DNA of 64,000 nt from Mariniblastus sp. (GTDB lineage Bacteria > Planctomycetota > Planctomycetia > Pirellulales > Pirellulaceae), in the NCBI GenBank assembly GCA_022447605.1, contig JAKVBG010000004.1, forward strand, positions 1 to 64,000, given 5' to 3'. A model generated the notes under the pieces. That model ran no database searches and was not told where the DNA came from. It saw only the letters and a list, made by a program, of their open reading frames with translations. Shown here piece by piece: positions 1 through 64,000 of this stretch (position 1 is its first letter; each line of letters starts with the position of its first letter). The position numbers were made by a program, and so were the translations under genes.

Positions 1-1
1 A

Positions 2-157
2 CCGGATGTCAGAATGGTCACCCTCATCGAACCAGGCGGTCGTCTTCCCCATCGCGTCCACCTCCAAGGCAGCTTGACCCAACCATCGGACGCTCCCATC
101 CGCAAATCAGGACCGTTTCGGCGGGAAACTCATTGCATCGTGGTACGAAAACCATAA
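2..157 (+). CDS. Possible 3' end of an upstream gene (partial)
   Basis: An open frame enters from the left edge and reads about 51 codons to TAA at 155-157. It begins PDVRMVTLIEPGG and ends IVVRKP. The codon choice is GC-rich at third positions, like the neighbours, and it runs in the same direction as the aldehyde dehydrogenase that follows 54 bases later. I do not recognise a family from this tail. A reverse-strand frame over the same bases is the alternative, so the call is tentative. Confidence 0.3.
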   Translation, partial: PDVRMVTLIEPGGRLPHRVHLQGSLTQPSDAPIRKSGPFRRETHCIVVRKP

Positions 158-211
158 GCTGGTACTGTCTGATTCCATCCGCGAACCTTCCCACATGCAG
201 TAAGGTGTCCC

Positions 212-1708
212 ATGTCAACCGTTACCCATGAAGTCCCCGAGTCCCTCAGCTCCTTTCTCGCCCAGCCGAAACAGCTGTTGATCAATGGCCAGTGGCAGGA
301 CGCGGCCTCCGGCAAGACGTTTGAAGTCATCAACCCGGCGACGGAAAAAGTCGTTGGCCAGGTAGCGCACGGGGAAGCGGCCGATATCGCACTGGCCGTT
401 CAGGCAGCCCGCCAGGCATTCGAGTCGGGACCCTGGAGAAAGATGACACCCTCGGAACGGGGGAAGATGATCTGGAAAATCGGGGACCTGATCGAAAAGC
501 ACAACGATGAACTGGCCCAACTGGAAACGGTCGACAACGGCAAACCGTTCGCCGTGGCCCAGGTGGCGGACGTCCCCCTGTCGGCCGACATGTTCCGTTA
601 CATGGCAGGCTGGTGCACCAAGATCGAAGGGAACACGATTCCCATCTCGGTCCCTTACGCACCGGGCGCCAACTTCCATGCCTTCACCACACGGGAACCG
701 GTAGGTGTCGTCGGCCAGATCATCCCCTGGAATTTCCCGCTGCTGATGGCCGCCTGGAAACTCGCGCCGGCGCTGGCTTGCGGTTGTACGATCATCCTGA
801 AGCCGGCCGAGCAAACACCCCTCTCAGCATTGCGACTGGGCGAGCTGATTCAGGAAGCGGGTATCCCCGAGGGTGTCGTCAACATCGTCACCGGTTTCGG
901 CGATGCGGGGGCAGCGCTGGCCAAGGATGACGATGTCGACAAGGTCGCCTTCACCGGCTCGACCGAAGTTGGCAAGCTGATCGTCGAGGCGGCCGCGGGC
1001 AACCTGAAAAAAGTCACGCTGGAACTGGGTGGCAAGAGCCCCAACGTAATCATGCGCGACGCCGATCTGTCGACCGCCATCCCGGGTGCGGCCAGTGCCA
1101 TCTTCTTTAACCACGGCCAATGTTGTTGTGCCGGGTCGCGGCTGTACGTGGACGAAGCCGTGTTTGATGAGGTCACTGCCGGGATTGCCGAACAGGCCCG
1201 ATCGATCGTGGTCGGCAACGGGTTTGAAGCGGATACGAACATGGGTCCGCTGGTCTCCAAGGAACAGTATGACCGGGTGACCGGATTCCTCGACCGGGGC
1301 CGCACGGCCGGGGCAACTACCGTCTGTGGTGGCACCAGGCCAGAGGGAGATGGGTTCTTTGTCGAACCGACCGTCTTGGTCGATACGGACGAGCAGATGG
1401 AAGTCATTCGGGAAGAGATCTTCGGACCGGTGGTAGCCGCCATGCCGTTTTCCGACCTGGACGACCTGGTCGCGCGTGCCAACAACACGACGTACGGCTT
1501 GGCAGCCGGCGTCTGGACGGCCGATGTGACGCGGGCCCATCAAATTGCCAAAGCAGTCAAGGCAGGCACCGTCTGGGTCAACTGCTACAACATATTCGAT
1601 GCAGCGCTGCCTTTCGGCGGATTCAAACAATCGGGTTGGGGGCGTGAAATGGGACACGCGGCCCTGGACAATTACCTGGAAACAAAGGCCGTTTGTATTT
1701 CCGTCTAG
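212..1708 (+). CDS. NAD(P)-dependent aldehyde dehydrogenase
   Basis: A 498-residue cytosolic enzyme of the aldehyde dehydrogenase superfamily, which oxidises an aldehyde to its acid with NAD(P). The family signatures are in order: PWNFP at about 172-176 (oxyanion Asn174), the cofactor-loop lysine in LKPAEQ at about 196-201, FTGSTEVG at 247-254, LELGGKSPN with the general base Glu271, and GQCCCAGSR with the middle Cys305 as the expected nucleophile. Length is normal for the family. The ATG is preceded by AAGGTGTCCC, a usable ribosome binding site. The sequence resembles betaine-aldehyde and phenylacetaldehyde type enzymes, but the substrate cannot be read from the sequence. No clear operon partner is visible. 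Confidence 0.95.
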   Translation: MSTVTHEVPESLSSFLAQPKQLLINGQWQDAASGKTFEVINPATEKVVGQVAHGEAADIALAVQAARQAFESGPWRKMTPSERGKMIWKIGDLIEKHNDELAQLETVDNGKPFAVAQVADVPLSADMFRYMAGWCTKIEGNTIPISVPYAPGANFHAFTTREPVGVVGQIIPWNFPLLMAAWKLAPALACGCTIILKPAEQTPLSALRLGELIQEAGIPEGVVNIVTGFGDAGAALAKDDDVDKVAFTGSTEVGKLIVEAAAGNLKKVTLELGGKSPNVIMRDADLSTAIPGAASAIFFNHGQCCCAGSRLYVDEAVFDEVTAGIAEQARSIVVGNGFEADTNMGPLVSKEQYDRVTGFLDRGRTAGATTVCGGTRPEGDGFFVEPTVLVDTDEQMEVIREEIFGPVVAAMPFSDLDDLVARANNTTYGLAAGVWTADVTRAHQIAKAVKAGTVWVNCYNIFDAALPFGGFKQSGWGREMGHAALDNYLETKAVCISV

Positions 1709-2120
1709 TTCCACGCGATCAACCAGCCGGTTCCGTACGATCCAGGAAAATGTTTTGACGGTTCAAGCCGGCAGTGCAAGAACGCTTCCGTCTCGCTGTT
1801 CTGTAACCTGGCTCACGCTGCGACAATTTTGGTCGTCCGTTGGGGGGGGTGCAGACTGCGCCGTCAAGTGAAAACGGCAAGCTGGCGAATTCTGATTCCA
1901 TTCGTCCGCGCTCGGAGCGCGACAGGAGCGCGTGGCGCTGCGCGAAAAAAAATCCGGCTGGAAGAAACTGAACTTACTTGAAAGCGCTCAACCGGCGCGT
2001 TAAGTTCCAGACTGATTCGTGATGCGTGCATCCGAATCGACTGCCTTTCCACTGCCCTGTCTCTCATCCATCCCTTTTGTTGCTCCCTTCTTTATCTCCT
2101 CCCGAGGTGAAAGGATTACC
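1709..2120. other. 412-base intergenic region with two GC hairpins
   Basis: No convincing gene lies here. Two short perfect hairpins occur close together: CGCGCT/AGCGCG with a 3-nt loop at 1907-1921, and AGCGC/GCGCT with a 3-nt loop at 1927-1939. They are followed by a run of eight A at 1945-1952. The run is A on the plus strand, so this is not a canonical terminator for the upstream gene; it may be leader structure for the protease gene downstream. The protease ribosome binding site GAGGTGA is at 2104-2110. Confidence 0.4.
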
Positions 2121-5100
2121 ATGCCTATTGACTCCCGTCGCGCCCCGATGCGCCGTAAACGAAGCGGCAAAGAGACCCCTGAAAACCATTACCAGGTCCT
2201 GGAACCACGACATTTGCTAGCCGGCTTCAATGTCGATTTCAGCGTTCTTGAGCCAGGCGACTACACACAGACAGAAATCCTGGTTCGCTTCAACGACGAT
2301 GTCCGCACACAGGACCTGCAGACCATGACGCCCGGTGTCGGCGTGGTCAACGAGCAGGCCGTCCTGAGCGGACCACTGGGGGACGGCTTCCGGCTGGACA
2401 GTCAACTGTTTGAGATACCCGTGTATGGCACCCAATCGGTAGAAGGCCTGGTTGCCTACTACAATTCACTCTCCATCGTCGACTATGCCGAACCGAATTA
2501 CACGATGCAGACGGCAGCCGTACCGAACGACCAGTTTTATCAGTATCAATGGGGCCCTGGTGACATGGGTGCCGAATCGGCCTGGGATACCCGCACCGAT
2601 AGTTCCTCGGTCATCGTCGGCGTGATCGACTCGGGCGTGCAATACGACCACCCGGACCTGCAGGCCAATATCTGGACCAACTCGGGTGAAATTGCCAACA
2701 ACGGGATCGACGATGACAACAACGGGTACGTCGACGACTACTACGGCTATGACTTTGACAATGATGACAACGATCCGATGGACGACAACGGCCATGGCAC
2801 GCACGTCGCCGGTACGATCGGTGCCCAGGGGAACAATACGACCGGCGTTGCGGGCGTCGGCTGGAATGCGAGTTTGATGAGCCTCAAGGTGATCGGCACG
2901 GGAAGCAACGCCGACGTCGCCCGGGCGATCGACTACGCCACCGACAATGGGGCCAAGATTACCAACAACAGTTATGGCTATGCCGGCACGAATGTCTCCG
3001 GCAGTCAGGTCATGTCCGATGCGATCGAACGCGCCAAGAACTCGGGCGTCCTCTACATCGTGGCAGCCGGGAATTCCCGCACGGGCATCCCAGCCTCGGA
3101 TCTCGATGGCAACTTCAATGCCTGGCCAGCCGAATACAGCAAGGTTCACGACAATGTGATCACGGTTTCGGCCACCGATTCCGATGGTTCGTTCGCCAGC
3201 TACTCGCATTGGGGTGATGAATCGGTGCAAATTGCTGCGCCTGGCACCCAAATAGCCAGTACTTATTACGGTTCGCAATACGTCTACCTCTCCGGTACGT
3301 CGATGGCCGCACCGCATGTGGCGGGTGCCGCGGCCCTGTTATGGGCTGAGCGGCCCGACATGACTTACCTGGAAATCAAGGCGGCCATGCTGGATACGGC
3401 CCGCGGCGATCACCTGAACCTCGTAACCTATGGGGTACTCGACCTGGGTGCGGCGATGGATAGCATCACCAGTTCCACCAATAACCCACCGAATGCGGTG
3501 AATGATTCGGCCACGGTCAACGAAGACAACTCGGTCGCCATCGCGGTCCTGTCCAACGACTCCGACCCGGACGGGGATGCGTTGAACCTGCAATCGTACG
3601 GCCAACCTTCCAACGGGACGGTCAGTGACAACGGCAGCGTGATCACCTACACCCCGTCGGCCAATTTCAACGGGACCGATTCGTTCAACTACACCATTAA
3701 CGATGGCAATGGCAACACGGACACAGCGACCGTCTTTGTCACCATCAACGCGGTGAACGACAGCCCAGTGGCCAACGACGATCAGGCCAACACCGATGAA
3801 GATGTGCCGGTCGACGTCAACGTACTGGCCAATGATTCCGATATCGATGGGGATTCGCTCTTTATCAGTTCCCTTTCCCAGCCGTCCAACGGCTCGGTGG
3901 TCGATAACGGGGATGGCACCGTCACCTACACGCCCAACAGCGGCTATTTCGGCAGTGACTCCTTCACCTACACCGTCAGCGATGGGGACCTGACCGATAC
4001 GGCGACCGTCAACCTGTCCGTTAACGAAGTCGGCGGGACGAATGAAATTGGCTACGCCGGTACGGCGATCGATGTGACCCATGTTTGGAAAACGGTCAAT
4101 CTGCCGTTCAGCTTCAACAATCCAGTCGTGGTGGCTGGGGGTAGCACGCGTGATGGCGGACACCAGGGGGTCGTGCGGGTCCAGAATGTGACCAGCGACA
4201 GCTTTGAGATCCGCTTCCAGGAATGGGACTACCGTGACGGCCGCCATACAACAGAAAACATCGGTTACCTGGTCGTCGAAGCGGGGACCCACACGTTAAC
4301 CGATGGAACCCAACTGGTTGCCGGGACGACCACATTAACCAATGAGTCGTTCAAGACGATCAACTTTGAAACGAGCTTCTCGGCAACCCCTTTAATCATT
4401 GCCCACACGATGACCAACAATGACCCGTCAGCGGTGGTCGAACGAGTGCGCAACATCACCAACAGCACTTTCCAGATGCAGTTCAATGAAGAGGAAGCGG
4501 CTGACGGTGTCCACGGCACCGAAACCGTCGGGTATATCGCCATTGATCAGGGAAATGCGACCAGCGGCGATACCGTGTTGAACGCGGTGACCACGGGTAA
4601 TTCCGTCACCCACCAAAACACCACGGTCGATTTTGGAGACATCGGGGGCTCAGCCAACCCGGTCATCCTCTCCGACATGCAGACCCGTGATGGTGGCGAT
4701 GCGGCCACCTTGAGACACCGCTCTCAAACGAGCACCAGTGTCACGGTTTGGGTCGAGGAAGAAAAATCGCGAGACAATGAACTGAACCACACGAGCGAAG
4801 TCGCCGGCGTGCTGGCGATGGAAGCCGGGATCCTGGTGGCAGGCAGCCCGTTGCAGGCCAACCAATTAGGTGGGCCGGGCGTGGTCGACACGATCAGCCA
4901 AGCGGATCTGGACTCGGTTCTGGATGACGCGCTCGCTTACTGGGGCAATCGGGGATGGAACACGTCCATTCTCGAATCGGTCAGCTTCGAACTGACGGAT
5001 TTGCGCAATCGGGCCATCGGCATGCAGCATGGCAACACGATCTATATCGACGTGGACGCAGCCGGCCATGGCTGGTATGTGGATTCTGATGTTTCCACCC

Positions 5101-5312
5101 AGGAGACATTTGCCGGGATGGACCTGTACACGACCGTGACACATGAACTGGGGCATGTCCTCGGCTTGTCCGATGTGTACACGGCCTCGGCCTCGGACGA
5201 CATCATGTATGGCTATCTCCACAATGGCGAACGCCGAGCGATGCCCACTTCGGAGGGTCAGCCGACGGATGATTTCTTCAGTCACTTTGACGAAGATGTC
5301 ATGGCGTTTTAA
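2121..5312 (+). CDS. Secreted multidomain subtilisin (S8) protease with C-terminal matrixin-like metalloprotease domain
   Basis: A 1063-residue extracellular protein. I chose ATG 2121 because GAGGTGA lies 10 nt upstream; the frame stays open to 2019. Residues 27-34 read LEPRHLLA, a signature seen near the N-terminus of many planctomycete secreted giants. The S8 peptidase spans about 130-450: Asp170 in GVIDSGV, His225 in GHGTHVAG and Ser394 in SGTSMAAPH. Two cadherin-like tandem modules follow (about 458-636, each with a VLxNDSDxDGD core), then three H-type-lectin-like modules (about 643-905). The C-terminus carries HELGHVLGLSD at 1008-1018 and a methionine at 1029 (IMYG), as in the matrixin zinc-protease fold. 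Two proteases in one chain is unusual. The C-terminal part could process the protein itself or degrade extracellular polymer; that is inference. Confidence 0.93.
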   Translation: MPIDSRRAPMRRKRSGKETPENHYQVLEPRHLLAGFNVDFSVLEPGDYTQTEILVRFNDDVRTQDLQTMTPGVGVVNEQAVLSGPLGDGFRLDSQLFEIPVYGTQSVEGLVAYYNSLSIVDYAEPNYTMQTAAVPNDQFYQYQWGPGDMGAESAWDTRTDSSSVIVGVIDSGVQYDHPDLQANIWTNSGEIANNGIDDDNNGYVDDYYGYDFDNDDNDPMDDNGHGTHVAGTIGAQGNNTTGVAGVGWNASLMSLKVIGTGSNADVARAIDYATDNGAKITNNSYGYAGTNVSGSQVMSDAIERAKNSGVLYIVAAGNSRTGIPASDLDGNFNAWPAEYSKVHDNVITVSATDSDGSFASYSHWGDESVQIAAPGTQIASTYYGSQYVYLSGTSMAAPHVAGAAALLWAERPDMTYLEIKAAMLDTARGDHLNLVTYGVLDLGAAMDSITSSTNNPPNAVNDSATVNEDNSVAIAVLSNDSDPDGDALNLQSYGQPSNGTVSDNGSVITYTPSANFNGTDSFNYTINDGNGNTDTATVFVTINAVNDSPVANDDQANTDEDVPVDVNVLANDSDIDGDSLFISSLSQPSNGSVVDNGDGTVTYTPNSGYFGSDSFTYTVSDGDLTDTATVNLSVNEVGGTNEIGYAGTAIDVTHVWKTVNLPFSFNNPVVVAGGSTRDGGHQGVVRVQNVTSDSFEIRFQEWDYRDGRHTTENIGYLVVEAGTHTLTDGTQLVAGTTTLTNESFKTINFETSFSATPLIIAHTMTNNDPSAVVERVRNITNSTFQMQFNEEEAADGVHGTETVGYIAIDQGNATSGDTVLNAVTTGNSVTHQNTTVDFGDIGGSANPVILSDMQTRDGGDAATLRHRSQTSTSVTVWVEEEKSRDNELNHTSEVAGVLAMEAGILVAGSPLQANQLGGPGVVDTISQADLDSVLDDALAYWGNRGWNTSILESVSFELTDLRNRAIGMQHGNTIYIDVDAAGHGWYVDSDVSTQETFAGMDLYTTVTHELGHVLGLSDVYTASASDDIMYGYLHNGERRAMPTSEGQPTDDFFSHFDEDVMAF

Positions 5313-5324
5313 ACACCTCGCAGT

Positions 5325-5361
5325 CACCCCGGGGATCACCGTAAAAGTGGTCCCCGGGGTG
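5325..5361 (+). terminator. Strong hairpin after the protease gene
   Basis: A 15-bp stem (CACCCCGGGGATCAC pairing with GTGGTCCCCGGGGTG, one U-G wobble) closes a 7-nt loop 12 bases after the protease stop codon. There is no long T run after it, so it may act as a factor-dependent terminator or an mRNA-protecting stem. Confidence 0.55.
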
Positions 5362-5390
5362 GCCAAAACCTCATTTTGAATCAAACATGT

Positions 5391-5422
5391 AACGCCTGGA
5401 CATCATTGGGTGCCCAGGCGTT
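5391..5422 (+). terminator. Second hairpin before the oxygenase gene
   Basis: AACGCCTGG at 5391-5399 pairs perfectly with CCAGGCGTT at 5414-5422, and the descending arm ends GCGTTTCT. It sits 20 bases before the next start codon. It may complete termination of the protease transcript or be a leader stem of the oxygenase gene. Confidence 0.4.
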
Positions 5423-5441
5423 TCTATGAAAGGCCCTGGCG

Positions 5442-6167
5442 ATGAATCGAGAACCAACCGACTTTATCGGTGTGTATGACGACGCCTTGCCGGCCGAATT
5501 CTGCCGGGAAATCATCGAGATGTTCGAGTCGTTTCCGCAGATCCAAACGGCGGGCCAAATCGGGTCGGGTGTCGATACGCGCAAGAAAGAGAGTGTCGAT
5601 GCGTGCATTTCGGAATACCAGGAATGGACACCGATCAACCAGCGGCTTTTCGATATCACGCTGGAGAAACTGGCGGAGTATGTCACGGAGCATCGGTTCC
5701 TGGTCTGCGGCTCCCTGGCCCCGACCATTCGGCTCGAGAGTGGGGAGGTGCTGGAATTGGCGCCTGACAATATCGACCAGGTCCCTCGAGAGCAGTTGAA
5801 AAACATTCTCCTCAGCCTTTACCGGCCCGGTTACCTGAACCTGCAAAAATACCCCCAGGGGACGGGCGGCTATCATCACTGGCACTCGGAATGTTATCCC
5901 CGCGAAGAGAATTGCGAAACGTTGCACCGGGTGCTGTTGTTCATGTTCTTCCTGAACACGGTCGACGAGGGAGGACAGACCGACTTTTACTACCAGCAGC
6001 GGAGTGTGGCGCCGCAAGCGGGCAGGATGGTGATTGCGCCAGCCGGTTTCACCCATACCCATAAAGGGAACGTTCCCGTCTCGTCCGACAAATACATCGT
6101 GACCTCCTGGATCCTGTTTCAGCGGGCCGAACAGCTGTACGGTCAACCTGCCCAGCCCTCGTCTTGA
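5442..6167 (+). CDS. 2-oxoglutarate/Fe(II)-dependent oxygenase (prolyl 4-hydroxylase-like)
   Basis: A 241-residue soluble protein with the double-stranded beta-helix core of 2OG-Fe(II) oxygenases. The iron-binding residues appear to be His148 and Glu150 in YHHWHSE, plus a His in FTHTHKG (205 or 207). Lys217 in SDKYIVTSW is the likely 2-oxoglutarate contact, and EGGQTDFYY (176-184) matches the conserved strand before the second half. An HxE rather than HxD dyad is used, as in related phage and marine bacterial members known to me. GAAAGG lies 8 nt upstream of the ATG. The target, perhaps a peptidyl proline or a small molecule, cannot be told from sequence. Confidence 0.85.
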   Translation: MNREPTDFIGVYDDALPAEFCREIIEMFESFPQIQTAGQIGSGVDTRKKESVDACISEYQEWTPINQRLFDITLEKLAEYVTEHRFLVCGSLAPTIRLESGEVLELAPDNIDQVPREQLKNILLSLYRPGYLNLQKYPQGTGGYHHWHSECYPREENCETLHRVLLFMFFLNTVDEGGQTDFYYQQRSVAPQAGRMVIAPAGFTHTHKGNVPVSSDKYIVTSWILFQRAEQLYGQPAQPSS

Positions 6168-6228
6168 GAATGCAACGCTTCCTCCAGGCTTACCCTGGGC
6201 ATCCGCTCGTGGACGATGGGTTGTCGGA

Positions 6229-7035
6229 TTACTGGTCTACCGCGGCCGCCTGTTTGACCCAGTTGGCCAGGCTCGTCGTATCCCCCGGCTTGAGCACTTC
6301 GACCCGCACCGGCAAGTCGCCTGCCTGGGGTACCCAGAGAGTGACATACGACTGGCCAACCACGCGCAGCTCGTCACCTGTGCAAACGAGCGCCGTCCCT
6401 TCGTCGATGCCGATCCCCACCAGGCCCGGGTGCTGATGCAGGACGCCCAATAATCGATTGACCCGGTTGCGGCGGAGGAAATGCTGGTCCACCACGACGT
6501 CGGGAAGAAACCCGAAACCGGTCGCCGTTTTTGCCACCGGGTTGCCACCGGTAATCATGACTTTCGACATGATGGCTGCCCCGGCTGAAGATCCACCCAT
6601 CACACCTCCCCGTTTAAGTAACGCATTCAACTCGGCCTGGACCCGGGTCCCCAGGTAGGCGTCCGTAATGCGTGACTGGGAACCTCCGCTAAACCAGACC
6701 CCGGTCGCCGAGCGCAGGGGCGCCACAAACGTTTCCTGGTCCGCCTCTTGTCGGGAACGAGTGTGCAGTCGCACGACCGTACCGGCTCCCCGGTCCCGCC
6801 AAAGCTGTTGGGTCTCGCCCTGGTCGGGTTGATCGGCGCGCTGACTGGCAGTCGGAATGACCACGATCTTCGACTCGTCCCCACCCGCCAATTCGATGAA
6901 GGCATCGGTGATCGCCACCGGTAATCCGCCGCCTCCAGCAATCACCAGGTTCGCGGGAGCCGACTGCTGGCCCATCACCAGGCCAGCAGGGATGAAGAAC
7001 AGGGTAGCCAAGAAAGGAACAAACAAAGTCTTCAT
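6229..7035 (-). CDS. Cyanophycinase-like secreted serine hydrolase (peptidase S51 family)
   Basis: A 268-residue protein from ATG 7035; a longer GTG start at 7068 is possible but would bury the signal peptide. Residues 1-23 form a Sec signal peptide ending VMGQQ. The mature part has the class I glutamine-amidotransferase-like fold of cyanophycinase: VIAGGG (31-36), WFSGGSQSR (114-122), and the nucleophile elbow GGSSAGAAI with probable catalytic Ser150. GIGIDEGTALV further on matches the family's conserved Asp-Glu strand. Family members cleave beta-Asp-Arg dipeptides of cyanophycin. Secreted planctomycete members may act on other isopeptides, so the substrate is not certain. It is convergent with the oxygenase gene. 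Confidence 0.85.
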   Translation of the reverse strand: MKTLFVPFLATLFFIPAGLVMGQQSAPANLVIAGGGGLPVAITDAFIELAGGDESKIVVIPTASQRADQPDQGETQQLWRDRGAGTVVRLHTRSRQEADQETFVAPLRSATGVWFSGGSQSRITDAYLGTRVQAELNALLKRGGVMGGSSAGAAIMSKVMITGGNPVAKTATGFGFLPDVVVDQHFLRRNRVNRLLGVLHQHPGLVGIGIDEGTALVCTGDELRVVGQSYVTLWVPQAGDLPVRVEVLKPGDTTSLANWVKQAAAVDQ

Positions 7036-7322
7036 GAAAGGAACTCTCAGATGCGTGGAACGGATCACCCGGGAAGCTGTCCCGAGATCGCCTCCGTATC
7101 CTGCAAGCGCAGAGGCCGGGCGTCAAGTTCCCGGCCAAAGACGAAACCGCTGTCCAGCCGTGTACCCGGATGACTTACAGAAAAAGGGACTTTGAGGTCA
7201 CTCCGGCTGTTGTGGCCAACTCCAATGCTGCTAAAAAGAATGGAACGTGCGGCCGCCCAAGATGACGCGGCGCGGTACCGGCCCCTTTTCATTCACCTTG
7301 CCCGATAAGAATTTTTAGAACC

Positions 7323-8390
7323 ATGACACGACCCATTGAAATCGCAGTCTGCGCGATCGCCCTGCTTGGCACGACGGGAGTCGGCCAAACCCTTTCCAAC
7401 GACCTGGAAAAAGTACTGACCAGTCAAAAAAAGTGGGAGAAGACGAAACAGGAGTGCGACGGAGACTATTCCTATCTCGTTCAATGGTCAAGTTTTGCCG
7501 GGTTCGGCACCGAGACGACGATCCTGGTCAAGGACAATCGGGTCGTGGGGCGGGAATTCAAAACCCTCAAGCTGACCGACGGTCCAACTCCGCCCGATCA
7601 GAAACAGGAAGCCTGGACTGAGACGCTCAAGGATCTCGGTTCCCACGAGCGGGGGGCGCCCCCAAAAACATTAGATGAGCTCTATCGGGAAGCCCGGCAG
7701 GTAGCCGGCCGGAACCTCTCGAAAAATGAACGCCGCTTTCTGAAATTCGATAACAACGGATTGCTCCTGCAATGCTACATCGTCGATACACGGATTGCCG
7801 ACGACGCGCCCAAAGAAGGGGTCGATCTTCACCGCATTGCACTCGGTCAAAAAGGGAAACCGGCACCGGGAAGCGCCTTGCTCGAATTGAGCGGCGCGGA
7901 CAATGGGAAGACCTTCCAGGTAACCGTCGGACAGAAGATCCAGATTCGCCTGGACAGTAACGCAACCACCGGTTTCAGTTGGAACAACGCGACCCGATCG
8001 AAGAAACTGAAACTGGCGGGCGAGATTTCCTACCAGTCGGAGGGAACCGCATTGGGCAGCGGCGGTGTCTCCACTGCCACCTTCCAGGCAACCAAAGTCG
8101 GCAAGGGAAAAATCATCCTCGAGTACAAACGGGTTTTCGAAGAGAAACCACCGGCCAAGACCTTCAGCGTCAAAATCGACGCGGTCGAACCGGCCACTGA
8201 CGAGCCACCAAAAACGACCTACCGGGCACCTAATGGAAAGGAATTTCCGGTGCACTGGGGTGCTCCTCCCAGGATTCAGACCCGTGACCGGCGCCCCCTT
8301 CCCGGTGGCTATGGCCAAGGGAGCGGCACGCTGGCACGCTGGATCCAGGAAAACCTCGACCGCGATGCGGCAGGTAAAAACGATCAGTGA
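7323..8390 (+). CDS. Secreted protein with DUF6174-like and chagasin-like (I42 inhibitor) domains
   Basis: 355 residues with an N-terminal signal peptide (about 1-22, ending GVGQT). Residues about 38-155 resemble DUF6174: a WEKTK...YSYLVQW start and a central VKDNRVVG hairpin. Residues about 186-290 look like the chagasin/I42 cysteine-protease inhibitor fold. They contain the three expected loops in order: NATTGFSW (213-220), GSGGVSTATFQA (245-256) and an EYKRVFEEKPP strand where the RPW-type loop usually lies. That third loop is divergent. The tail (290-355) is low in recognisable structure. If the inhibitor fold is active, the protein could guard against papain-like proteases. The joining of these two modules is unusual to me. 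Confidence 0.75.
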   Translation: MTRPIEIAVCAIALLGTTGVGQTLSNDLEKVLTSQKKWEKTKQECDGDYSYLVQWSSFAGFGTETTILVKDNRVVGREFKTLKLTDGPTPPDQKQEAWTETLKDLGSHERGAPPKTLDELYREARQVAGRNLSKNERRFLKFDNNGLLLQCYIVDTRIADDAPKEGVDLHRIALGQKGKPAPGSALLELSGADNGKTFQVTVGQKIQIRLDSNATTGFSWNNATRSKKLKLAGEISYQSEGTALGSGGVSTATFQATKVGKGKIILEYKRVFEEKPPAKTFSVKIDAVEPATDEPPKTTYRAPNGKEFPVHWGAPPRIQTRDRRPLPGGYGQGSGTLARWIQENLDRDAAGKNDQ

Positions 8391-8455
8391 AGCGCAAAGC
8401 GGATGCCGGGCAACGTTGACCCGGACCACCCTTCTTTCAAGCTCCGGAGAAACCG

Positions 8456-9403
8456 ATGTCCGAATATTTTGACCGGTCGGGACGGGACGATGTCTGGACC
8501 GGCGGGGTCAAGATGATCCCGGTCGAAACATCGTTTGGCACGTTTCGTGTCTGGACCAAGCGCACTGGCAACCACCCGGACAAAAAGCTGCTGTTGTTAC
8601 ATGGCGGGCCCGGCGCGACCCACGAGTATTTTGAATCGGCCGACAGCTATTTCCCTAACGAGTCGATCGAGTACTACTATTACGACCAACTCGGCTCTGG
8701 CAACAGTGATCCTTCGGAGAACGAGGAATTGTGGAGCATCGAGCACTACGTGGAAGAAGTGGAACAGGTCCGCACCGCGCTGGGACTGAGTGCCGACAAT
8801 TTTTTCCTGCTCGGCCACAGTTGGGGAGGCATCCTGGCCATCGAGTATGCCCTTAAATACCAACAGCACCTGAAGGGGCTGATCATCTCCAACATGGTTC
8901 CCTCGATCCCCGACTACATCGAGTACGCCAATACGGTCCTGGCCCCCCAGCTCGACCCGGACGTTTTGCAGGAGATCCGGTCATTGGAAGAGGCAGAGGA
9001 TTTCGACAACCCAAAATATCTGGAACTGATCACAGCACATTACTACCCCCGACATGTCCTGCGTCGACCTACCGACCAGTGGCCTGAACCGGTGAATCGC
9101 TGTTTCGCAAATTTGAATCATTCGATCTATGTTCATATGCAGGGGCCGAGTGAATTTGGCGTCGCGGGCAACGCCTCGCTGAAAAACTGGGACCGCAAAG
9201 CCGACCTGCCGACGATCCAGGTGCCCACACTCAGCATTGGCGCCCGGCATGACACGATGGACCCGCAACAGATGGAGTGGATGGCAGACGAACTACCCAA
9301 CGGGCGTTTCCTGCTCTGTCCCGAGGGCAGCCATATGGCCATGTACGACGACCAACAGGTTTATTATGACGGCATTGCCGAGTTCATTCATGGCGTTTCA
9401 TGA
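8456..9403 (+). CDS. Proline iminopeptidase (alpha/beta hydrolase, peptidase S33)
   Basis: 315 residues. It removes N-terminal proline, or other residues, from short peptides in the cytoplasm. Seen: the HGGPG oxyanion motif at 49-53, YYDQLGSGNSD at 75-85, and the nucleophile elbow GHSWGG with Ser122. The acid is probably the Asp in GARHDTMD, and the histidine lies in EGSHMAMYD near the C-terminus. GGAGA spacing before the ATG is good (GGAG, 8 nt). No signal peptide. Length and motif spacing fit proline iminopeptidases and tricorn-interacting factor F1. It follows the inhibitor-like gene by 65 bases in the same direction and may be co-transcribed. Confidence 0.93.
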   Translation: MSEYFDRSGRDDVWTGGVKMIPVETSFGTFRVWTKRTGNHPDKKLLLLHGGPGATHEYFESADSYFPNESIEYYYYDQLGSGNSDPSENEELWSIEHYVEEVEQVRTALGLSADNFFLLGHSWGGILAIEYALKYQQHLKGLIISNMVPSIPDYIEYANTVLAPQLDPDVLQEIRSLEEAEDFDNPKYLELITAHYYPRHVLRRPTDQWPEPVNRCFANLNHSIYVHMQGPSEFGVAGNASLKNWDRKADLPTIQVPTLSIGARHDTMDPQQMEWMADELPNGRFLLCPEGSHMAMYDDQQVYYDGIAEFIHGVS

Positions 9404-9710
9404 GTGGTTCGTCAGCCGTGTTCCGCCTGATCTCCCCTCCATTCACAATCAAGCAGAAGCGGGGTAACCCGCCCGGGAATCCAAGGAGACCACAACCGAA
9501 TGAAGACTGACGATCTGGGGATCCCGTTTGTCGGCGACAGCTATATCAACGGTTCGGGCGCCCGGCATGCGGGTCGTGCTGATGTGTGGCCTGAACGACA
9601 CGGCGCATATCGTCGGCCAGGTTGTGGCTTGCTTGACACGTCCATCCATCCCCGCCACCATGGAATCTCCCTGTTGGCCTTTCTGAAAAGACTGTGAAAC
9701 CGCTATTCGT
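9404..9710. other. 307-base gap with a doubtful 65-codon ORF
   Basis: ATG 9500 follows AAGGAG at a plausible distance and opens a 65-codon frame (MKTDDLGIPFVGDSYINGSG...) to TGA at 9695. After about 25 residues the translation becomes Arg/His-rich and unlike a real protein. An alternative frame from about 9565 reads more naturally (GMRVVLMCGLNDTAHIV...). This pattern would fit a decayed or frameshifted gene remnant, or a spurious ORF. I recognise no family. Confidence 0.3.
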
Positions 9711-11156
9711 ATGACAAACGAACCCCTTCCTTCCGATCCCATTTCCATTTCGACCGGTCAACGTATCGCCATCCTGATCGCGGCAGGGATGGCCCAATTC
9801 CTGGTATGCGTCGATTATTGGTCCGTTGCCATCGCCATGCCCGCCATGGCAGAAGATTTCGGCGTTCGCACCATCGACCTGCAGTGGGTGATCACCGGGT
9901 ACGTCCTGACATTCTCGGTGGTGCTGGGGATCGCCGGGCCGCTGGGAGATCGCTATGGCCGGAAAAAAATCCTGCTGATTGGCATCGCCATCTTTGGCCT
10001 GGTTTCCTTATGGGTCGGTGCGGCCCAATCGGCCAACTCAGTGATTGCCGCCCGCGTCGCGCTGGGAATCGGTGGAGGGTTGCTGCTCCCCTTGGCCGCC
10101 TCGGTGCTCGCCAATTGTACACCCTCGGATCAGATGCCCCGGTTCATGGCCCTGCTGACGGCCGTCACCGCACTGGGTGCCTCGACCGGCCCGGTGTTGG
10201 GAGGAATTCTGACCGACAGTTTTCTCGGCTGGCGCTGGATCTTCTATGTCAACATCCCGTTCTCCCTGCTGGCCTTTTTCATGGTCATGTTCTTAGCACG
10301 GGAATCGAGAGACCCACAAGCCCATGGTCGACTGGATGCCCTCGGAATTCTCCTGGTGATCGGCTCCCTCTCCCTGCTGTCATTGGGATTCGACCGCATT
10401 CCGCACTGGACTGTCGCGGCCTGGTCCTCCAGCTTGCTGGGGGGCTTCCTCTTCCTGGGCTTGTTCATTATCTGGGAATTGAAAGTTCAGAATCCGATCA
10501 TCGACCTGCGACTGATCAGCAACCGCGCCTTTACCGGTTATACCCTGGCCGGTTTGTTTTCGAACTCATGCTGGTGCATCCTGATCTTTACGACCACCCT
10601 TTTATTGCAGAAGGTAAGCAACCTGGATGCGCTGGACACCGGTCTGTACTTTCTGTTCCTCAGTGGAAGTGTCGTCGTCTCCAGTACGATTGCTGCCAAG
10701 ATTTCCGATCGAACTGGCAGTAAACCGCTGGTCGTCATTGCCCTGGCCCTGCAGGGCGGGGCTTTCCTGGCCCTGTGGTTTGATCATCAACTGGCATTCC
10801 TGGCCGCCTGCCTTGCCGTGTCCGGGATTGGCTGTGCCTGGGGCTGGTCCATGCCGCAGGCAGGCGCCATCCTCACCCTGCCAAGAGAGCGAGTCGGCTT
10901 GGCCAGCGGCTCCATCCTGACCGTCATGGTCATGGTCGCCAATCTGTTCGTCGTGATCAGCGCCACCATCATCGACGCCATGTCGGGAGCCAATGGCGAT
11001 GACTATGCCAGTGGAATCCAAGTCTCGTACCTGATAGGGGTCGGACTGGCGGTTGCCGGGTTGTTGGCGGTCGTGTTGATCTTACCGTCCAGGTTATCGA
11101 CGGAAGAGGAACACCCCTTGGAACCGGACCGTGCTCCCGCCCCCCGACAGGACTAA
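9711..11156 (+). CDS. MFS efflux permease, DHA2 (EmrB/QacA) type
   Basis: 481 residues with about 14 predicted membrane segments, the count typical of the DHA2 drug:H+ antiporter family. Seen: the loop 2-3 motif GPLGDRYGRKK (about 82-92), and the antiporter motif C region GASTGPVLGGILTDSFLGW in segment 5, followed by WRWIFYVNIP. It has no strong ribosome binding site before ATG 9711. It likely exports a hydrophobic or toxic compound; the substrate is unknown. It heads a run of three co-directional transporters upstream of the dimethylglycine dehydrogenase-like gene. Confidence 0.92.
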   Translation: MTNEPLPSDPISISTGQRIAILIAAGMAQFLVCVDYWSVAIAMPAMAEDFGVRTIDLQWVITGYVLTFSVVLGIAGPLGDRYGRKKILLIGIAIFGLVSLWVGAAQSANSVIAARVALGIGGGLLLPLAASVLANCTPSDQMPRFMALLTAVTALGASTGPVLGGILTDSFLGWRWIFYVNIPFSLLAFFMVMFLARESRDPQAHGRLDALGILLVIGSLSLLSLGFDRIPHWTVAAWSSSLLGGFLFLGLFIIWELKVQNPIIDLRLISNRAFTGYTLAGLFSNSCWCILIFTTTLLLQKVSNLDALDTGLYFLFLSGSVVVSSTIAAKISDRTGSKPLVVIALALQGGAFLALWFDHQLAFLAACLAVSGIGCAWGWSMPQAGAILTLPRERVGLASGSILTVMVMVANLFVVISATIIDAMSGANGDDYASGIQVSYLIGVGLAVAGLLAVVLILPSRLSTEEEHPLEPDRAPAPRQD

Positions 11157-11380
11157 CGACGGGAAATTCACAGGCTACGCGGGTTGCATCACGTTGGTTG
11201 ACACCGCACCCAATCAGCGCCAATATGTAGACCGCTGCCCAGCCAGGGCAAAACCGTTCTCGGCAGGATGCGAGTGGTGGGAGCAACCATCTCACTATGG
11301 ATCTGGTGAGGAAGGCAGGCCCGATACGCCGTCGGCAGACGACCCCATGTTTTTTCCCGGCTGCCCAACAGGATTGATTC

Positions 11381-12805
11381 GTGAACCCGGAAAACGGAAA
11401 ACCTGACAAAACTCTGGGGCCGATGCTGTTGGTGGCCATGAACGCCTCGGTCATCGTGGGCCTGGAAGGGCTGCCGGACATGGCCCTCTACGGCGTTCCA
11501 TTGATTTGCCTGTTCCTGGTGGGTGCGGTCACCTTCCTGATCCCCGTCGGTTTGATCTCCAGCGAACTGGCAGTCGGTTGGCCGGGAGGCGGGGGTGTCT
11601 ACGGCTGGGTGGACTCGGCCTTTGGTCGACGGCCTGCCGTGTTGGCGGTCTGGTGTCAGTGGGTTCAGATCCTGGTCTGGTATCCAACGGCCCTTTCGTT
11701 TGGTGCGGCCACCTTTGCCTATATCTTTGAACCAAAGCTGGCGGAAAACCCCGTGTTTATCATGGTCGTCGTGCTGGCGATTTTCTGGACCGTCACCTTG
11801 ATGAATTTTCGAGGTTTGAAGACGAGTGGAATCGTGGCAACCATCGGGCTGGTGCTGGGTACGATTTTGCCCACCCTGCTGGTGATACTGTTCGCAGCCA
11901 TCTGGCTGATCAACGACCATCCGATCGCTATCCCGGAAGAGAACCGGGGGTTTTTTCCCAAGCTGGAAGGGATCCGCGGGCTGGCAATTGCGGCCGGCAT
12001 GATCACCTTTTACTCGGGGCTCGAAGTGAACGCCGTTCACGGTTCGCGCATCAATCGACCCCGCAAGAGTATCCCGTTTGCGATGGTCCTCTCGGCAGCC
12101 ATCGTCCTGGGAGTCTACATCTTTGGCTCCCTGGGGATCGCCTTTATTTTGACTCCCGAACAGATAAGAACGGACCTGAATGTTGGCCCGATGGAAATGT
12201 TCCGGGTGTTTCTCGAAACCCATGGACTCGGCCTGCTGTCACCGATCCTGGCGGCCTGCGTCTGCATCGGGGTGCTGGGACACATCTCCACCTGGGTCAT
12301 TGGGCCAACGGAGGCAATTCGCAGGGCCGCCCGGCGCAGGGACTTACCCGCTATTTTTGGCAAGACAAATCAACACGGGGTGCCGACTCCCCTGCTATTG
12401 ATCCAGGCCGTCGTGGTCACGGCCATGACACTCCCTTTCCTGTTTCTCAAGGATGTTTCCACCGCTTTCCTGATCCTGACGGCCCTCTCGGGAACCGTTT
12501 ACCTGGTGATGTACATCATGATGTTTGCTGCCGCGATCAGGCTCAGGTACTCGAAGCCGAATATTGAACGACACTTCGAAGTACCGGGCGGGATGATCGG
12601 GATCTGGAGCATTGGCGGAGTCGGCATCTTGATCAGCCTGATCGCCCTGTTACTCTCGTTCATTCCACCGGAGGTTGACCAGGTCGATGTCGGAAATCCG
12701 TATCTGTACGTCGGCTTGGTGACCGGCATATTCCTGGTCATTCTTTTGATCGGCCTGCTGATCCCGATGCACCCGGAAAGGTTACCCGACGAAGAGGACG
12801 AATGA
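11381..12805 (+). CDS. APC-superfamily amino acid permease
   Basis: 474 residues from a GTG start with AGGA upstream. About 12 membrane segments are visible. The first contains AMNASVIVGLEGLPDMALYG, matching the unwound helix 1 of APC transporters. Segment 2 has ELAVGWPGGGGVYGWVDSAFG, the family's PGxGGxYxW-type signature. Overall it resembles the glutamate:GABA antiporter and YjeM-like branch. It imports or exchanges an amino acid or amine. The nearby dimethylglycine/sarcosine dehydrogenase-like gene suggests, as inference only, a methylated amine substrate. 224 bases separate it from the preceding permease gene. Confidence 0.9.
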   Translation: MNPENGKPDKTLGPMLLVAMNASVIVGLEGLPDMALYGVPLICLFLVGAVTFLIPVGLISSELAVGWPGGGGVYGWVDSAFGRRPAVLAVWCQWVQILVWYPTALSFGAATFAYIFEPKLAENPVFIMVVVLAIFWTVTLMNFRGLKTSGIVATIGLVLGTILPTLLVILFAAIWLINDHPIAIPEENRGFFPKLEGIRGLAIAAGMITFYSGLEVNAVHGSRINRPRKSIPFAMVLSAAIVLGVYIFGSLGIAFILTPEQIRTDLNVGPMEMFRVFLETHGLGLLSPILAACVCIGVLGHISTWVIGPTEAIRRAARRRDLPAIFGKTNQHGVPTPLLLIQAVVVTAMTLPFLFLKDVSTAFLILTALSGTVYLVMYIMMFAAAIRLRYSKPNIERHFEVPGGMIGIWSIGGVGILISLIALLLSFIPPEVDQVDVGNPYLYVGLVTGIFLVILLIGLLIPMHPERLPDEEDE

Positions 12806-12919
12806 TACCGAGACCGACGTTGTAGATTTGGAAATAAAACCGACCTGGAGTTCCAGACGAATCGCAGATCCCTGTACTGCAAAATCCCGCGAACCGAACT
12901 CCCTTCTGGCCATCGACTC

Positions 12920-14251
12920 ATGAACAAGATCTGTCCAAGTGAAAAGGCAAAGCGTTACTACTGGTTCACCGTTTTACCATTCCAGTCACTCTGCCTGACC
13001 GTGTTTGCCGGACCACTCTACGGCTTCAATGCGCTGGTCATTCCATTCAACCAGGTTTTTTCCCCTTCCAATATCAACAATGGATTTGCCGGGACCATCA
13101 TTGGCGGGAGCATTTTTCTGTCGATCGGTTTGGGCGGGTTAATGCACAACCGGCTGTTGCGACTGTTTGGCAAGAGGCCTCTGTTCATTGTCTCCGCCCT
13201 CTCGTTTATCCTCAGTTTTGGCCTGGCCGCCATCGCCTGTCACCTGAAAAACTACTGGCTACTCCTGTTTGGATTTGCCGTTCCCACGGGCATCTGTATC
13301 GCCAATCTTTTTTTTATCGGCATCGTCTACCTGGTCGCCTGGGGGCAACACGCCGGGCGCGTTGGCCTGTCGACCGGGGTGACAGGGATGTTGTTTGGGT
13401 TTTGGGGCGCCGTCTACAGTGTCGTCGGCCCCTACTTCCAGGGCCATTTCGGTTTTACCTGGATGTTGATTCTGTCCGGCTTGGGGGTCGCCTTGATCGT
13501 CATGACGGCCCTGTTGTTCATGCAACAACCCCCCGAATCCACAAACAGTGAGGCCGAGGCGCGAGAGCAGCAGGTACCGCTGCTGGCCTTTCGGGACATC
13601 GTCCGCACCCCTTCCTTCTGGGTTTTCGGGATTTTCTTTTTCCTGTTCCTCGCACCCGGCTTTGGATTCAAGTTGATTGTTGCCGCGCTCAGCGATGAGG
13701 TTTTCCGGACCACGGACTTTGTCGCTTCGTTGATGGCCGCCTCCTTCCTGGTCTGTTACGGTGCCTCGCGACTGGGTTTTGGAATATTGTCCGACCGGCT
13801 TCCCCTCAAGCCGATGTTCCTGATTTTCTCCCTGGTTCAAGTGGTGGCCCTGTTGGCAGGCGCCATCTCGTTGCCCTACCTCAAGGGGGTCGTTTTATTT
13901 ACGATCCTGATGTGTTTGACTGGAACGATGTTCGCCGGTGGCAAATGCCTCTGGGCGGTGACCATGGTCAGGATGTTTGGCCACAAGAACTATCACACGC
14001 CGATGATGTTGACACAGCCATTTGTCGGCATAGCCGGTTTCCTGGGCCCATTGACGTTGACCTGGGCGTTGCGAGCGCCGGATGTCAAGTTCTCGGTGAG
14101 CTGTTGGCTGTATGCGTCTGCCGCTGCCCTGGCCGTCGCCACCGTCCTGTTTCACATGCTGCGCCGGTTTGATTACGAAAAATTCAATCATCGCCAATCG
14201 CAAGGACTCGAATTGAGCCTGCGGGCCAAGACCGAGTTCGACCGGTTTTAA
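12920..14251 (+). CDS. MFS transporter, oxalate/formate antiporter (OFA)-like
   Basis: 443 residues with about 12 membrane segments and a central cytoplasmic loop (about 198-225, rich in E and Q). Helices 1-2 carry FAGPLYGFNALVIPF, and the segment 4-5 region reads GQHAGRVGLSTGVTGMLFGFWG, as in OFA-type monocarboxylate carriers. Usually such proteins exchange small carboxylates. The stop codon lies inside a 14-bp tandem duplication (14240-14267). Confidence 0.85.
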   Translation: MNKICPSEKAKRYYWFTVLPFQSLCLTVFAGPLYGFNALVIPFNQVFSPSNINNGFAGTIIGGSIFLSIGLGGLMHNRLLRLFGKRPLFIVSALSFILSFGLAAIACHLKNYWLLLFGFAVPTGICIANLFFIGIVYLVAWGQHAGRVGLSTGVTGMLFGFWGAVYSVVGPYFQGHFGFTWMLILSGLGVALIVMTALLFMQQPPESTNSEAEAREQQVPLLAFRDIVRTPSFWVFGIFFFLFLAPGFGFKLIVAALSDEVFRTTDFVASLMAASFLVCYGASRLGFGILSDRLPLKPMFLIFSLVQVVALLAGAISLPYLKGVVLFTILMCLTGTMFAGGKCLWAVTMVRMFGHKNYHTPMMLTQPFVGIAGFLGPLTLTWALRAPDVKFSVSCWLYASAAALAVATVLFHMLRRFDYEKFNHRQSQGLELSLRAKTEFDRF

Positions 14252-14267
14252 ACGACCGGTTTTAAAC
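14240..14267 (+). repeat. 14-bp tandem duplication over the stop codon
   Basis: GACCGGTTTTAAAC occurs twice in succession (14240-14253 and 14254-14267), followed by another GACC. The first copy contains the stop codon TAA of the OFA-type transporter; the second lies just beyond it. This looks like a replication-slippage duplication. Confidence 0.9.
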
Positions 14268-14302
14268 GACCGATGAGTGGCGTCTCATCCCTGGAAAACG
14301 GG

Positions 14303-16753
14303 CTAGGCCAGGATCTTCTCCCGCTTCGCATCGTAGGGGGCCATAAGATAAGGCTTGGCCGGACATCGCTCCCCGGCCACATCAATCTCGTATTGACCTG
14401 TCAGGACAAATTCTCGGGTGATCGGCTCCTTGGACCGGACGTAACCGAGCGCCACCGCGGCACCGAGCGAGTGTCCGTAGGCCGCCGAGGAAAGGTAGCC
14501 CACACACTCACCATCTCGATAGATCGGCTCGTCGTGCCACAGCACCGGTTCCGGATCTTTTAGGACAAAACTGGTCATCCGCTTGAAGACTCCGCTGTCC
14601 CGCTGTCGCAACAGGGCATCGCGACCGATGAACGGGACTGGCTTGTCCCAGGCGACCGCAAAGGAAAGCCCGGCCTCCAGCGGCGTATCATCCGGGGAAA
14701 TGTCCGCGCCCCAGGCCCGGTACCCTTTCTCCAGGCGCAACGAGTTGATCGCGTAGTGCCCCGCATCTTCCAGCCCCAGGTCCCGGCCCGCCTGCTGAAT
14801 CGCATCGTAGACCTGGACAGCCCCCGCGACCGATACATGCAACTCCCAGCCAAGTTCACCCACATAGGTCACCCGCGCCGCCAGGACTTCGACTTCGCCG
14901 ATCTGTAATTTCCGCGCAGTTCCAAAAGGGAAATCTGCCAGGTCTTCCCCGACCACCCGTGAGAGCAACTCCCGAGAGCCGGGTCCCATCAACCCAAGCA
15001 CAGAAAACTGCTCAGTCATATCTTGCAGTGTCACCTGCTCCCCCGATTCCCTATGGCGAGTGATCCAGTGAGCGTCCCGGACGCGCTGGGCCGAGGGCGA
15101 GATGACATAAAACAGGTCTTCGGTTTGGCGGATCACGGTCAGGTCCGATTCGAACGTTCCCCGTTCATTGAACATCCCAGTGTAGACCACTTTGCCCGTC
15201 GGCACGTCGATCTCGTTACCGCATAGTCGCTGTAGCAGGGAGAGTGCGTCGCGTCCCTGCAGGTAGTACTTGGAAAACGAGGTCTGGTCAAAGATGGCAA
15301 CCTGCTGCCGCGCCGCCAGATGCTCGGTGCGGTGGTCGGCAAACCAGTTCTGGCGGCCAAAGGAGTACTCCACCTGCGCCTGGCCATCTCCTCGGGCAAA
15401 CCAGTTCGGTCGTTCCAGTCCCATCTTGTTGCCAAAGCAGGCACCCCGTGCCGCCAGGCGGTCGTGGAGTGGAGAAAGGCGACGATTTCTACCGGTGGCA
15501 AATTCCCGGTTGGGCCAAGCCAACTGGTAATGCAAGCCAAGCACCTCCCCCACCCGGTCCTTGAGAAATTCCCGGTCGTTCTGGGGTGCCGCAAAGCGGC
15601 GAACATCGACGGTCCACAAATCGAACGGTGGTTCACCGGCAGACATCCAATCCGCCAGTACTTTGCCAGCCCCGCCGGAACAGGCAATCCCGGCCGAGTT
15701 GAAGCCCGCCGCCACATACAGGTGATTCAACTCCGGCGTCTCTCCCAACAGGAATTGGTTGTCCGGGGTAAAGCTCTCCGGTCCATTGACGAACCTCTCA
15801 AAGCCGATCTCCTGGAGACCGGGCAGGCGATGGTAACCCTCCGCTACAGGTTCTTCGAACTTCTCCCAATCATCTTCCAGCAGCTGGAAACTGAAATCGG
15901 CCGGGATCGGGTCGACATTCCACGGCTTGGTGTACGCCTGAAAGGCACCCAGCAGTACCTGGTTCCCCTCTCCCCGCCAGTAAATCGTACCATCAGGATC
16001 CCGGCAACACGGCATCTCGTCCCAGGCACCCGGTAGTGGATTGGAAACGGCGTAATGGTGTTCGACCGGGTACAGGGGGAGCGTCACGCCCGCCTCGAGA
16101 CCGATCTGCCGCGTCCACATCCCTCCACAGAGAACGACATACTCCGACTCGACCGGACCTTGATCGGTCACCACGCCCGATACCCGCCCTCTTTCCTGCA
16201 GCAACGACGAAACACGGATCCCCTCGACAATATTGACTCCCATCTGCCGCGCGCCCTGGGCCAGGGAGAGAGTCGTTTGCTCAGGCTGGACTTTTCCATC
16301 TCCCGGCAACCAGGCCGCTCCCAGCAGATCGTCCGACCTCATGATGGGACATTTCTCGAGTGCGGTCTGAGCATCGATCATGTGGGCCTCGGCACCCAGG
16401 TATTCGGCCATGGCAACGCTCCTCCGCAGCTGGACCATCCGCTCTTCACATCGTGCCACGATCAGCGAGCCGACCTGTTTCCAGCCGGTTGAAACACCGG
16501 TCTCCTGTTCGAGGGTCGAGTAGAGATCGACACTGTACTGGTTGATCTTGGTCATGCTGCTGGAGGTGCGCAGTCGGCCGACCATACCCGCCGCATGCCA
16601 ACTGGTACCCCCCGCCAGGCGCCCCTGCTCCAACAACACGATGTCGTTCCAACCCAGTTTGGCCAGGTGATAGGCAACACTGCACCCGGCAATCCCGCCA
16701 CCCACAATCACGACTCGGGCGCGATCGGGCAATCCACGGTCTGGTTCCGACAC
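14303..16753 (-). CDS. Dimethylglycine/sarcosine dehydrogenase-like FAD oxidoreductase fused to GcvT domain
   Basis: 816 residues. The N-terminal half (about 13-385) is a DAO-type FAD domain with GGGIAG at 18-23 and the SWHAAG motif; His53 corresponds to the histidine that binds FAD covalently in dimethylglycine dehydrogenase. The C-terminal half (about 440-800) is a GcvT/aminomethyltransferase domain, which in this family passes the removed one-carbon unit to tetrahydrofolate. GTG 16753 is supported by AAGGAG seven bases upstream. The likely reaction is oxidative demethylation of dimethylglycine or sarcosine, but related enzymes act on other N-methyl compounds. It is convergent with the permease genes. 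Confidence 0.9.
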   Translation of the reverse strand: MSEPDRGLPDRARVVIVGGGIAGCSVAYHLAKLGWNDIVLLEQGRLAGGTSWHAAGMVGRLRTSSSMTKINQYSVDLYSTLEQETGVSTGWKQVGSLIVARCEERMVQLRRSVAMAEYLGAEAHMIDAQTALEKCPIMRSDDLLGAAWLPGDGKVQPEQTTLSLAQGARQMGVNIVEGIRVSSLLQERGRVSGVVTDQGPVESEYVVLCGGMWTRQIGLEAGVTLPLYPVEHHYAVSNPLPGAWDEMPCCRDPDGTIYWRGEGNQVLLGAFQAYTKPWNVDPIPADFSFQLLEDDWEKFEEPVAEGYHRLPGLQEIGFERFVNGPESFTPDNQFLLGETPELNHLYVAAGFNSAGIACSGGAGKVLADWMSAGEPPFDLWTVDVRRFAAPQNDREFLKDRVGEVLGLHYQLAWPNREFATGRNRRLSPLHDRLAARGACFGNKMGLERPNWFARGDGQAQVEYSFGRQNWFADHRTEHLAARQQVAIFDQTSFSKYYLQGRDALSLLQRLCGNEIDVPTGKVVYTGMFNERGTFESDLTVIRQTEDLFYVISPSAQRVRDAHWITRHRESGEQVTLQDMTEQFSVLGLMGPGSRELLSRVVGEDLADFPFGTARKLQIGEVEVLAARVTYVGELGWELHVSVAGAVQVYDAIQQAGRDLGLEDAGHYAINSLRLEKGYRAWGADISPDDTPLEAGLSFAVAWDKPVPFIGRDALLRQRDSGVFKRMTSFVLKDPEPVLWHDEPIYRDGECVGYLSSAAYGHSLGAAVALGYVRSKEPITREFVLTGQYEIDVAGERCPAKPYLMAPYDAKREKILA

Positions 16754-16993
16754 GGCGCAGCTCCTTGTTTACGGACAACCTTTGAGACTCAGTTTCCCAG
16801 AAGAACCAGAGTAGCGTAGATATCGATCAGGTCTACCAGACGGAGCATAAATTCAGTCTGCAACGATCGCATTTCCTCACCCCTTGCCGACGGAGAGAGA
16901 TCGTACTCGCAAAGAATGCGACCGCTTCAAGATTCAAGAAATGACTCCGACTGCAAGCGACTCCAACCGTCGCTATGGCCACCCAGGTCGGTG

Positions 16994-19216
16994 TTAGCGA
17001 TCCGATTCGTCCGCCCGGCTTTGCAGGTACTCCGCCACCCGTTTCCGTTTGGCTTCCGACTCAGTCAACTCGACCCCCAAATCCAGACTATTGTTCATTC
17101 TCTCGACAGCCCGTCGCACCCGGCTCCATGAAAAGGAAGCAACATCCCATGCCGTCTCGTCATTGCCATTCAAGGCGGCCAGGTCAACATCGTTCTCGAC
17201 CAACAATTGGACCACTCCCAGATGCCCCATGAACGCAGCACCGTGAAGCGGCGTGCCCCCGTTATTCGTTCTGGCATTCACATCGGCGCCTTTTTCGATC
17301 AATAGCCGGGCGACCTCGGTCTTGCCGGCCATGGCAGCCATGACCAACGGTGTGTTGCCATCGGAATCCCGTTGATCGACCAGCATGCCGCTGGCCAACA
17401 GCTCGCTCACCAATTTCAATTTCCCCATCTTGGCCGCCGACCAGACATCTCGCTGCTGCTGCGCCTCGGTAGGTGCCTGCAAGTACCGGGCCACCTGGCC
17501 GCGATTCTCTTTGGACTCGGTCAGGTTGAGTCCCAGGTTCAGCGTGTCGTTGATTCTCATCGTAAATTCGACCACATCATCCCAAGAACCCGAAGCGACC
17601 TGCAGTGGAATCTCGCCGCTACGATTGCCCACCTTGAGGTCGACGTCGTTATCAACCAACAGTTTGACGATTCCCAGGTGTCCTAAAAAGGCCGCACTGT
17701 GAATCGCCGTATTCCCATCATTCGCTTTGGCATTCACATCGGCCCCTTTTTCAATCAGCAGGCGGGCCACCTCCGTTTGCCCGCCCAAGGCCGCCATGAT
17801 CAGGGGCGTCGTGCCATCGTCGTTCGGCTGATCGGCAGCCATCCCTGCTTCGATCAATTCATTCACTTTTTGCAGGTTTCCCGCTTTGGCCGCCAGCCAG
17901 ATGTCCTCCGAATCATCGGCCTCCGGGGCTCGCCGGCCCCAGTCCGAATCGGCCGTAATCACGGCAGGCGGACCTGGCTCCCGATCCCATTCAGGCATCC
18001 CATCACGTATCTCCTCCATGATTTCGTCGCGACGATTCCTGATGAACTGGAGTACCGAGCCCGTGTTCGATCGGTCACGTTGCGATGCATTAAAATAAGG
18101 CCCGGCCATCGCCCGGACTCGCTCAGCCTCGGCCAAAAGTTCGCCTTCGTCCCATTGCTCTGCCAGGATATCCAGCAGTGCCTCTCGATATCTCTCCCGT
18201 GAATTTTCATCCCGGTAGAGGTAATAGGCCAACATGCCCTTCGTCTTGACCGATAATGGCAACCTCCTGTCCCGATCGACGCGGCTGTACTTCTGGAACA
18301 TGCAATCGCCCCCCCATGGCACAAAGGAGATCTTGTCGTTGTCCGGGTTCACGTAGATAAAAAAATTATTTCGGTTGCCACAATAGCCATCCCAAAAACC
18401 AAGCAGGCTTTCGACTGCCCAAAATTTGTAGAACTCGTCCAGGTCAACGATCGCACCCAGCGCCGCCTCAGGATCCGCAGGAGATACCGTATCGCCATCC
18501 AGGTTTTCCAGTGCATCGATCAGCGCCTTGATCTGTTTCTTTCCAGCCTCATCATCACCAAACTTGCAGTCGAAGCTGTTTTCCCAGCCAGGATGGAAAT
18601 CGTTCACCGTTCCTTCGTACAAGGTTCCACCAGAGTTGCCAAAACCGTTCTTTACCAGCGGCTTCTTGGCCGATTCCACATGGGTGTAGACACCAAAATT
18701 TTTGCCATTGAGAGTGACATGGGCCAAGGCTGACCGCGGCGCTGCCAAACCGACTTTGTGATAAAACCGGTAACCCATGAACTGGCTCAAAACGGACGGA
18801 TCCTGTCGATTATTATTCAACGTCAACAGGGAATAACCATCGATTGATTGTTTCTTGTCTTTGTAGTTGAGCTTGATTTTGAAGGAGGGTCGAACCGCAC
18901 TTTGGGAGCCGAGTAAACCTTTTTTTCTTATCCCGACTTTCTTGAACTTCACACCATCGATAACCACATCGGCTTTCACATACTCGTAAGGACCGTCGAG
19001 CGGGCCGAACTGCCTTTCGGGAGCAAGCTCCGTCCGCAAATCACGCCGGACATAACGTATGGACTCCCAATCTTCCTCGTCGACCGTAATCTCAATTCGG
19101 AGCACCCGGTCGTCCGGAAAAATCTCATCCAGGCTCAGCTCCTGGCCCGCCAGTGGCAGACAAACAAAACAGCTCAACAAGCAACTGAAAGCGAGGTAAT
19201 GGATTCGCAAAATCAT
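16994..19216 (-). CDS. CotH kinase family protein with duplicated ankyrin repeat block
   Basis: 740 residues from ATG 19216; a TTG at 19246 would add ten residues before the signal peptide (about 1-24). Residues about 30-400 form a CotH-like domain. They include FKKVGIRKKG, PSFKIKLNY, GVYTHVES, the GTLYEG segment and FVPWGGDCMF, where CotH kinases have a PWDxD-type metal site. CotH proteins phosphorylate secreted proteins with ATP. Residues 436-585 and 586-740 are two copies of one block; each has an AARxG-type start, ankyrin repeats sharing TEVARLLIEKGADVNA, and a closing ARYLQ/AEYLQ helix. The presence of a signal peptide implies action outside the cytoplasm. Confidence 0.85.
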   Translation of the reverse strand: MILRIHYLAFSCLLSCFVCLPLAGQELSLDEIFPDDRVLRIEITVDEEDWESIRYVRRDLRTELAPERQFGPLDGPYEYVKADVVIDGVKFKKVGIRKKGLLGSQSAVRPSFKIKLNYKDKKQSIDGYSLLTLNNNRQDPSVLSQFMGYRFYHKVGLAAPRSALAHVTLNGKNFGVYTHVESAKKPLVKNGFGNSGGTLYEGTVNDFHPGWENSFDCKFGDDEAGKKQIKALIDALENLDGDTVSPADPEAALGAIVDLDEFYKFWAVESLLGFWDGYCGNRNNFFIYVNPDNDKISFVPWGGDCMFQKYSRVDRDRRLPLSVKTKGMLAYYLYRDENSRERYREALLDILAEQWDEGELLAEAERVRAMAGPYFNASQRDRSNTGSVLQFIRNRRDEIMEEIRDGMPEWDREPGPPAVITADSDWGRRAPEADDSEDIWLAAKAGNLQKVNELIEAGMAADQPNDDGTTPLIMAALGGQTEVARLLIEKGADVNAKANDGNTAIHSAAFLGHLGIVKLLVDNDVDLKVGNRSGEIPLQVASGSWDDVVEFTMRINDTLNLGLNLTESKENRGQVARYLQAPTEAQQQRDVWSAAKMGKLKLVSELLASGMLVDQRDSDGNTPLVMAAMAGKTEVARLLIEKGADVNARTNNGGTPLHGAAFMGHLGVVQLLVENDVDLAALNGNDETAWDVASFSWSRVRRAVERMNNSLDLGVELTESEAKRKRVAEYLQSRADESDR

Positions 19217-19587
19217 CGTGCAATACAATCTCAAGGTCGGATCCAATAACAGGACGTTTATCCTTACGGTTTGTTAGTTTGGCTACCAGTGAATCGATTG
19301 TCAAATGTTGTTGCAGGTAGATTACCACAAGATTCTTCTTCTTTTCCTCTGGCAAAGATCATCTCGTTTGAATTTGATTCTTCGAATGTTTTACCCGGTT
19401 TCTATCTGTCTGGGCATTTATTGGCTACGATTAAGAGGACCGCAGACAAAGGCTCGTACGTCGGACGAGCGGACCCCTACGACAACGGGCAAGACTTCCA
19501 GTACCAGCATAAACCTTTACTTTCGACTCCCCGGAGATACTGGTTTCGATCAAGATCCTACCTTCTACCATCGAACGGAACTCTCGA
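19217..19587. other. 371-base divergent intergenic region
   Basis: It separates the CotH-ankyrin gene (reverse strand) from the EF-hand esterase gene (forward strand), so it should hold both promoters. It is more AT-rich than the genes. I see no confident promoter pair, RNA gene or repeat. A frame at 19305-19736 overlaps the esterase start and has no protein-like character. Confidence 0.4.
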
Positions 19588-20694
19588 ATGAAGAACCTTT
19601 CGCTCACCATCTTCTTGTTCCTCGCCTGGCTGCCTCCAACGGCGGGCATGGCCCAACAGGAACAGCAGCGAGACCTGTTTCGCAAATGGGATCGCAATCG
19701 CGACGGCTTCCTGTCCAAACAGGAAGTACCGATTGAACAACGCGAAAAATTTGCAGAAATGGATGAAAACCAGGATGGCCGCATCTCGTGGCGAGAACAT
19801 ATGCAAAGAAGGCAGGGCGAGCGACGGCCAATGAACAGGAGCCGCGGAAGCGAAGGTGCAGCCGGCCTGTCCCACTGGAAACATGCCCTGATCAGCCAAC
19901 TCAAGGTCAAACAAAGCTGGCCCCAGGAGCCGGACGGCTATGACCGGACTGCGATCCTCAGCCAGCCGAGAGATGTGGACGGCAAACTGCCTGTCATCGT
20001 CTTCTTTCACGGTGCGGGCGGGAATGCGATCGGCCCGATGCGGCAGTGGGAACCACTGACCTACAAAGCGGTCGTCGTCTCCGCACAAGGTTATCGCAAG
20101 ACGTGGAATATCCACGGGGAACCGTCCAAAGCGCCGGACGTCGAATTTTTCAAACGCCTGCTCAAGGAAATCGAGAAAAAAGTGCCCCAGGCCAACCTGG
20201 AGGACGTCTCCCTCATCGGTTTCTCCAATGGCTGCGGATTCATCCAGCGCCTGCTGATCGAAATTGAGGAACCGTTGTCACGTCGGCATTTTCTGCTTGG
20301 ATCCAGCCTGATTGAGCAGCAGTACCACGAAGGTTCTTTTTGGAAACCTTCGTCAGACACCGATCATTATGACACCCGAGTCACACCCAAGCCGGGCAAG
20401 ATGATCGCCTACTTCCACGGTACCAATGACCGGGTTGTCCCGTACCAGGGTGGTAAACGCGGCCGGTTTCCTCATCTGTCTGCTCTGGAGACGGCTAATG
20501 CCTGGGGCAAGGCCAACGGCTATGAGGGAAAACGACGTGAACTGGCCGACGGAACGTCGGCCACCGGTTCGATCACGGCTTTGAAGTTTCCGGGAACCGA
20601 CGTGACGTTTTACAGCGTGGCCGGGGGCGGTCACGGGATGGAACCGCACGGACGGGATGTTCGAGGCATTATCATGCAACGACTCGAACAATAG
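19588..20694 (+). CDS. Secreted EF-hand alpha/beta-hydrolase (esterase)
   Basis: 368 residues: signal peptide (about 1-22), two canonical EF-hand calcium loops (35-46, DRNRDGFLSKQE, and 59-70, DENQDGRISWRE), then an esterase domain of the PHB depolymerase/feruloyl esterase (LpqC-like) type. Active-site features are PVIVFFHGAGGN (oxyanion region), GFSNGC (nucleophile Ser), HGTNDRVVPYQGG (Asp) and GGGHGM (His). It should hydrolyse an ester outside the cytoplasm, perhaps in plant- or alga-derived polymer. Calcium may stabilise it. It is convergent with phnX. Confidence 0.88.
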   Translation: MKNLSLTIFLFLAWLPPTAGMAQQEQQRDLFRKWDRNRDGFLSKQEVPIEQREKFAEMDENQDGRISWREHMQRRQGERRPMNRSRGSEGAAGLSHWKHALISQLKVKQSWPQEPDGYDRTAILSQPRDVDGKLPVIVFFHGAGGNAIGPMRQWEPLTYKAVVVSAQGYRKTWNIHGEPSKAPDVEFFKRLLKEIEKKVPQANLEDVSLIGFSNGCGFIQRLLIEIEEPLSRRHFLLGSSLIEQQYHEGSFWKPSSDTDHYDTRVTPKPGKMIAYFHGTNDRVVPYQGGKRGRFPHLSALETANAWGKANGYEGKRRELADGTSATGSITALKFPGTDVTFYSVAGGGHGMEPHGRDVRGIIMQRLEQ

Positions 20695-20760
20695 TGCCAC
20701 ACCGAGGACATGCGCCTCAACGGATATTCACCACGACTCAACTGCTTCCGTTACAGCCGT

Positions 20761-21618
20761 TCAGGCATCATCAACATTCACCCCGAATCGGGTATCGTCG
20801 GGCAGCGCGCCGGTCGCCATCTGTGCGTTGATTTTGTCAACCAGTTCGGGAATCTCTTTCACGCTCTCGATCACGAAATCGGCCCCCGCATCGAACATCG
20901 CACCTGACGCATCGGCCAACCTCTGTTGCTGGTCGGACTCAGGAAGTGCATCGAATTCGGCCTCGGAGAGCCCGACCAAATTTCCTGAGCGGGTCACTCC
21001 CACGGTCCACGTCCCTGCGTTACAACCCGCTTCAATCCCCACGATCGTGTCGTCCACCTTGACGATGCGACGGGCGGGATAAACCCCCAACCGTTTGGCG
21101 CACTCAAAGATCAACCAGGGGGCGGGACGTCCCTGGGGTGCGTCCTCGGCACAGAGGATGACCTCGGGCTGGTAACCAGCCGCCGCGGCCAACGGAGAGA
21201 CCACTTCCATCAGCTCGTGGGTGTAACCGGTCGAAGAGCCGACCTTGATGCCGTTTTCCAGGCACCAGCGGAACGTCTCAACCGCCCCGGGAATCATATC
21301 ACTGTGATCCGAGAGGACCGACTTTTGCAGCGGCAAGAAATCGTGATACATCCGGTCCACATCCTCGTCGCTGGCCGGGCTCCCAAATTTCTCGATCCAG
21401 CGGTCGGCAACTTCCGGCATCTGGGTGATCGTGGCAATGTGCTCGCGCTTGGCCATCCCCATCGGCTCCCGCGCCTGGCCCGCCGTGATGGGAACCCCTT
21501 CCTGCTCAAAGACACGTTGAAAGACGGTCGCCGGCGCGCGGCTGCCGTAATCAACCATCGTGCCGGCCCAATCAAAAATGATGGCGGCCACGGTATTTGG
21601 ATTCGGTTTTTGACTCAT
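20761..21618 (-). CDS. phnX: Phosphonoacetaldehyde hydrolase (phosphonatase)
   Basis: 285 residues of the HAD superfamily. It cleaves phosphonoacetaldehyde to acetaldehyde and phosphate, the second step of 2-aminoethylphosphonate use. The nucleophile Asp16 sits in FDWAGTMVD, and Lys57 in EPMGMAKREH matches the Schiff-base lysine that distinguishes phosphonatases from other HAD enzymes. GSSTGYTHELM gives motif II and VKVDDTIVGIEAG motif III. GGGAG lies 10 nt before ATG 21618; ATG 21624 is an alternative. The presence of phnW in the same island strongly supports the call. It is slightly longer than usual at the C-terminus. Confidence 0.95.
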   Translation of the reverse strand: MSQKPNPNTVAAIIFDWAGTMVDYGSRAPATVFQRVFEQEGVPITAGQAREPMGMAKREHIATITQMPEVADRWIEKFGSPASDEDVDRMYHDFLPLQKSVLSDHSDMIPGAVETFRWCLENGIKVGSSTGYTHELMEVVSPLAAAAGYQPEVILCAEDAPQGRPAPWLIFECAKRLGVYPARRIVKVDDTIVGIEAGCNAGTWTVGVTRSGNLVGLSEAEFDALPESDQQQRLADASGAMFDAGADFVIESVKEIPELVDKINAQMATGALPDDTRFGVNVDDA

Positions 21619-21938
21619 TTCCATGATGCTCCCAATGTTTCTACAAACCCTGCGTTCGACAATGGACGTCGCACGCAAATCTAGCTGGACCACTCATCAG
21701 GTTGCCAGCCGGGCATACATGGTATGGTCAATCATCCCGCTCACAGGTCTAATTGGAGTCTATTTACCAGGGTATAAGAATAAGGAATCCACGTTTATTT
21801 ATAGATTCCTTTTAGTTTACGGGGCACCTGTGAGTTATCGCCCACTGGCCCTTTCCGACAAGACCTGTCGGCTAAGATAAAAAGCATGTTTATCCAAGTA
21901 TTTAAAGAATCACCATAGCCCAAGAGGCTTTTCAAAAC
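21619..21938. other. 320-base divergent region with nested inverted repeats
   Basis: It lies between phnX and the DUF5690 permease gene and is AT-rich. CTCACAGGT (21740-21748) is matched by ACCTGTGAG (21826-21834). Inside that pair, AAGGAATC (21782-21789) is matched by GATTCCTT (21804-21811). A third hairpin, CCGACA/TGTCGG with a 5-nt loop, is at 21855-21871. The arrangement could be operator sites or leader RNA structure controlling the phosphonate island. Confidence 0.5.
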
Positions 21939-23261
21939 GTGAGTACTGATTCTCGGGTCCCCAGGAGCCTGATTGGCAAGTACCTGGACAGCGCACCGAC
22001 ATCTGTGTTTGTCCTCTACGCTATCTTTGCGTCATTCTCGACATACTTCTGCATGTACGCCTTTCGCAAACCATTTGGTGCAGCGAAATACGAAGGGCTA
22101 CAGTTCATGGATACGGAATTGCAAATCAAGACCGCATTCGTGATCAGCCAGATCATTGGCTACTGCCTCTCCAAGTACTTGGGCTGCAAGATCTGTTCGG
22201 AAGTCAAACGAGCGAACCAAGCCAAGGCCCTGGTGGCGATGATCCTGATAGCCCTGGTTGCCCTGTTCGGGTTTGCCGTCGCCCCTCCCAATCTGAAGGT
22301 CGTTTTCATGTTCTTCAACGGGATCCCTTTGGGAATGGTTTGGGGACTGGTCTCCCGTTACCTGGAAGGCCGCAAAACGGCCGAACTTCTGTTTGCTGGA
22401 CTCAGCTGTTCTTATATCGTCGCCAGTAGTATTGTCAAAACGATCGGTGCCTGGCTGATGCAGGCCGGAGTACCGGAGTTCTGGATGCCGGTCACGGTCG
22501 GAGGGATTTTCCTCATCCCATTCTGCCTGTCCGTCTTGCTCCTCAACCAGCTTCCGGAACCGAGTGCAGAAGACATTGCCAGTCGAAGCAGGCGGACCAC
22601 CATGGATGGTCATGACCGGATGGCCTTCCTCAGGCAGTTCTTGCCCGGCATGATCATGCTGTTGATCCTCTACTTTTTCCTGACCGCCTATCGGGATTTC
22701 CGTGATAACTACATGCCCGAGGTGTTTACTGCCATGGGTTACGCCGACGAACCGACCCTGTTTTCGCAGGCCGACTTGCCGATCGGCTTCGGGATCCTGG
22801 TGGTGATGGCGGCGCTCAACCTGGTCAAGGACAACCGGAAAGGACTGGCTGCCGTCTATGTGGTCATGGTTGGGGGCATGGCCCTGATGGCGGGCGCCAC
22901 CTTGCTGTACGACCTGGGCCAAATCAGCGGCTTGTGGTGGATGATCCTGATCGGTTTTGGAGCCTACCTGGCCTACGTGCCGTTTGGAGCGGTCCTCTTC
23001 GAGCGGATCATGGCCTCGACCAAGGCGATTGGCACGGCCGTGTTCGCGATCTACCTCAGTGATGCCATTGGATACACCGGGTCAGTCGGCATCCAGGTCT
23101 ACAAGGACTTCGGGGCAGCCGAGCTCAACTATTTCCAGTTCCTGAGGATCTTCACGTACTCGATGGCAGCCATTGGTACCGTGTTGTTTTTCCTCAGTGG
23201 CATCTACTTTTTACAGAAAGCCAAGAGTTCCCAGAAGGCTGCCATCGAAACGGGAGCGTGA
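21939..23261 (+). CDS. MFS permease, DUF5690 family; candidate phosphonate transporter
   Basis: 440 residues from a GTG start preceded by AGAGG. About 12 membrane segments are seen, with a hydrophilic loop near 205-225. The N-terminus SFSTYFCMYAFRKPFGAAKY matches the DUF5690 family, a branch of MFS proteins related to organophosphate carriers. phnX diverges from it and phnW converges with it at a distance of 12 bases. From that context I infer uptake of 2-aminoethylphosphonate or a related phosphonate; no residue proves the substrate. Confidence 0.85.
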   Translation: MSTDSRVPRSLIGKYLDSAPTSVFVLYAIFASFSTYFCMYAFRKPFGAAKYEGLQFMDTELQIKTAFVISQIIGYCLSKYLGCKICSEVKRANQAKALVAMILIALVALFGFAVAPPNLKVVFMFFNGIPLGMVWGLVSRYLEGRKTAELLFAGLSCSYIVASSIVKTIGAWLMQAGVPEFWMPVTVGGIFLIPFCLSVLLLNQLPEPSAEDIASRSRRTTMDGHDRMAFLRQFLPGMIMLLILYFFLTAYRDFRDNYMPEVFTAMGYADEPTLFSQADLPIGFGILVVMAALNLVKDNRKGLAAVYVVMVGGMALMAGATLLYDLGQISGLWWMILIGFGAYLAYVPFGAVLFERIMASTKAIGTAVFAIYLSDAIGYTGSVGIQVYKDFGAAELNYFQFLRIFTYSMAAIGTVLFFLSGIYFLQKAKSSQKAAIETGA

Positions 23262-23273
23262 TCGCCGATCTGA

Positions 23274-24386
23274 TCAGACGCGTGCGACCTTCATTTCCCC
23301 CATGACCTCTTCAACGGCCACCAGCAGGCGAGCCGTGTCTTCACCGGAAAGATCACCAATGTGGCCAATTCGAAAACAGTTGGCCTTCGTCACCTTGCCC
23401 GGGTAGATGACAAAATCCTTGTCATTAAGCCGGTTATAAAACATTTCAAAATCAAAATCGTCGGTGGGGTAAAGAAAGGAGGTGATGATGTGCCCCTGCA
23501 AATCTTCCGGCACATACTCGGAGAAACCGATCGCCCGCATCCCCCGGATACAGGCTTCGTGATTCTTCTGATAACGGGCGGAACGGGCTGAGACCCCCCC
23601 TTCCTCGTCGAGTTCCTGCAGCGCTTGGGAAAAGGCCAACAAGGTATGAGTCGGCGGCGTAAAACGGAATTGACCGTTCGTCTCCAGGCCTCGCCACTGG
23701 GCGAGCAGATCCAGGCTGGTGGTACGGGCATAGCCCTCGGTGGTTTCGAGCACCGCCCGTCGACAGAGCGCAAAACCGAAACCCGGCACCCCCTGGACAC
23801 ACTTGTTGGCACTGGAAACCAGGAAGTCAATCTGACAGGATCCAAAATCAAACTCCACACCTCCAAAGGCACTCATCGAGTCGACAAAATAAACCGCGCC
23901 GTGCGCCTTGGCGATCTCACCAATCTGGCGAATCGGATTCATGATGCCAGAGGTCGTTTCGCAATGAACCACGGCCAGATGGGTAAATCCCCCACCCGCC
24001 AGGGCCGTCTCGATTTCTTTCAGGTCCGGAAGTCTGTTTTCCTCACAGCGTATGGCGTCTGCTGTGAACCCGTGGCGTTCCAATATTTTCAGGATCCGTT
24101 CGCCGTAGGCACCATTGATCACCACCAGCCATTTCCCGTCGGGAGGCGTCACCGATGAGATCACCGATTCAATCGCAAAGGTCCCACTGCCCTGCATCAG
24201 GACCGCTTCCCATCCTTCCGCCTGCGAAACACCGGCCAGTTGCAACAACTTGTCCCGGATACTCTTCACGATGCCAACGAACTCGCGATCCCGCGAACCC
24301 AGATCCCGCTGCATGGCCTGCTTGACCGTTTCACTGGTAGTCAGAGGCCCCGGTGTAAAGAGCGGCTTGTCTTTTTTCGGTAACAT
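23274..24386 (-). CDS. phnW: 2-aminoethylphosphonate--pyruvate transaminase
   Basis: 370 residues, a class V PLP aminotransferase that converts 2-aminoethylphosphonate plus pyruvate to phosphonoacetaldehyde plus alanine. Seen: the N-terminal LFTPGPLTTS signature, GSGTFAIES for phosphate binding, VDSMSAFGG with Asp169, and the PLP lysine Lys195 in SSANKCVQGVPG. The length matches characterised PhnW. ATG 24386 has AGGA six bases upstream; the frame extends further without a better start. The product is the substrate of phnX about 3 kb away. Confidence 0.95.
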   Translation of the reverse strand: MLPKKDKPLFTPGPLTTSETVKQAMQRDLGSRDREFVGIVKSIRDKLLQLAGVSQAEGWEAVLMQGSGTFAIESVISSVTPPDGKWLVVINGAYGERILKILERHGFTADAIRCEENRLPDLKEIETALAGGGFTHLAVVHCETTSGIMNPIRQIGEIAKAHGAVYFVDSMSAFGGVEFDFGSCQIDFLVSSANKCVQGVPGFGFALCRRAVLETTEGYARTTSLDLLAQWRGLETNGQFRFTPPTHTLLAFSQALQELDEEGGVSARSARYQKNHEACIRGMRAIGFSEYVPEDLQGHIITSFLYPTDDFDFEMFYNRLNDKDFVIYPGKVTKANCFRIGHIGDLSGEDTARLLVAVEEVMGEMKVARV

Positions 24387-24610
24387 GGCATTCCTGCTTC
24401 TTCGTAAGACATCATCACCATCCTGTGCCAGCCCATTCCTCCGGCAGAGCCAACACACCACTGCAGAGGCAGGAATCCAACGGCCCAGGCAACACCCGTT
24501 TGCCGCATCCCCGACCCGGCAACAGCAACCTTCAATATCGCGCAGCGACTCAATGCGAACAAGGGGCCACCATCATTGACAGGTTAGGACCCTGCCTTGT
24601 CACGCCGCTT

Positions 24611-25669
24611 TCAGGAAGGTCGTACGGAAATACGTATCGGCCGCTCCTCCACCGCGTGCCGAACGGCATCCTGCAGATTGGACAAAACGTATTCACGTGA
24701 CACCAGGGATTCAAAGGGGAAACGGTCCTTTTCCGCTTCCAGAAATTCAATCGCCACCTGCAAGTCAATCGGCGCGTAATTGTGGAGTCCCTCGATCCGG
24801 ATCATCCTGCGAACAAGGTCTTCCGGCCGGATCGACAACGGCTCGGTAGGAAAGACCGAACCGACAAGAATCAACCGACCTCCGATCCGCAAGCTGGCCA
24901 GCGCCTGTTCCACGGCCTGAGTGGAACCGGACATCTCCAGGGCCAGATCACACCCCCGGTTCCCGGTCATCTCCCCGATCTCGGCGAGACGAGTCGACGT
25001 CGCACCAAATTCGGCCGCTTGTTCCAGACGCTTGGGATCGATATCGACCAGAATCACGTCGGCCGCCCCCCGGGAGCGGAACAGTGCGGCAGCTGTCAGT
25101 CCCAACATTCCCGCTCCAAAAATGGCTACTGTTTTACCCTCGCATGCCCCGGCAATCCTGGCTGCGGCAACCACGGTCGCCGTGGCGCAGTTGGCGGGAC
25201 AGGCCACCACATCGGGTAATGAATCGGGCACCTTGATGATGCGGGTGCCGGGAACCAGGTGGCAATGGGTCGCCAAACCACCGCTCAAAGGCGCCTGGGA
25301 CGTGATGGTCTGGTGACCATACTTGAACAGCTTTTCACACTTCTGCGGCAATCCGGACTGGCAAAAGAAACAGTCATCACAGGAAGCGGCAATCCCCCAA
25401 CTGATCCGGTCGCCCGGTCGTAATGGACCACCATCGATCGCGCGAAGATCGCCGCTGGTCTCAACCAGTCGGCCGATCACCTCATGACCCAGGATCATTG
25501 GACCGGCGACTTCTCTTTTTCCCTGAATGGTGTGCAGGTCGCTTCCACAGAGCGTACAACAGAGGACCTCCACCAAGGCTTCCTCGGCAGCCAGTGCCGG
25601 GTAATCAAAGTCCTGCATGACCAAAGGCTGGCCCGGTCCAACAAAGACGGCACCGCGGGGTCTGTTCAT
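24611..25669 (-). CDS. Zinc-dependent alcohol dehydrogenase, phosphonate-catabolism-associated type
   Basis: 352 residues of the medium-chain (MDR) family. Catalytic zinc ligands: Cys41 in CTLCGSD, and His62-Glu63 in LGHE. Structural zinc cysteines are at 97, 100, 103 and 111. The NAD-binding turn is VAIFGAGMLGLTAA. HTIQGKR after the first cysteine and the overall layout match the alcohol dehydrogenases described near phosphonate genes. The neighbouring phnW supports that. It could oxidise an alcohol or hydroxyphosphonate, or reduce acetaldehyde formed by phnX; this is inference. It lies 224 bases upstream of phnW on the same strand. Confidence 0.85.
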   Translation of the reverse strand: MNRPRGAVFVGPGQPLVMQDFDYPALAAEEALVEVLCCTLCGSDLHTIQGKREVAGPMILGHEVIGRLVETSGDLRAIDGGPLRPGDRISWGIAASCDDCFFCQSGLPQKCEKLFKYGHQTITSQAPLSGGLATHCHLVPGTRIIKVPDSLPDVVACPANCATATVVAAARIAGACEGKTVAIFGAGMLGLTAAALFRSRGAADVILVDIDPKRLEQAAEFGATSTRLAEIGEMTGNRGCDLALEMSGSTQAVEQALASLRIGGRLILVGSVFPTEPLSIRPEDLVRRMIRIEGLHNYAPIDLQVAIEFLEAEKDRFPFESLVSREYVLSNLQDAVRHAVEERPIRISVRPS

Positions 25670-25776
25670 CGTTTGCCTGTTTTCCCTCTCTGACGGTCCC
25701 GAACCACTTCTGACGTAGAATCAAATTACGGTACTCAAACCGACGTCGGCCAGCAATACGGCCCGGGCCCATCGCA

Positions 25777-27123
25777 TTACGGCATCAATGGATCGATCGT
25801 CCCGGTGCTATCGGCAAACCGCTCGATCCCCAACCCCATCAGACGGGCTTGCGTCAACCAGAGGTTGGCCAAGGGGGTCCCCTCCGGCATATTGACGTGC
25901 AGGCCCGATTTCACCCGGTTTCCCCCACCGGCCATGATAATGGGAAGGTCGTTGTACTGGTGGGTCGAACCGTCCCCTAAACCGGAACCGTACGTGAACA
26001 GCGTATTATCCAACAGCGAAGTCCCGTCGGACTCCTTGATCTGGTCCATCTTGTTGACCAGATAGGCGTACTGTTCCATGTGAAAAAGGTCGATTTTCAG
26101 CAGGTCATCGATCATGTTGGTCTGGTTGTGGGACATCTGGTGGTGGCTACGTGGTTTGTCGAACAGGCCTTCAAACTGGTACGGTGTGTCCCATCGCTCG
26201 GGCCCGACCATGAAAGTCGCCACGTTGGTGAGCCCTGTTTGCAATGCGACGACCATCAGGTCACCCATCAGTCGAATGTACTGGCCCCTGGGCAGGTAAG
26301 CTTCGGCCGGTTCGTCAAAATCGACCAATGCCAGTTCCGATTTCATCTTTTCCAGTCGGCTAATCTGCTTTTCGATCGCCCGCAACGAATCAAAGTACTC
26401 CGAAAACTTCTGTCGGTCCGAGTAACCGAGTTCCCGCTTCAGTGAGTGGGCGTCCTCCAACACCAAGCTGGTGACCTCGCGATACCGGTTAATGTCACTG
26501 GTGGAAAACAGGCGTTGATACATCTTCCTGGGATCGCGAATCGAGGGTGCCAGGTGGCCCGTTCCGTACCAGGAGATGTTGTCGAAGTAGACCGACTCCT
26601 TGTTGTCGCGGTGGCTGTTGCAGCTGAATTCGAGGGTGGAAAACGGTGTGTTGGCACTGATCTGGTCAGCGACAATATGGTCGAGGGTTCGATCCAGTGG
26701 CCAGGCAGAACCCCGGACGGTATGGGGAGGAGCACTGCTGAGATAACAGGAAGCGCATTGGGCGTGAACATCCGTCCCCTGCTGGAAGGTTCGATCCATC
26801 CCGGTGATCAGGGTGACCTTCTCCTTGATCCCCTGCAGGGGCTGCATGGTTGGTGTCAATTCATCCAGCTGGGTGATCCCAAAGTTGGGATCCTGTTCGC
26901 CCAGTGATTTCATCACGTTGCCAAGATTACCCTTGGGAATCACATGATCGGATTCGCCCGGAAAAAACCCACGGCGTACCACTCCGATCGGCACATAGAA
27001 ATGGGCCATCCGCCTGGCTGCCGGCCGGATCGAGCTGGCCACGGAGATACTCTCCAAACAGGGCAGGGCCAGAACCGCACCGCCCAACCCGCGAAGGAAC
27101 GTTCGACGATTCGCTTTTCTCAT
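25777..27123 (-). CDS. DUF1552 domain protein, Tat-exported
   Basis: 448 residues from ATG 27123, with AGGTGA five bases upstream. The N-terminus has a twin-arginine signal (RRTFLRGLGG, then a hydrophobic stretch). The remainder matches DUF1552: a MAHFYVPIGVVRRGFFPG start, ITGMDRTFQQGTDVHAQCASCYLSS in the middle, and a YGSGLGDGSTHQYNDLPIIMAGG metal-site-like end similar to alkaline-phosphatase-fold proteins. Planctomycetes commonly encode it directly after a DUF1592/DUF1588 cytochrome protein, as here (31-base gap). The function of the family is not established. Confidence 0.9.
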   Translation of the reverse strand: MRKANRRTFLRGLGGAVLALPCLESISVASSIRPAARRMAHFYVPIGVVRRGFFPGESDHVIPKGNLGNVMKSLGEQDPNFGITQLDELTPTMQPLQGIKEKVTLITGMDRTFQQGTDVHAQCASCYLSSAPPHTVRGSAWPLDRTLDHIVADQISANTPFSTLEFSCNSHRDNKESVYFDNISWYGTGHLAPSIRDPRKMYQRLFSTSDINRYREVTSLVLEDAHSLKRELGYSDRQKFSEYFDSLRAIEKQISRLEKMKSELALVDFDEPAEAYLPRGQYIRLMGDLMVVALQTGLTNVATFMVGPERWDTPYQFEGLFDKPRSHHQMSHNQTNMIDDLLKIDLFHMEQYAYLVNKMDQIKESDGTSLLDNTLFTYGSGLGDGSTHQYNDLPIIMAGGGNRVKSGLHVNMPEGTPLANLWLTQARLMGLGIERFADSTGTIDPLMP

Positions 27124-27154
27124 GAGCTTCACCTGTGCGTTGGCGTTAAAGTTT

Positions 27155-29287
27155 TCACCGATTTGAACGGGAGGGGGAACTGTTCTTGGATCGAAACGGT
27201 TGACTGAGGATGACCTGCTTGATCAACGTTTGCATCCGATAGTCATCGGCAATCGTGTTCTCCACGATCTGATCGAGGGCCGCCTGATCCCCGGAACCGA
27301 GTGGCCGAGCCAGGCCAAATGACAACAGGTGCCCTGCCAGCGCCCGGGTAAAGCGGTCCTTTTCAGCCAGAATGGCATCCTTGAATTCTACCACACTCCT
27401 GAACGCGTGTTCGCGGAACAGCTCTCCAGCAGGGTCGATATCGCGACCATTTTCATACTGGTCTCGCCAGACACCGATCGCGTTGTAATTTTCCAAGGCA
27501 AACCCGAGCGGGTCAATCTGTTCGTGGCAGCCTTTGCAGTCAGCCCGCTCCCGATGCAGTGACAGTCGCTCCCGCAAGGTCATTTGGGCTTCTTCCCGGG
27601 AAGGTTTTTCGGCCAAGGGGGGCACATCGGCCGGGGGCGGCTTGGGGGGGGAGTTGAAAATGACACTGGCGATCCAGGCGCCCCGGGTAATCGGCTGGGT
27701 CCGATCCGGACCAGAGGTCATCGTCATCACGGCAGCATTGGTAATCACCCCCCCGTTTCGACGATCTTCCACCGGCACCCGGCTGAACGTCAACACGGTC
27801 ACACCGGCCCCCGTTTTCCCCCCTTTGAGCGGCTGGGAACCGAGGTCCTGGTACGCTTCCTGCAGAACGGAGGACCGATAGGTGAAATCGGAATCGACCA
27901 ACTGCGTCACGGGCAGGTTTTCAATCAGGACTGTCTCAAACAACAAAAGCGGCTCGAGCATCATGTGCATACTGTCCCGGTATTTCAGGAAATAGAAACC
28001 GGGGTACTTCTCCTCGTTGGGCAGGGAAGAGATGATTCGGTCCAGTTGCAACCATTGGGCCGGGAAACTGTCACAGAACCGCTTGATCTTATGGTCCTTC
28101 AACATCCGGTCGATCTGCTGGTCAAGGATCTCTGGCTCTGACAACTCACCCGAATCGGCCAGTTCGGCCAGGGTCGCGTCCGGGAGACTGCCCCACAGGA
28201 AGAACGACAGCCTGGATGCCAGTTCATGGCCGTCGACCGGCTCCGGGTGATTCCCCTCGCCTCCCTTGTCATAGAGATAAAGAAAATTGGGCGAGGAGAT
28301 CGTGGCAGCAGCAACCGTTTTCATCGCTTCGGTGAACCCGACGCCCGCATCCAATTGTTGCCCGACGAACTGGCTGTAACGGTCCAGCAGATCGGATTCC
28401 ACCGGACGACGAAATGCCCTCTCAAGAAACGGCGCCAATCGCCGACGGGCTTCCTGTTTTGCATCCTGGTCGTCCGTCGGTGGTTCAAAAAATGAAGACC
28501 AGCAGCCAACGTTCTTCTTCACGAAGTCAGGGCTCTGGGTAATCGACTGGCCAAGATTCAGGAACGATTCCATCAACAGGGGCGACATCGAAAGGTGATC
28601 ACCCCGGTTATCAAACCCGTGTTCGGCCCGCAGGTCCTGCGGGAAGGCGGCAACACCCGCCAGGCGGCGCTCGATCATCTGGGATTTACCCAGGGGGCGA
28701 TTACCTACCGTGACGACATCTGCCATTTTCCCCGTTTCCGGTTTGAAATACTGCCTGTGCTCGCGCATCATCCGCTCGGGCAACGTGAACACAATGCACT
28801 TCAGGTCAAACAGGTCGGTTACCGCATTGTTGTACTGCAGCCGGGTCATCCGCCGGATCGGCGTGGCGGGGTAACCAGCTGCGCCCGGATCGAGCGAGCG
28901 GAGGATCTCCCGCAACGCGTTGATCATCTTTTGCCGTTGCTGCGGTTCGAGATCGGGCTCGTCCTCTGGTGGCATCTGCTTCAAATCGAGAACTTCGATC
29001 ATCCGGCCAAGCAGATCGGCATGGCTCTGCAGGTCGGACTGATCCAGATGCAACAGATCGACATCCCCCTCGCTCGCATCCGCTTCCCCATGGCATTGGA
29101 AACAGTGAGTTTTCAAGACGGGCAGGATGTTGATCCGATAGGAACGGGTCGCATCGAACGAACTTTCCTGAGCCAGGACGGCATGGGAGAGGGGGAAACA
29201 GAGAAGCCCTATCCAGCCCAAACCCCAGGCCAACCGGCAGATGCGCCCAGCCTGCGTCCCTGTCCATTCCCGTCGTTTCGCGCCCAT
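27155..29287 (-). CDS. Cytochrome c-like DUF1587/DUF1592/DUF1588/DUF1585 protein
   Basis: 710 residues. The signal peptide spans about 1-40 (ending AVLAQ). A cytochrome c-type heme site CFQCHG is at 62-67, with Met about 100 (LKQMPPED) as possible sixth ligand. Then come DUF1587 (RRMTRLQYNNAVTDLF), DUF1595, DUF1592 (ELASRLSFFLWGSLPD), DUF1588 (RRNGGVITNAAVMTMTS, CKGCHEQIDPLGFALE) and DUF1585 at the end. This is the standard planctomycete domain order. It is proposed to act at the cell envelope, but no biochemical role is known. It forms an operon with the DUF1552 gene. Confidence 0.9.
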   Translation of the reverse strand: MGAKRREWTGTQAGRICRLAWGLGWIGLLCFPLSHAVLAQESSFDATRSYRINILPVLKTHCFQCHGEADASEGDVDLLHLDQSDLQSHADLLGRMIEVLDLKQMPPEDEPDLEPQQRQKMINALREILRSLDPGAAGYPATPIRRMTRLQYNNAVTDLFDLKCIVFTLPERMMREHRQYFKPETGKMADVVTVGNRPLGKSQMIERRLAGVAAFPQDLRAEHGFDNRGDHLSMSPLLMESFLNLGQSITQSPDFVKKNVGCWSSFFEPPTDDQDAKQEARRRLAPFLERAFRRPVESDLLDRYSQFVGQQLDAGVGFTEAMKTVAAATISSPNFLYLYDKGGEGNHPEPVDGHELASRLSFFLWGSLPDATLAELADSGELSEPEILDQQIDRMLKDHKIKRFCDSFPAQWLQLDRIISSLPNEEKYPGFYFLKYRDSMHMMLEPLLLFETVLIENLPVTQLVDSDFTYRSSVLQEAYQDLGSQPLKGGKTGAGVTVLTFSRVPVEDRRNGGVITNAAVMTMTSGPDRTQPITRGAWIASVIFNSPPKPPPADVPPLAEKPSREEAQMTLRERLSLHRERADCKGCHEQIDPLGFALENYNAIGVWRDQYENGRDIDPAGELFREHAFRSVVEFKDAILAEKDRFTRALAGHLLSFGLARPLGSGDQAALDQIVENTIADDYRMQTLIKQVILSQPFRSKNSSPSRSNR

Positions 29288-29472
29288 CGATTAACCCATG
29301 CCAAGTGAATGGTCCTTTCCACGGACCGGTCATCCCGAGTTTAATCGTGCAGAGCCCGTTTTTCAACAAGCCGCTTGCCGCAAGTTACCCGGATGCATTC
29401 AAGAAACGACCCGTTTTCTGTTTCGCCCAGGCTGTCCGACAGCATTTCGTCTTGCGCATGGAAACTCGCGCT

Positions 29473-29509
29473 ACCATCATTGATGGTCCGCTCATCTGTT
29501 CACTAGAAT
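29473..29509 (+). promoter_or_regulatory. Promoter with overlapping palindromic operator
   Basis: ACCATCATTGATGGT (29473-29487) is a 15-base palindrome with 7-bp arms. It overlaps a -35-like TTGATG (29480-29485), which lies 18 bp before a -10-like TAGAAT (29504-29509). The monooxygenase gene starts 74 bases further. A repressor binding the palindrome would occlude the -35 element. Confidence 0.4.
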
Positions 29510-29582
29510 AGGCCGATCTGATCTGGCAGGAACCGTTACCTGCATCCCATGGAAGCAGTTACCAGACCATGAAAGGACTGAT

Positions 29583-31133
29583 GTGCCCAACGACTGTGTA
29601 CTTGTGGCCGGCGCAGGACCGGTTGGTCTGACGGCTGCCCATTGCCTGGCACGCCACGGTGTGCCGGTCAGAATCATTGACCTGAAAGAGGGGCCAACCA
29701 CGCTCTCCAAGGCCCTGGTCGTATGGCGCCGGACGATGCAAATCCTCGATGCTTCCATCCCCTTCGAGGAATTTCTGGCAGCCGGCCACGAGGCCCGGCG
29801 GGCGCGGATCATGTCCCTGCAGAAACAACTCGTTGAGATACCGATCTCGGACGACACCCACGGATTGCCGGCGGGCGTGTTCATCCCCCAATCCGAAACC
29901 GAGCGGATCCTGATCGCAGCCCTCGAACGCCAAGGGGTCCAGGTCGAGTGGCAGACCAAGCTGGTCAGCCTGTCGCAGGCAAAGGACGGGGTCGTTTGCC
30001 AGCTGGAAACACCGGGCGGACCGGAACAAGTCCCTTGCCGCTGGCTGGTCGATTGCGAAGGTGCCCATTCGGTCGCCCGCCATCAGCTCCAGCTCGAATT
30101 CCCCGGCACGTCCATCGCCCGCCGTTGGGTGCTGGCCGATATCGAAGTCGAACAGCAAGCCGACCCCCACGAGCTCATCCTCAGCAACAACCCGGAGGGA
30201 ATCGTCGCATTGTTCCCGGTCGGCGCAACCCGCTGGCGGGTGATTGCCGATGGAGGTCCGGTTGACGTCGACCAGCCCCGGTCCGATCCGAGCGAAGAGG
30301 ATATCCAGACGATCCTGGACGAACGAACGGCCTTGGGATGGACCTTTTCCAACTGTTACTGGAAGAGCGAGTTTCGCATCAATGAGCGGCAGATCGAAAA
30401 CTATGTGCACGGCCGCATCCTGTTTGCCGGCGATGCGGCGCATGTCCATAGCCCAGCCGGCGGCCAAGGGATGAATACGGGGGTCCAGGATGCGACCAAC
30501 CTCGCCTGGAAGGTCGCGTTGGTCGAACTGGGGGCTGCCGGTCCTTCTCTGCTGCAAACCTACCAAGATGAACGACACCCGGTCGGCGCCACCGTGTTGA
30601 AAGTCACCGGCCGCATGATCAAGGGAGCCATGATCAGCAACCCGGTGGCCCAACACCTGCGAAACGCCCTGATGCATGTCGGTTTGTCGATCCCGTTTAT
30701 TCGCCGCAAACTGACCGGGTTCTTGACCGAGGAGTCGATCAGTCTAAGTGGCAGTTCCCTCTGTGGCCCCGGTCGGTCGCAAGCACCTAGCCAGCCGGGC
30801 GACATGTTTCCCGACGTGGCCATCACGCTGGACGGCCAATCAGTCCCGGCTTCCCAGCTACTGCGGGGCAACCAGAGCACGTGCATCGTGATCGGTGAAG
30901 TGGATGAAGCAAAAATTCCGGACACGTTGGGTGGGCATGGAAAAGGGATTCCCTTAACCGTCATGCGCATCGGTGAAGGAACGAAAAATCCGCATATCCA
31001 GGAACTGGCAGCCGCCGTCGGCCTGCCACAATCGGGAATCGTACTGGTCCGCCCCGACGGTGTGATCGCGGCAGTCGGAAACGATCCCAGCATCATCCCT
31101 GACTATATGACTCGCCTGGAAGAGTTTGCCTGA
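29583..31133 (+). CDS. FAD-dependent aromatic-ring hydroxylase-like monooxygenase
   Basis: 516 residues from GTG 29583, with AAAGGA upstream. A PHBH-fold flavoprotein: GAGPVG at 10-15 binds ADP of FAD, CEGAHSVAR matches the DGxxSxxR motif (Glu replaces Asp), and RILFAGDAAHVHSPAGGQGMN is the second FAD motif. The last 110 or so residues look like the thioredoxin-like C-terminal domain of phenol 2-monooxygenase-type enzymes. It probably hydroxylates an aromatic compound with NAD(P)H and O2. No ring-cleavage gene is adjacent, so the pathway is not evident. Confidence 0.88.
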   Translation: MPNDCVLVAGAGPVGLTAAHCLARHGVPVRIIDLKEGPTTLSKALVVWRRTMQILDASIPFEEFLAAGHEARRARIMSLQKQLVEIPISDDTHGLPAGVFIPQSETERILIAALERQGVQVEWQTKLVSLSQAKDGVVCQLETPGGPEQVPCRWLVDCEGAHSVARHQLQLEFPGTSIARRWVLADIEVEQQADPHELILSNNPEGIVALFPVGATRWRVIADGGPVDVDQPRSDPSEEDIQTILDERTALGWTFSNCYWKSEFRINERQIENYVHGRILFAGDAAHVHSPAGGQGMNTGVQDATNLAWKVALVELGAAGPSLLQTYQDERHPVGATVLKVTGRMIKGAMISNPVAQHLRNALMHVGLSIPFIRRKLTGFLTEESISLSGSSLCGPGRSQAPSQPGDMFPDVAITLDGQSVPASQLLRGNQSTCIVIGEVDEAKIPDTLGGHGKGIPLTVMRIGEGTKNPHIQELAAAVGLPQSGIVLVRPDGVIAAVGNDPSIIPDYMTRLEEFA

Positions 31134-31326
31134 ACGCGTTGTTCGCGTAAGCTACTTGCAATATTCAACTTAACTGGCTAGTTTCAATAGCGGTCTGGGG
31201 TGTGGCGCATCACTTCCTGGTAATGACTCCGTCGGACGTTAGGGCGCCGCCAGACCGAGTTGCCCCACCCAATGGTTGGCGGCACCTTTCCCGGTTGGCT
31301 CCCAATCACTGAGACTGAGGCAAGCC

Positions 31327-33081
31327 TTGTCGGATTCGACATTGTCCAACACGACCAACCAGAAAAACCTGTACTGGATGTGCAGTTATGGCTTTGCCGT
31401 TGGCGTCATTGCCGGTTTGGGTGCCTGGGCCTTTCGCCGACTGATCGGCCTGTTTCACAACCTCCTGTTCCTCGGCGAATTCAACTTTTATTACGATGCC
31501 AACGTTCACACGCACACCCCCAGTCCCTGGGGCCCGTGGATCATCCTGGCGCCCGTCATCGGCGCCCTGTTCGTCACCTGGATGGTCAAAAACTTCGCCC
31601 CCGAAGCAAAAGGGCACGGCGTCCCGGAAGTGATGGATGCCGTCTATTACAATCGAGGTGTGATTCGTCCGATCGTGGCCCTGGTGAAATCGGTTGCCTC
31701 GGCCATCTGCATCGGCAGCGGTGGATCGGTCGGTCGCGAGGGTCCCATTATCCAGATCGGTTCGGCCTTCGGGTCCACCCTGGGTCAACTGACCAAGCTG
31801 CCGGTCAACCAGGTGGTCACCTTGATTGCGGCCGGGGCGGGAGCCGGGATTGCGGCCACGTTTAACGCACCGCTGGGTGGCCTGGTGTTTGCGATCGAAC
31901 TCCTGTTGGTATCCATCAACGTCAGAACCTTGTTACCGGTCGGCTTGGCCACGGTGACGTCCAGTTACATTGGCAGACTCCTGCTCGGCGTCGACCCGGC
32001 GTTTGATTTCCCCGATATTCAACTGGCGGAGTTCCACCTGGCACAGCCCGGCTTCCTGGCGCTCTTCATCCCGTTCGGGATCCTGATGGGCCTGATCGCC
32101 TTTGTGTTTGTCCGCGGAATCTATTGGGCCGAGGACCTGTTCGATCGAATGCCCGGCAATCAGTACACCCGGCACCTTTCGGGCATGCTCGTGGTCGGCA
32201 TTCTGATCTACTGCGTCTCCATCTGGTCCCCCACGCACCATTACTATATTCAGGGTGTCGGCTACGCCACGATCATGGACCTGATCCGCGGCGACATACC
32301 GCTGCAAGGATTTGACCTGGTCCTGCTGTTGTTGATCCTGTTCCTGCTCAAGCTTGCCGCGACGTTCTTGACTCTCGGTTCGGGTGGCTCCGGAGGCGTC
32401 TTCTCGCCCTCGTTGTTCCTCGGTGCCATTGCCGGCAGTCTGTTCTGGCAATTGGCCCACGCGGTCTCGCCCGAGTGGCTGGCCCATGAAATTGCCGATC
32501 AACAGGTCGCCTTTGTGATCGCCGGGATGGCGGCCGGTGTCAGTGCCTCGACCGGGGCCATGCTCACCGGGGCCATCATGCTGATCGAAATGACAGCCGA
32601 CCCAACGGTGACACTGCCCTTGATGTTGACTTGCGTCGTTTCCAGTGAAGTCAGGAAACTGCTTTCGCCCGGCAGCGTCTACACCCTCAAACTGATGCGG
32701 CGAGGGCACATCGTACCGGAGGGCCTGCAAGCCGCCATGATCGATTGCCGCACAGCAAGTGACGTGATGACGACCGAGTTTCGGCTGCTACCCTCCTCGG
32801 TGCCCTTTACACCTTACGAAGGTCTGACCGTTTACCGGAAACCGGACGGCGACTTCCATGTCGCGGCGGCGGGGGTCGACTCTGTCCCCACATCGCTGGA
32901 AAGCAATGCTTGTGTCTTCCAGCAGGACACGCCACTGATCGATGCGCTGCGGATGATGAAAGCCGATGACGTCCTGTTTGGTCTCGTCACGGAAAACGCT
33001 CAACCGGATGCGGCCATCCTGGGCGTCATCACCGAGCATGAAATCGCCGAACACCTGAAACTCGAAGCCGAACTGCTCTGA
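31327..33081 (+). CDS. ClC-family chloride channel/antiporter
   Basis: About 584 residues. I chose TTG 31327 because TGAGG lies six bases upstream; TTG 31276 and ATG 31378 are alternatives. The membrane core has the ClC selectivity motifs GSGGSVGREGP (near 130-140) and GSGGSGGVFSPSL (near 350), plus the AGAGAGIAATFNAPLGG segment between them. The C-terminal part after about residue 460 looks like a divergent CBS-type cytoplasmic region (VMTTEFRLLPSS, VITEHEIAEHL). The REGP glutamate suggests a proton-coupled antiporter rather than a passive channel. It is convergent with the kinase gene. Confidence 0.92.
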   Translation: MSDSTLSNTTNQKNLYWMCSYGFAVGVIAGLGAWAFRRLIGLFHNLLFLGEFNFYYDANVHTHTPSPWGPWIILAPVIGALFVTWMVKNFAPEAKGHGVPEVMDAVYYNRGVIRPIVALVKSVASAICIGSGGSVGREGPIIQIGSAFGSTLGQLTKLPVNQVVTLIAAGAGAGIAATFNAPLGGLVFAIELLLVSINVRTLLPVGLATVTSSYIGRLLLGVDPAFDFPDIQLAEFHLAQPGFLALFIPFGILMGLIAFVFVRGIYWAEDLFDRMPGNQYTRHLSGMLVVGILIYCVSIWSPTHHYYIQGVGYATIMDLIRGDIPLQGFDLVLLLLILFLLKLAATFLTLGSGGSGGVFSPSLFLGAIAGSLFWQLAHAVSPEWLAHEIADQQVAFVIAGMAAGVSASTGAMLTGAIMLIEMTADPTVTLPLMLTCVVSSEVRKLLSPGSVYTLKLMRRGHIVPEGLQAAMIDCRTASDVMTTEFRLLPSSVPFTPYEGLTVYRKPDGDFHVAAAGVDSVPTSLESNACVFQQDTPLIDALRMMKADDVLFGLVTENAQPDAAILGVITEHEIAEHLKLEAELL

Positions 33082-33106
33082 TAACGGCTGATCGCGGTAC
33101 TCAATT

Positions 33107-34768
33107 TCAAACGCGGCTCCGGTTACCCAATCGGTTCAACCGCAACGACAACAGGCCCAGCAACCAGCCACTGACTGCCAGGGTCACAGCGAAAACGACC
33201 AGGTAGCCTCGGGAGGCCACCTCACCCTGCTGGAAACAGAAACTGACCAGGCAGAGAAAGCCCACCATCGCCGTGGCAGTCGTGGTAACCACCAACTCGA
33301 TGCGCCGCGAAAAACTGGTGATCACCATCAACAACAGGTAGATTGAAAGCAAGGAGCCACGCGGCTCCGCATTCTGCCAGAGAATCAGCGTTAAAAAGAG
33401 CGGGTTGATCATGGCCCAGGCATACGGGATAACCGAATGGGTGTGATACCGGTTCTGAATTTTTTGCAGCATCACCACCACCAGGGCCCAGCCGGCCAGC
33501 AAACTGACATTCCTCCACATCATCTGCCAGTGACGGTCCTGGGAGTCACCCCATAGGCCGTAGTTGACGAAGATGATCAGCACCATGAAAACCGTGGCCG
33601 CCAGGTGGGCTGCCAGAACCGGTTCGCGGAGTGTCCATTTTCGAAAGCGGCGGAAGAGATCATTCCGGGCCCGAATCGGCTCACCAGCCAGGTACCTCTG
33701 CAGGTCAGCCGCCAGGTCATTGGCGGTGGCGTAGCGGCTGGCAGGATCTTTCTCGAGACATTTCAGGCAGATCGCCTCGAGGTCCCGGGGAACCGCACGA
33801 TTCAATTGCCGGGGACTGGGTGGCTCGTCATGCAGAACCCGGATGATGGTCTCCACCTGCGAGGCCCCTTCCAACGGCGCCTGGCCCGTCAGCAAGGCGA
33901 ACAGAATCGCCCCGATCGAATAGACGTCCGAGGTGGGGCCGATCGGCTGGCCACCCGCCTGTTCCGGGGACATGTAGTTCGGAGTTCCCATCAAGGTGCC
34001 AGCCTCCGTCAGGTCACCCTCTCCCGTCATCCGCTTGGCCAGGCCAAAGTCGGTGACCCGTGGTTCTCCCCGTTGGTCGAGCAGGACGTTACCCGGTTTC
34101 AGGTCGCGATGAACAATTCCCTGGTCATGGGCGGACTGAATCGCCAAGGCAATTTTCCTTGTCAGCATGGCTGCTTGCCGGGGACTGGCCGTCCTCTCTT
34201 GGATCCAGGGAACCAGGTTCTCTCCCTCGATAAAGGCCATGGAAAAATAATGCTGTCCCTGATAACAACCGACTTCATGCACCGGCACGATGCCGGGATG
34301 ATCCAGGTTGGCAGCCGCCTCCGCCTCGCTATAAAACCGCCTGATTTCGTCCTGACCTGCCAGCTGGCCCGACAGGATCATCTTGATCGCCACCAGGCGG
34401 TCCAGGCCTGGCTGGCGCGCCTTGAACACGGCTCCCATCCCGCCTTCGGCAATCAGCTCGATCAATTCATAGTCACCAAAGCGACAGGGAAACTGATCCA
34501 CATGAATGAAACCCTGTTGACTGGGCAGATGTCTCTGCTGCGTTTCCTCACCCGAATTCACATCCCTGGGCACCAGGTTCGAGGGATCGGGCGACACTTC
34601 CAGGAAACCACCTGCCAATTGGGATGACCGCAACAGCGCCTCGACTTCGGCGCGGAGGGCCTGGTCGCCCTGGCACATCTGCTCCAGCAGCGACTGTCGG
34701 TCATTGGCCGATTCGATTTCCAGCGCTGCGTAGAAGATCTCTTCTACCCTGTTTGTCGACTCGGACAT
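33107..34768 (-). CDS. Membrane Ser/Thr protein kinase
   Basis: 553 residues from ATG 34768, with GAGG close upstream. The kinase domain spans about 98-375: glycine loop IAEGGMGAVFKA, Lys129 in VAIKM, HRDLKPGN at 220-227 with catalytic Asp222, DFG at 240-242 and GTPNYMSPEQ activation/P+1 segment. The N-terminal 95 residues resemble the leader found in planctomycete kinases. After the kinase, about six transmembrane helices fill 390-545, instead of the sensor domain usual in this group. It lies 53 bases after the ECF sigma factor gene, so the two may act in one signalling path. Confidence 0.92.
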   Translation of the reverse strand: MSESTNRVEEIFYAALEIESANDRQSLLEQMCQGDQALRAEVEALLRSSQLAGGFLEVSPDPSNLVPRDVNSGEETQQRHLPSQQGFIHVDQFPCRFGDYELIELIAEGGMGAVFKARQPGLDRLVAIKMILSGQLAGQDEIRRFYSEAEAAANLDHPGIVPVHEVGCYQGQHYFSMAFIEGENLVPWIQERTASPRQAAMLTRKIALAIQSAHDQGIVHRDLKPGNVLLDQRGEPRVTDFGLAKRMTGEGDLTEAGTLMGTPNYMSPEQAGGQPIGPTSDVYSIGAILFALLTGQAPLEGASQVETIIRVLHDEPPSPRQLNRAVPRDLEAICLKCLEKDPASRYATANDLAADLQRYLAGEPIRARNDLFRRFRKWTLREPVLAAHLAATVFMVLIIFVNYGLWGDSQDRHWQMMWRNVSLLAGWALVVVMLQKIQNRYHTHSVIPYAWAMINPLFLTLILWQNAEPRGSLLSIYLLLMVITSFSRRIELVVTTTATAMVGFLCLVSFCFQQGEVASRGYLVVFAVTLAVSGWLLGLLSLRLNRLGNRSRV

Positions 34769-34821
34769 TAGCCTCTTCACCCTCACAACGTCTTGGGGGC
34801 CGGTCCCACCGGATCCCCATC

Positions 34822-35391
34822 TCAAGTGATTTCATACTCTTCGGACAATTCCCGATACAGCCAGGCCTTGGCATACGACCAATGGCGGTTAACAGTTCGC
34901 AGTGAAACACCCATCGCTTCGGCCGCCTGTTCAAGAGTCAAGCCTCCGAAAAAGCGCAGGTTCACCAGCTGCGCGATGTCCGGCTTCTCTTGCTCCAACT
35001 TATCCAGGCATTGATCCAGGGCGATCAGGAAAGCCGGATCGTCCGTGTCCGAAATATCGATCTTTTCCACATCGACACGCCGGAATTCACCACCCCGCCG
35101 CAGTGTTTTCTTGCGTCTCGCATTCTCAATCAGGATACGGCGCATGGCGGTGGAGGCCGCAGCAAAAAAATGACCTTTGCTATTCCACTCCTGGGGATTC
35201 GCGACATCCACCAGGCGCAGGTAAGCTTCATGTACCAGCGCGGTCGGCTGCAATGTCTGGTTGGGTGACTCCTGACGCATCCGCGACTGGGCTAACCGGC
35301 GGAGTTCGTCGTAAACCAGCGGGAACAGCTTCTCGGAAGCGGCCGGGTCCCCTTGGTGAATGGCGTTGAGAATTCGTGTTACATCATTCAT
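34822..35391 (-). CDS. ECF-type RNA polymerase sigma factor
   Basis: 189 residues, of the Sigma70_ECF family common in planctomycetes. Region 2 includes LYDELRRLAQ-like helices (VYDELRRLAQSRM) and TALVHEAYLRLV; HFFAAASTAMRRILIENARRK is the conserved region 2 segment. Region 4 carries the helix-turn-helix LTLEQAAEAMGVSLRTVNRHW. No anti-sigma factor gene is adjacent; instead a membrane Ser/Thr kinase gene follows on the same strand. Such pairs are known and suggest regulation by phosphorylation. Confidence 0.93.
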   Translation of the reverse strand: MNDVTRILNAIHQGDPAASEKLFPLVYDELRRLAQSRMRQESPNQTLQPTALVHEAYLRLVDVANPQEWNSKGHFFAAASTAMRRILIENARRKKTLRRGGEFRRVDVEKIDISDTDDPAFLIALDQCLDKLEQEKPDIAQLVNLRFFGGLTLEQAAEAMGVSLRTVNRHWSYAKAWLYRELSEEYEIT

Positions 35392-35488
35392 GAACGCGCA
35401 TCATCCCGTTCTTTCCCAAGTCTACAATGATGACCATCGAACTTCTTCCAGTCAGTCGGCATGTTCTCAATTCGAATCGCATGGGACA

Positions 35489-35517
35489 ATAATTGCGTCT
35501 GTTTCCTCGATTGTCAA
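35489..35517 (-). promoter_or_regulatory. Candidate promoter of the sigma factor-kinase operon
   Basis: On the reverse strand TTGACA (35517-35512) is followed 17 bp later by AATTAT (35494-35489), a perfect -35 and a 4/6 match to a -10 hexamer. The sigma factor start lies about 98 bases downstream. It resembles a housekeeping promoter rather than an ECF-type AAC promoter. Confidence 0.35.
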
Positions 35518-35629
35518 TCAACACGCTGGCCGGCCGGGCGGACTGTGGGTGGAGACAGTACTCTTTCCCCTCGGGCGGGGGCATGCCAAAATATGCGTTC
35601 CCGCATCCATCCCTACAGAGAGTACCCTC

Positions 35630-36901
35630 ATGACCCTGGCTACCTTGCGAACCGCCCACAGCTTGCTGCCCGCTCTGTTCGGCGTCCTCATCGTTCTTCC
35701 GGCCATGGCCCAATCCCCAGCGGCAAAAAAACCGCTTCAGGTTTATATCCTGGCCGGCCAATCGAATATGGAAGGCCATGCCAAGCTCTCCTCGTTCGAT
35801 CATATCGGCATGGACTCCAGGACCGCGCCCCTGTTGACCGAGATGCGCGACGCAAACGGCGAACCGACCGTTTGCGACGACGTCTGGATCTCCTATTTCA
35901 CTGGCCCCGGCGAAGGGGGTGAGGGGCATGGGAACTTGACCGCCGGTTACGGCGCCAGGTCCGACCCGGCCCGCGACGGGGGAAAAATTGGCCCCGAGTT
36001 TACCTTCGGGATCTACCTGCACAAACAGCTACAGGAACCGATCCTGATCATCAAGACAGCCTGGGGCGGCAAGTCACTGCACACCGATTTCCGTTCGCCC
36101 AGCGCCGGGCCGTATCCTTTTAACCAGAAGCAACTGGAGTATTTCCAGCGACAGAAGAAGGATTTGCAACAGATTCGCACCGACAAGGAAAAAGCAACGG
36201 GACACTATTACCAAAAAATGTTGAAACATGTTCGGCATGTGCTGCAGGACATTCCTCGCGTCTGCCCTGATTACGATCCGGACCAGGGTTTTGAACTGGC
36301 CGGGTTTGTCTGGTTCCAGGGCTGGAACGACATGGTCGATCAGGGGACGTATCCCAACCGTGGACAGCCGGGTGGTTACGACGCTTACAGCGAGGCCATG
36401 GCCCACTTCATCCGTGATGTGCGACAGGACTTGAACGCCCCTCACATGCGTTTTGTGATCGGCGTGATGGGAGCCGGTGGCCCGGTCGCCAAGTACGGCA
36501 AGAACCGTCTCCGTTACAAGGACATCCACCAAGGTTTCCGCGACGCGATGGCGGCCCCCGCATCGTTACCCGAGTTCCGGGGGAACGTGGCGACCGTGTT
36601 GACCGAGAATTACTGGGACCCCGAACTGGACGCCGTTTCCGATAAGTTGGAACAAGTCAAAGCAAAGGCGCGAGAGCTGAAGTCGGCCAACGAAGGTTAC
36701 CCGGACAAACCCGGGACAATCAGCCCGCAGGAACAGACCGAAATCGTGGCCAACTTTCGTGAGGAATTGTTGACACCACGCGATCACGAGCTGCTCAAAG
36801 GGATCACCAACGCCGAATACCATTACCGGGGATCGGCGAAAATCATGGCCCAGATCGGCAAGGCGTTTGCCGAGGCCGTGGCACCCGAATCTTCCCGGTA
36901 A
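35630..36901 (+). CDS. Secreted sialate O-acetylesterase-like (SASA) esterase
   Basis: 423 residues from ATG 35630 (AGAGAG upstream); the frame is open further upstream but lacks coding character. A signal peptide spans about 1-28. The SASA/GDSL-like catalytic serine is Ser45 in AGQSNMEG. Block III is GFVWFQGWNDM, and the C-terminal acid-His pair is probably within the YKDIHQ segment. Family members remove acetyl groups from polysaccharides. This is one of three SASA-type genes in the window (with 49750-51930 and 56847-59831). Confidence 0.88.
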   Translation: MTLATLRTAHSLLPALFGVLIVLPAMAQSPAAKKPLQVYILAGQSNMEGHAKLSSFDHIGMDSRTAPLLTEMRDANGEPTVCDDVWISYFTGPGEGGEGHGNLTAGYGARSDPARDGGKIGPEFTFGIYLHKQLQEPILIIKTAWGGKSLHTDFRSPSAGPYPFNQKQLEYFQRQKKDLQQIRTDKEKATGHYYQKMLKHVRHVLQDIPRVCPDYDPDQGFELAGFVWFQGWNDMVDQGTYPNRGQPGGYDAYSEAMAHFIRDVRQDLNAPHMRFVIGVMGAGGPVAKYGKNRLRYKDIHQGFRDAMAAPASLPEFRGNVATVLTENYWDPELDAVSDKLEQVKAKARELKSANEGYPDKPGTISPQEQTEIVANFREELLTPRDHELLKGITNAEYHYRGSAKIMAQIGKAFAEAVAPESSR

Positions 36902-36922
36902 CCACGGGGCTGCGGTCCACGG

Positions 36923-38719
36923 TCAATCCTTGTCGGCCCGCAAAACGGATACAAACGCCTTTTGGGGAATGTTGACGCGACCAAACTGTTTCATCTTGGC
37001 CTTCCCTTTTTTCTGCTTTTCCAGCAGTTTCTTCTTGCGCGTGACATCGCCCCCGTACAGTTTTTCGGTCACATCCTTGCGGAACGGGGCGATGGTCGAC
37101 CGGGCGATCACGTTCCCTCCAATCACGCCCTGGATCGGTATCTTGAATTGGTGCCGGGGTATTTCCTGGGCCAGTCGCTCACAGTAATGGAGCGCCCGTG
37201 TCCTGGCCTTGTCGCGGTGAACGAGGTAAGCCAGCGTGTCGACCGGTTCCTTGTTGACCAGGATATCGACCTTGACCACGTCCGTTTTCCGGTACTCGAT
37301 CGGATCGTAGTCAAAGGAGCCATAGCCCCGGGTAATCATCTTCAGTTTGCCATAGAAATCAAACAGTACTTCGCCCAGTGGCATTTCGCTGATTACCTCG
37401 AGCCGGCCAGCCGAGAGGTAGTTCATCGTCTGGCTCTCGGAGCGATGCTCCCGGCAGAGCTCCATGACGGGGCCGACGTACTCTTCGGGCGTCAGGATGG
37501 CCGCCTTGATGAACGGCTCGGTGGCTGACTCGATACTCATCGGGTCGGGCCAATAGCTCGGATTGTCCACCTCAATAGCGGTCCCATCCTTGAGGGCCAA
37601 CTTGTACTTGACCGATGGCGCCGAGATAACAAGCCCCAAATCGAATTCACGTTGCAGGCGCTCCTGGACCACATCCAGATGCAGCAATCCGAGGAAACCG
37701 CAGCGAAAGCCGAAACCGAGCGCGGCCGAACTGTCCTTTTCATACGTCAGGGCCGCATCATTGATGGCCAGCTTATCGAGCGCCTTGGTCAGGTCCGGGT
37801 ACTGGTCGGTACTCATCGGGTAGACCGAGGAAAAGACGACCTGTTTCGCTTCCTGGTAGCCGGGAATCGGTTCACTGGCCGGTTCTTCCACCCGCGTAAT
37901 CGTATCACCAATCTCGATGTCTCGAACGCTCTTGACACCGGCCACGATATAACCGACCTCACCCACGCTGAGTTGTTCCTGGGGAACCAGTTTGAACTGG
38001 TTGTATCCGAGTTCATCGACCGTGTAGTCCCGACCGGAATGCATGAAATGGATCGCATCCTTCGTTTTCAAAGTCCCCTGCATGACCCGGCACTGCAGGA
38101 TCACCCCGCGGTACTTGTCGAAATGGGCATCAAAAACCAGTGCCTTTAAAGGGGCTTGGGGATCACCCTCGGGTGGGGGCAGTTTTTCAACAACCCCGGC
38201 CAACACGTCCTCGATCCCTTCACCCGTTTTGGCCGATACGGGAACCGCGGCAAACGGGTCGAGCCCCAGATCTTCATCGATCTCTTCACGGACACGGTCC
38301 ACGTCCGCCGCTGGCAGATCAATCTTGTTGATCACCGGCAGCAATTCCAGGTCGTATTCCATTGCCAGGTAGAGGTTGGCCACCGTCTGAGCTTCTACAC
38401 CCTGCGAAGCATCGACCACGATCAAAGCGCCTTCACAGGCCATCAGTGAACGCCGGACTTCATGTGAAAAATCGACGTGGCCCGGCGTGTCAATCAGATT
38501 CAGCAGGTAATCCTCACCTTCCGGCGATCGGTAGTTGAGCGACACCGTGTTGCTCTTGATGGTAATCCCCCGTTCCCGCTCGATATCCATCGAATCCAGC
38601 ATCTGGTCCCGGAACTCGCGCTGGGTCACGCCGCCGCAAGCCTGGATTAGTCGGTCGGCCAAGGTCGATTTACCATGGTCAATGTGGGCAATGATGCAGA
38701 AATTACGAATGTGCTTCAT
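36923..38719 (-). CDS. lepA: Elongation factor 4 (ribosome back-translocase)
   Basis: 598 residues from ATG 38719, the length normal for LepA; the frame upstream of it overlaps the acyltransferase gene and is not coding. G motifs: AHIDHGKST (G1), DTPGHVDFSHEV (G3) and NKIDLPAADVDRV (G4). The LepA-specific C-terminal part ends KQFGRVNIPQKAFVSVLRADK. It promotes back-translocation or maturation on stalled ribosomes with GTP hydrolysis, in the cytoplasm. It diverges from the acyltransferase gene. Confidence 0.97.
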   Translation of the reverse strand: MKHIRNFCIIAHIDHGKSTLADRLIQACGGVTQREFRDQMLDSMDIERERGITIKSNTVSLNYRSPEGEDYLLNLIDTPGHVDFSHEVRRSLMACEGALIVVDASQGVEAQTVANLYLAMEYDLELLPVINKIDLPAADVDRVREEIDEDLGLDPFAAVPVSAKTGEGIEDVLAGVVEKLPPPEGDPQAPLKALVFDAHFDKYRGVILQCRVMQGTLKTKDAIHFMHSGRDYTVDELGYNQFKLVPQEQLSVGEVGYIVAGVKSVRDIEIGDTITRVEEPASEPIPGYQEAKQVVFSSVYPMSTDQYPDLTKALDKLAINDAALTYEKDSSAALGFGFRCGFLGLLHLDVVQERLQREFDLGLVISAPSVKYKLALKDGTAIEVDNPSYWPDPMSIESATEPFIKAAILTPEEYVGPVMELCREHRSESQTMNYLSAGRLEVISEMPLGEVLFDFYGKLKMITRGYGSFDYDPIEYRKTDVVKVDILVNKEPVDTLAYLVHRDKARTRALHYCERLAQEIPRHQFKIPIQGVIGGNVIARSTIAPFRKDVTEKLYGGDVTRKKKLLEKQKKGKAKMKQFGRVNIPQKAFVSVLRADKD

Positions 38720-38915
38720 GAAGGATCGTTCGGTTGTTGACCATCGATTGGCAGGGCCGGAAGCCTGAATTCTATCGAACCATGGTCCCCACCGGTAGGG
38801 ATTCAAAACGGGGATCAGGTCCTGCCAGGCCGACCCGCGATGTGTCGGGTACAAGCAATGAACTGGGAAGGTCATAATACCGTATCGCCATTCCCCTGTT
38901 ACCCGAGTTACCCTC

Positions 38916-39713
38916 ATGCGTCCCTTCGATCTTGACCAGGACATCTACGAAACCGCACCCAGGTCGGTTTCCTGGTTCGCATCAAAATTTCCAACCTTGG
39001 CTTACTACCCCCGTTTCTTCAACGTCGTCCGTAGCGCCGGGTCGTTGGCAAAACGGAACCAGTATCACGGAGAGCAATGGTGCGCCAGCAGTTGGAATGT
39101 CCTGAGGCACCTTGAAGATGTGGGAGTTAGATTCAGGATTGGCGGGATGCAGAATATCGCCCAACTTGAATCCCCCTGCCTGATCGCGGGCAATCATATG
39201 AGCACCCTGGAAACGAATATTCTGCCAGGCGTTATCAGGCCCCATCGAAAGGTGACCTTCGTGATCAAACAGAGCTTGCTCAAGGTACCCTGGTTTGGGC
39301 ATGTCCTGCGCAGCCGCAAAGCGATCGCTGTAAGTCAAACCGATCCTCGCGCGGATTTACGGACCATGCTCGAGGATGGTGAAAGTCGCCTGGCCGAGGG
39401 GATGTCGATTGTCGTTTTTCCCCAAGGGACGCGCACCCCCACTTTCGACCCGAAACAATTCAATTCGATTGGCATCAAACTCGCCAAGCGGGCCGATGTT
39501 CCCATTATTCCGATGGCCCTGAAAACGGATGCCTGGGAACTCGGCAAGTACGTCTCAGATATCGGTCGCATTGACCCCAGCAAGAACGTCTACATCGAAT
39601 TCGGCAAACCGTTGACGGTCGAGGGACGCGGCAACGACACCCAACAGGCAATCATCGATTTTGTCAGCGACCATCTGGAGAACTGGAACAGCCCGGGTGG
39701 CGGGACCACCTGA
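38916..39713 (+). CDS. 1-acyl-glycerol-3-phosphate acyltransferase (PlsC)-like
   Basis: 265 residues. The acyltransferase core is recognisable, but the catalytic motif I is NHMSTLE (93-99): His94-x4-Glu99 instead of HX4D. Motif III reads FPQGTRT (168-174) where PlsC usually has FPEGTRS. Motif IV is the VPIIPMALKTDAW region. Such variants occur in a lysophospholipid acyltransferase subfamily known to me from other Gram-negative bacteria. It probably acylates a lysophospholipid at the inner membrane. No long membrane helix is evident. Confidence 0.8.
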   Translation: MRPFDLDQDIYETAPRSVSWFASKFPTLAYYPRFFNVVRSAGSLAKRNQYHGEQWCASSWNVLRHLEDVGVRFRIGGMQNIAQLESPCLIAGNHMSTLETNILPGVIRPHRKVTFVIKQSLLKVPWFGHVLRSRKAIAVSQTDPRADLRTMLEDGESRLAEGMSIVVFPQGTRTPTFDPKQFNSIGIKLAKRADVPIIPMALKTDAWELGKYVSDIGRIDPSKNVYIEFGKPLTVEGRGNDTQQAIIDFVSDHLENWNSPGGGTT

Positions 39714-39757
39714 TCGAACCTATGCGGCACGGGGGACGCGGTTGCCGGGCAGAAAAC

Positions 39758-40795
39758 TCACTTGTACTGTTGCGGCTTTTGGGGAATGACACCCAGTTTT
39801 TCATAATCAAAACCGCTGGCCAGTGGTTGGTAATCGCCAACATATTCAACGCTTCGATCCGCTGATATTTGGTCCTCCAGCTGCAAACCCCAATAAACGG
39901 CATTCACAACAAGTCTTCGCAAACCGGGAGATTCAAAATCTTTACCGCTACCCATGGTTGAATGGAAAACTCGAGCCGTTTTGCCACCCGTTGTTTTCCA
40001 ATCCTTGATCCAAACAATCGGCAACGGTTCTTTGTCAGGATTTGACTTGCCGCCATATTCCCGGCCGATCAGCGGCTGCCCGTACACCAATGCCGTACAG
40101 CCCTCAGGCAGTTGGCTACCTTCTTCAAACGTCCGATAGACATCGGACGGCCCCCAAATATCCTCGACACCGATCAGGACGGGATGTCCCTGCATCGCTT
40201 CCACCCGATCACCACGGGTCGAATCCTGGTGCCAATTGCCATGGTGCCCTCGAAAGGTACCGCCCAAAACATCCTCCCCAAAACGAACTTGCCGACCATC
40301 CATTTTGTAGGGCAACGGCCTGCGGAATCCGTGGTTGGCTGTACGAAGTCCGATGATCGGCTTGCCCGAATCAATATAGCGGACAATCCGTTCCTGCTGA
40401 TCGGGCAGAAGTGTCAACAACCGGGTAAAGAAAATCACCAAGTCCGCATGTTCCAGGTGTTCCAAGCCGGGAATGTGGTGGTGTTTGAATTTGTCTTCTT
40501 CGCCTTTGCGGGGATAGACGGGCAGGGTCGGGTCCACCATGCCTTGTTCATTGACTCCAAACAAAACGGTGCAATCAAATCCGTGATGTTCCGCCAACAG
40601 CTTGGCCAACATGGGCATCGATTGCTCACTGCGGTATTCCTGTTCGGCCGAAATCAAAACGACCTGTTTGCCTTGACCGGGTCCCGATTTCCCTCGGTAG
40701 GTCAGCCAATCGGGACTCTCTGGAATGGTTTGAGCGTGCGCGTGGGCCATCCATGAAACAACCAAACAACCGAGGATCAAAAATTGCTTCATCAT
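39758..40795 (-). CDS. Secreted ThuA-like protein
   Basis: 345 residues with a signal peptide (about 1-22, ending AHAQT). The mature region resembles ThuA, a class I glutamine-amidotransferase-like fold that lacks the usual nucleophile: KQVVLISAEQEYRSEQSMPMLAKLL, then HADLVIFFTRLLTLLPDQQ, GKPIIGLRTANHGF, and RVFHSTMGSGKDFESPGLRRL. ThuA proteins bind or modify sugars in disaccharide use. Planctomycetes have many secreted forms. The exact function is not known. It is convergent with the acyltransferase gene at 44 bases. Confidence 0.82.
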   Translation of the reverse strand: MMKQFLILGCLVVSWMAHAHAQTIPESPDWLTYRGKSGPGQGKQVVLISAEQEYRSEQSMPMLAKLLAEHHGFDCTVLFGVNEQGMVDPTLPVYPRKGEEDKFKHHHIPGLEHLEHADLVIFFTRLLTLLPDQQERIVRYIDSGKPIIGLRTANHGFRRPLPYKMDGRQVRFGEDVLGGTFRGHHGNWHQDSTRGDRVEAMQGHPVLIGVEDIWGPSDVYRTFEEGSQLPEGCTALVYGQPLIGREYGGKSNPDKEPLPIVWIKDWKTTGGKTARVFHSTMGSGKDFESPGLRRLVVNAVYWGLQLEDQISADRSVEYVGDYQPLASGFDYEKLGVIPQKPQQYK

Positions 40796-41058
40796 TCACG
40801 TTTCTCGAATGCAGGGGGGAAGTAATTGCGACCCCATTCTATCCGATAGCAGGTCCGATTGACGATCCACGTTCCGGGCATGTCAGACGGGATCCAAGGT
40901 GAAATCGCACAACCATGAACCAAGCCAGATCGAGGTGAGACGACCGCCAGCACTCTATATTCGTCTTGGTTTTTACAGGGGAATGGAATAGATTCTGAGC
41001 AATCGTTCCCCTTGCAGGGATATCTCCTTCCGTCGGCAAACTCTCTACCAGGTTGGTC

Positions 41059-42411
41059 ATGGCATTCTTTGGCACCAAACCAAATTTAACCGGCAACGAA
41101 AAAGCGCGAATTGAATTTCACCTGCAACAGATTCTGGATTGCGTCGGCCTCGAGCCTTTGCAAATTCCGTTCATCGATCCACAGCCATTACTGACGTCCG
41201 GCTCCGATCTTTCGGCATGCACGCAAGCGTTCGCCGATCACTTGTCCCATGACATTGGGCAACTGCGCATTGAGGTGGTCCCCGAGCAGCTGGAGAAATG
41301 CGGTGGGGGCGGCTGAGGGGGCGGCTCCTGTGAAGGCCTGGGCGGTCTGCCCGGAAAATACGATGCCGATCAACGGCAGATCACCCTCAACACGGACCTG
41401 GAGCAGGAACCCTTGTTGACAGCCGCCAGTCTGGCACACCACATGGTCACAGACTGGCTCCAACAAAATGAATTCAACTATGCGCACTTTCCGGAAGTCG
41501 TCGACCTGGCCACGGTCATGACGGGACTCGGCCTCCTGCGCAGCCAGATCCCGCTGGTCAGTACCAGCCCCCCATTTTGGGATTCCACCCTCTGGACGAC
41601 TTTCCCTCGGCCGTTCCTCGATGGCCAGGGCATGGCTTATGCCATGGCCCAGGCCGCCTGGTGCCGTGGTGACAAGACACCGGAGTGGACCGCCCAGCTG
41701 CCCAACGAAGTCAGGCGCCCAATGCTCAAGTCGATCAAGCACCTGTTCAGCAGTGACGACTCTTTCTTCCACCCCTCCACGCCGGTCTCAAGTTTTGAGC
41801 ACTCGCAGAGTGAGTGGCTGCAACAGGCCAGTAACCCGTCGACTTCCAGGCAGATCATCGCCATTCGCCACTTGCAGTTCCACGAGCATCCCGACAGCCC
41901 GCAAGTGGTACTGATCGGCGACAAACTCAGGTCACCCGAGCGTTCCGTCCAGTTACATGCCATTGCGGCGACCGAACGGATGAAAGTCAGGAACGACCAG
42001 GTCGTGGATGAGTTGCGGATGTTACTCAACCATCGGGATGACCAGGTGCGTTCCAAGGCGATCTGCGCACTGGCACGGTTTGCCGCGTTGGATGAAACGG
42101 CCATCGATGTGGCGGCTCGCATGCTGGATGACCAGCACCGGTTTGTCGCCTTTGCCGGCCTGGTCGCCCTCGGTTCGCTGGATACGCTGCCGGCCCACGT
42201 CATGCCGGCCGCTAACCGCGGACTGGTTCGATCCCTGCAAACTTGCGACTACGAACTGGTGGGCCTGTTTTCGGCCGGGTTCCACCGCTGGCTGGATGAC
42301 CCGAAAGGTCATTACCAGGGCCTGCTGCAAGAAAAAAATCGGGAGTACTTGGAAATTGCTTTGGAAGTTCTGGAAAACGTCCAGCACGAGTTGGTCAGTC
42401 TCAATGAGTGA
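41059..42411 (+). CDS. Putative selenoprotein with in-frame TGA (Sec86) and HEAT-like repeats
   Basis: One frame runs from ATG 41059 (AGG six bases upstream) to TGA 42411, 450 residues, broken only by TGA at 41314-41316. Both sides are in the same frame, so no indel is needed. The TGA would be residue 86 in a glycine-rich C81-G4-U86-GGGS-C91 motif. A hairpin with a GGTCT loop follows (see 41337-41354). Residues 110-165 resemble the core of a family of zinc-peptidase-like proteins, though the expected HExxH is LAHHM and is not convincing. Residues about 260-400 contain HEAT-like alpha repeats (RSPERSVQLHAIAA, HRDDQVRSKAICALARF). No signal peptide. The function is unknown. The alternative is a nonsense-mutated pseudogene. 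Confidence 0.75.
41314..41316 (+). promoter_or_regulatory. Candidate selenocysteine (UGA) codon
   Basis: TGA in frame within the HEAT-repeat gene, between GGC and GGG codons. It is flanked by cysteines five codons before (41299-41301) and five after (41329-41331). Confidence 0.7.
41337..41354 (+). promoter_or_regulatory. Bacterial SECIS-like hairpin
   Basis: CC (41337-41338) pairs with GG (41353-41354), T41339 is bulged, and GGGC (41340-41343) pairs with GCCC (41349-41352) around the loop GGTCT (41344-41348). Twenty-seven bases separate the TGA from the loop. The E. coli fdhF SECIS also has a bulged U below a GGUCU apical loop. The stem can also pair without the bulge (T41339-G41353). A coding hairpin by chance is possible given the GC content. 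Confidence 0.65.
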
Positions 42412-42438
42412 ATCGGCCTGTAGGCAAACTATCCCATC

Positions 42439-43242
42439 TTAAAAATGATGCGCTTCACCCACGATCCAGCGGACCAGCGCCGTCACCGCAAACCCGAGGA
42501 TCATCAATACGAAACAGCGCGGGTTCTGACAGTACTCGATCATGGGCGCCCGCTTCAGTTCATGCAGCGTCCCCATGTACAGGAACGTCCCTGCCCCCAG
42601 GGCCAGGACGCATGCCTTGAACAGCGGTAACCAATCCGGTTGCATTTCCCGGGTAATGCCTCCCAACACGATCCCCAGTGGGGTCATGGCCGCAAAACAG
42701 AGAAACAGGACGATGGCCTGTCGGTGAGTCAAAGTGCTGCGAACCATGGTCAAAGCGAGTGCAAAACCGGCCGTCGATTTGTGCAGGATGATGGCGATAA
42801 AAATCAACATCGCCTGGACACCATCACTGATACCGAGGGCCACACCCAGGAAAAAAGAAGGCGCGGCTATCATGGCGGTGAGCAGTAGTGGGATCAGAGC
42901 CGGGGTCGACTCGACCTGGGCCGGCTCGAGATCCTGCTGCTTCTTCCGCATAACCTGTCCGGTCAGATGTTCAATCGCTAACAGGACCAGGAAAGCGGAC
43001 ACGGCGATGATCGATGCGACCGGGTATTCCACGTCCGGTTGGACTTGGCGAAACAGCATGAATGATGAAGGGAGCATCATCAGCAACGAGAGCGCCAGAA
43101 AGACGCCTGATGAAAAAGCCTCGCCGCCATGGAAACCGGCTGACTCGCGAACTCTCTGCGGTTTGGCCAGCGGCAAAAAGCCGCCCGCCACGGCACTCAA
43201 GAAAATAATAACCAGATAAACAAACTGAATTGTCGACAACAC
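42439..43242 (-). CDS. ZIP-family metal transporter
   Basis: 267 residues from GTG 43242, chosen because GGAGG lies seven bases upstream; the frame extends to 43332 without support. About eight membrane helices. Helix 4 has the metal-site signature ILHKSTAGFALALTMV (His in HKSxxGF), and helix 5 follows as FLCFAAMTPLGIVLG. The loop between helices 3 and 4 contains acidic and lysine-rich stretches. ZIP proteins import divalent metals such as zinc. The gene is convergent with the selenoprotein gene. Confidence 0.88.
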   Translation of the reverse strand: MLSTIQFVYLVIIFLSAVAGGFLPLAKPQRVRESAGFHGGEAFSSGVFLALSLLMMLPSSFMLFRQVQPDVEYPVASIIAVSAFLVLLAIEHLTGQVMRKKQQDLEPAQVESTPALIPLLLTAMIAAPSFFLGVALGISDGVQAMLIFIAIILHKSTAGFALALTMVRSTLTHRQAIVLFLCFAAMTPLGIVLGGITREMQPDWLPLFKACVLALGAGTFLYMGTLHELKRAPMIEYCQNPRCFVLMILGFAVTALVRWIVGEAHHF

Positions 43243-43419
43243 GTTTTCTCCTCCATCTGCTGCATGCCTTCCTGGTCTGTGCCAGAAAACGTGGGCGCCG
43301 ACTCGCCCGGAGACCCCGTCCACCGATTCCAATGGCTACGGCTCGGTCAGTCCCACTGCTGGTAAGGTATCGCCAATCGGCCAGAAAAGCAATTCGCCCC
43401 GATCAGATTCCATTCCGGG

Positions 43420-44475
43420 CTAATACCGACTGAAGAACTCCCAGACGAGTTCAATCGAACTGATCCCGTGTTGGCGTTTACCCGGCACCGAGTGCCCCAG
43501 GCCCTCCACCGTGTAGTACCAGACCTCGTGCCCATTGTCGGCGCCCGCATAGCGGTAACCGGTCGTGCGGTCCGAAATCTTGATCACCTCTTCCGTCTTG
43601 GTCTGATTCAAACCTTTCCAGAACTCGATGATTTCATCTTGATGGGGAGCACCCCCCCATCCGCCTGACTCGGACATCGAACCATCAATCGGCACCACCC
43701 GATCGGCCAAGCCGGAAATCTGCATGATCGGCACCGGCTTGATCGATTCACGTTTCCTCCAGGTTTCACCACTCATCGTACCGATCATCGAAGCGGCCGC
43801 CTTGAACACATCGGGGCGTTCGGCCACCAGGGTGTAACTCATGTATCCCCCGTTGGAGACACCACATACAAACGTTCGATCCGGGTTCAGCTTATGGGTC
43901 TGCTGCAAGTGTTTGGCCAGTTCCGACAGAAAACCGATGTCATCCACGCGACTGATTTTCAGTCGCGCATTCCAGTGCGGCGTACCCTTCCTGTCATCGC
44001 CGGCTCCCTGCGGGTAACAAACGGCAAAACGATGCTGATCGGCCAGGCGGTTCATCCCCATCCGTGACACGCTCTTGGCCTTGCCATGGTAACCGTGCAA
44101 CAGGAATACCAACGGTGCGTTGGGGGGCAGGTCGTCGGGCAAATGAAGCAGGTAATTTCGCTCAACCTTCCCGTGCTGAAACGAAATCGTTTCGTCCGAA
44201 CCGGAACGCTTTTTGTCCGCTGGTTCCTGGGACTTCGACTGGCCCGCTGATTGAGACTCGGCAGATCGCTCAGACCGCCATTTCAGCCAGGCGATCACCT
44301 CGTCACGGGACGTTTCACCACGGTCGATCCGGTCCTGCAACCCGCGATTCGTTTTCAACAGTTGCTGGTACTGTTGATCCCAACGCTGGCTGGCCCGATC
44401 GTCCGTTTCCTGGGCCAGGCCAGGAAACGTCAACGCCAAACTGAACAGGACCCAGAAATACTGCCAAGCTTTCAT
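43420..44475 (-). CDS. Secreted PHB depolymerase/feruloyl-esterase-like (LpqC type) hydrolase
   Basis: 351 residues with a signal peptide (about 1-21). A charged, helical linker covers about 25-95 (QQYQQLLKTNRGLQDRIDR). The alpha/beta-hydrolase domain follows, with LVFLLHGYHGKA (oxyanion region), GVSNGGYMS (nucleophile), SGLADRVVPIDGS (Asp) and EGLGHSVPG (His). It likely hydrolyses an ester or a short polyester outside the cytoplasm. Its catalytic layout is like that of the EF-hand esterase at 19588, but it carries the helical linker in place of EF hands. Confidence 0.87.
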   Translation of the reverse strand: MKAWQYFWVLFSLALTFPGLAQETDDRASQRWDQQYQQLLKTNRGLQDRIDRGETSRDEVIAWLKWRSERSAESQSAGQSKSQEPADKKRSGSDETISFQHGKVERNYLLHLPDDLPPNAPLVFLLHGYHGKAKSVSRMGMNRLADQHRFAVCYPQGAGDDRKGTPHWNARLKISRVDDIGFLSELAKHLQQTHKLNPDRTFVCGVSNGGYMSYTLVAERPDVFKAAASMIGTMSGETWRKRESIKPVPIMQISGLADRVVPIDGSMSESGGWGGAPHQDEIIEFWKGLNQTKTEEVIKISDRTTGYRYAGADNGHEVWYYTVEGLGHSVPGKRQHGISSIELVWEFFSRY

Positions 44476-44634
44476 CCGTTATTCCCCTTCAAAGTTTGGT
44501 TGCCAAGGTTTGCCAACGTTTGAGACCAAGTTCTGTTCTCTTCCTCTGGTCCCGGATTTTCGCCTGGTGTCATCCCCAGCGACCGCGCTGACGCGATGCG
44601 GGGCCAACAAGTCAATTGCAACAGGGAGATTGGG

Positions 44635-45465
44635 TCATTTCCCTCCCTTCCCCCCTTTTTGACCGCCCTTCCCCTTGGCCGAACCGCCCTTGGCGGGACG
44701 CCTTTCGACCGGTCCAAAATCAAAGTTGTCTCCAAACAAATCGTCAATCTTCTGCTGCTGCGAACGGTCGAGTGTCTTGACCAGCCGCTGACGGGCCTTC
44801 TCGCGCAACTCGGCAACCTGCTTGGCGATATCCGCTTCGAGCTTCTCCGCTTCCTCTTGCAATGCCTCCGCCTGGCGATTGCTGATTTCGAGTTCCGAGC
44901 GCATCGGTTCACTGGTGATGGCCTCTACGAAAGTCCGTCTCCGCAAGAGCGATTGGGCGCGAATCTGTCGCAGGCGATCCATCTGGTGAGGCAGCAGGAC
45001 CGTTTCGAGCTCGCGGCGGGTTTGATCCTGAATGTCCCGGACCTGGCGGACCAATCCCTCACGGTCACTAAAATCCATTTCGCGCAGCTGCTCGGCCACC
45101 TGTCGTTGGGCATCGGCCGCGCGCTCCAGAAACTGCTGATACTGTTCGTCGACGATTTCCAGGTCTTCACGAACCCGCGGGTTGCCGATCAGACCCATCA
45201 GGCTGGCTTGCCCAGCATACTGCTGGCTGGTCGACCCGACAGGCCGGTTCAGTGCGATATCATTGAGCAGGGGAATCATCGCCCGCAATTCCCGGTTTCC
45301 CTCCTCGCCATACGCCATTCGCTTGGCGGCCCCCATGAACTCACCATATTGGCGGTTAGACTCAAAAATGCCGACCGGTCCTTCTTCTTGATCGCCTTTG
45401 CCTTGTCCCAGCACGACGATAGGGCAGGTGAAAATCAGGAGTAAGAGGCAAGATAGAAGTTTCAT
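44635..45465 (-). CDS. Secreted coiled-coil protein with Gly/Lys-rich tail
   Basis: 276 residues from ATG 45465; AAAGGAAG lies just upstream. Signal peptide about 1-21 (ending VVLGQ). The middle (about 70-240) is mostly helix with many charged residues and heptad-like stretches (EDLEIVDEQYQQFLERAADAQ, EALQEEAEKLEADI). Two LxxxPxxxxRxLExxxLxPxQ-like turns (ELETVLLPHQMDRLRQ; LVKTLDRSQQQKIDDLFG) recall the CpxP/Spy-like periplasmic repeats common in planctomycetes. The tail (about 250-276) is glycine and lysine rich (KGGSAKGKGGQ). Function unknown. Confidence 0.7.
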   Translation of the reverse strand: MKLLSCLLLLIFTCPIVVLGQGKGDQEEGPVGIFESNRQYGEFMGAAKRMAYGEEGNRELRAMIPLLNDIALNRPVGSTSQQYAGQASLMGLIGNPRVREDLEIVDEQYQQFLERAADAQRQVAEQLREMDFSDREGLVRQVRDIQDQTRRELETVLLPHQMDRLRQIRAQSLLRRRTFVEAITSEPMRSELEISNRQAEALQEEAEKLEADIAKQVAELREKARQRLVKTLDRSQQQKIDDLFGDNFDFGPVERRPAKGGSAKGKGGQKGGKGGK

Positions 45466-45769
45466 CACTCTTCCTTTGTTAACTTGAACTGCAGGGTCAA
45501 TCAGGGTTGGGCCACCCCAAGCGCGCCGTTTTCCGGTCGCACCGGTGGGATCCAGCAACCACGGGAACCCAGCACGACCGGTCAACTCTGCCAACCGCCA
45601 GGCTGATCTCCCGGACCATCACTCAAAAAATTATAATCGAAGGCAATCGACAATCCCAAGGGTCTCACCAGCTGGGTACGGCTTGGAAACGCAAATGTAC
45701 GACAATCCATCGTATGCGTCCACCGTTGGGCAGGATCTGCCGGGAAACGTATGGCTCGTGTGAGCTGGG
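45466..45769. other. 304-base intergenic region with a promoter
   Basis: It sits between the end of the phosphatase-family gene and the start of the coiled-coil protein, both on the reverse strand. It holds the candidate promoter at 45630-45659. No gene-like frame is convincing; a short frame at 45507-45809 is unlike protein. Confidence 0.4.
45630..45659 (-). promoter_or_regulatory. Candidate promoter of the coiled-coil protein gene
   Basis: On the reverse strand TTGGGA (45659-45654) is 18 bp before a perfect TATAAT (45635-45630). The gene begins about 165 bases downstream. Confidence 0.4.
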
Positions 45770-46672
45770 TTACTTGACCCCTCGCTCGAACTCGACCACC
45801 AACGGGTAATGATCGGAGATTTTACCCAGCCGATCCGAGACCCGGATCTCGGCCGTCCGGGCTGATTTGGCGAGAGCTTGATCGGCGAAGATAAAGTCAA
45901 TGCGTTGCCGCTTGCTTTGCAGCTCGGGCAGGTCGGCCGACCAACGGGGAATCGTGACGGGCGATGGGCAGGAGTATTTCTGATCGGGACGGTGGGCCTG
46001 CACCAGGTCGACCAATCCGATCGATTCGAAAAGATCCACCACGCCGTAACGAGGCGTCACGGCCGAGCGGGAATCGAGAAAGGCCTGATCCCGCCGGGAA
46101 TGGTTGTTGAAATCTCCCAGCAACACGACCGGACGACCGCTTTCCAATAACGTTCGGATCTTGCTGGCCACCTGCTCCGCTTCATGATCCTTGCCCGGCC
46201 AGAAATGGACCACAAAAAAATCAACGCCGGCCGTTCGCGCATGGAGGTAGCCATGATGGAAACCTTCCACCTGCCGATCGATCAACTCGATCGGCTGACT
46301 CGAGGTCAGTCCGACAGGAAACCCCTGCTCCTTGAGAATCACCGCATGTTCGTGTCCCCAGCGAGAGGCCAACCTCTTCAGTGATTCCGCGTTCAAGCCG
46401 TTCAGTTCCTGCAGGGCAACCACATCTGGCGAAAGCTCCCGAATCCACTGGACACCCTCATCCACCGCTTTTCCATGGTTGAACGCATACAACACATTCC
46501 AGTTGAGGACCTGCAACCGCTCGGTCACGGCCGTCGCTTGATCTGCCTGCTCCTGGGCTGCGGCCTGCCGGGCCCACCCAGACGGGTCATTCACGGCCAG
46601 TGGCAAACCGAGCAGTGGCAGGCAAGCCAGCCACCAGGCGATCAGCGACAACGATCGGCCCAGCGTCATCAT
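45770..46672 (-). CDS. Secreted endonuclease/exonuclease/phosphatase (EEP) family protein
   Basis: 300 residues with an N-terminal signal peptide (about 1-40, ending AAAQEQ). The EEP fold is marked by LQVLNWNVLYA (first strand), ALQELNG (Glu metal ligand), LLGDFNNHS (Asp/Asn site) and ISDHYPLVVEF (catalytic His) near the end. Family members cut nucleic acid, sphingomyelin or inositol phosphates; secreted bacterial forms often take phosphate from organic phosphoesters. Its ATG overlaps the stop codon of the double sulfatase (TGATG), so the two are translationally coupled. Confidence 0.85.
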   Translation of the reverse strand: MMTLGRSLSLIAWWLACLPLLGLPLAVNDPSGWARQAAAQEQADQATAVTERLQVLNWNVLYAFNHGKAVDEGVQWIRELSPDVVALQELNGLNAESLKRLASRWGHEHAVILKEQGFPVGLTSSQPIELIDRQVEGFHHGYLHARTAGVDFFVVHFWPGKDHEAEQVASKIRTLLESGRPVVLLGDFNNHSRRDQAFLDSRSAVTPRYGVVDLFESIGLVDLVQAHRPDQKYSCPSPVTIPRWSADLPELQSKRQRIDFIFADQALAKSARTAEIRVSDRLGKISDHYPLVVEFERGVK

Positions 46673-49600
46673 CGCGCCCCCTCGCCACCGGCAGGCACCT
46701 CGCCTGCCACGGCCTGGGACCGGGCGGCCAACTGTTTTTCTTTCAACAAGATGCGGAACTGTTCCAGACGTTCCTTTTGCTTCGGGTTGTTGGCCAGGTT
46801 GTTTTTTTCAGCCGGATCCCGCGTCAAGTTGTACAACTCTTCGCCATCGGGCCACTGACCGTAGCGCCACCGCTGGTTTCGCAAAGCGTAACCGAGCTGG
46901 TTGCCCCGCCGCACCACGCTGTAAGCATGTCGTTTCTGACCCGGCCGCTGCGGACTCTTGAGCAACGGCACCAATGAGGACCCCTGGACTTCGGCCGGCG
47001 TCGCCAACCCGGTCAACTCGGCCAGGGTCGGGTAGATATCGACCAGTTCCACCATCGCCTGCGAACGGGAACCGGCCTCGGTCATGCCGGGTACATGCAC
47101 CATAAAAGGAACCCGTGTGCCGATATCAAACAGGGTCACCTTGCCCCACATGAAATGGTCCCCCAGGTGAAAGCCATGATCGGAAGTGAAAACCACGATC
47201 GTATCCTCCCACAACCCTTTCTCTTTCAAGCTGGCCAGCAGCAGACCGATCTGGGCATCCACAAAGGAAACACAGGCGTGGTACGCTTGCATGTACTGCC
47301 GTCGCCGGGCGTCGTTTTCAACTCCCAGCTCGAAGCCGAAACCGCTGTAACGCCTGGACATGGCCGAGGAGGGAAGACTCTCCCACAGGTCCGGCCGGTC
47401 GGCCTGGTAGACGAGTGAATCCAGCGGATACCGATCGAAGTACTTCTGTGGCGCAAGGAAAGGGACATGCGGTTTCTGGATACCACAGGCGATGAAAAAA
47501 GGCTGGTCACCGTAGCTTTCCTCATCCAGCCAGGAGATCACCTGGCGAACGTTCTTACCATCCTTATGCTGCGCATCCTGCAGTCCGCTCGGGCCAAAAC
47601 CGGGTGGCGTCTGTCCGATCAGCGGGCCAACCTGGGTAGGCAGATACGCTTTCCAGGCCTGGCGGTTCTCCCTCGCTTCGATCGACCCATGCTTGGCCTC
47701 AAACGCCTTCCGCGCCGCCGCCACGCGGGGCAGTTCCTCGTTATCGAACCGCTGAAATTCGGACCAGGCCAGTTCGCCCGGTTCATGCCGCGGCGAATGG
47801 AACACCTTGCCCACGCTGGCCGTCCAGTAACCGTTCTGCTTGAAAAGCTGGGGGAGCGATGTTGAACCCGGTCTCGTTTGACGGATATCGAGCCGGTTGT
47901 CGAGGACTCCCGTACTCTGCGGGTAGAGTCCGTGCAGGAACGAGGCTCGCGAAGGTCCGCAAACCGGGTACTGGCAATACGCATGGGAGAACGTCATCGA
48001 ATCCTGGGCCAACTGGGCCAGGGTCGGGGTCTGGATCGGCTCATAACCGGAAGGCGAAACGTGGGTGTTCAGGTCATCGCAGACGATCAGCAGCACGTTC
48101 TTCCGGTTGCCAGCGGGCAGTTGTTTTTTCGCGGGCGTTGGTCCGCCAGTCCGCGCTTCGTTACGCATCGCTTTCCGCTTGGCGCGCCGCTCGGTCCGTT
48201 GCTGTTGCCTTGCGTTTCCGGGGGGTGATGGCGTGTCCGCCCGGTCAACCCGCTTCGGTTTGCCACTGATCGGGTCCGGCATCTGCTGAATCCACTGATC
48301 GTAGGAAGCCTGCAGCTCACGGACCTTGGCCGGGTGTTGCTTCACCAGGTTTTCCGTTTCGCCAGGATCCGAACCGAGATCAATCAGTTCGATCACCCCC
48401 TGTTTCTGATGCAGTTTCCAATCTGCCTGGCGGACGGCCCACTCATCTTCCGGACCCTTGCTCCAGTAGAGCGCGGTGTGATGATCGCTCGCCTGGCCCG
48501 TCAACAGGGGCAACAAGCTTTTGCCATCGAAAGCTTCGCCCGGGGGACGCTCGCCGGTCGCCTGCAACACGGTCGGTAGGATATCGAAGGAGATGACCGG
48601 TTGGTCCACCGTCCGGCCGCCGCTGAACCGGTCCGGCCAACTGACGATCAACGGCGTCCGGATGCCCCCCTCATCGAGACTCCCCTTGAAACCGCGCAGC
48701 GGCGTATTGACTGCGCCCATCGCCTTGGAGCCGCCATTGTCAGTAAGAAAAAAGAGCAACGTATTGTCAAACAGATCTTCCTGTTTCAACTTGGCCACGA
48801 CTTGGCCCACCCCGTCATCCAGGTGTTTGAGCATCGCCATCAGGACAACCCGATCTTCGGCCAGACCGGGAAATTTTTTTCGGACAGCCTCGATATCCTC
48901 CGCTGGCGCCTCAGCCGGCGCGTGGACCGCGTTGTAGGCCAGGTACAGGAAGAACGGTTTCGACTTGTTGCGATCGATGAAATCGACCGCTTCCTCGGTC
49001 AACCGATTGGTCAGGTACCCCTGATCGTTGATTCGATCCTTGTTCCGGTAGATGGGATGATTGAATTTCCCCTCGCTGTCGCTTCGCAGGTTGAAATAAC
49101 TGTGGCCCCCACGGCCCATGAACTTGTAGCACTCGTCAAACCCGCGATTCATCGCGTGCCATTTCAACTCCGGGTAATCCGTATCGAGACCGAGGTGCCA
49201 TTTGCCAATGGCGGCCGAAACATAGTCATCCGGCAGGTAGGCAGGGAAGATTTTCTTGGCCGGATCAAAACCCCGGCCGCCGTCGCCGGCCGTATAGACG
49301 CCCTCCCGTTGGGAGTAACCCCCCAACATGATGCCGGCCCGGGTAGGTGAACAGACATGCCCACTGGTATAAGCCTGGGAAAACTGGACACCCTCCCTGG
49401 CCAGGGCATCCATATGGGGCGTGGAGACTTCCCGGGCATGTTCCGGGTTCAGGCTGATGTCGGCATACCCCTGGTCATCGGTCAGGATGACCACGATGTT
49501 GGGAAGATTGCTGCCCCGTTTTTCATCACCGACAGCCAGGCCGGCCAACAGAGAGCACCATCCGGCCAACAAGGAAACGTACACAAACCAGGCCTGACCT

Positions 49601-49692
49601 CGACCACTCCCCCGTTCGATCAGGGAAGCGGGACGAAGAGAGAGGACCGACGGCCGGCAATCAGCCGGACTGGAGGAGAGCGGGTTTGTCAT
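46669..49692 (-). CDS. Bifunctional fused double sulfatase
   Basis: 1007 residues with two complete type I sulfatase domains. The first (about 60-480) has TDDQGYAD with Asp72-Asp73, the CSPTR motif with Cys114 (formylglycine precursor), and a TDNGG metal site at 317-321. The second (about 530-990) has CDDLNTH with Asp539-Asp540, the CGPSR motif with Cys578, and a TSDHGFHLGDH metal site. A basic linker (about 485-530) separates them. The first resembles arylsulfatase A, the second iduronate-2-sulfatase. A hydrophobic segment at 32-54 is likely the export signal. It could remove sulfate at two positions of one algal or animal polysaccharide. It is coupled to the phosphatase gene. Confidence 0.93.
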   Translation of the reverse strand: MTNPLSSSPADCRPSVLSLRPASLIERGSGRGQAWFVYVSLLAGWCSLLAGLAVGDEKRGSNLPNIVVILTDDQGYADISLNPEHAREVSTPHMDALAREGVQFSQAYTSGHVCSPTRAGIMLGGYSQREGVYTAGDGGRGFDPAKKIFPAYLPDDYVSAAIGKWHLGLDTDYPELKWHAMNRGFDECYKFMGRGGHSYFNLRSDSEGKFNHPIYRNKDRINDQGYLTNRLTEEAVDFIDRNKSKPFFLYLAYNAVHAPAEAPAEDIEAVRKKFPGLAEDRVVLMAMLKHLDDGVGQVVAKLKQEDLFDNTLLFFLTDNGGSKAMGAVNTPLRGFKGSLDEGGIRTPLIVSWPDRFSGGRTVDQPVISFDILPTVLQATGERPPGEAFDGKSLLPLLTGQASDHHTALYWSKGPEDEWAVRQADWKLHQKQGVIELIDLGSDPGETENLVKQHPAKVRELQASYDQWIQQMPDPISGKPKRVDRADTPSPPGNARQQQRTERRAKRKAMRNEARTGGPTPAKKQLPAGNRKNVLLIVCDDLNTHVSPSGYEPIQTPTLAQLAQDSMTFSHAYCQYPVCGPSRASFLHGLYPQSTGVLDNRLDIRQTRPGSTSLPQLFKQNGYWTASVGKVFHSPRHEPGELAWSEFQRFDNEELPRVAAARKAFEAKHGSIEARENRQAWKAYLPTQVGPLIGQTPPGFGPSGLQDAQHKDGKNVRQVISWLDEESYGDQPFFIACGIQKPHVPFLAPQKYFDRYPLDSLVYQADRPDLWESLPSSAMSRRYSGFGFELGVENDARRRQYMQAYHACVSFVDAQIGLLLASLKEKGLWEDTIVVFTSDHGFHLGDHFMWGKVTLFDIGTRVPFMVHVPGMTEAGSRSQAMVELVDIYPTLAELTGLATPAEVQGSSLVPLLKSPQRPGQKRHAYSVVRRGNQLGYALRNQRWRYGQWPDGEELYNLTRDPAEKNNLANNPKQKERLEQFRILLKEKQLAARSQAVAGEVPAGGEGAR

Positions 49693-49749
49693 CTTCTCTC
49701 TTTCATTCCTGGTGTCGTTTCACGGGCTGCTCAACCGACTTTGGCCCCA

Positions 49750-51930
49750 CTAACGCGTCGGGCGAACAAAGACTCTCAAGCGGGCCTTATCATACGTTCC
49801 CGCGTTGGCTGCAAAGGTCCAGTCGCGGGTCGCACCAGGGCTGTTGCCAATTCCCAGGTCGGCCCCGTCTCCCTGCTTCCAATGGTTCACGGCAAACAGG
49901 GTTTGATTGACTCCGTGGTTGTGAACCTGCATCGAACCATAACCGTTACGCGGGGCCACCGGCTGGTCGCCCGTATCGTAAATCTGGTTCGAGGCACCCG
50001 GCACCTGGGCCGTGTTATCGACCGCATAATTGTGTGGCCAGAATTCAATACTGCCGGTTGCGATCGACTGACCGTTGGTCACCCCGTCAACGTTGGAATA
50101 GATATCCATGTTCTCCACTTTCTGTTGAAACCGGGCCTGGGATTGCGCGGTCGGCACACCAATCTGGCCGGCATCGTGGGTGAAAGCTTTCATCGAAACG
50201 AAGAGATGTTGAGGCCCGGCATCCGATTCCAACTCGAGCAGGTAAGCGACCCGGTCGAATTCAAGACTCTGCGAACTTCGATCCACATCGTACTGCAGGT
50301 TCGGTTTCATCCCGCGACGACTCAGGTCATAGACGAGTTGATAATCATCACTGCCCGGGATCGCGCTGAGCGCATCCGGCACATCCCCACCACGGACGGC
50401 ACCCACTGGCAGACCGGTGCCCCCCATCAGGTTTGGTTCGGCCACCTTGTCCCAGGCAAAACGGAAAGCGGTCGGTTCTTTGACCTTTTCCGACGTCAGG
50501 AGGACCTCGTCACCGTCGATCGTCGCCGTGGCTACCTGGAATCCATCCGACCCGGGACCCACCAGTTCGAAATGCGTTGGCGGTTTGCCGTCCCGTGTTT
50601 TCAGCCCGCCGCCCGTGTTGTTGAACTTCACCCGCAGGTCACTGCCGGCGACTTGATGCGACTCGTAACCTGGGCTGTGGGCCACCAGGTCGGACCGGCC
50701 GTAGTCATGCTTGAGCGCCAGCAAAGCGAGCCGCTTCCCCACGTCCTGCTTGTTGGGCGGGTGGATATCCTTGATCGTGGCGATGTCGTTGATCACGACC
50801 ATCCCCGTGTTGTCGACCATCCCTTCGACCGCTGCCTGCTGCTCCCAGAACTCGGCCAGCACGTGGGGCTCCGAGCCGTACTGGAACGGGGCGATTTGAA
50901 CGTAGTAGAAAGGGAACGGGTGGCCCCACAGTTCGCGCCATCCCTCAATCAGCGCTTTCTTCTTCTCGGCATACAACGATTCCGTGTGGTTCGATTCCCC
51001 CTGGTACCAGATCACACCCCGAATCGGGAATCCGACCAGCGCGTCGATCATCCCGTTGTACAGCATCGTCGGATCCTGGTGGGACTTGTACGGGGCAAGC
51101 TCAGGCGGGTAAGCAGGACTGGCCGGCAGGAGCTCGGTCGAATCAACCTTCCCTTTGGCCTCGGCCAACCATTTTTCGCTCGCCGCGATGAACCCTTTCA
51201 ACCGATTCTGGTAAGGTCGCGTACCGGGTGTCCGCCCCATCACCGACTGATAGATGTCGGACAACTCGGGCACATCTTTGAAACCGATCGGCGCCACCCA
51301 CGGTTCCACGCGGGTTCCCCCCCACGATGAATTGATCAAACCGATCGGCACACCGAGTTCCTTCTGCAGTTCACGGGCCATGTAATAGCCACAGGCGGTG
51401 AAATTGGCAACGGTCTCCGGCGAACAGATCTGCCACTCGGACGGGATGTCATCGAGTGGGACCATCGAGGGTCGATGGGCCATCTTGGCGTGGCGAATCA
51501 GAGGATGATTCGCGTTGGCGATCTCCTCCTTGGCATTGGCACAACGATTGACGGTCCACTCCATATTTGACTGCCCGGAACAGAGCCAAACCTCACCAAT
51601 CAATACATCTTTCAATTCGACACGATTCTTGCCAGCAACCTTCAGGGTCGTCGCTTCGTTACTCGCTTTCATGGCAGGCAACTCGACCACCCAGCGACCG
51701 TCTTCCCCGGCCTTGGTTTGAACGGACGCTTTTCCGAGTTCAACTTTGACCGGTTCGCCCGGTTCAGCCCAACCCCAGATCTTGATCGGTTGCTGTTGCT
51801 GGAAAACCATATGGTCACTGAAGAACCCGGGCAGTCGAACATCCGCGCGGACATCGGCCATCGGCAGCAACATGGTTAACACAACAAAGGTCCCGACAAG
51901 ACGTCGGTTAGATTCAAAAATTGTTTTCAT
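49750..51930 (-). CDS. Secreted sialate O-acetylesterase with C-terminal beta-rich domain
   Basis: 726 residues with a signal peptide (about 1-29, ending RADVR). The catalytic domain (about 30-540) has [10 protein letters not shown] (nucleophile Ser) and [13 protein letters not shown] (block III). The last 190 or so residues ([12 protein letters not shown] onward) form a separate domain I have seen described in planctomycete hydrolases but do not name. Family members remove O-acetyl groups from sialic acids or polysaccharides. The gene lies 57 bases from the double sulfatase on the same strand, so one operon is likely. Confidence 0.9.
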
Positions 51931-52240
51931 GATGGATCCGATCGATTGGTTATTCTGCTGAACACAAAACTGAAAATGGAAAAAGTGACATCCGTCCTAG
52001 AACTGTCATCTGAATTCATCAAAAAAAGCCTGTCAAATGGTTCCTCGATAGAAATGGTTCAATTTTTTGCGACGCGCCCCGTTTCCGGCGACAGCGATAA
52101 CGACCGACCAATACCAACAAGCTTCCCTCGACCAGCGCCAGCCGGTCCGCCAGGCCGTTTTTCCTTCCTCGCCATCAGAAAACGGTGGCAAAAAACTATG
52201 TTAGACTGGGAGCACTGCCTGCCGAGAAAGGTGCATCACG
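51931..52240. other. 310-base divergent intergenic region
   Basis: It separates the SASA esterase gene (reverse) from the cytochrome/DUF1549 gene (forward). It is fairly AT-rich near the first gene. I see no convincing coding frame, RNA or repeat. The ribosome binding site AAGG precedes GTG 52241. Confidence 0.4.
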
Positions 52241-55200
52241 GTGCTTGTTTTTACGAACTTACGAATCCCTCTGAGCGCGATCGCGATCATCGCCCTGGCC
52301 AACCCCGCCGGGGCAGATGATGATGGCGCAACCGTTCGTTTCAACCGTGACGTGCGCCCGATCCTGGCGAACAACTGCTATTCCTGCCACGGATTCGATT
52401 CCACCCAGCGAGAAGCTGGCTTGCGATTGGATACGTCCGAGGGTGCCACGGCAGAACTCGAATCGGGCGAGGGGAGTGCGATCGTTCCGGGTCAGCCCGA
52501 CGACAGTTTCCTGATACGACGGATCCTGGCGACCGATGAGGACGAACGGATGCCGCCGTCTGATTCCGGCAAACAACTATCGGATTCCGAACGGGAGACC
52601 TTGCGGCAGTGGGTTCGGCAGGGCGCCAAATATGAACCTCACTGGGCATTTGTCACGCCTCAGCGACAAGCTCGCCCCAAGGTCACTCAGCAGAACTGGC
52701 CGCGCAACTGGATCGACGATTTCATCCTGGCACGGCTGGAAAAAGAAGGCTTGCAACCATCCCTTGAGGCGGATCGACGAACCCTGATTCGCCGCGTCGC
52801 CTTCGACACCACCGGCTTGCCGCCCGGCCCGGACGAAATCGAACAATTCCTGCAGGACATGTCGGCAGATGCCTACGAGAAAATGGTAGATCGCTACCTG
52901 GCCTCGGACCATTACGGCGAACACAGGGCCCGTCAGTGGCTGGACCTGGCCCGCTATGCCGACACGAGTGGCTACCAGTACGACCAGGAACGAACGATGT
53001 GGGTCTGGCGCGACTGGGTGATTCATGCCTACAACCAGAACATGCCGTTTGATGAATTCACGGTCCAGCAATTGGCGGGAGATCTGCTGCCCGACCCCCA
53101 GCCGGAACAGGTTTTGGCCACCGGCTTCAATCGCAATCACCCAATCACGATTGAAGGGGGAGTGATCGACGAGGAGTACCGCACCGAGTACGTGATCGAT
53201 CGCCTGAATACGACCGCCACCGTTTGGATGGGACTGACAGTCGGTTGTGCCCGTTGTCACGACCACAAGTTTGACCCGATTTCGCAAAAAGAGTTCTACC
53301 AGTTATCGGCCTTCTTTAACCAACTCCCGGAACGGGGCCTGAATGGCTTCGACCCGAAACGGAGAATCGTCTCGCCCTTGGCCGAGCCACCGAATGCGGC
53401 CACGTTGACGCGCATCGAGAATCTCGAAAAAGAACGTGATCTGGTCCAACGTCCGGTCGATGACCAGGTGCTGGACGACTGGTCCCAGAAGTTACGCGCG
53501 ACACCCGCGACCCCGTGGGACGTGTTGATCCCGCACACGCTGGCATCGACCGGGGACTCCCAACTCACGTTGCAAGCCGATCACTCGTGGCTGGCCGGCG
53601 GTGCCAATCCGCAAAAGGACATCTACGAAATCTCGGCCCATACCGAGCAAACGGGGATCACGGCCATTCAGCTCGAATGCCTGACCGACCCCTCCCTGCC
53701 GGGGGGTGGCCCGGGCCGCCACAGCAATTCGAATTTCGTACTGAGCGAGTTCGAGTTGGTGGCGGTCGCCCGCCAGGATCCGACTCGGCAGAAACCAGTC
53801 AAGTTCCAAAAGGCGATCGCCGACTATTCGCAAGCCAATTATGAGATCCAGAACGCGATTGATGGCAGTGTCAGTGGAAACAACGGCTGGGCAGTGGATG
53901 GACCGACCCGTAAGCGACCGGCCACCGCGATTTTTATCGCCAGCGAACCGTTCGGTTTTGCCGGTGGCACAGAACTCCGCTTCCGACTGCGACACGAAGC
54001 GACCTTTGCCACCCACGGGATTGGGCGTCCGCGACTTTCCACCAGTCGTCAGACGGCCGATCAAATCCGCTTGGAAACGGTTCCGGCCGAGGTGCGGCGG
54101 ATCGCAAAGCTGCCCGCCCGTCAGCGAAGTGAGGAGGAGACGGTCACCTTGAGTGGTTGGGTTACCGCCGAGCGAGCAAAACGGGCCGGACAACGGCAAG
54201 CGGAAATCGATGCGCTCCGGCAGGTCAACCAGTACCCGCCGACCATGATCATGCAGGAGATGCCGACGCCGCGCGCGACCCACATCCTGCAATTGGGGCA
54301 ATACGACCGGCCCGGGGAAGCCGTGCAACCTGGCGTACCGAATGTCCTGATGCCGATGCGTGCCGACTCGCCCTCCAACCGACTCGGTTTTGCCAGGTGG
54401 TTGGTCGACCCGGCCCACCCGCTCACGGCCCGGGTGGCCGTCAATCGTTACTGGCAAGAAGTCTTTGGGACCGGGATTGTCGCTACGCCGGAAGACTTCG
54501 GTATCCAGGGGGAATGGCCGACCCACCCCGCCTTGTTGGATGAACTGGCTCGGGAGTTCATCGATTCCGGCTGGAATATCAAAGCGATGTTGCGACTGCT
54601 ATTAACCTCCGCCACCTATCGTCAATCGGCCCACCTTCCCACCGCGTTGCGCGAGCGCGATCCGGACAACCGTTTGCTGGCCCGCGGACCACGATTCCGA
54701 CTGGCTGCCGAGGAGATCCGCGACCAGGCGCTGGCCGTCAGTGGCCTGTTGGTCCGGCAGGTCGGTGGACCGAGTGTCTACCCGTACCAGCCGGCCGGGC
54801 TGTGGCTGGAACTCAACAACCGCCCTGGCCTGTCAAAAGCTTATCCGCCGGGAAAGGGAAACGCCCTCTACCGCCGCGGCATGTACACGTTCTGGAAACG
54901 GACCGTCCTCTCGCCGATGCTCAAGACACTGGATGCACCCGATCGTGAATTCTGCACGGTCCAACGTTCCCGGACCAACACACCCCTGCAAGCCTTGTTG
55001 CTGCTACAGGGCCCCCAGTTCGTCGAGGCGGCCCGCCAGATGGCGGCCCGGATGATGAAAGAGGGGGGCGACAACGCCACATCACGCCTGACGTTCGGGT
55101 TTCAACTGGTCACGGCGCGGTTGCCAAGTGCCGAGGAACGGCAAATATTGCAACGCCTTTACCAACAGCGCCTGGAGCAATTTCAGCAAGACCCGGCCGC

Positions 55201-55327
55201 CGCGCAGGCCATGTTGAGTGTGGGTGATTCACCGCGAGATACCGATCTGGACATGGCCGAACACGCGGCCTGGACCGTGATCGCGCGGCTGTTGCTCAAC
55301 CTGGACGAGACAATCAACAAGGGCTAA
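52241..55327 (+). CDS. Cytochrome c-like DUF1549/DUF1553 (PSCyt1/PSD1) protein
   Basis: 1028 residues from a GTG start. Signal peptide about 1-25. A planctomycete-specific cytochrome c site CYSCHG (Cys46, Cys49, His50) precedes DUF1549 ([15 protein letters not shown]... [14 protein letters not shown]), a second CxxCH at Cys336-Cys339-His340 ([12 protein letters not shown]), and the C-terminal DUF1553 (NPLTARVMANR-like segment: [33 protein letters not shown]). It is directly followed after 5 bases by a DUF1501 gene. These paired proteins sit at the cell envelope; their function is unknown. Confidence 0.93.
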
Positions 55328-55332
55328 GTCCA

Positions 55333-56787
55333 ATGGATCCATTCATTCAAGCGAAGCTGATCGAGAATCGCCGCCAGTTCTTTGGTCGCTCGACGACCGG
55401 CATTGGCTCCCTGGCCCTGGCCTCGCTGTTGAATCCCGGTTTGTTTGCCCAAACGAATCGCGACGACCCGGCGCGTGGCGGCTTGCCCGGTCTCCCCCAT
55501 TTTGCACCCCGCGCCAAACGGGTGATCTACCTGCTGCAATCGGGCGCCCCGTCGCAGATGGAACTGCTCGATTACAAACCTTCCCTCAAGGACCGGCACG
55601 GCCAGGAATTGCCGGCCTCGATTCGCCAGGGTCAACGACTGACCGGGATGACCTCCGGCCAGAAGAGCTTCCCGATCGTCAATCCACCCTTCCCGTTTCG
55701 CCAGCATGGCCAGAGCGGGACCTGGATCAGTGACTTGTTACCCCATACGGCCAAAGTGGTCGATGACCTGTGCATCGTGAAATCGATGCACACCGAGGCG
55801 ATTAACCACGACCCGGCCATTACATTTTTCCAGTCGGGTCACCAGCAACCGGGCCGGCCCAGCATCGGTTCATGGTTCAGCTACGGGCTGGGCAGCGAGA
55901 ACGCCGACCTGCCCGCCTTTGTCGTCCTGTTATCGCAAAACACGTTTTACCAGGCCCAACCGATCTACTCCCGTTTGTGGGGGAGTGGATTCTTGCCCTC
56001 CAATCACCAGGGGGTCAATTTCCGCAGCCAGGGTGACCCGGTCCTGTACCTGCAGGATCCGGCCGGGACCGACCGGTCCAGTCGCCGCCAGATGCTGGAC
56101 TCGCTGGCCCAGTTGAACCAGATCCGCGCCGCCGAAGTCGGGGACCCGGAAATCGAGACCCGGATCAAAGCGTATGAAATGGCCTACCGCATGCAGGTTT
56201 CGGTGCCCGAATTGGCCGACCTTTCTGACGAACCACAAAGCACCTTCGATCTTTACGGGGAAGAGGCGCGGACGCCTGGATCACACGCTGCCAATTGCCT
56301 GCTGGCTCGCCGGTTGGCCGAACGGGATGTGAGGTTCATCCAGATCTTCCACCGTGGCTGGGACCATCACAGCAACCTGGCCAAACATATCCCGGTACTT
56401 TGCAAGGAGACGGATCAAGGGACGGCCGCCCTGATTACCGACCTCAAGCAGCGGGGAATGCTGGACGACACCCTGGTGATCTGGGGTGGCGAGTTTGGGC
56501 GAACCGTTTACTCACAGGGTGGGATCGGAAATTACGGCCGTGATCATCACCCCCGCTGCTTCTCCGTCTTCTTTGCCGGGGGCGGTGTGCGAGGCGGGAT
56601 GTCCTACGGCCAGACCGATGAGTTCTGCTACAACATCGTAGAAAACCCGGTCCATGTTCACGATTTCCATGCCACGATCCTGCACCTGATGGGGGTCGAT
56701 CATGAACGGTTGACTTACCGTTTCCAGGGTCGCGATTACCGTTTAACCGACGTGCATGGAAACGTGGTCAAGGAGATCCTGACTTGA
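55333..56787 (+). CDS. DUF1501 family protein, Tat-exported
   Basis: 484 residues. The N-terminus [22 protein letters not shown] is a twin-arginine type signal. The mature part has alkaline-phosphatase-fold traits of DUF1501: [22 protein letters not shown] at the start, a [13 protein letters not shown] loop, and [15 protein letters not shown]...GRDHHPRCF near the C-terminus, which would hold metal ligands. It is the partner of the preceding cytochrome-like gene. The start is five bases after that gene's stop, so they are co-translated. Confidence 0.92.
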
Positions 56788-56846
56788 CCGGAAACCAACA
56801 GCCCGTCGATCGTTGGCCGATTTCCTTAACTCAATGGAACTTTCGC

Positions 56847-59831
56847 ATGCTGCCTGGAAGAATCCCGAATCACCGTTTCCTGTTGGCCCTGTTCAGCCTG
56901 CTGACGGTCTGTTCGATCGCATCGGCCCAATACAAACCGTGGACGCACCAGGCACCGATCCATATCCTGACTACCCCCCAGGGCGCCGACCTGGCCGAAG
57001 GGGTCGTGCTGAAGGATTTCCCACTGTTGATCCGCCTCGATCGGGATCACTTCGATTTCGCACAGGCCCGGCCGGGCGGCGAAGATGTCCGCTTCTCAAT
57101 GAACGGCCAGGCGCTCGCCTATGAAATCGACCACTGGGACGCCACTCAGGGGCGTGCCGCCGTCTGGGTGCGGGTGCCGCGAATCGAGGGGAACCGGGTC
57201 CAGGCGCTGCAGCTGCACTGGGGCAACCCGGATGCCGAATCGGAATCGGACGGAAAGCAGGTATTCAATCAGAGCAACGGTTACCTGACCGTGATGCATA
57301 TGAATGACCCGCTAACCGATTCGACCGGCCAGCTGAGCTGTACCGATGCCGGCACAACCACCGGACAAGGTCCCATCGGGCCAGCGCGGAACCTGGCTGA
57401 AGGGCAGGGGATCCACTGTGGTGAACAGCTGACCCATTTCCCGACCGGTTCGACACCCCACAGCACCGAGGTCTGGTTCCGTACGGAAAAACCGAACGCG
57501 CGACTGGTCGGCTGGGGGACCGAGGAGGGGCAGGGCAAAGTCGTGATGCATTTCCGCAGCCCGCCTCATATCGATATGGACTGTTACTTCTCCGACGGCA
57601 ACGTGTCGAGCGAGGGACGGATCGGGTTGGGTGAGTGGGTTCACGCGGCCCACACGTATCGCCAAGGGGAACCGAAACTCTATATCAATGGTCAACTCGA
57701 CGGGGAAACGAATCACCGCGCCACACCGCTGGCCATCAATCGTCCAGCGCGGATGTGGATTGGCGGTTGGTACAACCATTACCAGTACGAGGGCCAGATC
57801 GATGAGGTCCGCATCTCCAACGTCACCCGCTCGGCCGACTGGCTGAAGCTGCAGTATGAAAACCAGAAGCCACTCTCCACGGCGGTCGGTCATCCGGTCC
57901 GCCCGGGCAACCGCCTGGCGGTCGTACCAGGTCGGGCGACCGTGGCGGAAAACGGGGAGCAGCGTTTCGAGGCGACGGCCGAAGGCGCGTTGAAAGTCGC
58001 CTGGATCCTCAAGTCGGGCGACCAACAGGAAGTCGTCTCGGTCGACCGCCACAGCTACCCATTACGGGCCCCGCGAGTGACGGCTGACGAATCGTTGACC
58101 TTGCAGTTTCAGGCGATCTACCCGGACGAGGTCAGACTGGTGGAGATCCCGATCACGGTCCGCGATACGGTGGCCGAACCGGAATTCCGACTGACGGCCC
58201 CCGCCCAGTGGGACGGTCGCTCCGAACTGCGGCTGACCCCTGAGATCAGCAACCTGGCTGCGTTGCAAGAACAGAGTACAGACGACCTGAACATCCATTG
58301 GTCGATCGACCAGATCGCCACGCTCCACACGCTCCACACCGACCATCTCCAGTTGCACCGGGCCCAGAACAGTGGTCCGCTCGTGGTGACGGCCACGATC
58401 GATAACGGCGGACAGGCAACCAAGCGCTCGGTGACGATCGAGGTGACCGAACCGACCTCGGACGCGTGGGTAGAGCGGCCGGTGGGACCGGACGAGAAAC
58501 CGGTCGACCACCAGTTCTACGCCCGCGATGACCAAAACCGGGGGATGCTGCACTACAACGGTCAACTGGACGCCGCGGCCGACGAGGTTTTCCTGAATGT
58601 ATATGCCGACGACCAGTTTTACCGCCAGGCGACGGCCTCCCCGGACGAGCAGAGGCGTTACCGCTTGTCGGTCCCGCTGGAGCCCGGGCTGATCACGTAC
58701 CGGCTAGAATTCGGCCATGTCCGCAATGGCCAACGGGAGATCCTGCACCGCGTCGGTGACCTGGTCTGCGGTGACGCGTACATCATCCAGGGACAATCCA
58801 ATGCCGAAGCGTTCGACATGGGACGCGCCGTCAACCCGTACACCAGTCGCTGGATCCGCAGTTTCGGCAGCCCGCAAGCGGGTGAAGCGCAGGCTCGCAC
58901 CACGACCTGGGGCCATGCCGTTTCCTTCGATCGGGATGGCTGGGACCTGCAGATCGGTTACTGGGGCATCGAGCTGGGCCGCAAGCTGGTGGAACGGCAC
59001 CAGGTCCCGATCTTTATCATCAACGGGGCCAAGGGGGGGACCCGCATCGATCAACATCAACGCAACCCGGACGACCCGACCGACGTCACGACAATCTACG
59101 GTCGCCTGCTGTGGCGCCTGCAACAAGCTCGCCTGACACACGGTGTACGGGCCGTGCTCTGGCACCAGGGAGAGAACGATCAGGGCGCGGCCGGCCCGAC
59201 CGGCGGTTACGGCTGGGAATCGTACCAGGATTACTTCGTTCAACTGGCGGCCGCCTGGAAACAGGATTACCCCAACCTGCAAGACTACTACGTCTTCCAG
59301 ATCTGGCCGAGGGCCTGCGCCATGGGTAAAAAAGGATCGGACAACATGCTGCGGGAAGTTCAGCGGCAACTACCCGAGCTGTTTTCCAATTTGCACACAA
59401 TGTCGACCCTCGGGATCCGGCCCGGGGGAGGTTGCCATTACCCGGCCGAGGGTTACGCGCAGATCGCCAAGTTGATCTACCCGTTGGTCGCCCGAGACCA
59501 TTACGGGGCGAACTTCTTCCAATCGATCACGGCCCCCAACCTGGTCGAGGTCCGTTTTAGCAACGATCGAGAGAACGAGATCGAGCTCGTCTTCGACCAG
59601 CCAGTCGATTGGCAGGAGAGTGCGGCCGAACTCTTCCAGTTCAACACCGAAGGCGGCAAGGTCATCTCCGGCCAGGCTGATGGACGGGTCGTGACACTCC
59701 AAACCGAAGGGGCAGGGCAGGCGACCCACATCACTTACATCGACGGGAGAAACTGGAACGAGAAAAAGCGACCGCTGCGGGGCAAAAACGGGATCGCCGC
59801 CTTCTCCTTCTGCCAGGTCCCGATCGAATAA
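56847..59831 (+). CDS. Secreted DUF2341-LamG-SASA esterase
   Basis: 994 residues from ATG 56847, which places the signal peptide (about 1-28, ending SIASAQ) at the front; a TTG at 56784 overlapping the DUF1501 stop is less likely. Order: DUF2341 (about 30-130, DFPLLIRLDRDHFDF), LamG/concanavalin-like fold (about 165-335, NARLVGWGTEEG, GQIDEVRISN), Ig-like linkers, then a SASA esterase (about 640-880) with Ser651 in GQSNAEAF, ALWHQGENDQG-like block and GGCHYPAEG. It may bind and deacetylate a polysaccharide. The three genes 52241-59831 look like one operon. Confidence 0.88.
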   Translation: MLPGRIPNHRFLLALFSLLTVCSIASAQYKPWTHQAPIHILTTPQGADLAEGVVLKDFPLLIRLDRDHFDFAQARPGGEDVRFSMNGQALAYEIDHWDATQGRAAVWVRVPRIEGNRVQALQLHWGNPDAESESDGKQVFNQSNGYLTVMHMNDPLTDSTGQLSCTDAGTTTGQGPIGPARNLAEGQGIHCGEQLTHFPTGSTPHSTEVWFRTEKPNARLVGWGTEEGQGKVVMHFRSPPHIDMDCYFSDGNVSSEGRIGLGEWVHAAHTYRQGEPKLYINGQLDGETNHRATPLAINRPARMWIGGWYNHYQYEGQIDEVRISNVTRSADWLKLQYENQKPLSTAVGHPVRPGNRLAVVPGRATVAENGEQRFEATAEGALKVAWILKSGDQQEVVSVDRHSYPLRAPRVTADESLTLQFQAIYPDEVRLVEIPITVRDTVAEPEFRLTAPAQWDGRSELRLTPEISNLAALQEQSTDDLNIHWSIDQIATLHTLHTDHLQLHRAQNSGPLVVTATIDNGGQATKRSVTIEVTEPTSDAWVERPVGPDEKPVDHQFYARDDQNRGMLHYNGQLDAAADEVFLNVYADDQFYRQATASPDEQRRYRLSVPLEPGLITYRLEFGHVRNGQREILHRVGDLVCGDAYIIQGQSNAEAFDMGRAVNPYTSRWIRSFGSPQAGEAQARTTTWGHAVSFDRDGWDLQIGYWGIELGRKLVERHQVPIFIINGAKGGTRIDQHQRNPDDPTDVTTIYGRLLWRLQQARLTHGVRAVLWHQGENDQGAAGPTGGYGWESYQDYFVQLAAAWKQDYPNLQDYYVFQIWPRACAMGKKGSDNMLREVQRQLPELFSNLHTMSTLGIRPGGGCHYPAEGYAQIAKLIYPLVARDHYGANFFQSITAPNLVEVRFSNDRENEIELVFDQPVDWQESAAELFQFNTEGGKVISGQADGRVVTLQTEGAGQATHITYIDGRNWNEKKRPLRGKNGIAAFSFCQVPIE

Positions 59832-59892
59832 CAAGGGCGAGCCATCCATAGGAAAAGCGAGTCGAAAACGTGACGGCGCGGTCCGTCAATAA

Positions 59893-59922
59893 TTGTCTCC
59901 GCCCTGACAAATCGACTATACT
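59893..59922 (+). promoter_or_regulatory. Candidate promoter of the second DUF1549/DUF1553 unit
   Basis: TTGTCT (59893-59898) is 18 bp before TATACT (59917-59922). The downstream gene starts about 80 bases later. It implies the second unit is transcribed separately from the first. Confidence 0.4.
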
Positions 59923-60000
59923 GAGAGTCAAGACTGAGAGGCAAAACGGTGGGTGGTAATGTAATACGCCGAACCCGGATGCTCTCGCGATGATTTGTGG

Positions 60001-63000
60001 ATGCGCTCTGATGCGCTGGCTGGCATGACCTGTAACCAAAACTACCGACGGCCGCCGACCGACCATGGGCCCCTCCTGCTGGCCGTCACGGTCCTCTGCG
60101 TTCTGCCAGCGGCGCTGTTGGCCCAGGAGCCGACCGCGGCCCAGCTCGATTTCTTCGAGAACAAGATCCGACCCGTCCTGGTCGAGCATTGCTACGAGTG
60201 TCACGGACCGGAGTCCGACCCGACCGAGGCAAACCTGCGCGTCGATTCACTGGCCGGTCTGCAAAAAGGGGGTGACAACGGGGCCGCCCTGATGCCGGGC
60301 GACCTGGATGCCAGCCTGTTGTTGTCGGCCATCGAATACGACGCGTTCGAGATGCCCCCTTCGGGAAAGTTGCCCGCCGCGACGATTGCCGATTTCAAAA
60401 GCTGGATCGAACAAGGCGCACCTGTCCCAGCCTCATTTGAAAAGTCGACCGAAAATGGACCGATCGCGCCGGCCGAAACCACCATCGACTGGGATCAGGC
60501 TCGGCAGCATTGGGCTTTTCAGCCGATCACATCGCCCACTGCGCCGACCGTGCCAACCAAAGACTGGAACGCGAACCCGATCGACGCGTTTGTCTACGGC
60601 CGCCTGGCTGCAGCCGGGCTGCAACCGAGCAATCCGGCCAACCGCCACACCCTCGTCCGCCGGGTCTACCTGAACCTGGTCGGGATCCCGCCCACGATCG
60701 AGCAGGTCAACGCCTTTGTGCAGGACGACTCACCCGATGCGTATGAACGCCTGGTGGAAAGCCTGCTCGCTTCCCCCCGTTACGGCGAGCGATGGGGACG
60801 ACACTGGCTCGATGTGGTGCGCTACGCCGACTCCAACGGCGCCGATGAGAATCACCCGTACCCGTTTGCCTGGCGGTATCGCAATTACGTCATCGACGCG
60901 TTCAACCGGGACCTGCCGTACGACCAGTTCCTGGTCGAGCAACTGGCGGGCGACCTGTTACCCCGCGCCGACGACCACGACGAGAACAATCGCCGCCTGG
61001 CGGCCACCACGTTCCTGGCGATGGGGATCAAGATCGATGCCGAACAGGACCAGGAGAAGAAACGGGCCGACATCATCGACGAGCAACTCGACACGATGGG
61101 TCGTTCCCTGCTGGGGATGACGATCGGCTGTGCCCGTTGTCACGATCACAAGTTCGACCCGATCCCGACCCGGGATTACTACGCCCTGTCCGGCATTCTC
61201 CGCAGTACCAATCTGGAGAATCAGAAACTCGGCTCGCAGGAGACGGACCAGGTCGAACAATCCCTGGTCACGACGACCGAATCGATCCGGGAACTTCGCC
61301 AGAGAGAACGGCAGCGGATCATCACCGCCTCCAGCCAGGATGTCGCATCGTACCTCACCGCCGCCAGCCAGGTCCGCCAGTGGCAACGGCAACAAGCGGC
61401 CGACAAGATCCAGGATCGCCTGGATGAAACGATCAAAGGCTCCCGCTTGCTGCCGATCGGTGAAATCCTCGAGCGGTCCGATTTCCAGGTGGCGGGCGTC
61501 TGGCTGGACGCCGAGAAGTTCAACCGCGGCGATGCGGCGATCGACCACGAGAGTTACGGCGCGGGGATCGGGATCGTCTCGGACAAAGGGGGTGGCCACA
61601 CCTGGGTCGAATACGACATCGAGCTGCCGCAGGCCGGCCTGTACCAGGTCGAGTTTCGCTACGCGGCGGCCAACCCGCGCCCCGGGCAACTATCGGTCAA
61701 CGGGCAGGTGGTGCACGAAGCCAGCATGGCCGAAGTGACCGGCAGCTGGATGCCCGACACGCAGACCTGGTTCGTGGAGGGACGTTTCCATTTCCAACAG
61801 GGCCCGAACGTCCTCCGCTTCGAAGTCACACCCAACATGTCACACCTCGATCAATTGATCGTGGCCCGCATCACGCCCAACGACGAGAAACAGCAGACGC
61901 CTCCGGCCGATTCAGCCCTGCCCACGCCGCGAGAGATTGCCGAGCGCGGGCAGCTCGACCTCTCGGTCCTGCTCGCCTGGGCCGCCCTCGATCGAGGCCA
62001 GGGCAGCGAGAGCGACTCGACCAACACGGTCGCACCGGCGCGCTTGATCGATCCGGACGGCCCCCTGGCCGATGTCGATTCGGCCGAAGCTTACTTTGCC
62101 GAAACGGTCCAGCAGGAACTGACCGAACTGAGAAAAAACCTGGCCGAACTGCAGCAGCGTCAGATGGCGCTCAACGAACCACAGCTGATGGGCGTCGCCG
62201 AGGGAGAACCGGCCGACGCGGCCGTCTTTATTCGGGGCAACCACCGGCAGAGCGGAGCGGTCGTCCCGCGACGTTTCCTGACGATCGTCTCGGGCGAACA
62301 ACAGGACCCGTACCCGGCCGACCAGAGTGGTCGCCTGCAACTGGCCCGCTCGATCGCCTCGGCCGACAACCCATTGACCGCACGGGTGATGGCCAACCGC
62401 GTCTGGCGCTGGCACCTGGGACGCGGCATCGTCGAATCGACCGACAATTTTGGACTGACCGGCGCCGCGCCAACCCACCCGGAGCTGCTCGATTTCCTGG
62501 CTCAATATCTGATCGACCACGATTGGTCGATCAAGGCGCTGCAGCGGCTGATCCTCTCATCCCAGGTCTACCGCATGGCGCACCAGAGTTCGGATCAAGC
62601 GGCCACGATCGACCCGGAAAACCGGCTCTTGTGGCGCTGGCCCCGACGGCGGATGGAAGCCGAATTACTGCGCGACAGTCTGCTGCACATCAGCGGAAAG
62701 CTCGATCTGTCGACCGGCCAGGGCTCGGTGGGCAACGTGACGACCGCCAACCCTTCGCCCACTGACCTGGACAACAACCAGAAGTATTACGAAGAGTCAC
62801 CGCTCAGGTCGGTCTACCTGCCGATCGTGCGGACCAACGTGTTCAAGTTCTTCCGCCTGTTCGATTTCCCCAACCCGGCGGCGCCCAAGGGGAACCGGGA
62901 CGCGACCACCGTCCCGACCCAGGCCCTGTTCCTGATGAACAGCAACTGGGTCCGCCAGCTGGCCACCGAATGGGCCGCGCAGATCACGACTGAGGAAACC

Positions 63001-63165
63001 TCGCCTGAAAAACGGATCGAGAAGATCTACCTGGCCGGCTTGGGGCGCCTGCCGAGTCGCTCCGAAACGGAACTGGCCCGGCAGTTTATCGAACAGGAGC
63101 CCGAACCGTGGCCCGTCTTGTGCCACGGTATCTTCATGTTGAATGAATTCCTCTACATCGAGTGA
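60001..63165 (+). CDS. Cytochrome c-like DUF1549/DUF1553 protein with inserted carbohydrate-binding-like domain
   Basis: About 1054 residues; ATG 60001 is chosen, but TTG 59995 and ATG 60025 are also possible and none has a good ribosome binding site. After the signal peptide comes CYECHG (Cys64, Cys67, His68) and DUF1549 (NPIDAFVYGRLAAAGL). A second CxxCH follows at Cys377-Cys380-His381 ([12 protein letters not shown]). An inserted beta-rich segment at about 490-625 (HTWVEYDIELPQAGLYQVEF, PGQLSVNGQVV) resembles a CBM6/35-type module. DUF1553 closes the protein (NPLTARVMANRVWRWHLGRG). A DUF1501 gene follows after 7 bases. It is a paralogue of the gene at 52241. Confidence 0.93.
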   Translation: MRSDALAGMTCNQNYRRPPTDHGPLLLAVTVLCVLPAALLAQEPTAAQLDFFENKIRPVLVEHCYECHGPESDPTEANLRVDSLAGLQKGGDNGAALMPGDLDASLLLSAIEYDAFEMPPSGKLPAATIADFKSWIEQGAPVPASFEKSTENGPIAPAETTIDWDQARQHWAFQPITSPTAPTVPTKDWNANPIDAFVYGRLAAAGLQPSNPANRHTLVRRVYLNLVGIPPTIEQVNAFVQDDSPDAYERLVESLLASPRYGERWGRHWLDVVRYADSNGADENHPYPFAWRYRNYVIDAFNRDLPYDQFLVEQLAGDLLPRADDHDENNRRLAATTFLAMGIKIDAEQDQEKKRADIIDEQLDTMGRSLLGMTIGCARCHDHKFDPIPTRDYYALSGILRSTNLENQKLGSQETDQVEQSLVTTTESIRELRQRERQRIITASSQDVASYLTAASQVRQWQRQQAADKIQDRLDETIKGSRLLPIGEILERSDFQVAGVWLDAEKFNRGDAAIDHESYGAGIGIVSDKGGGHTWVEYDIELPQAGLYQVEFRYAAANPRPGQLSVNGQVVHEASMAEVTGSWMPDTQTWFVEGRFHFQQGPNVLRFEVTPNMSHLDQLIVARITPNDEKQQTPPADSALPTPREIAERGQLDLSVLLAWAALDRGQGSESDSTNTVAPARLIDPDGPLADVDSAEAYFAETVQQELTELRKNLAELQQRQMALNEPQLMGVAEGEPADAAVFIRGNHRQSGAVVPRRFLTIVSGEQQDPYPADQSGRLQLARSIASADNPLTARVMANRVWRWHLGRGIVESTDNFGLTGAAPTHPELLDFLAQYLIDHDWSIKALQRLILSSQVYRMAHQSSDQAATIDPENRLLWRWPRRRMEAELLRDSLLHISGKLDLSTGQGSVGNVTTANPSPTDLDNNQKYYEESPLRSVYLPIVRTNVFKFFRLFDFPNPAAPKGNRDATTVPTQALFLMNSNWVRQLATEWAAQITTEETSPEKRIEKIYLAGLGRLPSRSETELARQFIEQEPEPWPVLCHGIFMLNEFLYIE

Positions 63166-63172
63166 GCCGACC

Positions 63173-64000
63173 ATGATCAACCGGAGAGAATTGCTCAATC
63201 GATGGTGCGTCGGCTTTGGCGGGCTGGCGCTCAACCAGTTGCTGGCCGAACAGGCCCTGGCCAGCCACCCGCGGCCCGAGGACGGCCCCCAACCTCACTT
63301 TCCGGCCAAGGCGAAGCGGATCATCTTCCTGTTCATGCACGGCGGACCGTCGCACGTCGACCTGTTCGACCCGAAACCGGAACTGACCAAGCGGAACGGG
63401 GAAAAACCGCCATTCAAACGGACGCGTGTGCAGTTCGCCGCGCGGGGCAACCTGCTCGGCTCGCCTTGGAAATTTCGACCGACCGGCCAGAACGGCCTGC
63501 CGATGAGCGAGCTTTGGCAACACCTGCCAGAGGTCTCGGACGAACTCTGTATGCTGCACAGTGTGTGCGACACCAACGTAGCCCACGGCGGGGCCTGCAT
63601 GAAACTGTTCACCGGCAGCGACTCGAAGCTGCGGCCGAGCATGGGATCCTGGATCAGTTACGGCCTGGGGAGCGAGAACAAGAACCTGCCCGACTTTATC
63701 ACGATCTGTCCCTCCAGCCTGCATGGAGGCGTGGACAACTTTGGCAACGCTTTCCTGCCTTCGATTCATCAGGGTGTCCCGCTGGGAGAACCGGGCTACC
63801 CGAATTCCCTGGCCAGGGATGCCAAGTTCCGTTTCCTGAAAAGCGAGTTTGCCACCCGCCAACAGCAGCGGCGGCAACTCGATTTCCTGCAGCAACTCAA
63901 TCGACAACACCAGGAACAACAGGGGAGCGACTCTGACCTGGCGGCGCGGATCGAATCGTACGAGATGGCCTTTCGTATGCAGACGGCCGCACCCGAGGCG
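63173..64000 (+). CDS. DUF1501 family protein, Tat-exported (truncated by window end)
   Basis: 276 codons from ATG 63173 to the edge, with no stop. N-terminus NRRELLNRWCVGFGGLALNQLL is twin-arginine type. KRIIFLFMHGGPSHVDLFDPKPEL is the DUF1501 opening, and a DTNVAHGGACMKLFTGSD loop follows. SYEMAFRMQTAAPE at the edge is the conserved mid-region also present in the copy at 55333. It is the partner of the cytochrome-like gene upstream (7-base gap). Confidence 0.9.
   Translation, partial: MINRRELLNRWCVGFGGLALNQLLAEQALASHPRPEDGPQPHFPAKAKRIIFLFMHGGPSHVDLFDPKPELTKRNGEKPPFKRTRVQFAARGNLLGSPWKFRPTGQNGLPMSELWQHLPEVSDELCMLHSVCDTNVAHGGACMKLFTGSDSKLRPSMGSWISYGLGSENKNLPDFITICPSSLHGGVDNFGNAFLPSIHQGVPLGEPGYPNSLARDAKFRFLKSEFATRQQQRRQLDFLQQLNRQHQEQQGSDSDLAARIESYEMAFRMQTAAPEA

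Follow-up and report, generated by a model that had tools for sequence, protein, structure and literature searches.

An in-frame UGA that probably encodes selenocysteine in a HEAT-repeat protein of Mariniblastus, a likely new selenoprotein family of the Pirellulaceae

The window, by which we mean the whole 64,000-nucleotide stretch of Mariniblastus sp. DNA that was analysed, contains on its forward strand a frame of 450 codons plus stop (41059–42411) whose sole internal stop is a TGA at 41314–41316. The frame starts with an ATG at 41059, two codons downstream of an in-frame TTG, and finishes at a TGA terminator at 42409–42411, confirming the earlier description of one continuous frame broken at this TGA alone. 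The residues before the internal TGA are ...PEQLEKCGGGG and those after it are GGGSCEGLGGLPGKYD... The gene sits on contig C138 of a 4.99 Mb genome (G000) assembled in 203 contigs. A ribosome binding site claimed for it in the earlier note could not be substantiated: by eye, the 25 bases upstream of the ATG contain no Shine–Dalgarno core, and a core (GGAG, GAGG, AGGA or AAGG at −18 to −4) is found in only 3 of 25 genes of the same genus that start with ATG, a count that leaves out the 26th gene, L017, which has no ATG within reach. Scans for promoters and terminators showed no signal exceeding that of shuffled sequences. The features of the gene, all on the forward strand, are as follows.

41059–42411, forward strand: complete predicted selenoprotein gene; 450 residues, of which residue 86 is Sec; final TGA stop included
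41065–41790, forward strand: N-terminal domain, residues 3–244, homologous to HExxH zincin-like planctomycete proteins, with a degenerate metal motif
41299–41331, forward strand: Gly-rich loop C81-GGGG-U86-GGGS-C91, the putative Sec loop, disordered in the model
41314–41316, forward strand: predicted Sec codon TGA, residue 86; the column has TGA in 38 and TGC or TGT in 13 of 51 full-length orthologues
41338–41354, forward strand: SECIS-like hairpin, a 6-bp stem (41338–41343 with 41349–41354) and the loop GGUCU (41344–41348)
41437–41451, forward strand: relict HExxH motif, H127 H M V T131, from the alignment with HExxH relatives
41494–41496, forward strand: E146, which in the alignment falls on the E of E..TDL in the HExxH relatives
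41923–42171, forward strand: HEAT repeats, residues 289–371, a match to Pfam HEAT_2 (PF13646)

A search of 60 genomes, the window's own included, gave matches in 33. A full-length orthologue, with 37–76% identity to the window's gene, was found in 25 of the 27 other genomes of the same genus and was not found in the remaining two (G010 and G013), both of which have Sec machinery. All 26 same-genus genes have exactly one internal stop, which is always TGA and always falls in one alignment column, inside GG-U-GGG. When 241 Pirellulaceae genomes were searched, 61 matched at E 1e-12 or better, and 50 of these carry 51 full-length orthologues; one genome, G201, has two TGA-form copies (L106 and L109). 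The other 11 matching genomes were left uncounted, their matches being partial, distant and without internal stops. Position 86, which the earlier note had singled out for comparison among homologues, is TGA in 38 of the 51 orthologues (from 37 genomes) and Cys in the other 13; no other residue is found there, and never TAA or TAG. The strains with the Cys form include Rhodopirellula rubra CECT 8075, Rubripirellula obstinata CECT 8602, Rhodopirellula sallentina SM41 and Rhodopirellula maiorica SM1. A class-wide search of 397 genomes, Pirellulaceae included, gave matches in 33. A 39th TGA gene (L132, contig C208 of G540) is cut off at a contig end in the genome of another family; its TGA and hairpin are intact, and GGGSC is replaced by SGVSGDS, so that it has no C91. 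The contig could be misbinned or a contaminant.

The strength of selection on either side of the TGA was estimated by the Nei–Gojobori method (own script) in 8 pairs chosen among the TGA forms. The dN/dS ratio is 0.04–0.38 before the TGA and 0.05–0.11 after it, the downstream value being the lower one in 6 of the 8 pairs; the value of 0.38 rests on 7 differences, and in three pairs dS exceeds 1 for one or both parts. Constraint acts on both parts of the gene, the pattern that a single full-length protein should give. The HEAT_2 match, which lies after the TGA, scores about 32.6–32.7 bits against a cut-off of 27.7 and, with the low dN/dS there, bears out the claim that the downstream part is coding.

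The genome of the window has selA (573.5 bits, cut-off 267.9), selB (377.1 bits, cut-off 242.25), selD (270.8 bits, cut-off 125) and tRNA-Sec (68.7 bits, cut-off 47), the last also called by ARAGORN as tRNA-SeC (tca), so that the selA, selB, selC and selD set named in the earlier note as a check was found entire, each member above its cut-off. The selD match (L052, G000 C160:164144–165052) lies within a frame of 733 residues which by eye is a fusion of Ndh with SelD whose SelD portion contains CLGC. Of 14 control genomes, those with a match above cut-off number 1 for selA, 2 for selB, 2 for selD and 5 for tRNA-Sec. The tRNA-Sec model is imperfectly specific: four control genomes besides E. coli exceed its cut-off, some of which we take to be non-users of Sec, and with a looser setting there are 10 further matches below the cut-off in the window's genome. 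We take as evidence that Sec decoding is in use in this genome a SelW-like ORF (PF10262, 56.2 bits, above cut-off) with a TGA in CNQ-U (L142, G000 C146:4797–5006), which would be its second selenoprotein gene and one from a known family. PF10262, the one known selenoprotein family covered here, was searched for in 14 genomes and gave 14 matches in 11 of them, 12 with one TGA, the position of the TGA being inspected in the window's genome only.

Among the 37 genomes with TGA forms, selA is found in 32, tRNA-Sec in 33, both in 30 and at least one in 35; for one of these, G021, the sole machinery match is a selA fragment below cut-off. Neither is found in G004 and G023, which are 80% and 71% complete, respectively. 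In the 13 genomes with Cys forms, which are 97–100% complete, there is no selA or tRNA-Sec at all. Over 52 genomes (the 50 with orthologues plus G010 and G013), selA turns up in 34 genomes and tRNA-Sec in 35. The comparison thus shows UGA where the Sec machinery is predicted to be present (35 of 37, the other two genomes being incomplete) and Cys where it appears absent (13 of 13). The Fisher value of 3e-10 for this association ignores the origin of the Cys forms in one clade, and the thirteen cases in which Cys goes with a missing machinery may therefore trace back to a single event.

In the tree of the orthologues, the Cys forms fall in a single clade (support 100/100) and require one change. 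Two Sec forms, G209 and G210, together make up its sister group (support 96/92). One Cys genome, G197, is placed in genus g79 together with Sec forms, yet its gene clusters with the other Cys forms. With a Sec-form sister and a root placed at the midpoint only, without outgroup, a change from Sec to Cys is favoured over the reverse.

The SECIS-like hairpin that the earlier note had placed at a suitable distance after the TGA could be located precisely. Counting the U of the UGA as 1, positions 25–30 pair with 36–41 around a loop at 31–35. A 6-bp hairpin at UGA+24 to +40 with the loop RGUYU is present in all 38 TGA forms. Scored as at least 5 of 6 pairs plus a loop NGU, it is found in 38/38 at codon +8, and the next best of 441 codon columns has 9/38. 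Covariation was assessed on 35 distinct rows against 500 shuffles and against slid versions of the stem. The stem cells are paired in 98.1% of cases versus 92.9% in shuffles (0/500 as high), 3 of the 6 pairs are changed on both sides (7/500 as high), doubly changed cells number 11 versus 1.9 (0/500 as high), and the covariation score is 0.251 versus 0.142 in shuffles (0/500 as high) and at most 0.127 in slid versions. Sequence relatedness inflates these shuffle tests; the loss of pairing and loop in the Cys clade nevertheless argues that the hairpin is functional. In the 13 Cys forms, positions 28 and 38 pair in 2, 29 and 37 in 5, 27 and 39 in 8, 30 and 36 in 12, and the outer two pairs are kept in all 13; one Cys form, L104, retains the whole stem with a different loop. 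Codon +10 is GGT or AGT, and its third base is T in 38/38 TGA forms versus 1/13 Cys forms; elsewhere in these genes GGT makes up 28% of Gly codons and AGT 49% of AGY. Codons +8, +9, +11 and +12 likewise belong to the sites with the strongest synonymous conservation. Minimum-energy folds of longer stretches vary, the hairpin being missing from some folds of the 57 bases after the UGA, and the local fold energies of TGA forms (−7.4 to −13.7) and Cys forms (−5.5 to −13.0) overlap, which is why the hairpin was tested directly. Rfam gave no match at 41200–41500 up to E 1.

According to the text available of PMC1088965, a bacterial SECIS is a hairpin directly downstream whose apical loop is small and contains a G. 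A close parallel is E. coli fdhF (MG1655), the formate dehydrogenase H gene that serves as the type for bacterial selenoprotein genes and their SECIS, in which an in-frame UGA is likewise followed by a hairpin in the coding region with GGUCU at its tip, and in which a U precedes the loop's second G by six bases as it does here (U17 and G23 in fdhF, U26 and G32 here); U26 is found in 35 of the 38 TGA forms and is C in 3. In fdhF, U17, G23 and U24 are presumably SelB contacts. Unlike in fdhF, the tip here is 9 nt further from the UGA, U26 can pair (U-G) and is not clearly bulged, and the protein is unrelated.

Comparison of the orthologues thus indicates that the UGA at codon 86 has been kept by selection together with a conserved SECIS hairpin. 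We consider it highly probable (about 0.92) that UGA 41314 encodes selenocysteine, a reading whose support is close to the most that sequence comparison can give; the selenoprotein would likely be of a new family. This is the proposal with which the earlier note began, and it is supported by a column that contains only Cys or TGA, by the machinery and by purifying selection after the TGA. From the known bacterial mechanism, SelB bound to the hairpin would deliver Sec-tRNA-Sec to UGA 86, where Sec would be inserted, and translation would then continue to the proper stop.

Other accounts of the UGA fit the comparison less well. A nonsense pseudogene, named earlier as the main alternative, or a one-base sequencing error could also leave a lone TGA in a frame that is open elsewhere, and the assembly of this genome is fragmented; but the same TGA recurs in 38 genes of 37 genomes and is never replaced by TAA or TAG, the hairpin is conserved, and selection is purifying on both sides of the TGA in the 8 pairs, and we give this account practically no credence. 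Pseudogene and sequencing error were both rejected on these grounds. The residue inserted is invisible in DNA, and an open frame across the UGA would look alike if it were decoded as Cys by a Cys-charged UCA tRNA, as Trp or as Gly, or if the code were reassigned. Global reassignment was rejected, since UGA is the terminator of 11 of the 26 same-genus orthologues, the window's included. Decoding as one of these residues is very unlikely in view of the co-occurring Sec machinery, the replacement of UGA by Cys where that machinery was lost and the fdhF-like hairpin tip. It might also be supposed that the UGA is a selenium-dependent switch, the functional product being the N-terminal piece and read-through being regulatory, given that UGA recoding in E. 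coli is partial (30–40% in the text available of PMC4513850). The cut would fall inside the N-terminal domain as modelled, the downstream part has the lower dN/dS in 6 of the 8 pairs and the frame is uninterrupted in the Cys forms, all of which make such a switch extremely improbable.

An AlphaFold2 model of the protein, built with 29 sequences, has a mean pLDDT of 85.6, falling below 50 at residues 80–92, and the Sec loop thus appears mobile in the model. The loop motif is GGUGGG followed mostly by [ST]C. C91 is found in 36/38 TGA forms and 13/13 Cys forms, with Ser in L026 and Val in L034; its absence from these two and from the partial copy L132 means that the U–C pair is not universal. A Cys at the C81 column is found in 26/38 TGA forms and 0/13 Cys forms, a Cys at residue 85 in 0/38 TGA forms and 10/13 Cys forms, and C396 in 51/51 orthologues. 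Most characterised selenoproteins have a thioredoxin-like fold, as do the SelW-like/Rdx selenoproteins, whose TGA-containing genes (PF10262) are found in the same genomes as the gene described here. The SelW-like/Rdx motif is CxxU, whereas in the present protein the spacing is U-x4-C, within a Gly loop, and neither UxxC nor CxxU of the thioredoxin type is found. No thioredoxin fold is among the Foldseek matches listed for the full model or for the N-terminal domain.

The N-terminal domain aligns over its whole length, including the segment E..TDL..V..GLG, with three HExxH proteins of about 250 residues (L036, L038 and L058, from G058, G042 and G055), apparently of a zincin-like family; a comparison with their profile (hhalign) gave an end-to-end match with a probability of 98.6 and E 6e-16. 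These relatives keep HExxH, have no Gly-Sec loop and stop before the HEAT region, and Pfam searches of partial stretches of L036 and L038 gave no family above cut-off. In the 51 orthologues of the window's gene the motif is a relict: at residue 127 an H is found in 31, an E at the next position in none and the second His in 1. E146, aligned with an E that is the putative third ligand in the HExxH relatives, is kept in 51/51. As the HExxH zinc-binding motif is lacking, we do not file the protein as a metallopeptidase; by motif, its N-terminal domain would be a relative and not a member of that group. A Foldseek search with the model of the domain gave 27 matches, none significant, among them the small metallopeptidases selecase (first, E 0.55) and jannalysin (third, E 2.1). 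A paralogue in the window's genome (L054, G000 C13; 22–23% identity) also has HEAT repeats, combined with what looks by eye like a comparably degenerate N-terminal domain, and differs in having no TGA and no Gly-Cys/Sec loop.

Helical repeats span about residues 250–444 in the AlphaFold2 model, and HEAT/armadillo-type repeats are among the best 50 Foldseek matches listed for the full model. The description of the gene as a HEAT-repeat selenoprotein is therefore correct as to the HEAT_2 match after the TGA and needs amending as to the site of Sec, which is predicted to lie not in the repeats but in the degenerate zincin-like domain at the N-terminus.

For the function of the protein, where our reading has motif and fold as its whole basis, we lean slightly towards a redox selenol: Sec86 would be carried in a mobile Gly loop on a zincin-like domain that no longer has its metal motif, and its selenol would form a transient bond with Cys91 (U-x4-C). 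Sec86/Cys91 would then serve for thiol/selenol redox chemistry or redox sensing, and a protein partner or substrate would be held by the HEAT repeats at the C-terminus. The exchange of Sec for Cys, mostly with a second Cys alongside, is as expected if the chemistry of the site is redox, and fits metal binding too. The protein might instead be a selenoprotein in which Sec86 and its Cys neighbours bind Cu, Hg, Zn or As with no selenenylsulfide cycling: U86 is flanked by C81 and C91 in a flexible loop, residues 85 and 86 are adjacent cysteines, followed by C91, in 10 of the 13 Cys forms, and a ZIP-type transporter gene adjoins the window's gene and also the genes of two relatives. But the Cys of the C81 column is missing from 12/38 TGA forms and 13/13 Cys forms, C91 is missing from 2/38 TGA forms, and the ZIP gene is found at only 2 of 29 loci, several with short flanks; we regard metal binding in place of redox cycling as rather unlikely. 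More speculative than the redox selenol itself, and to be held only tentatively, is a history in which a dead scaffold of metallopeptidase type was re-armed with Sec: the zinc site would have decayed, the Gly-Sec loop beside the old active site would have taken over catalysis with the HEAT repeats delivering substrate, and after loss of the Sec trait one lineage would have been rescued by Cys, mostly as a vicinal pair. We know of no selenoenzyme on a metallopeptidase-type (zincin-like) fold.

The gene neighbourhood, compared at the 29 loci within at most 3 kb of flanking sequence, is uninformative. ZIP and esterase genes are found at 2 loci each and a counterpart of the hypothetical gene at 44635 at 3; ThuA-like, acyltransferase and LepA genes are found at 1 each, as is a weak sulfatase match. 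On the reverse strand of the window, 46669–49692 encodes a protein of 1007 residues with two sulfatase-domain stretches.

NCBIfam 20.0 gave matches only far below their cut-offs, and none over cut-off to any selenoprotein family. Table 1 of PMC13188914 (2026), in the text available, has 119 prokaryotic selenoprotein families or subfamilies, some credited to Haft and Tolstoy 2025; they have mostly a single Sec, many are predicted from TGA/Cys pairs plus SECIS, and no entry there names HEAT repeats, a zincin-like domain or GGGUGGG. TsoB, also in that table, has U-x4-U in a rhodanese/DsbD-like protein. The text available of PMC12013277, PMC2398784, PMC9312934, PMC4807772, PMC5330540 and PMC1088965 likewise shows no selenoprotein with HEAT repeats or a zincin-like domain and no GGGUGGG, nor were any of the features sought found in PMC3834832. 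The word "Planctomycetes" is not mentioned in the available text of several selenoprotein papers searched for it; PMC4807772 refers for the selenoproteins of two planctomycetes to a supplementary table. The earlier claim that the family is undescribed agrees with its absence from NCBIfam 20.0 and from Table 1 of PMC13188914, and we consider the family likely to be new, as judged from these two sources and from the text available of the other papers named here.

Matches to selA are present in 134 of the 241 Pirellulaceae genomes, 120 of them above cut-off, which is more than expected, and the weak matches in some genera may be SelA paralogues. Most Sec users in the family would thus be without this selenoprotein, and it would not be what maintains the Sec trait in most Pirellulaceae. 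An annotation that reads the UGA as a stop would be expected to split the gene in two. To the 119 families and subfamilies of PMC13188914 the protein would add one from Planctomycetes whose scaffold is not the thioredoxin-like fold. With Sec and Cys orthologues in related genera, the family provides a natural experiment on the benefit of selenium and on how a protein survives its loss.
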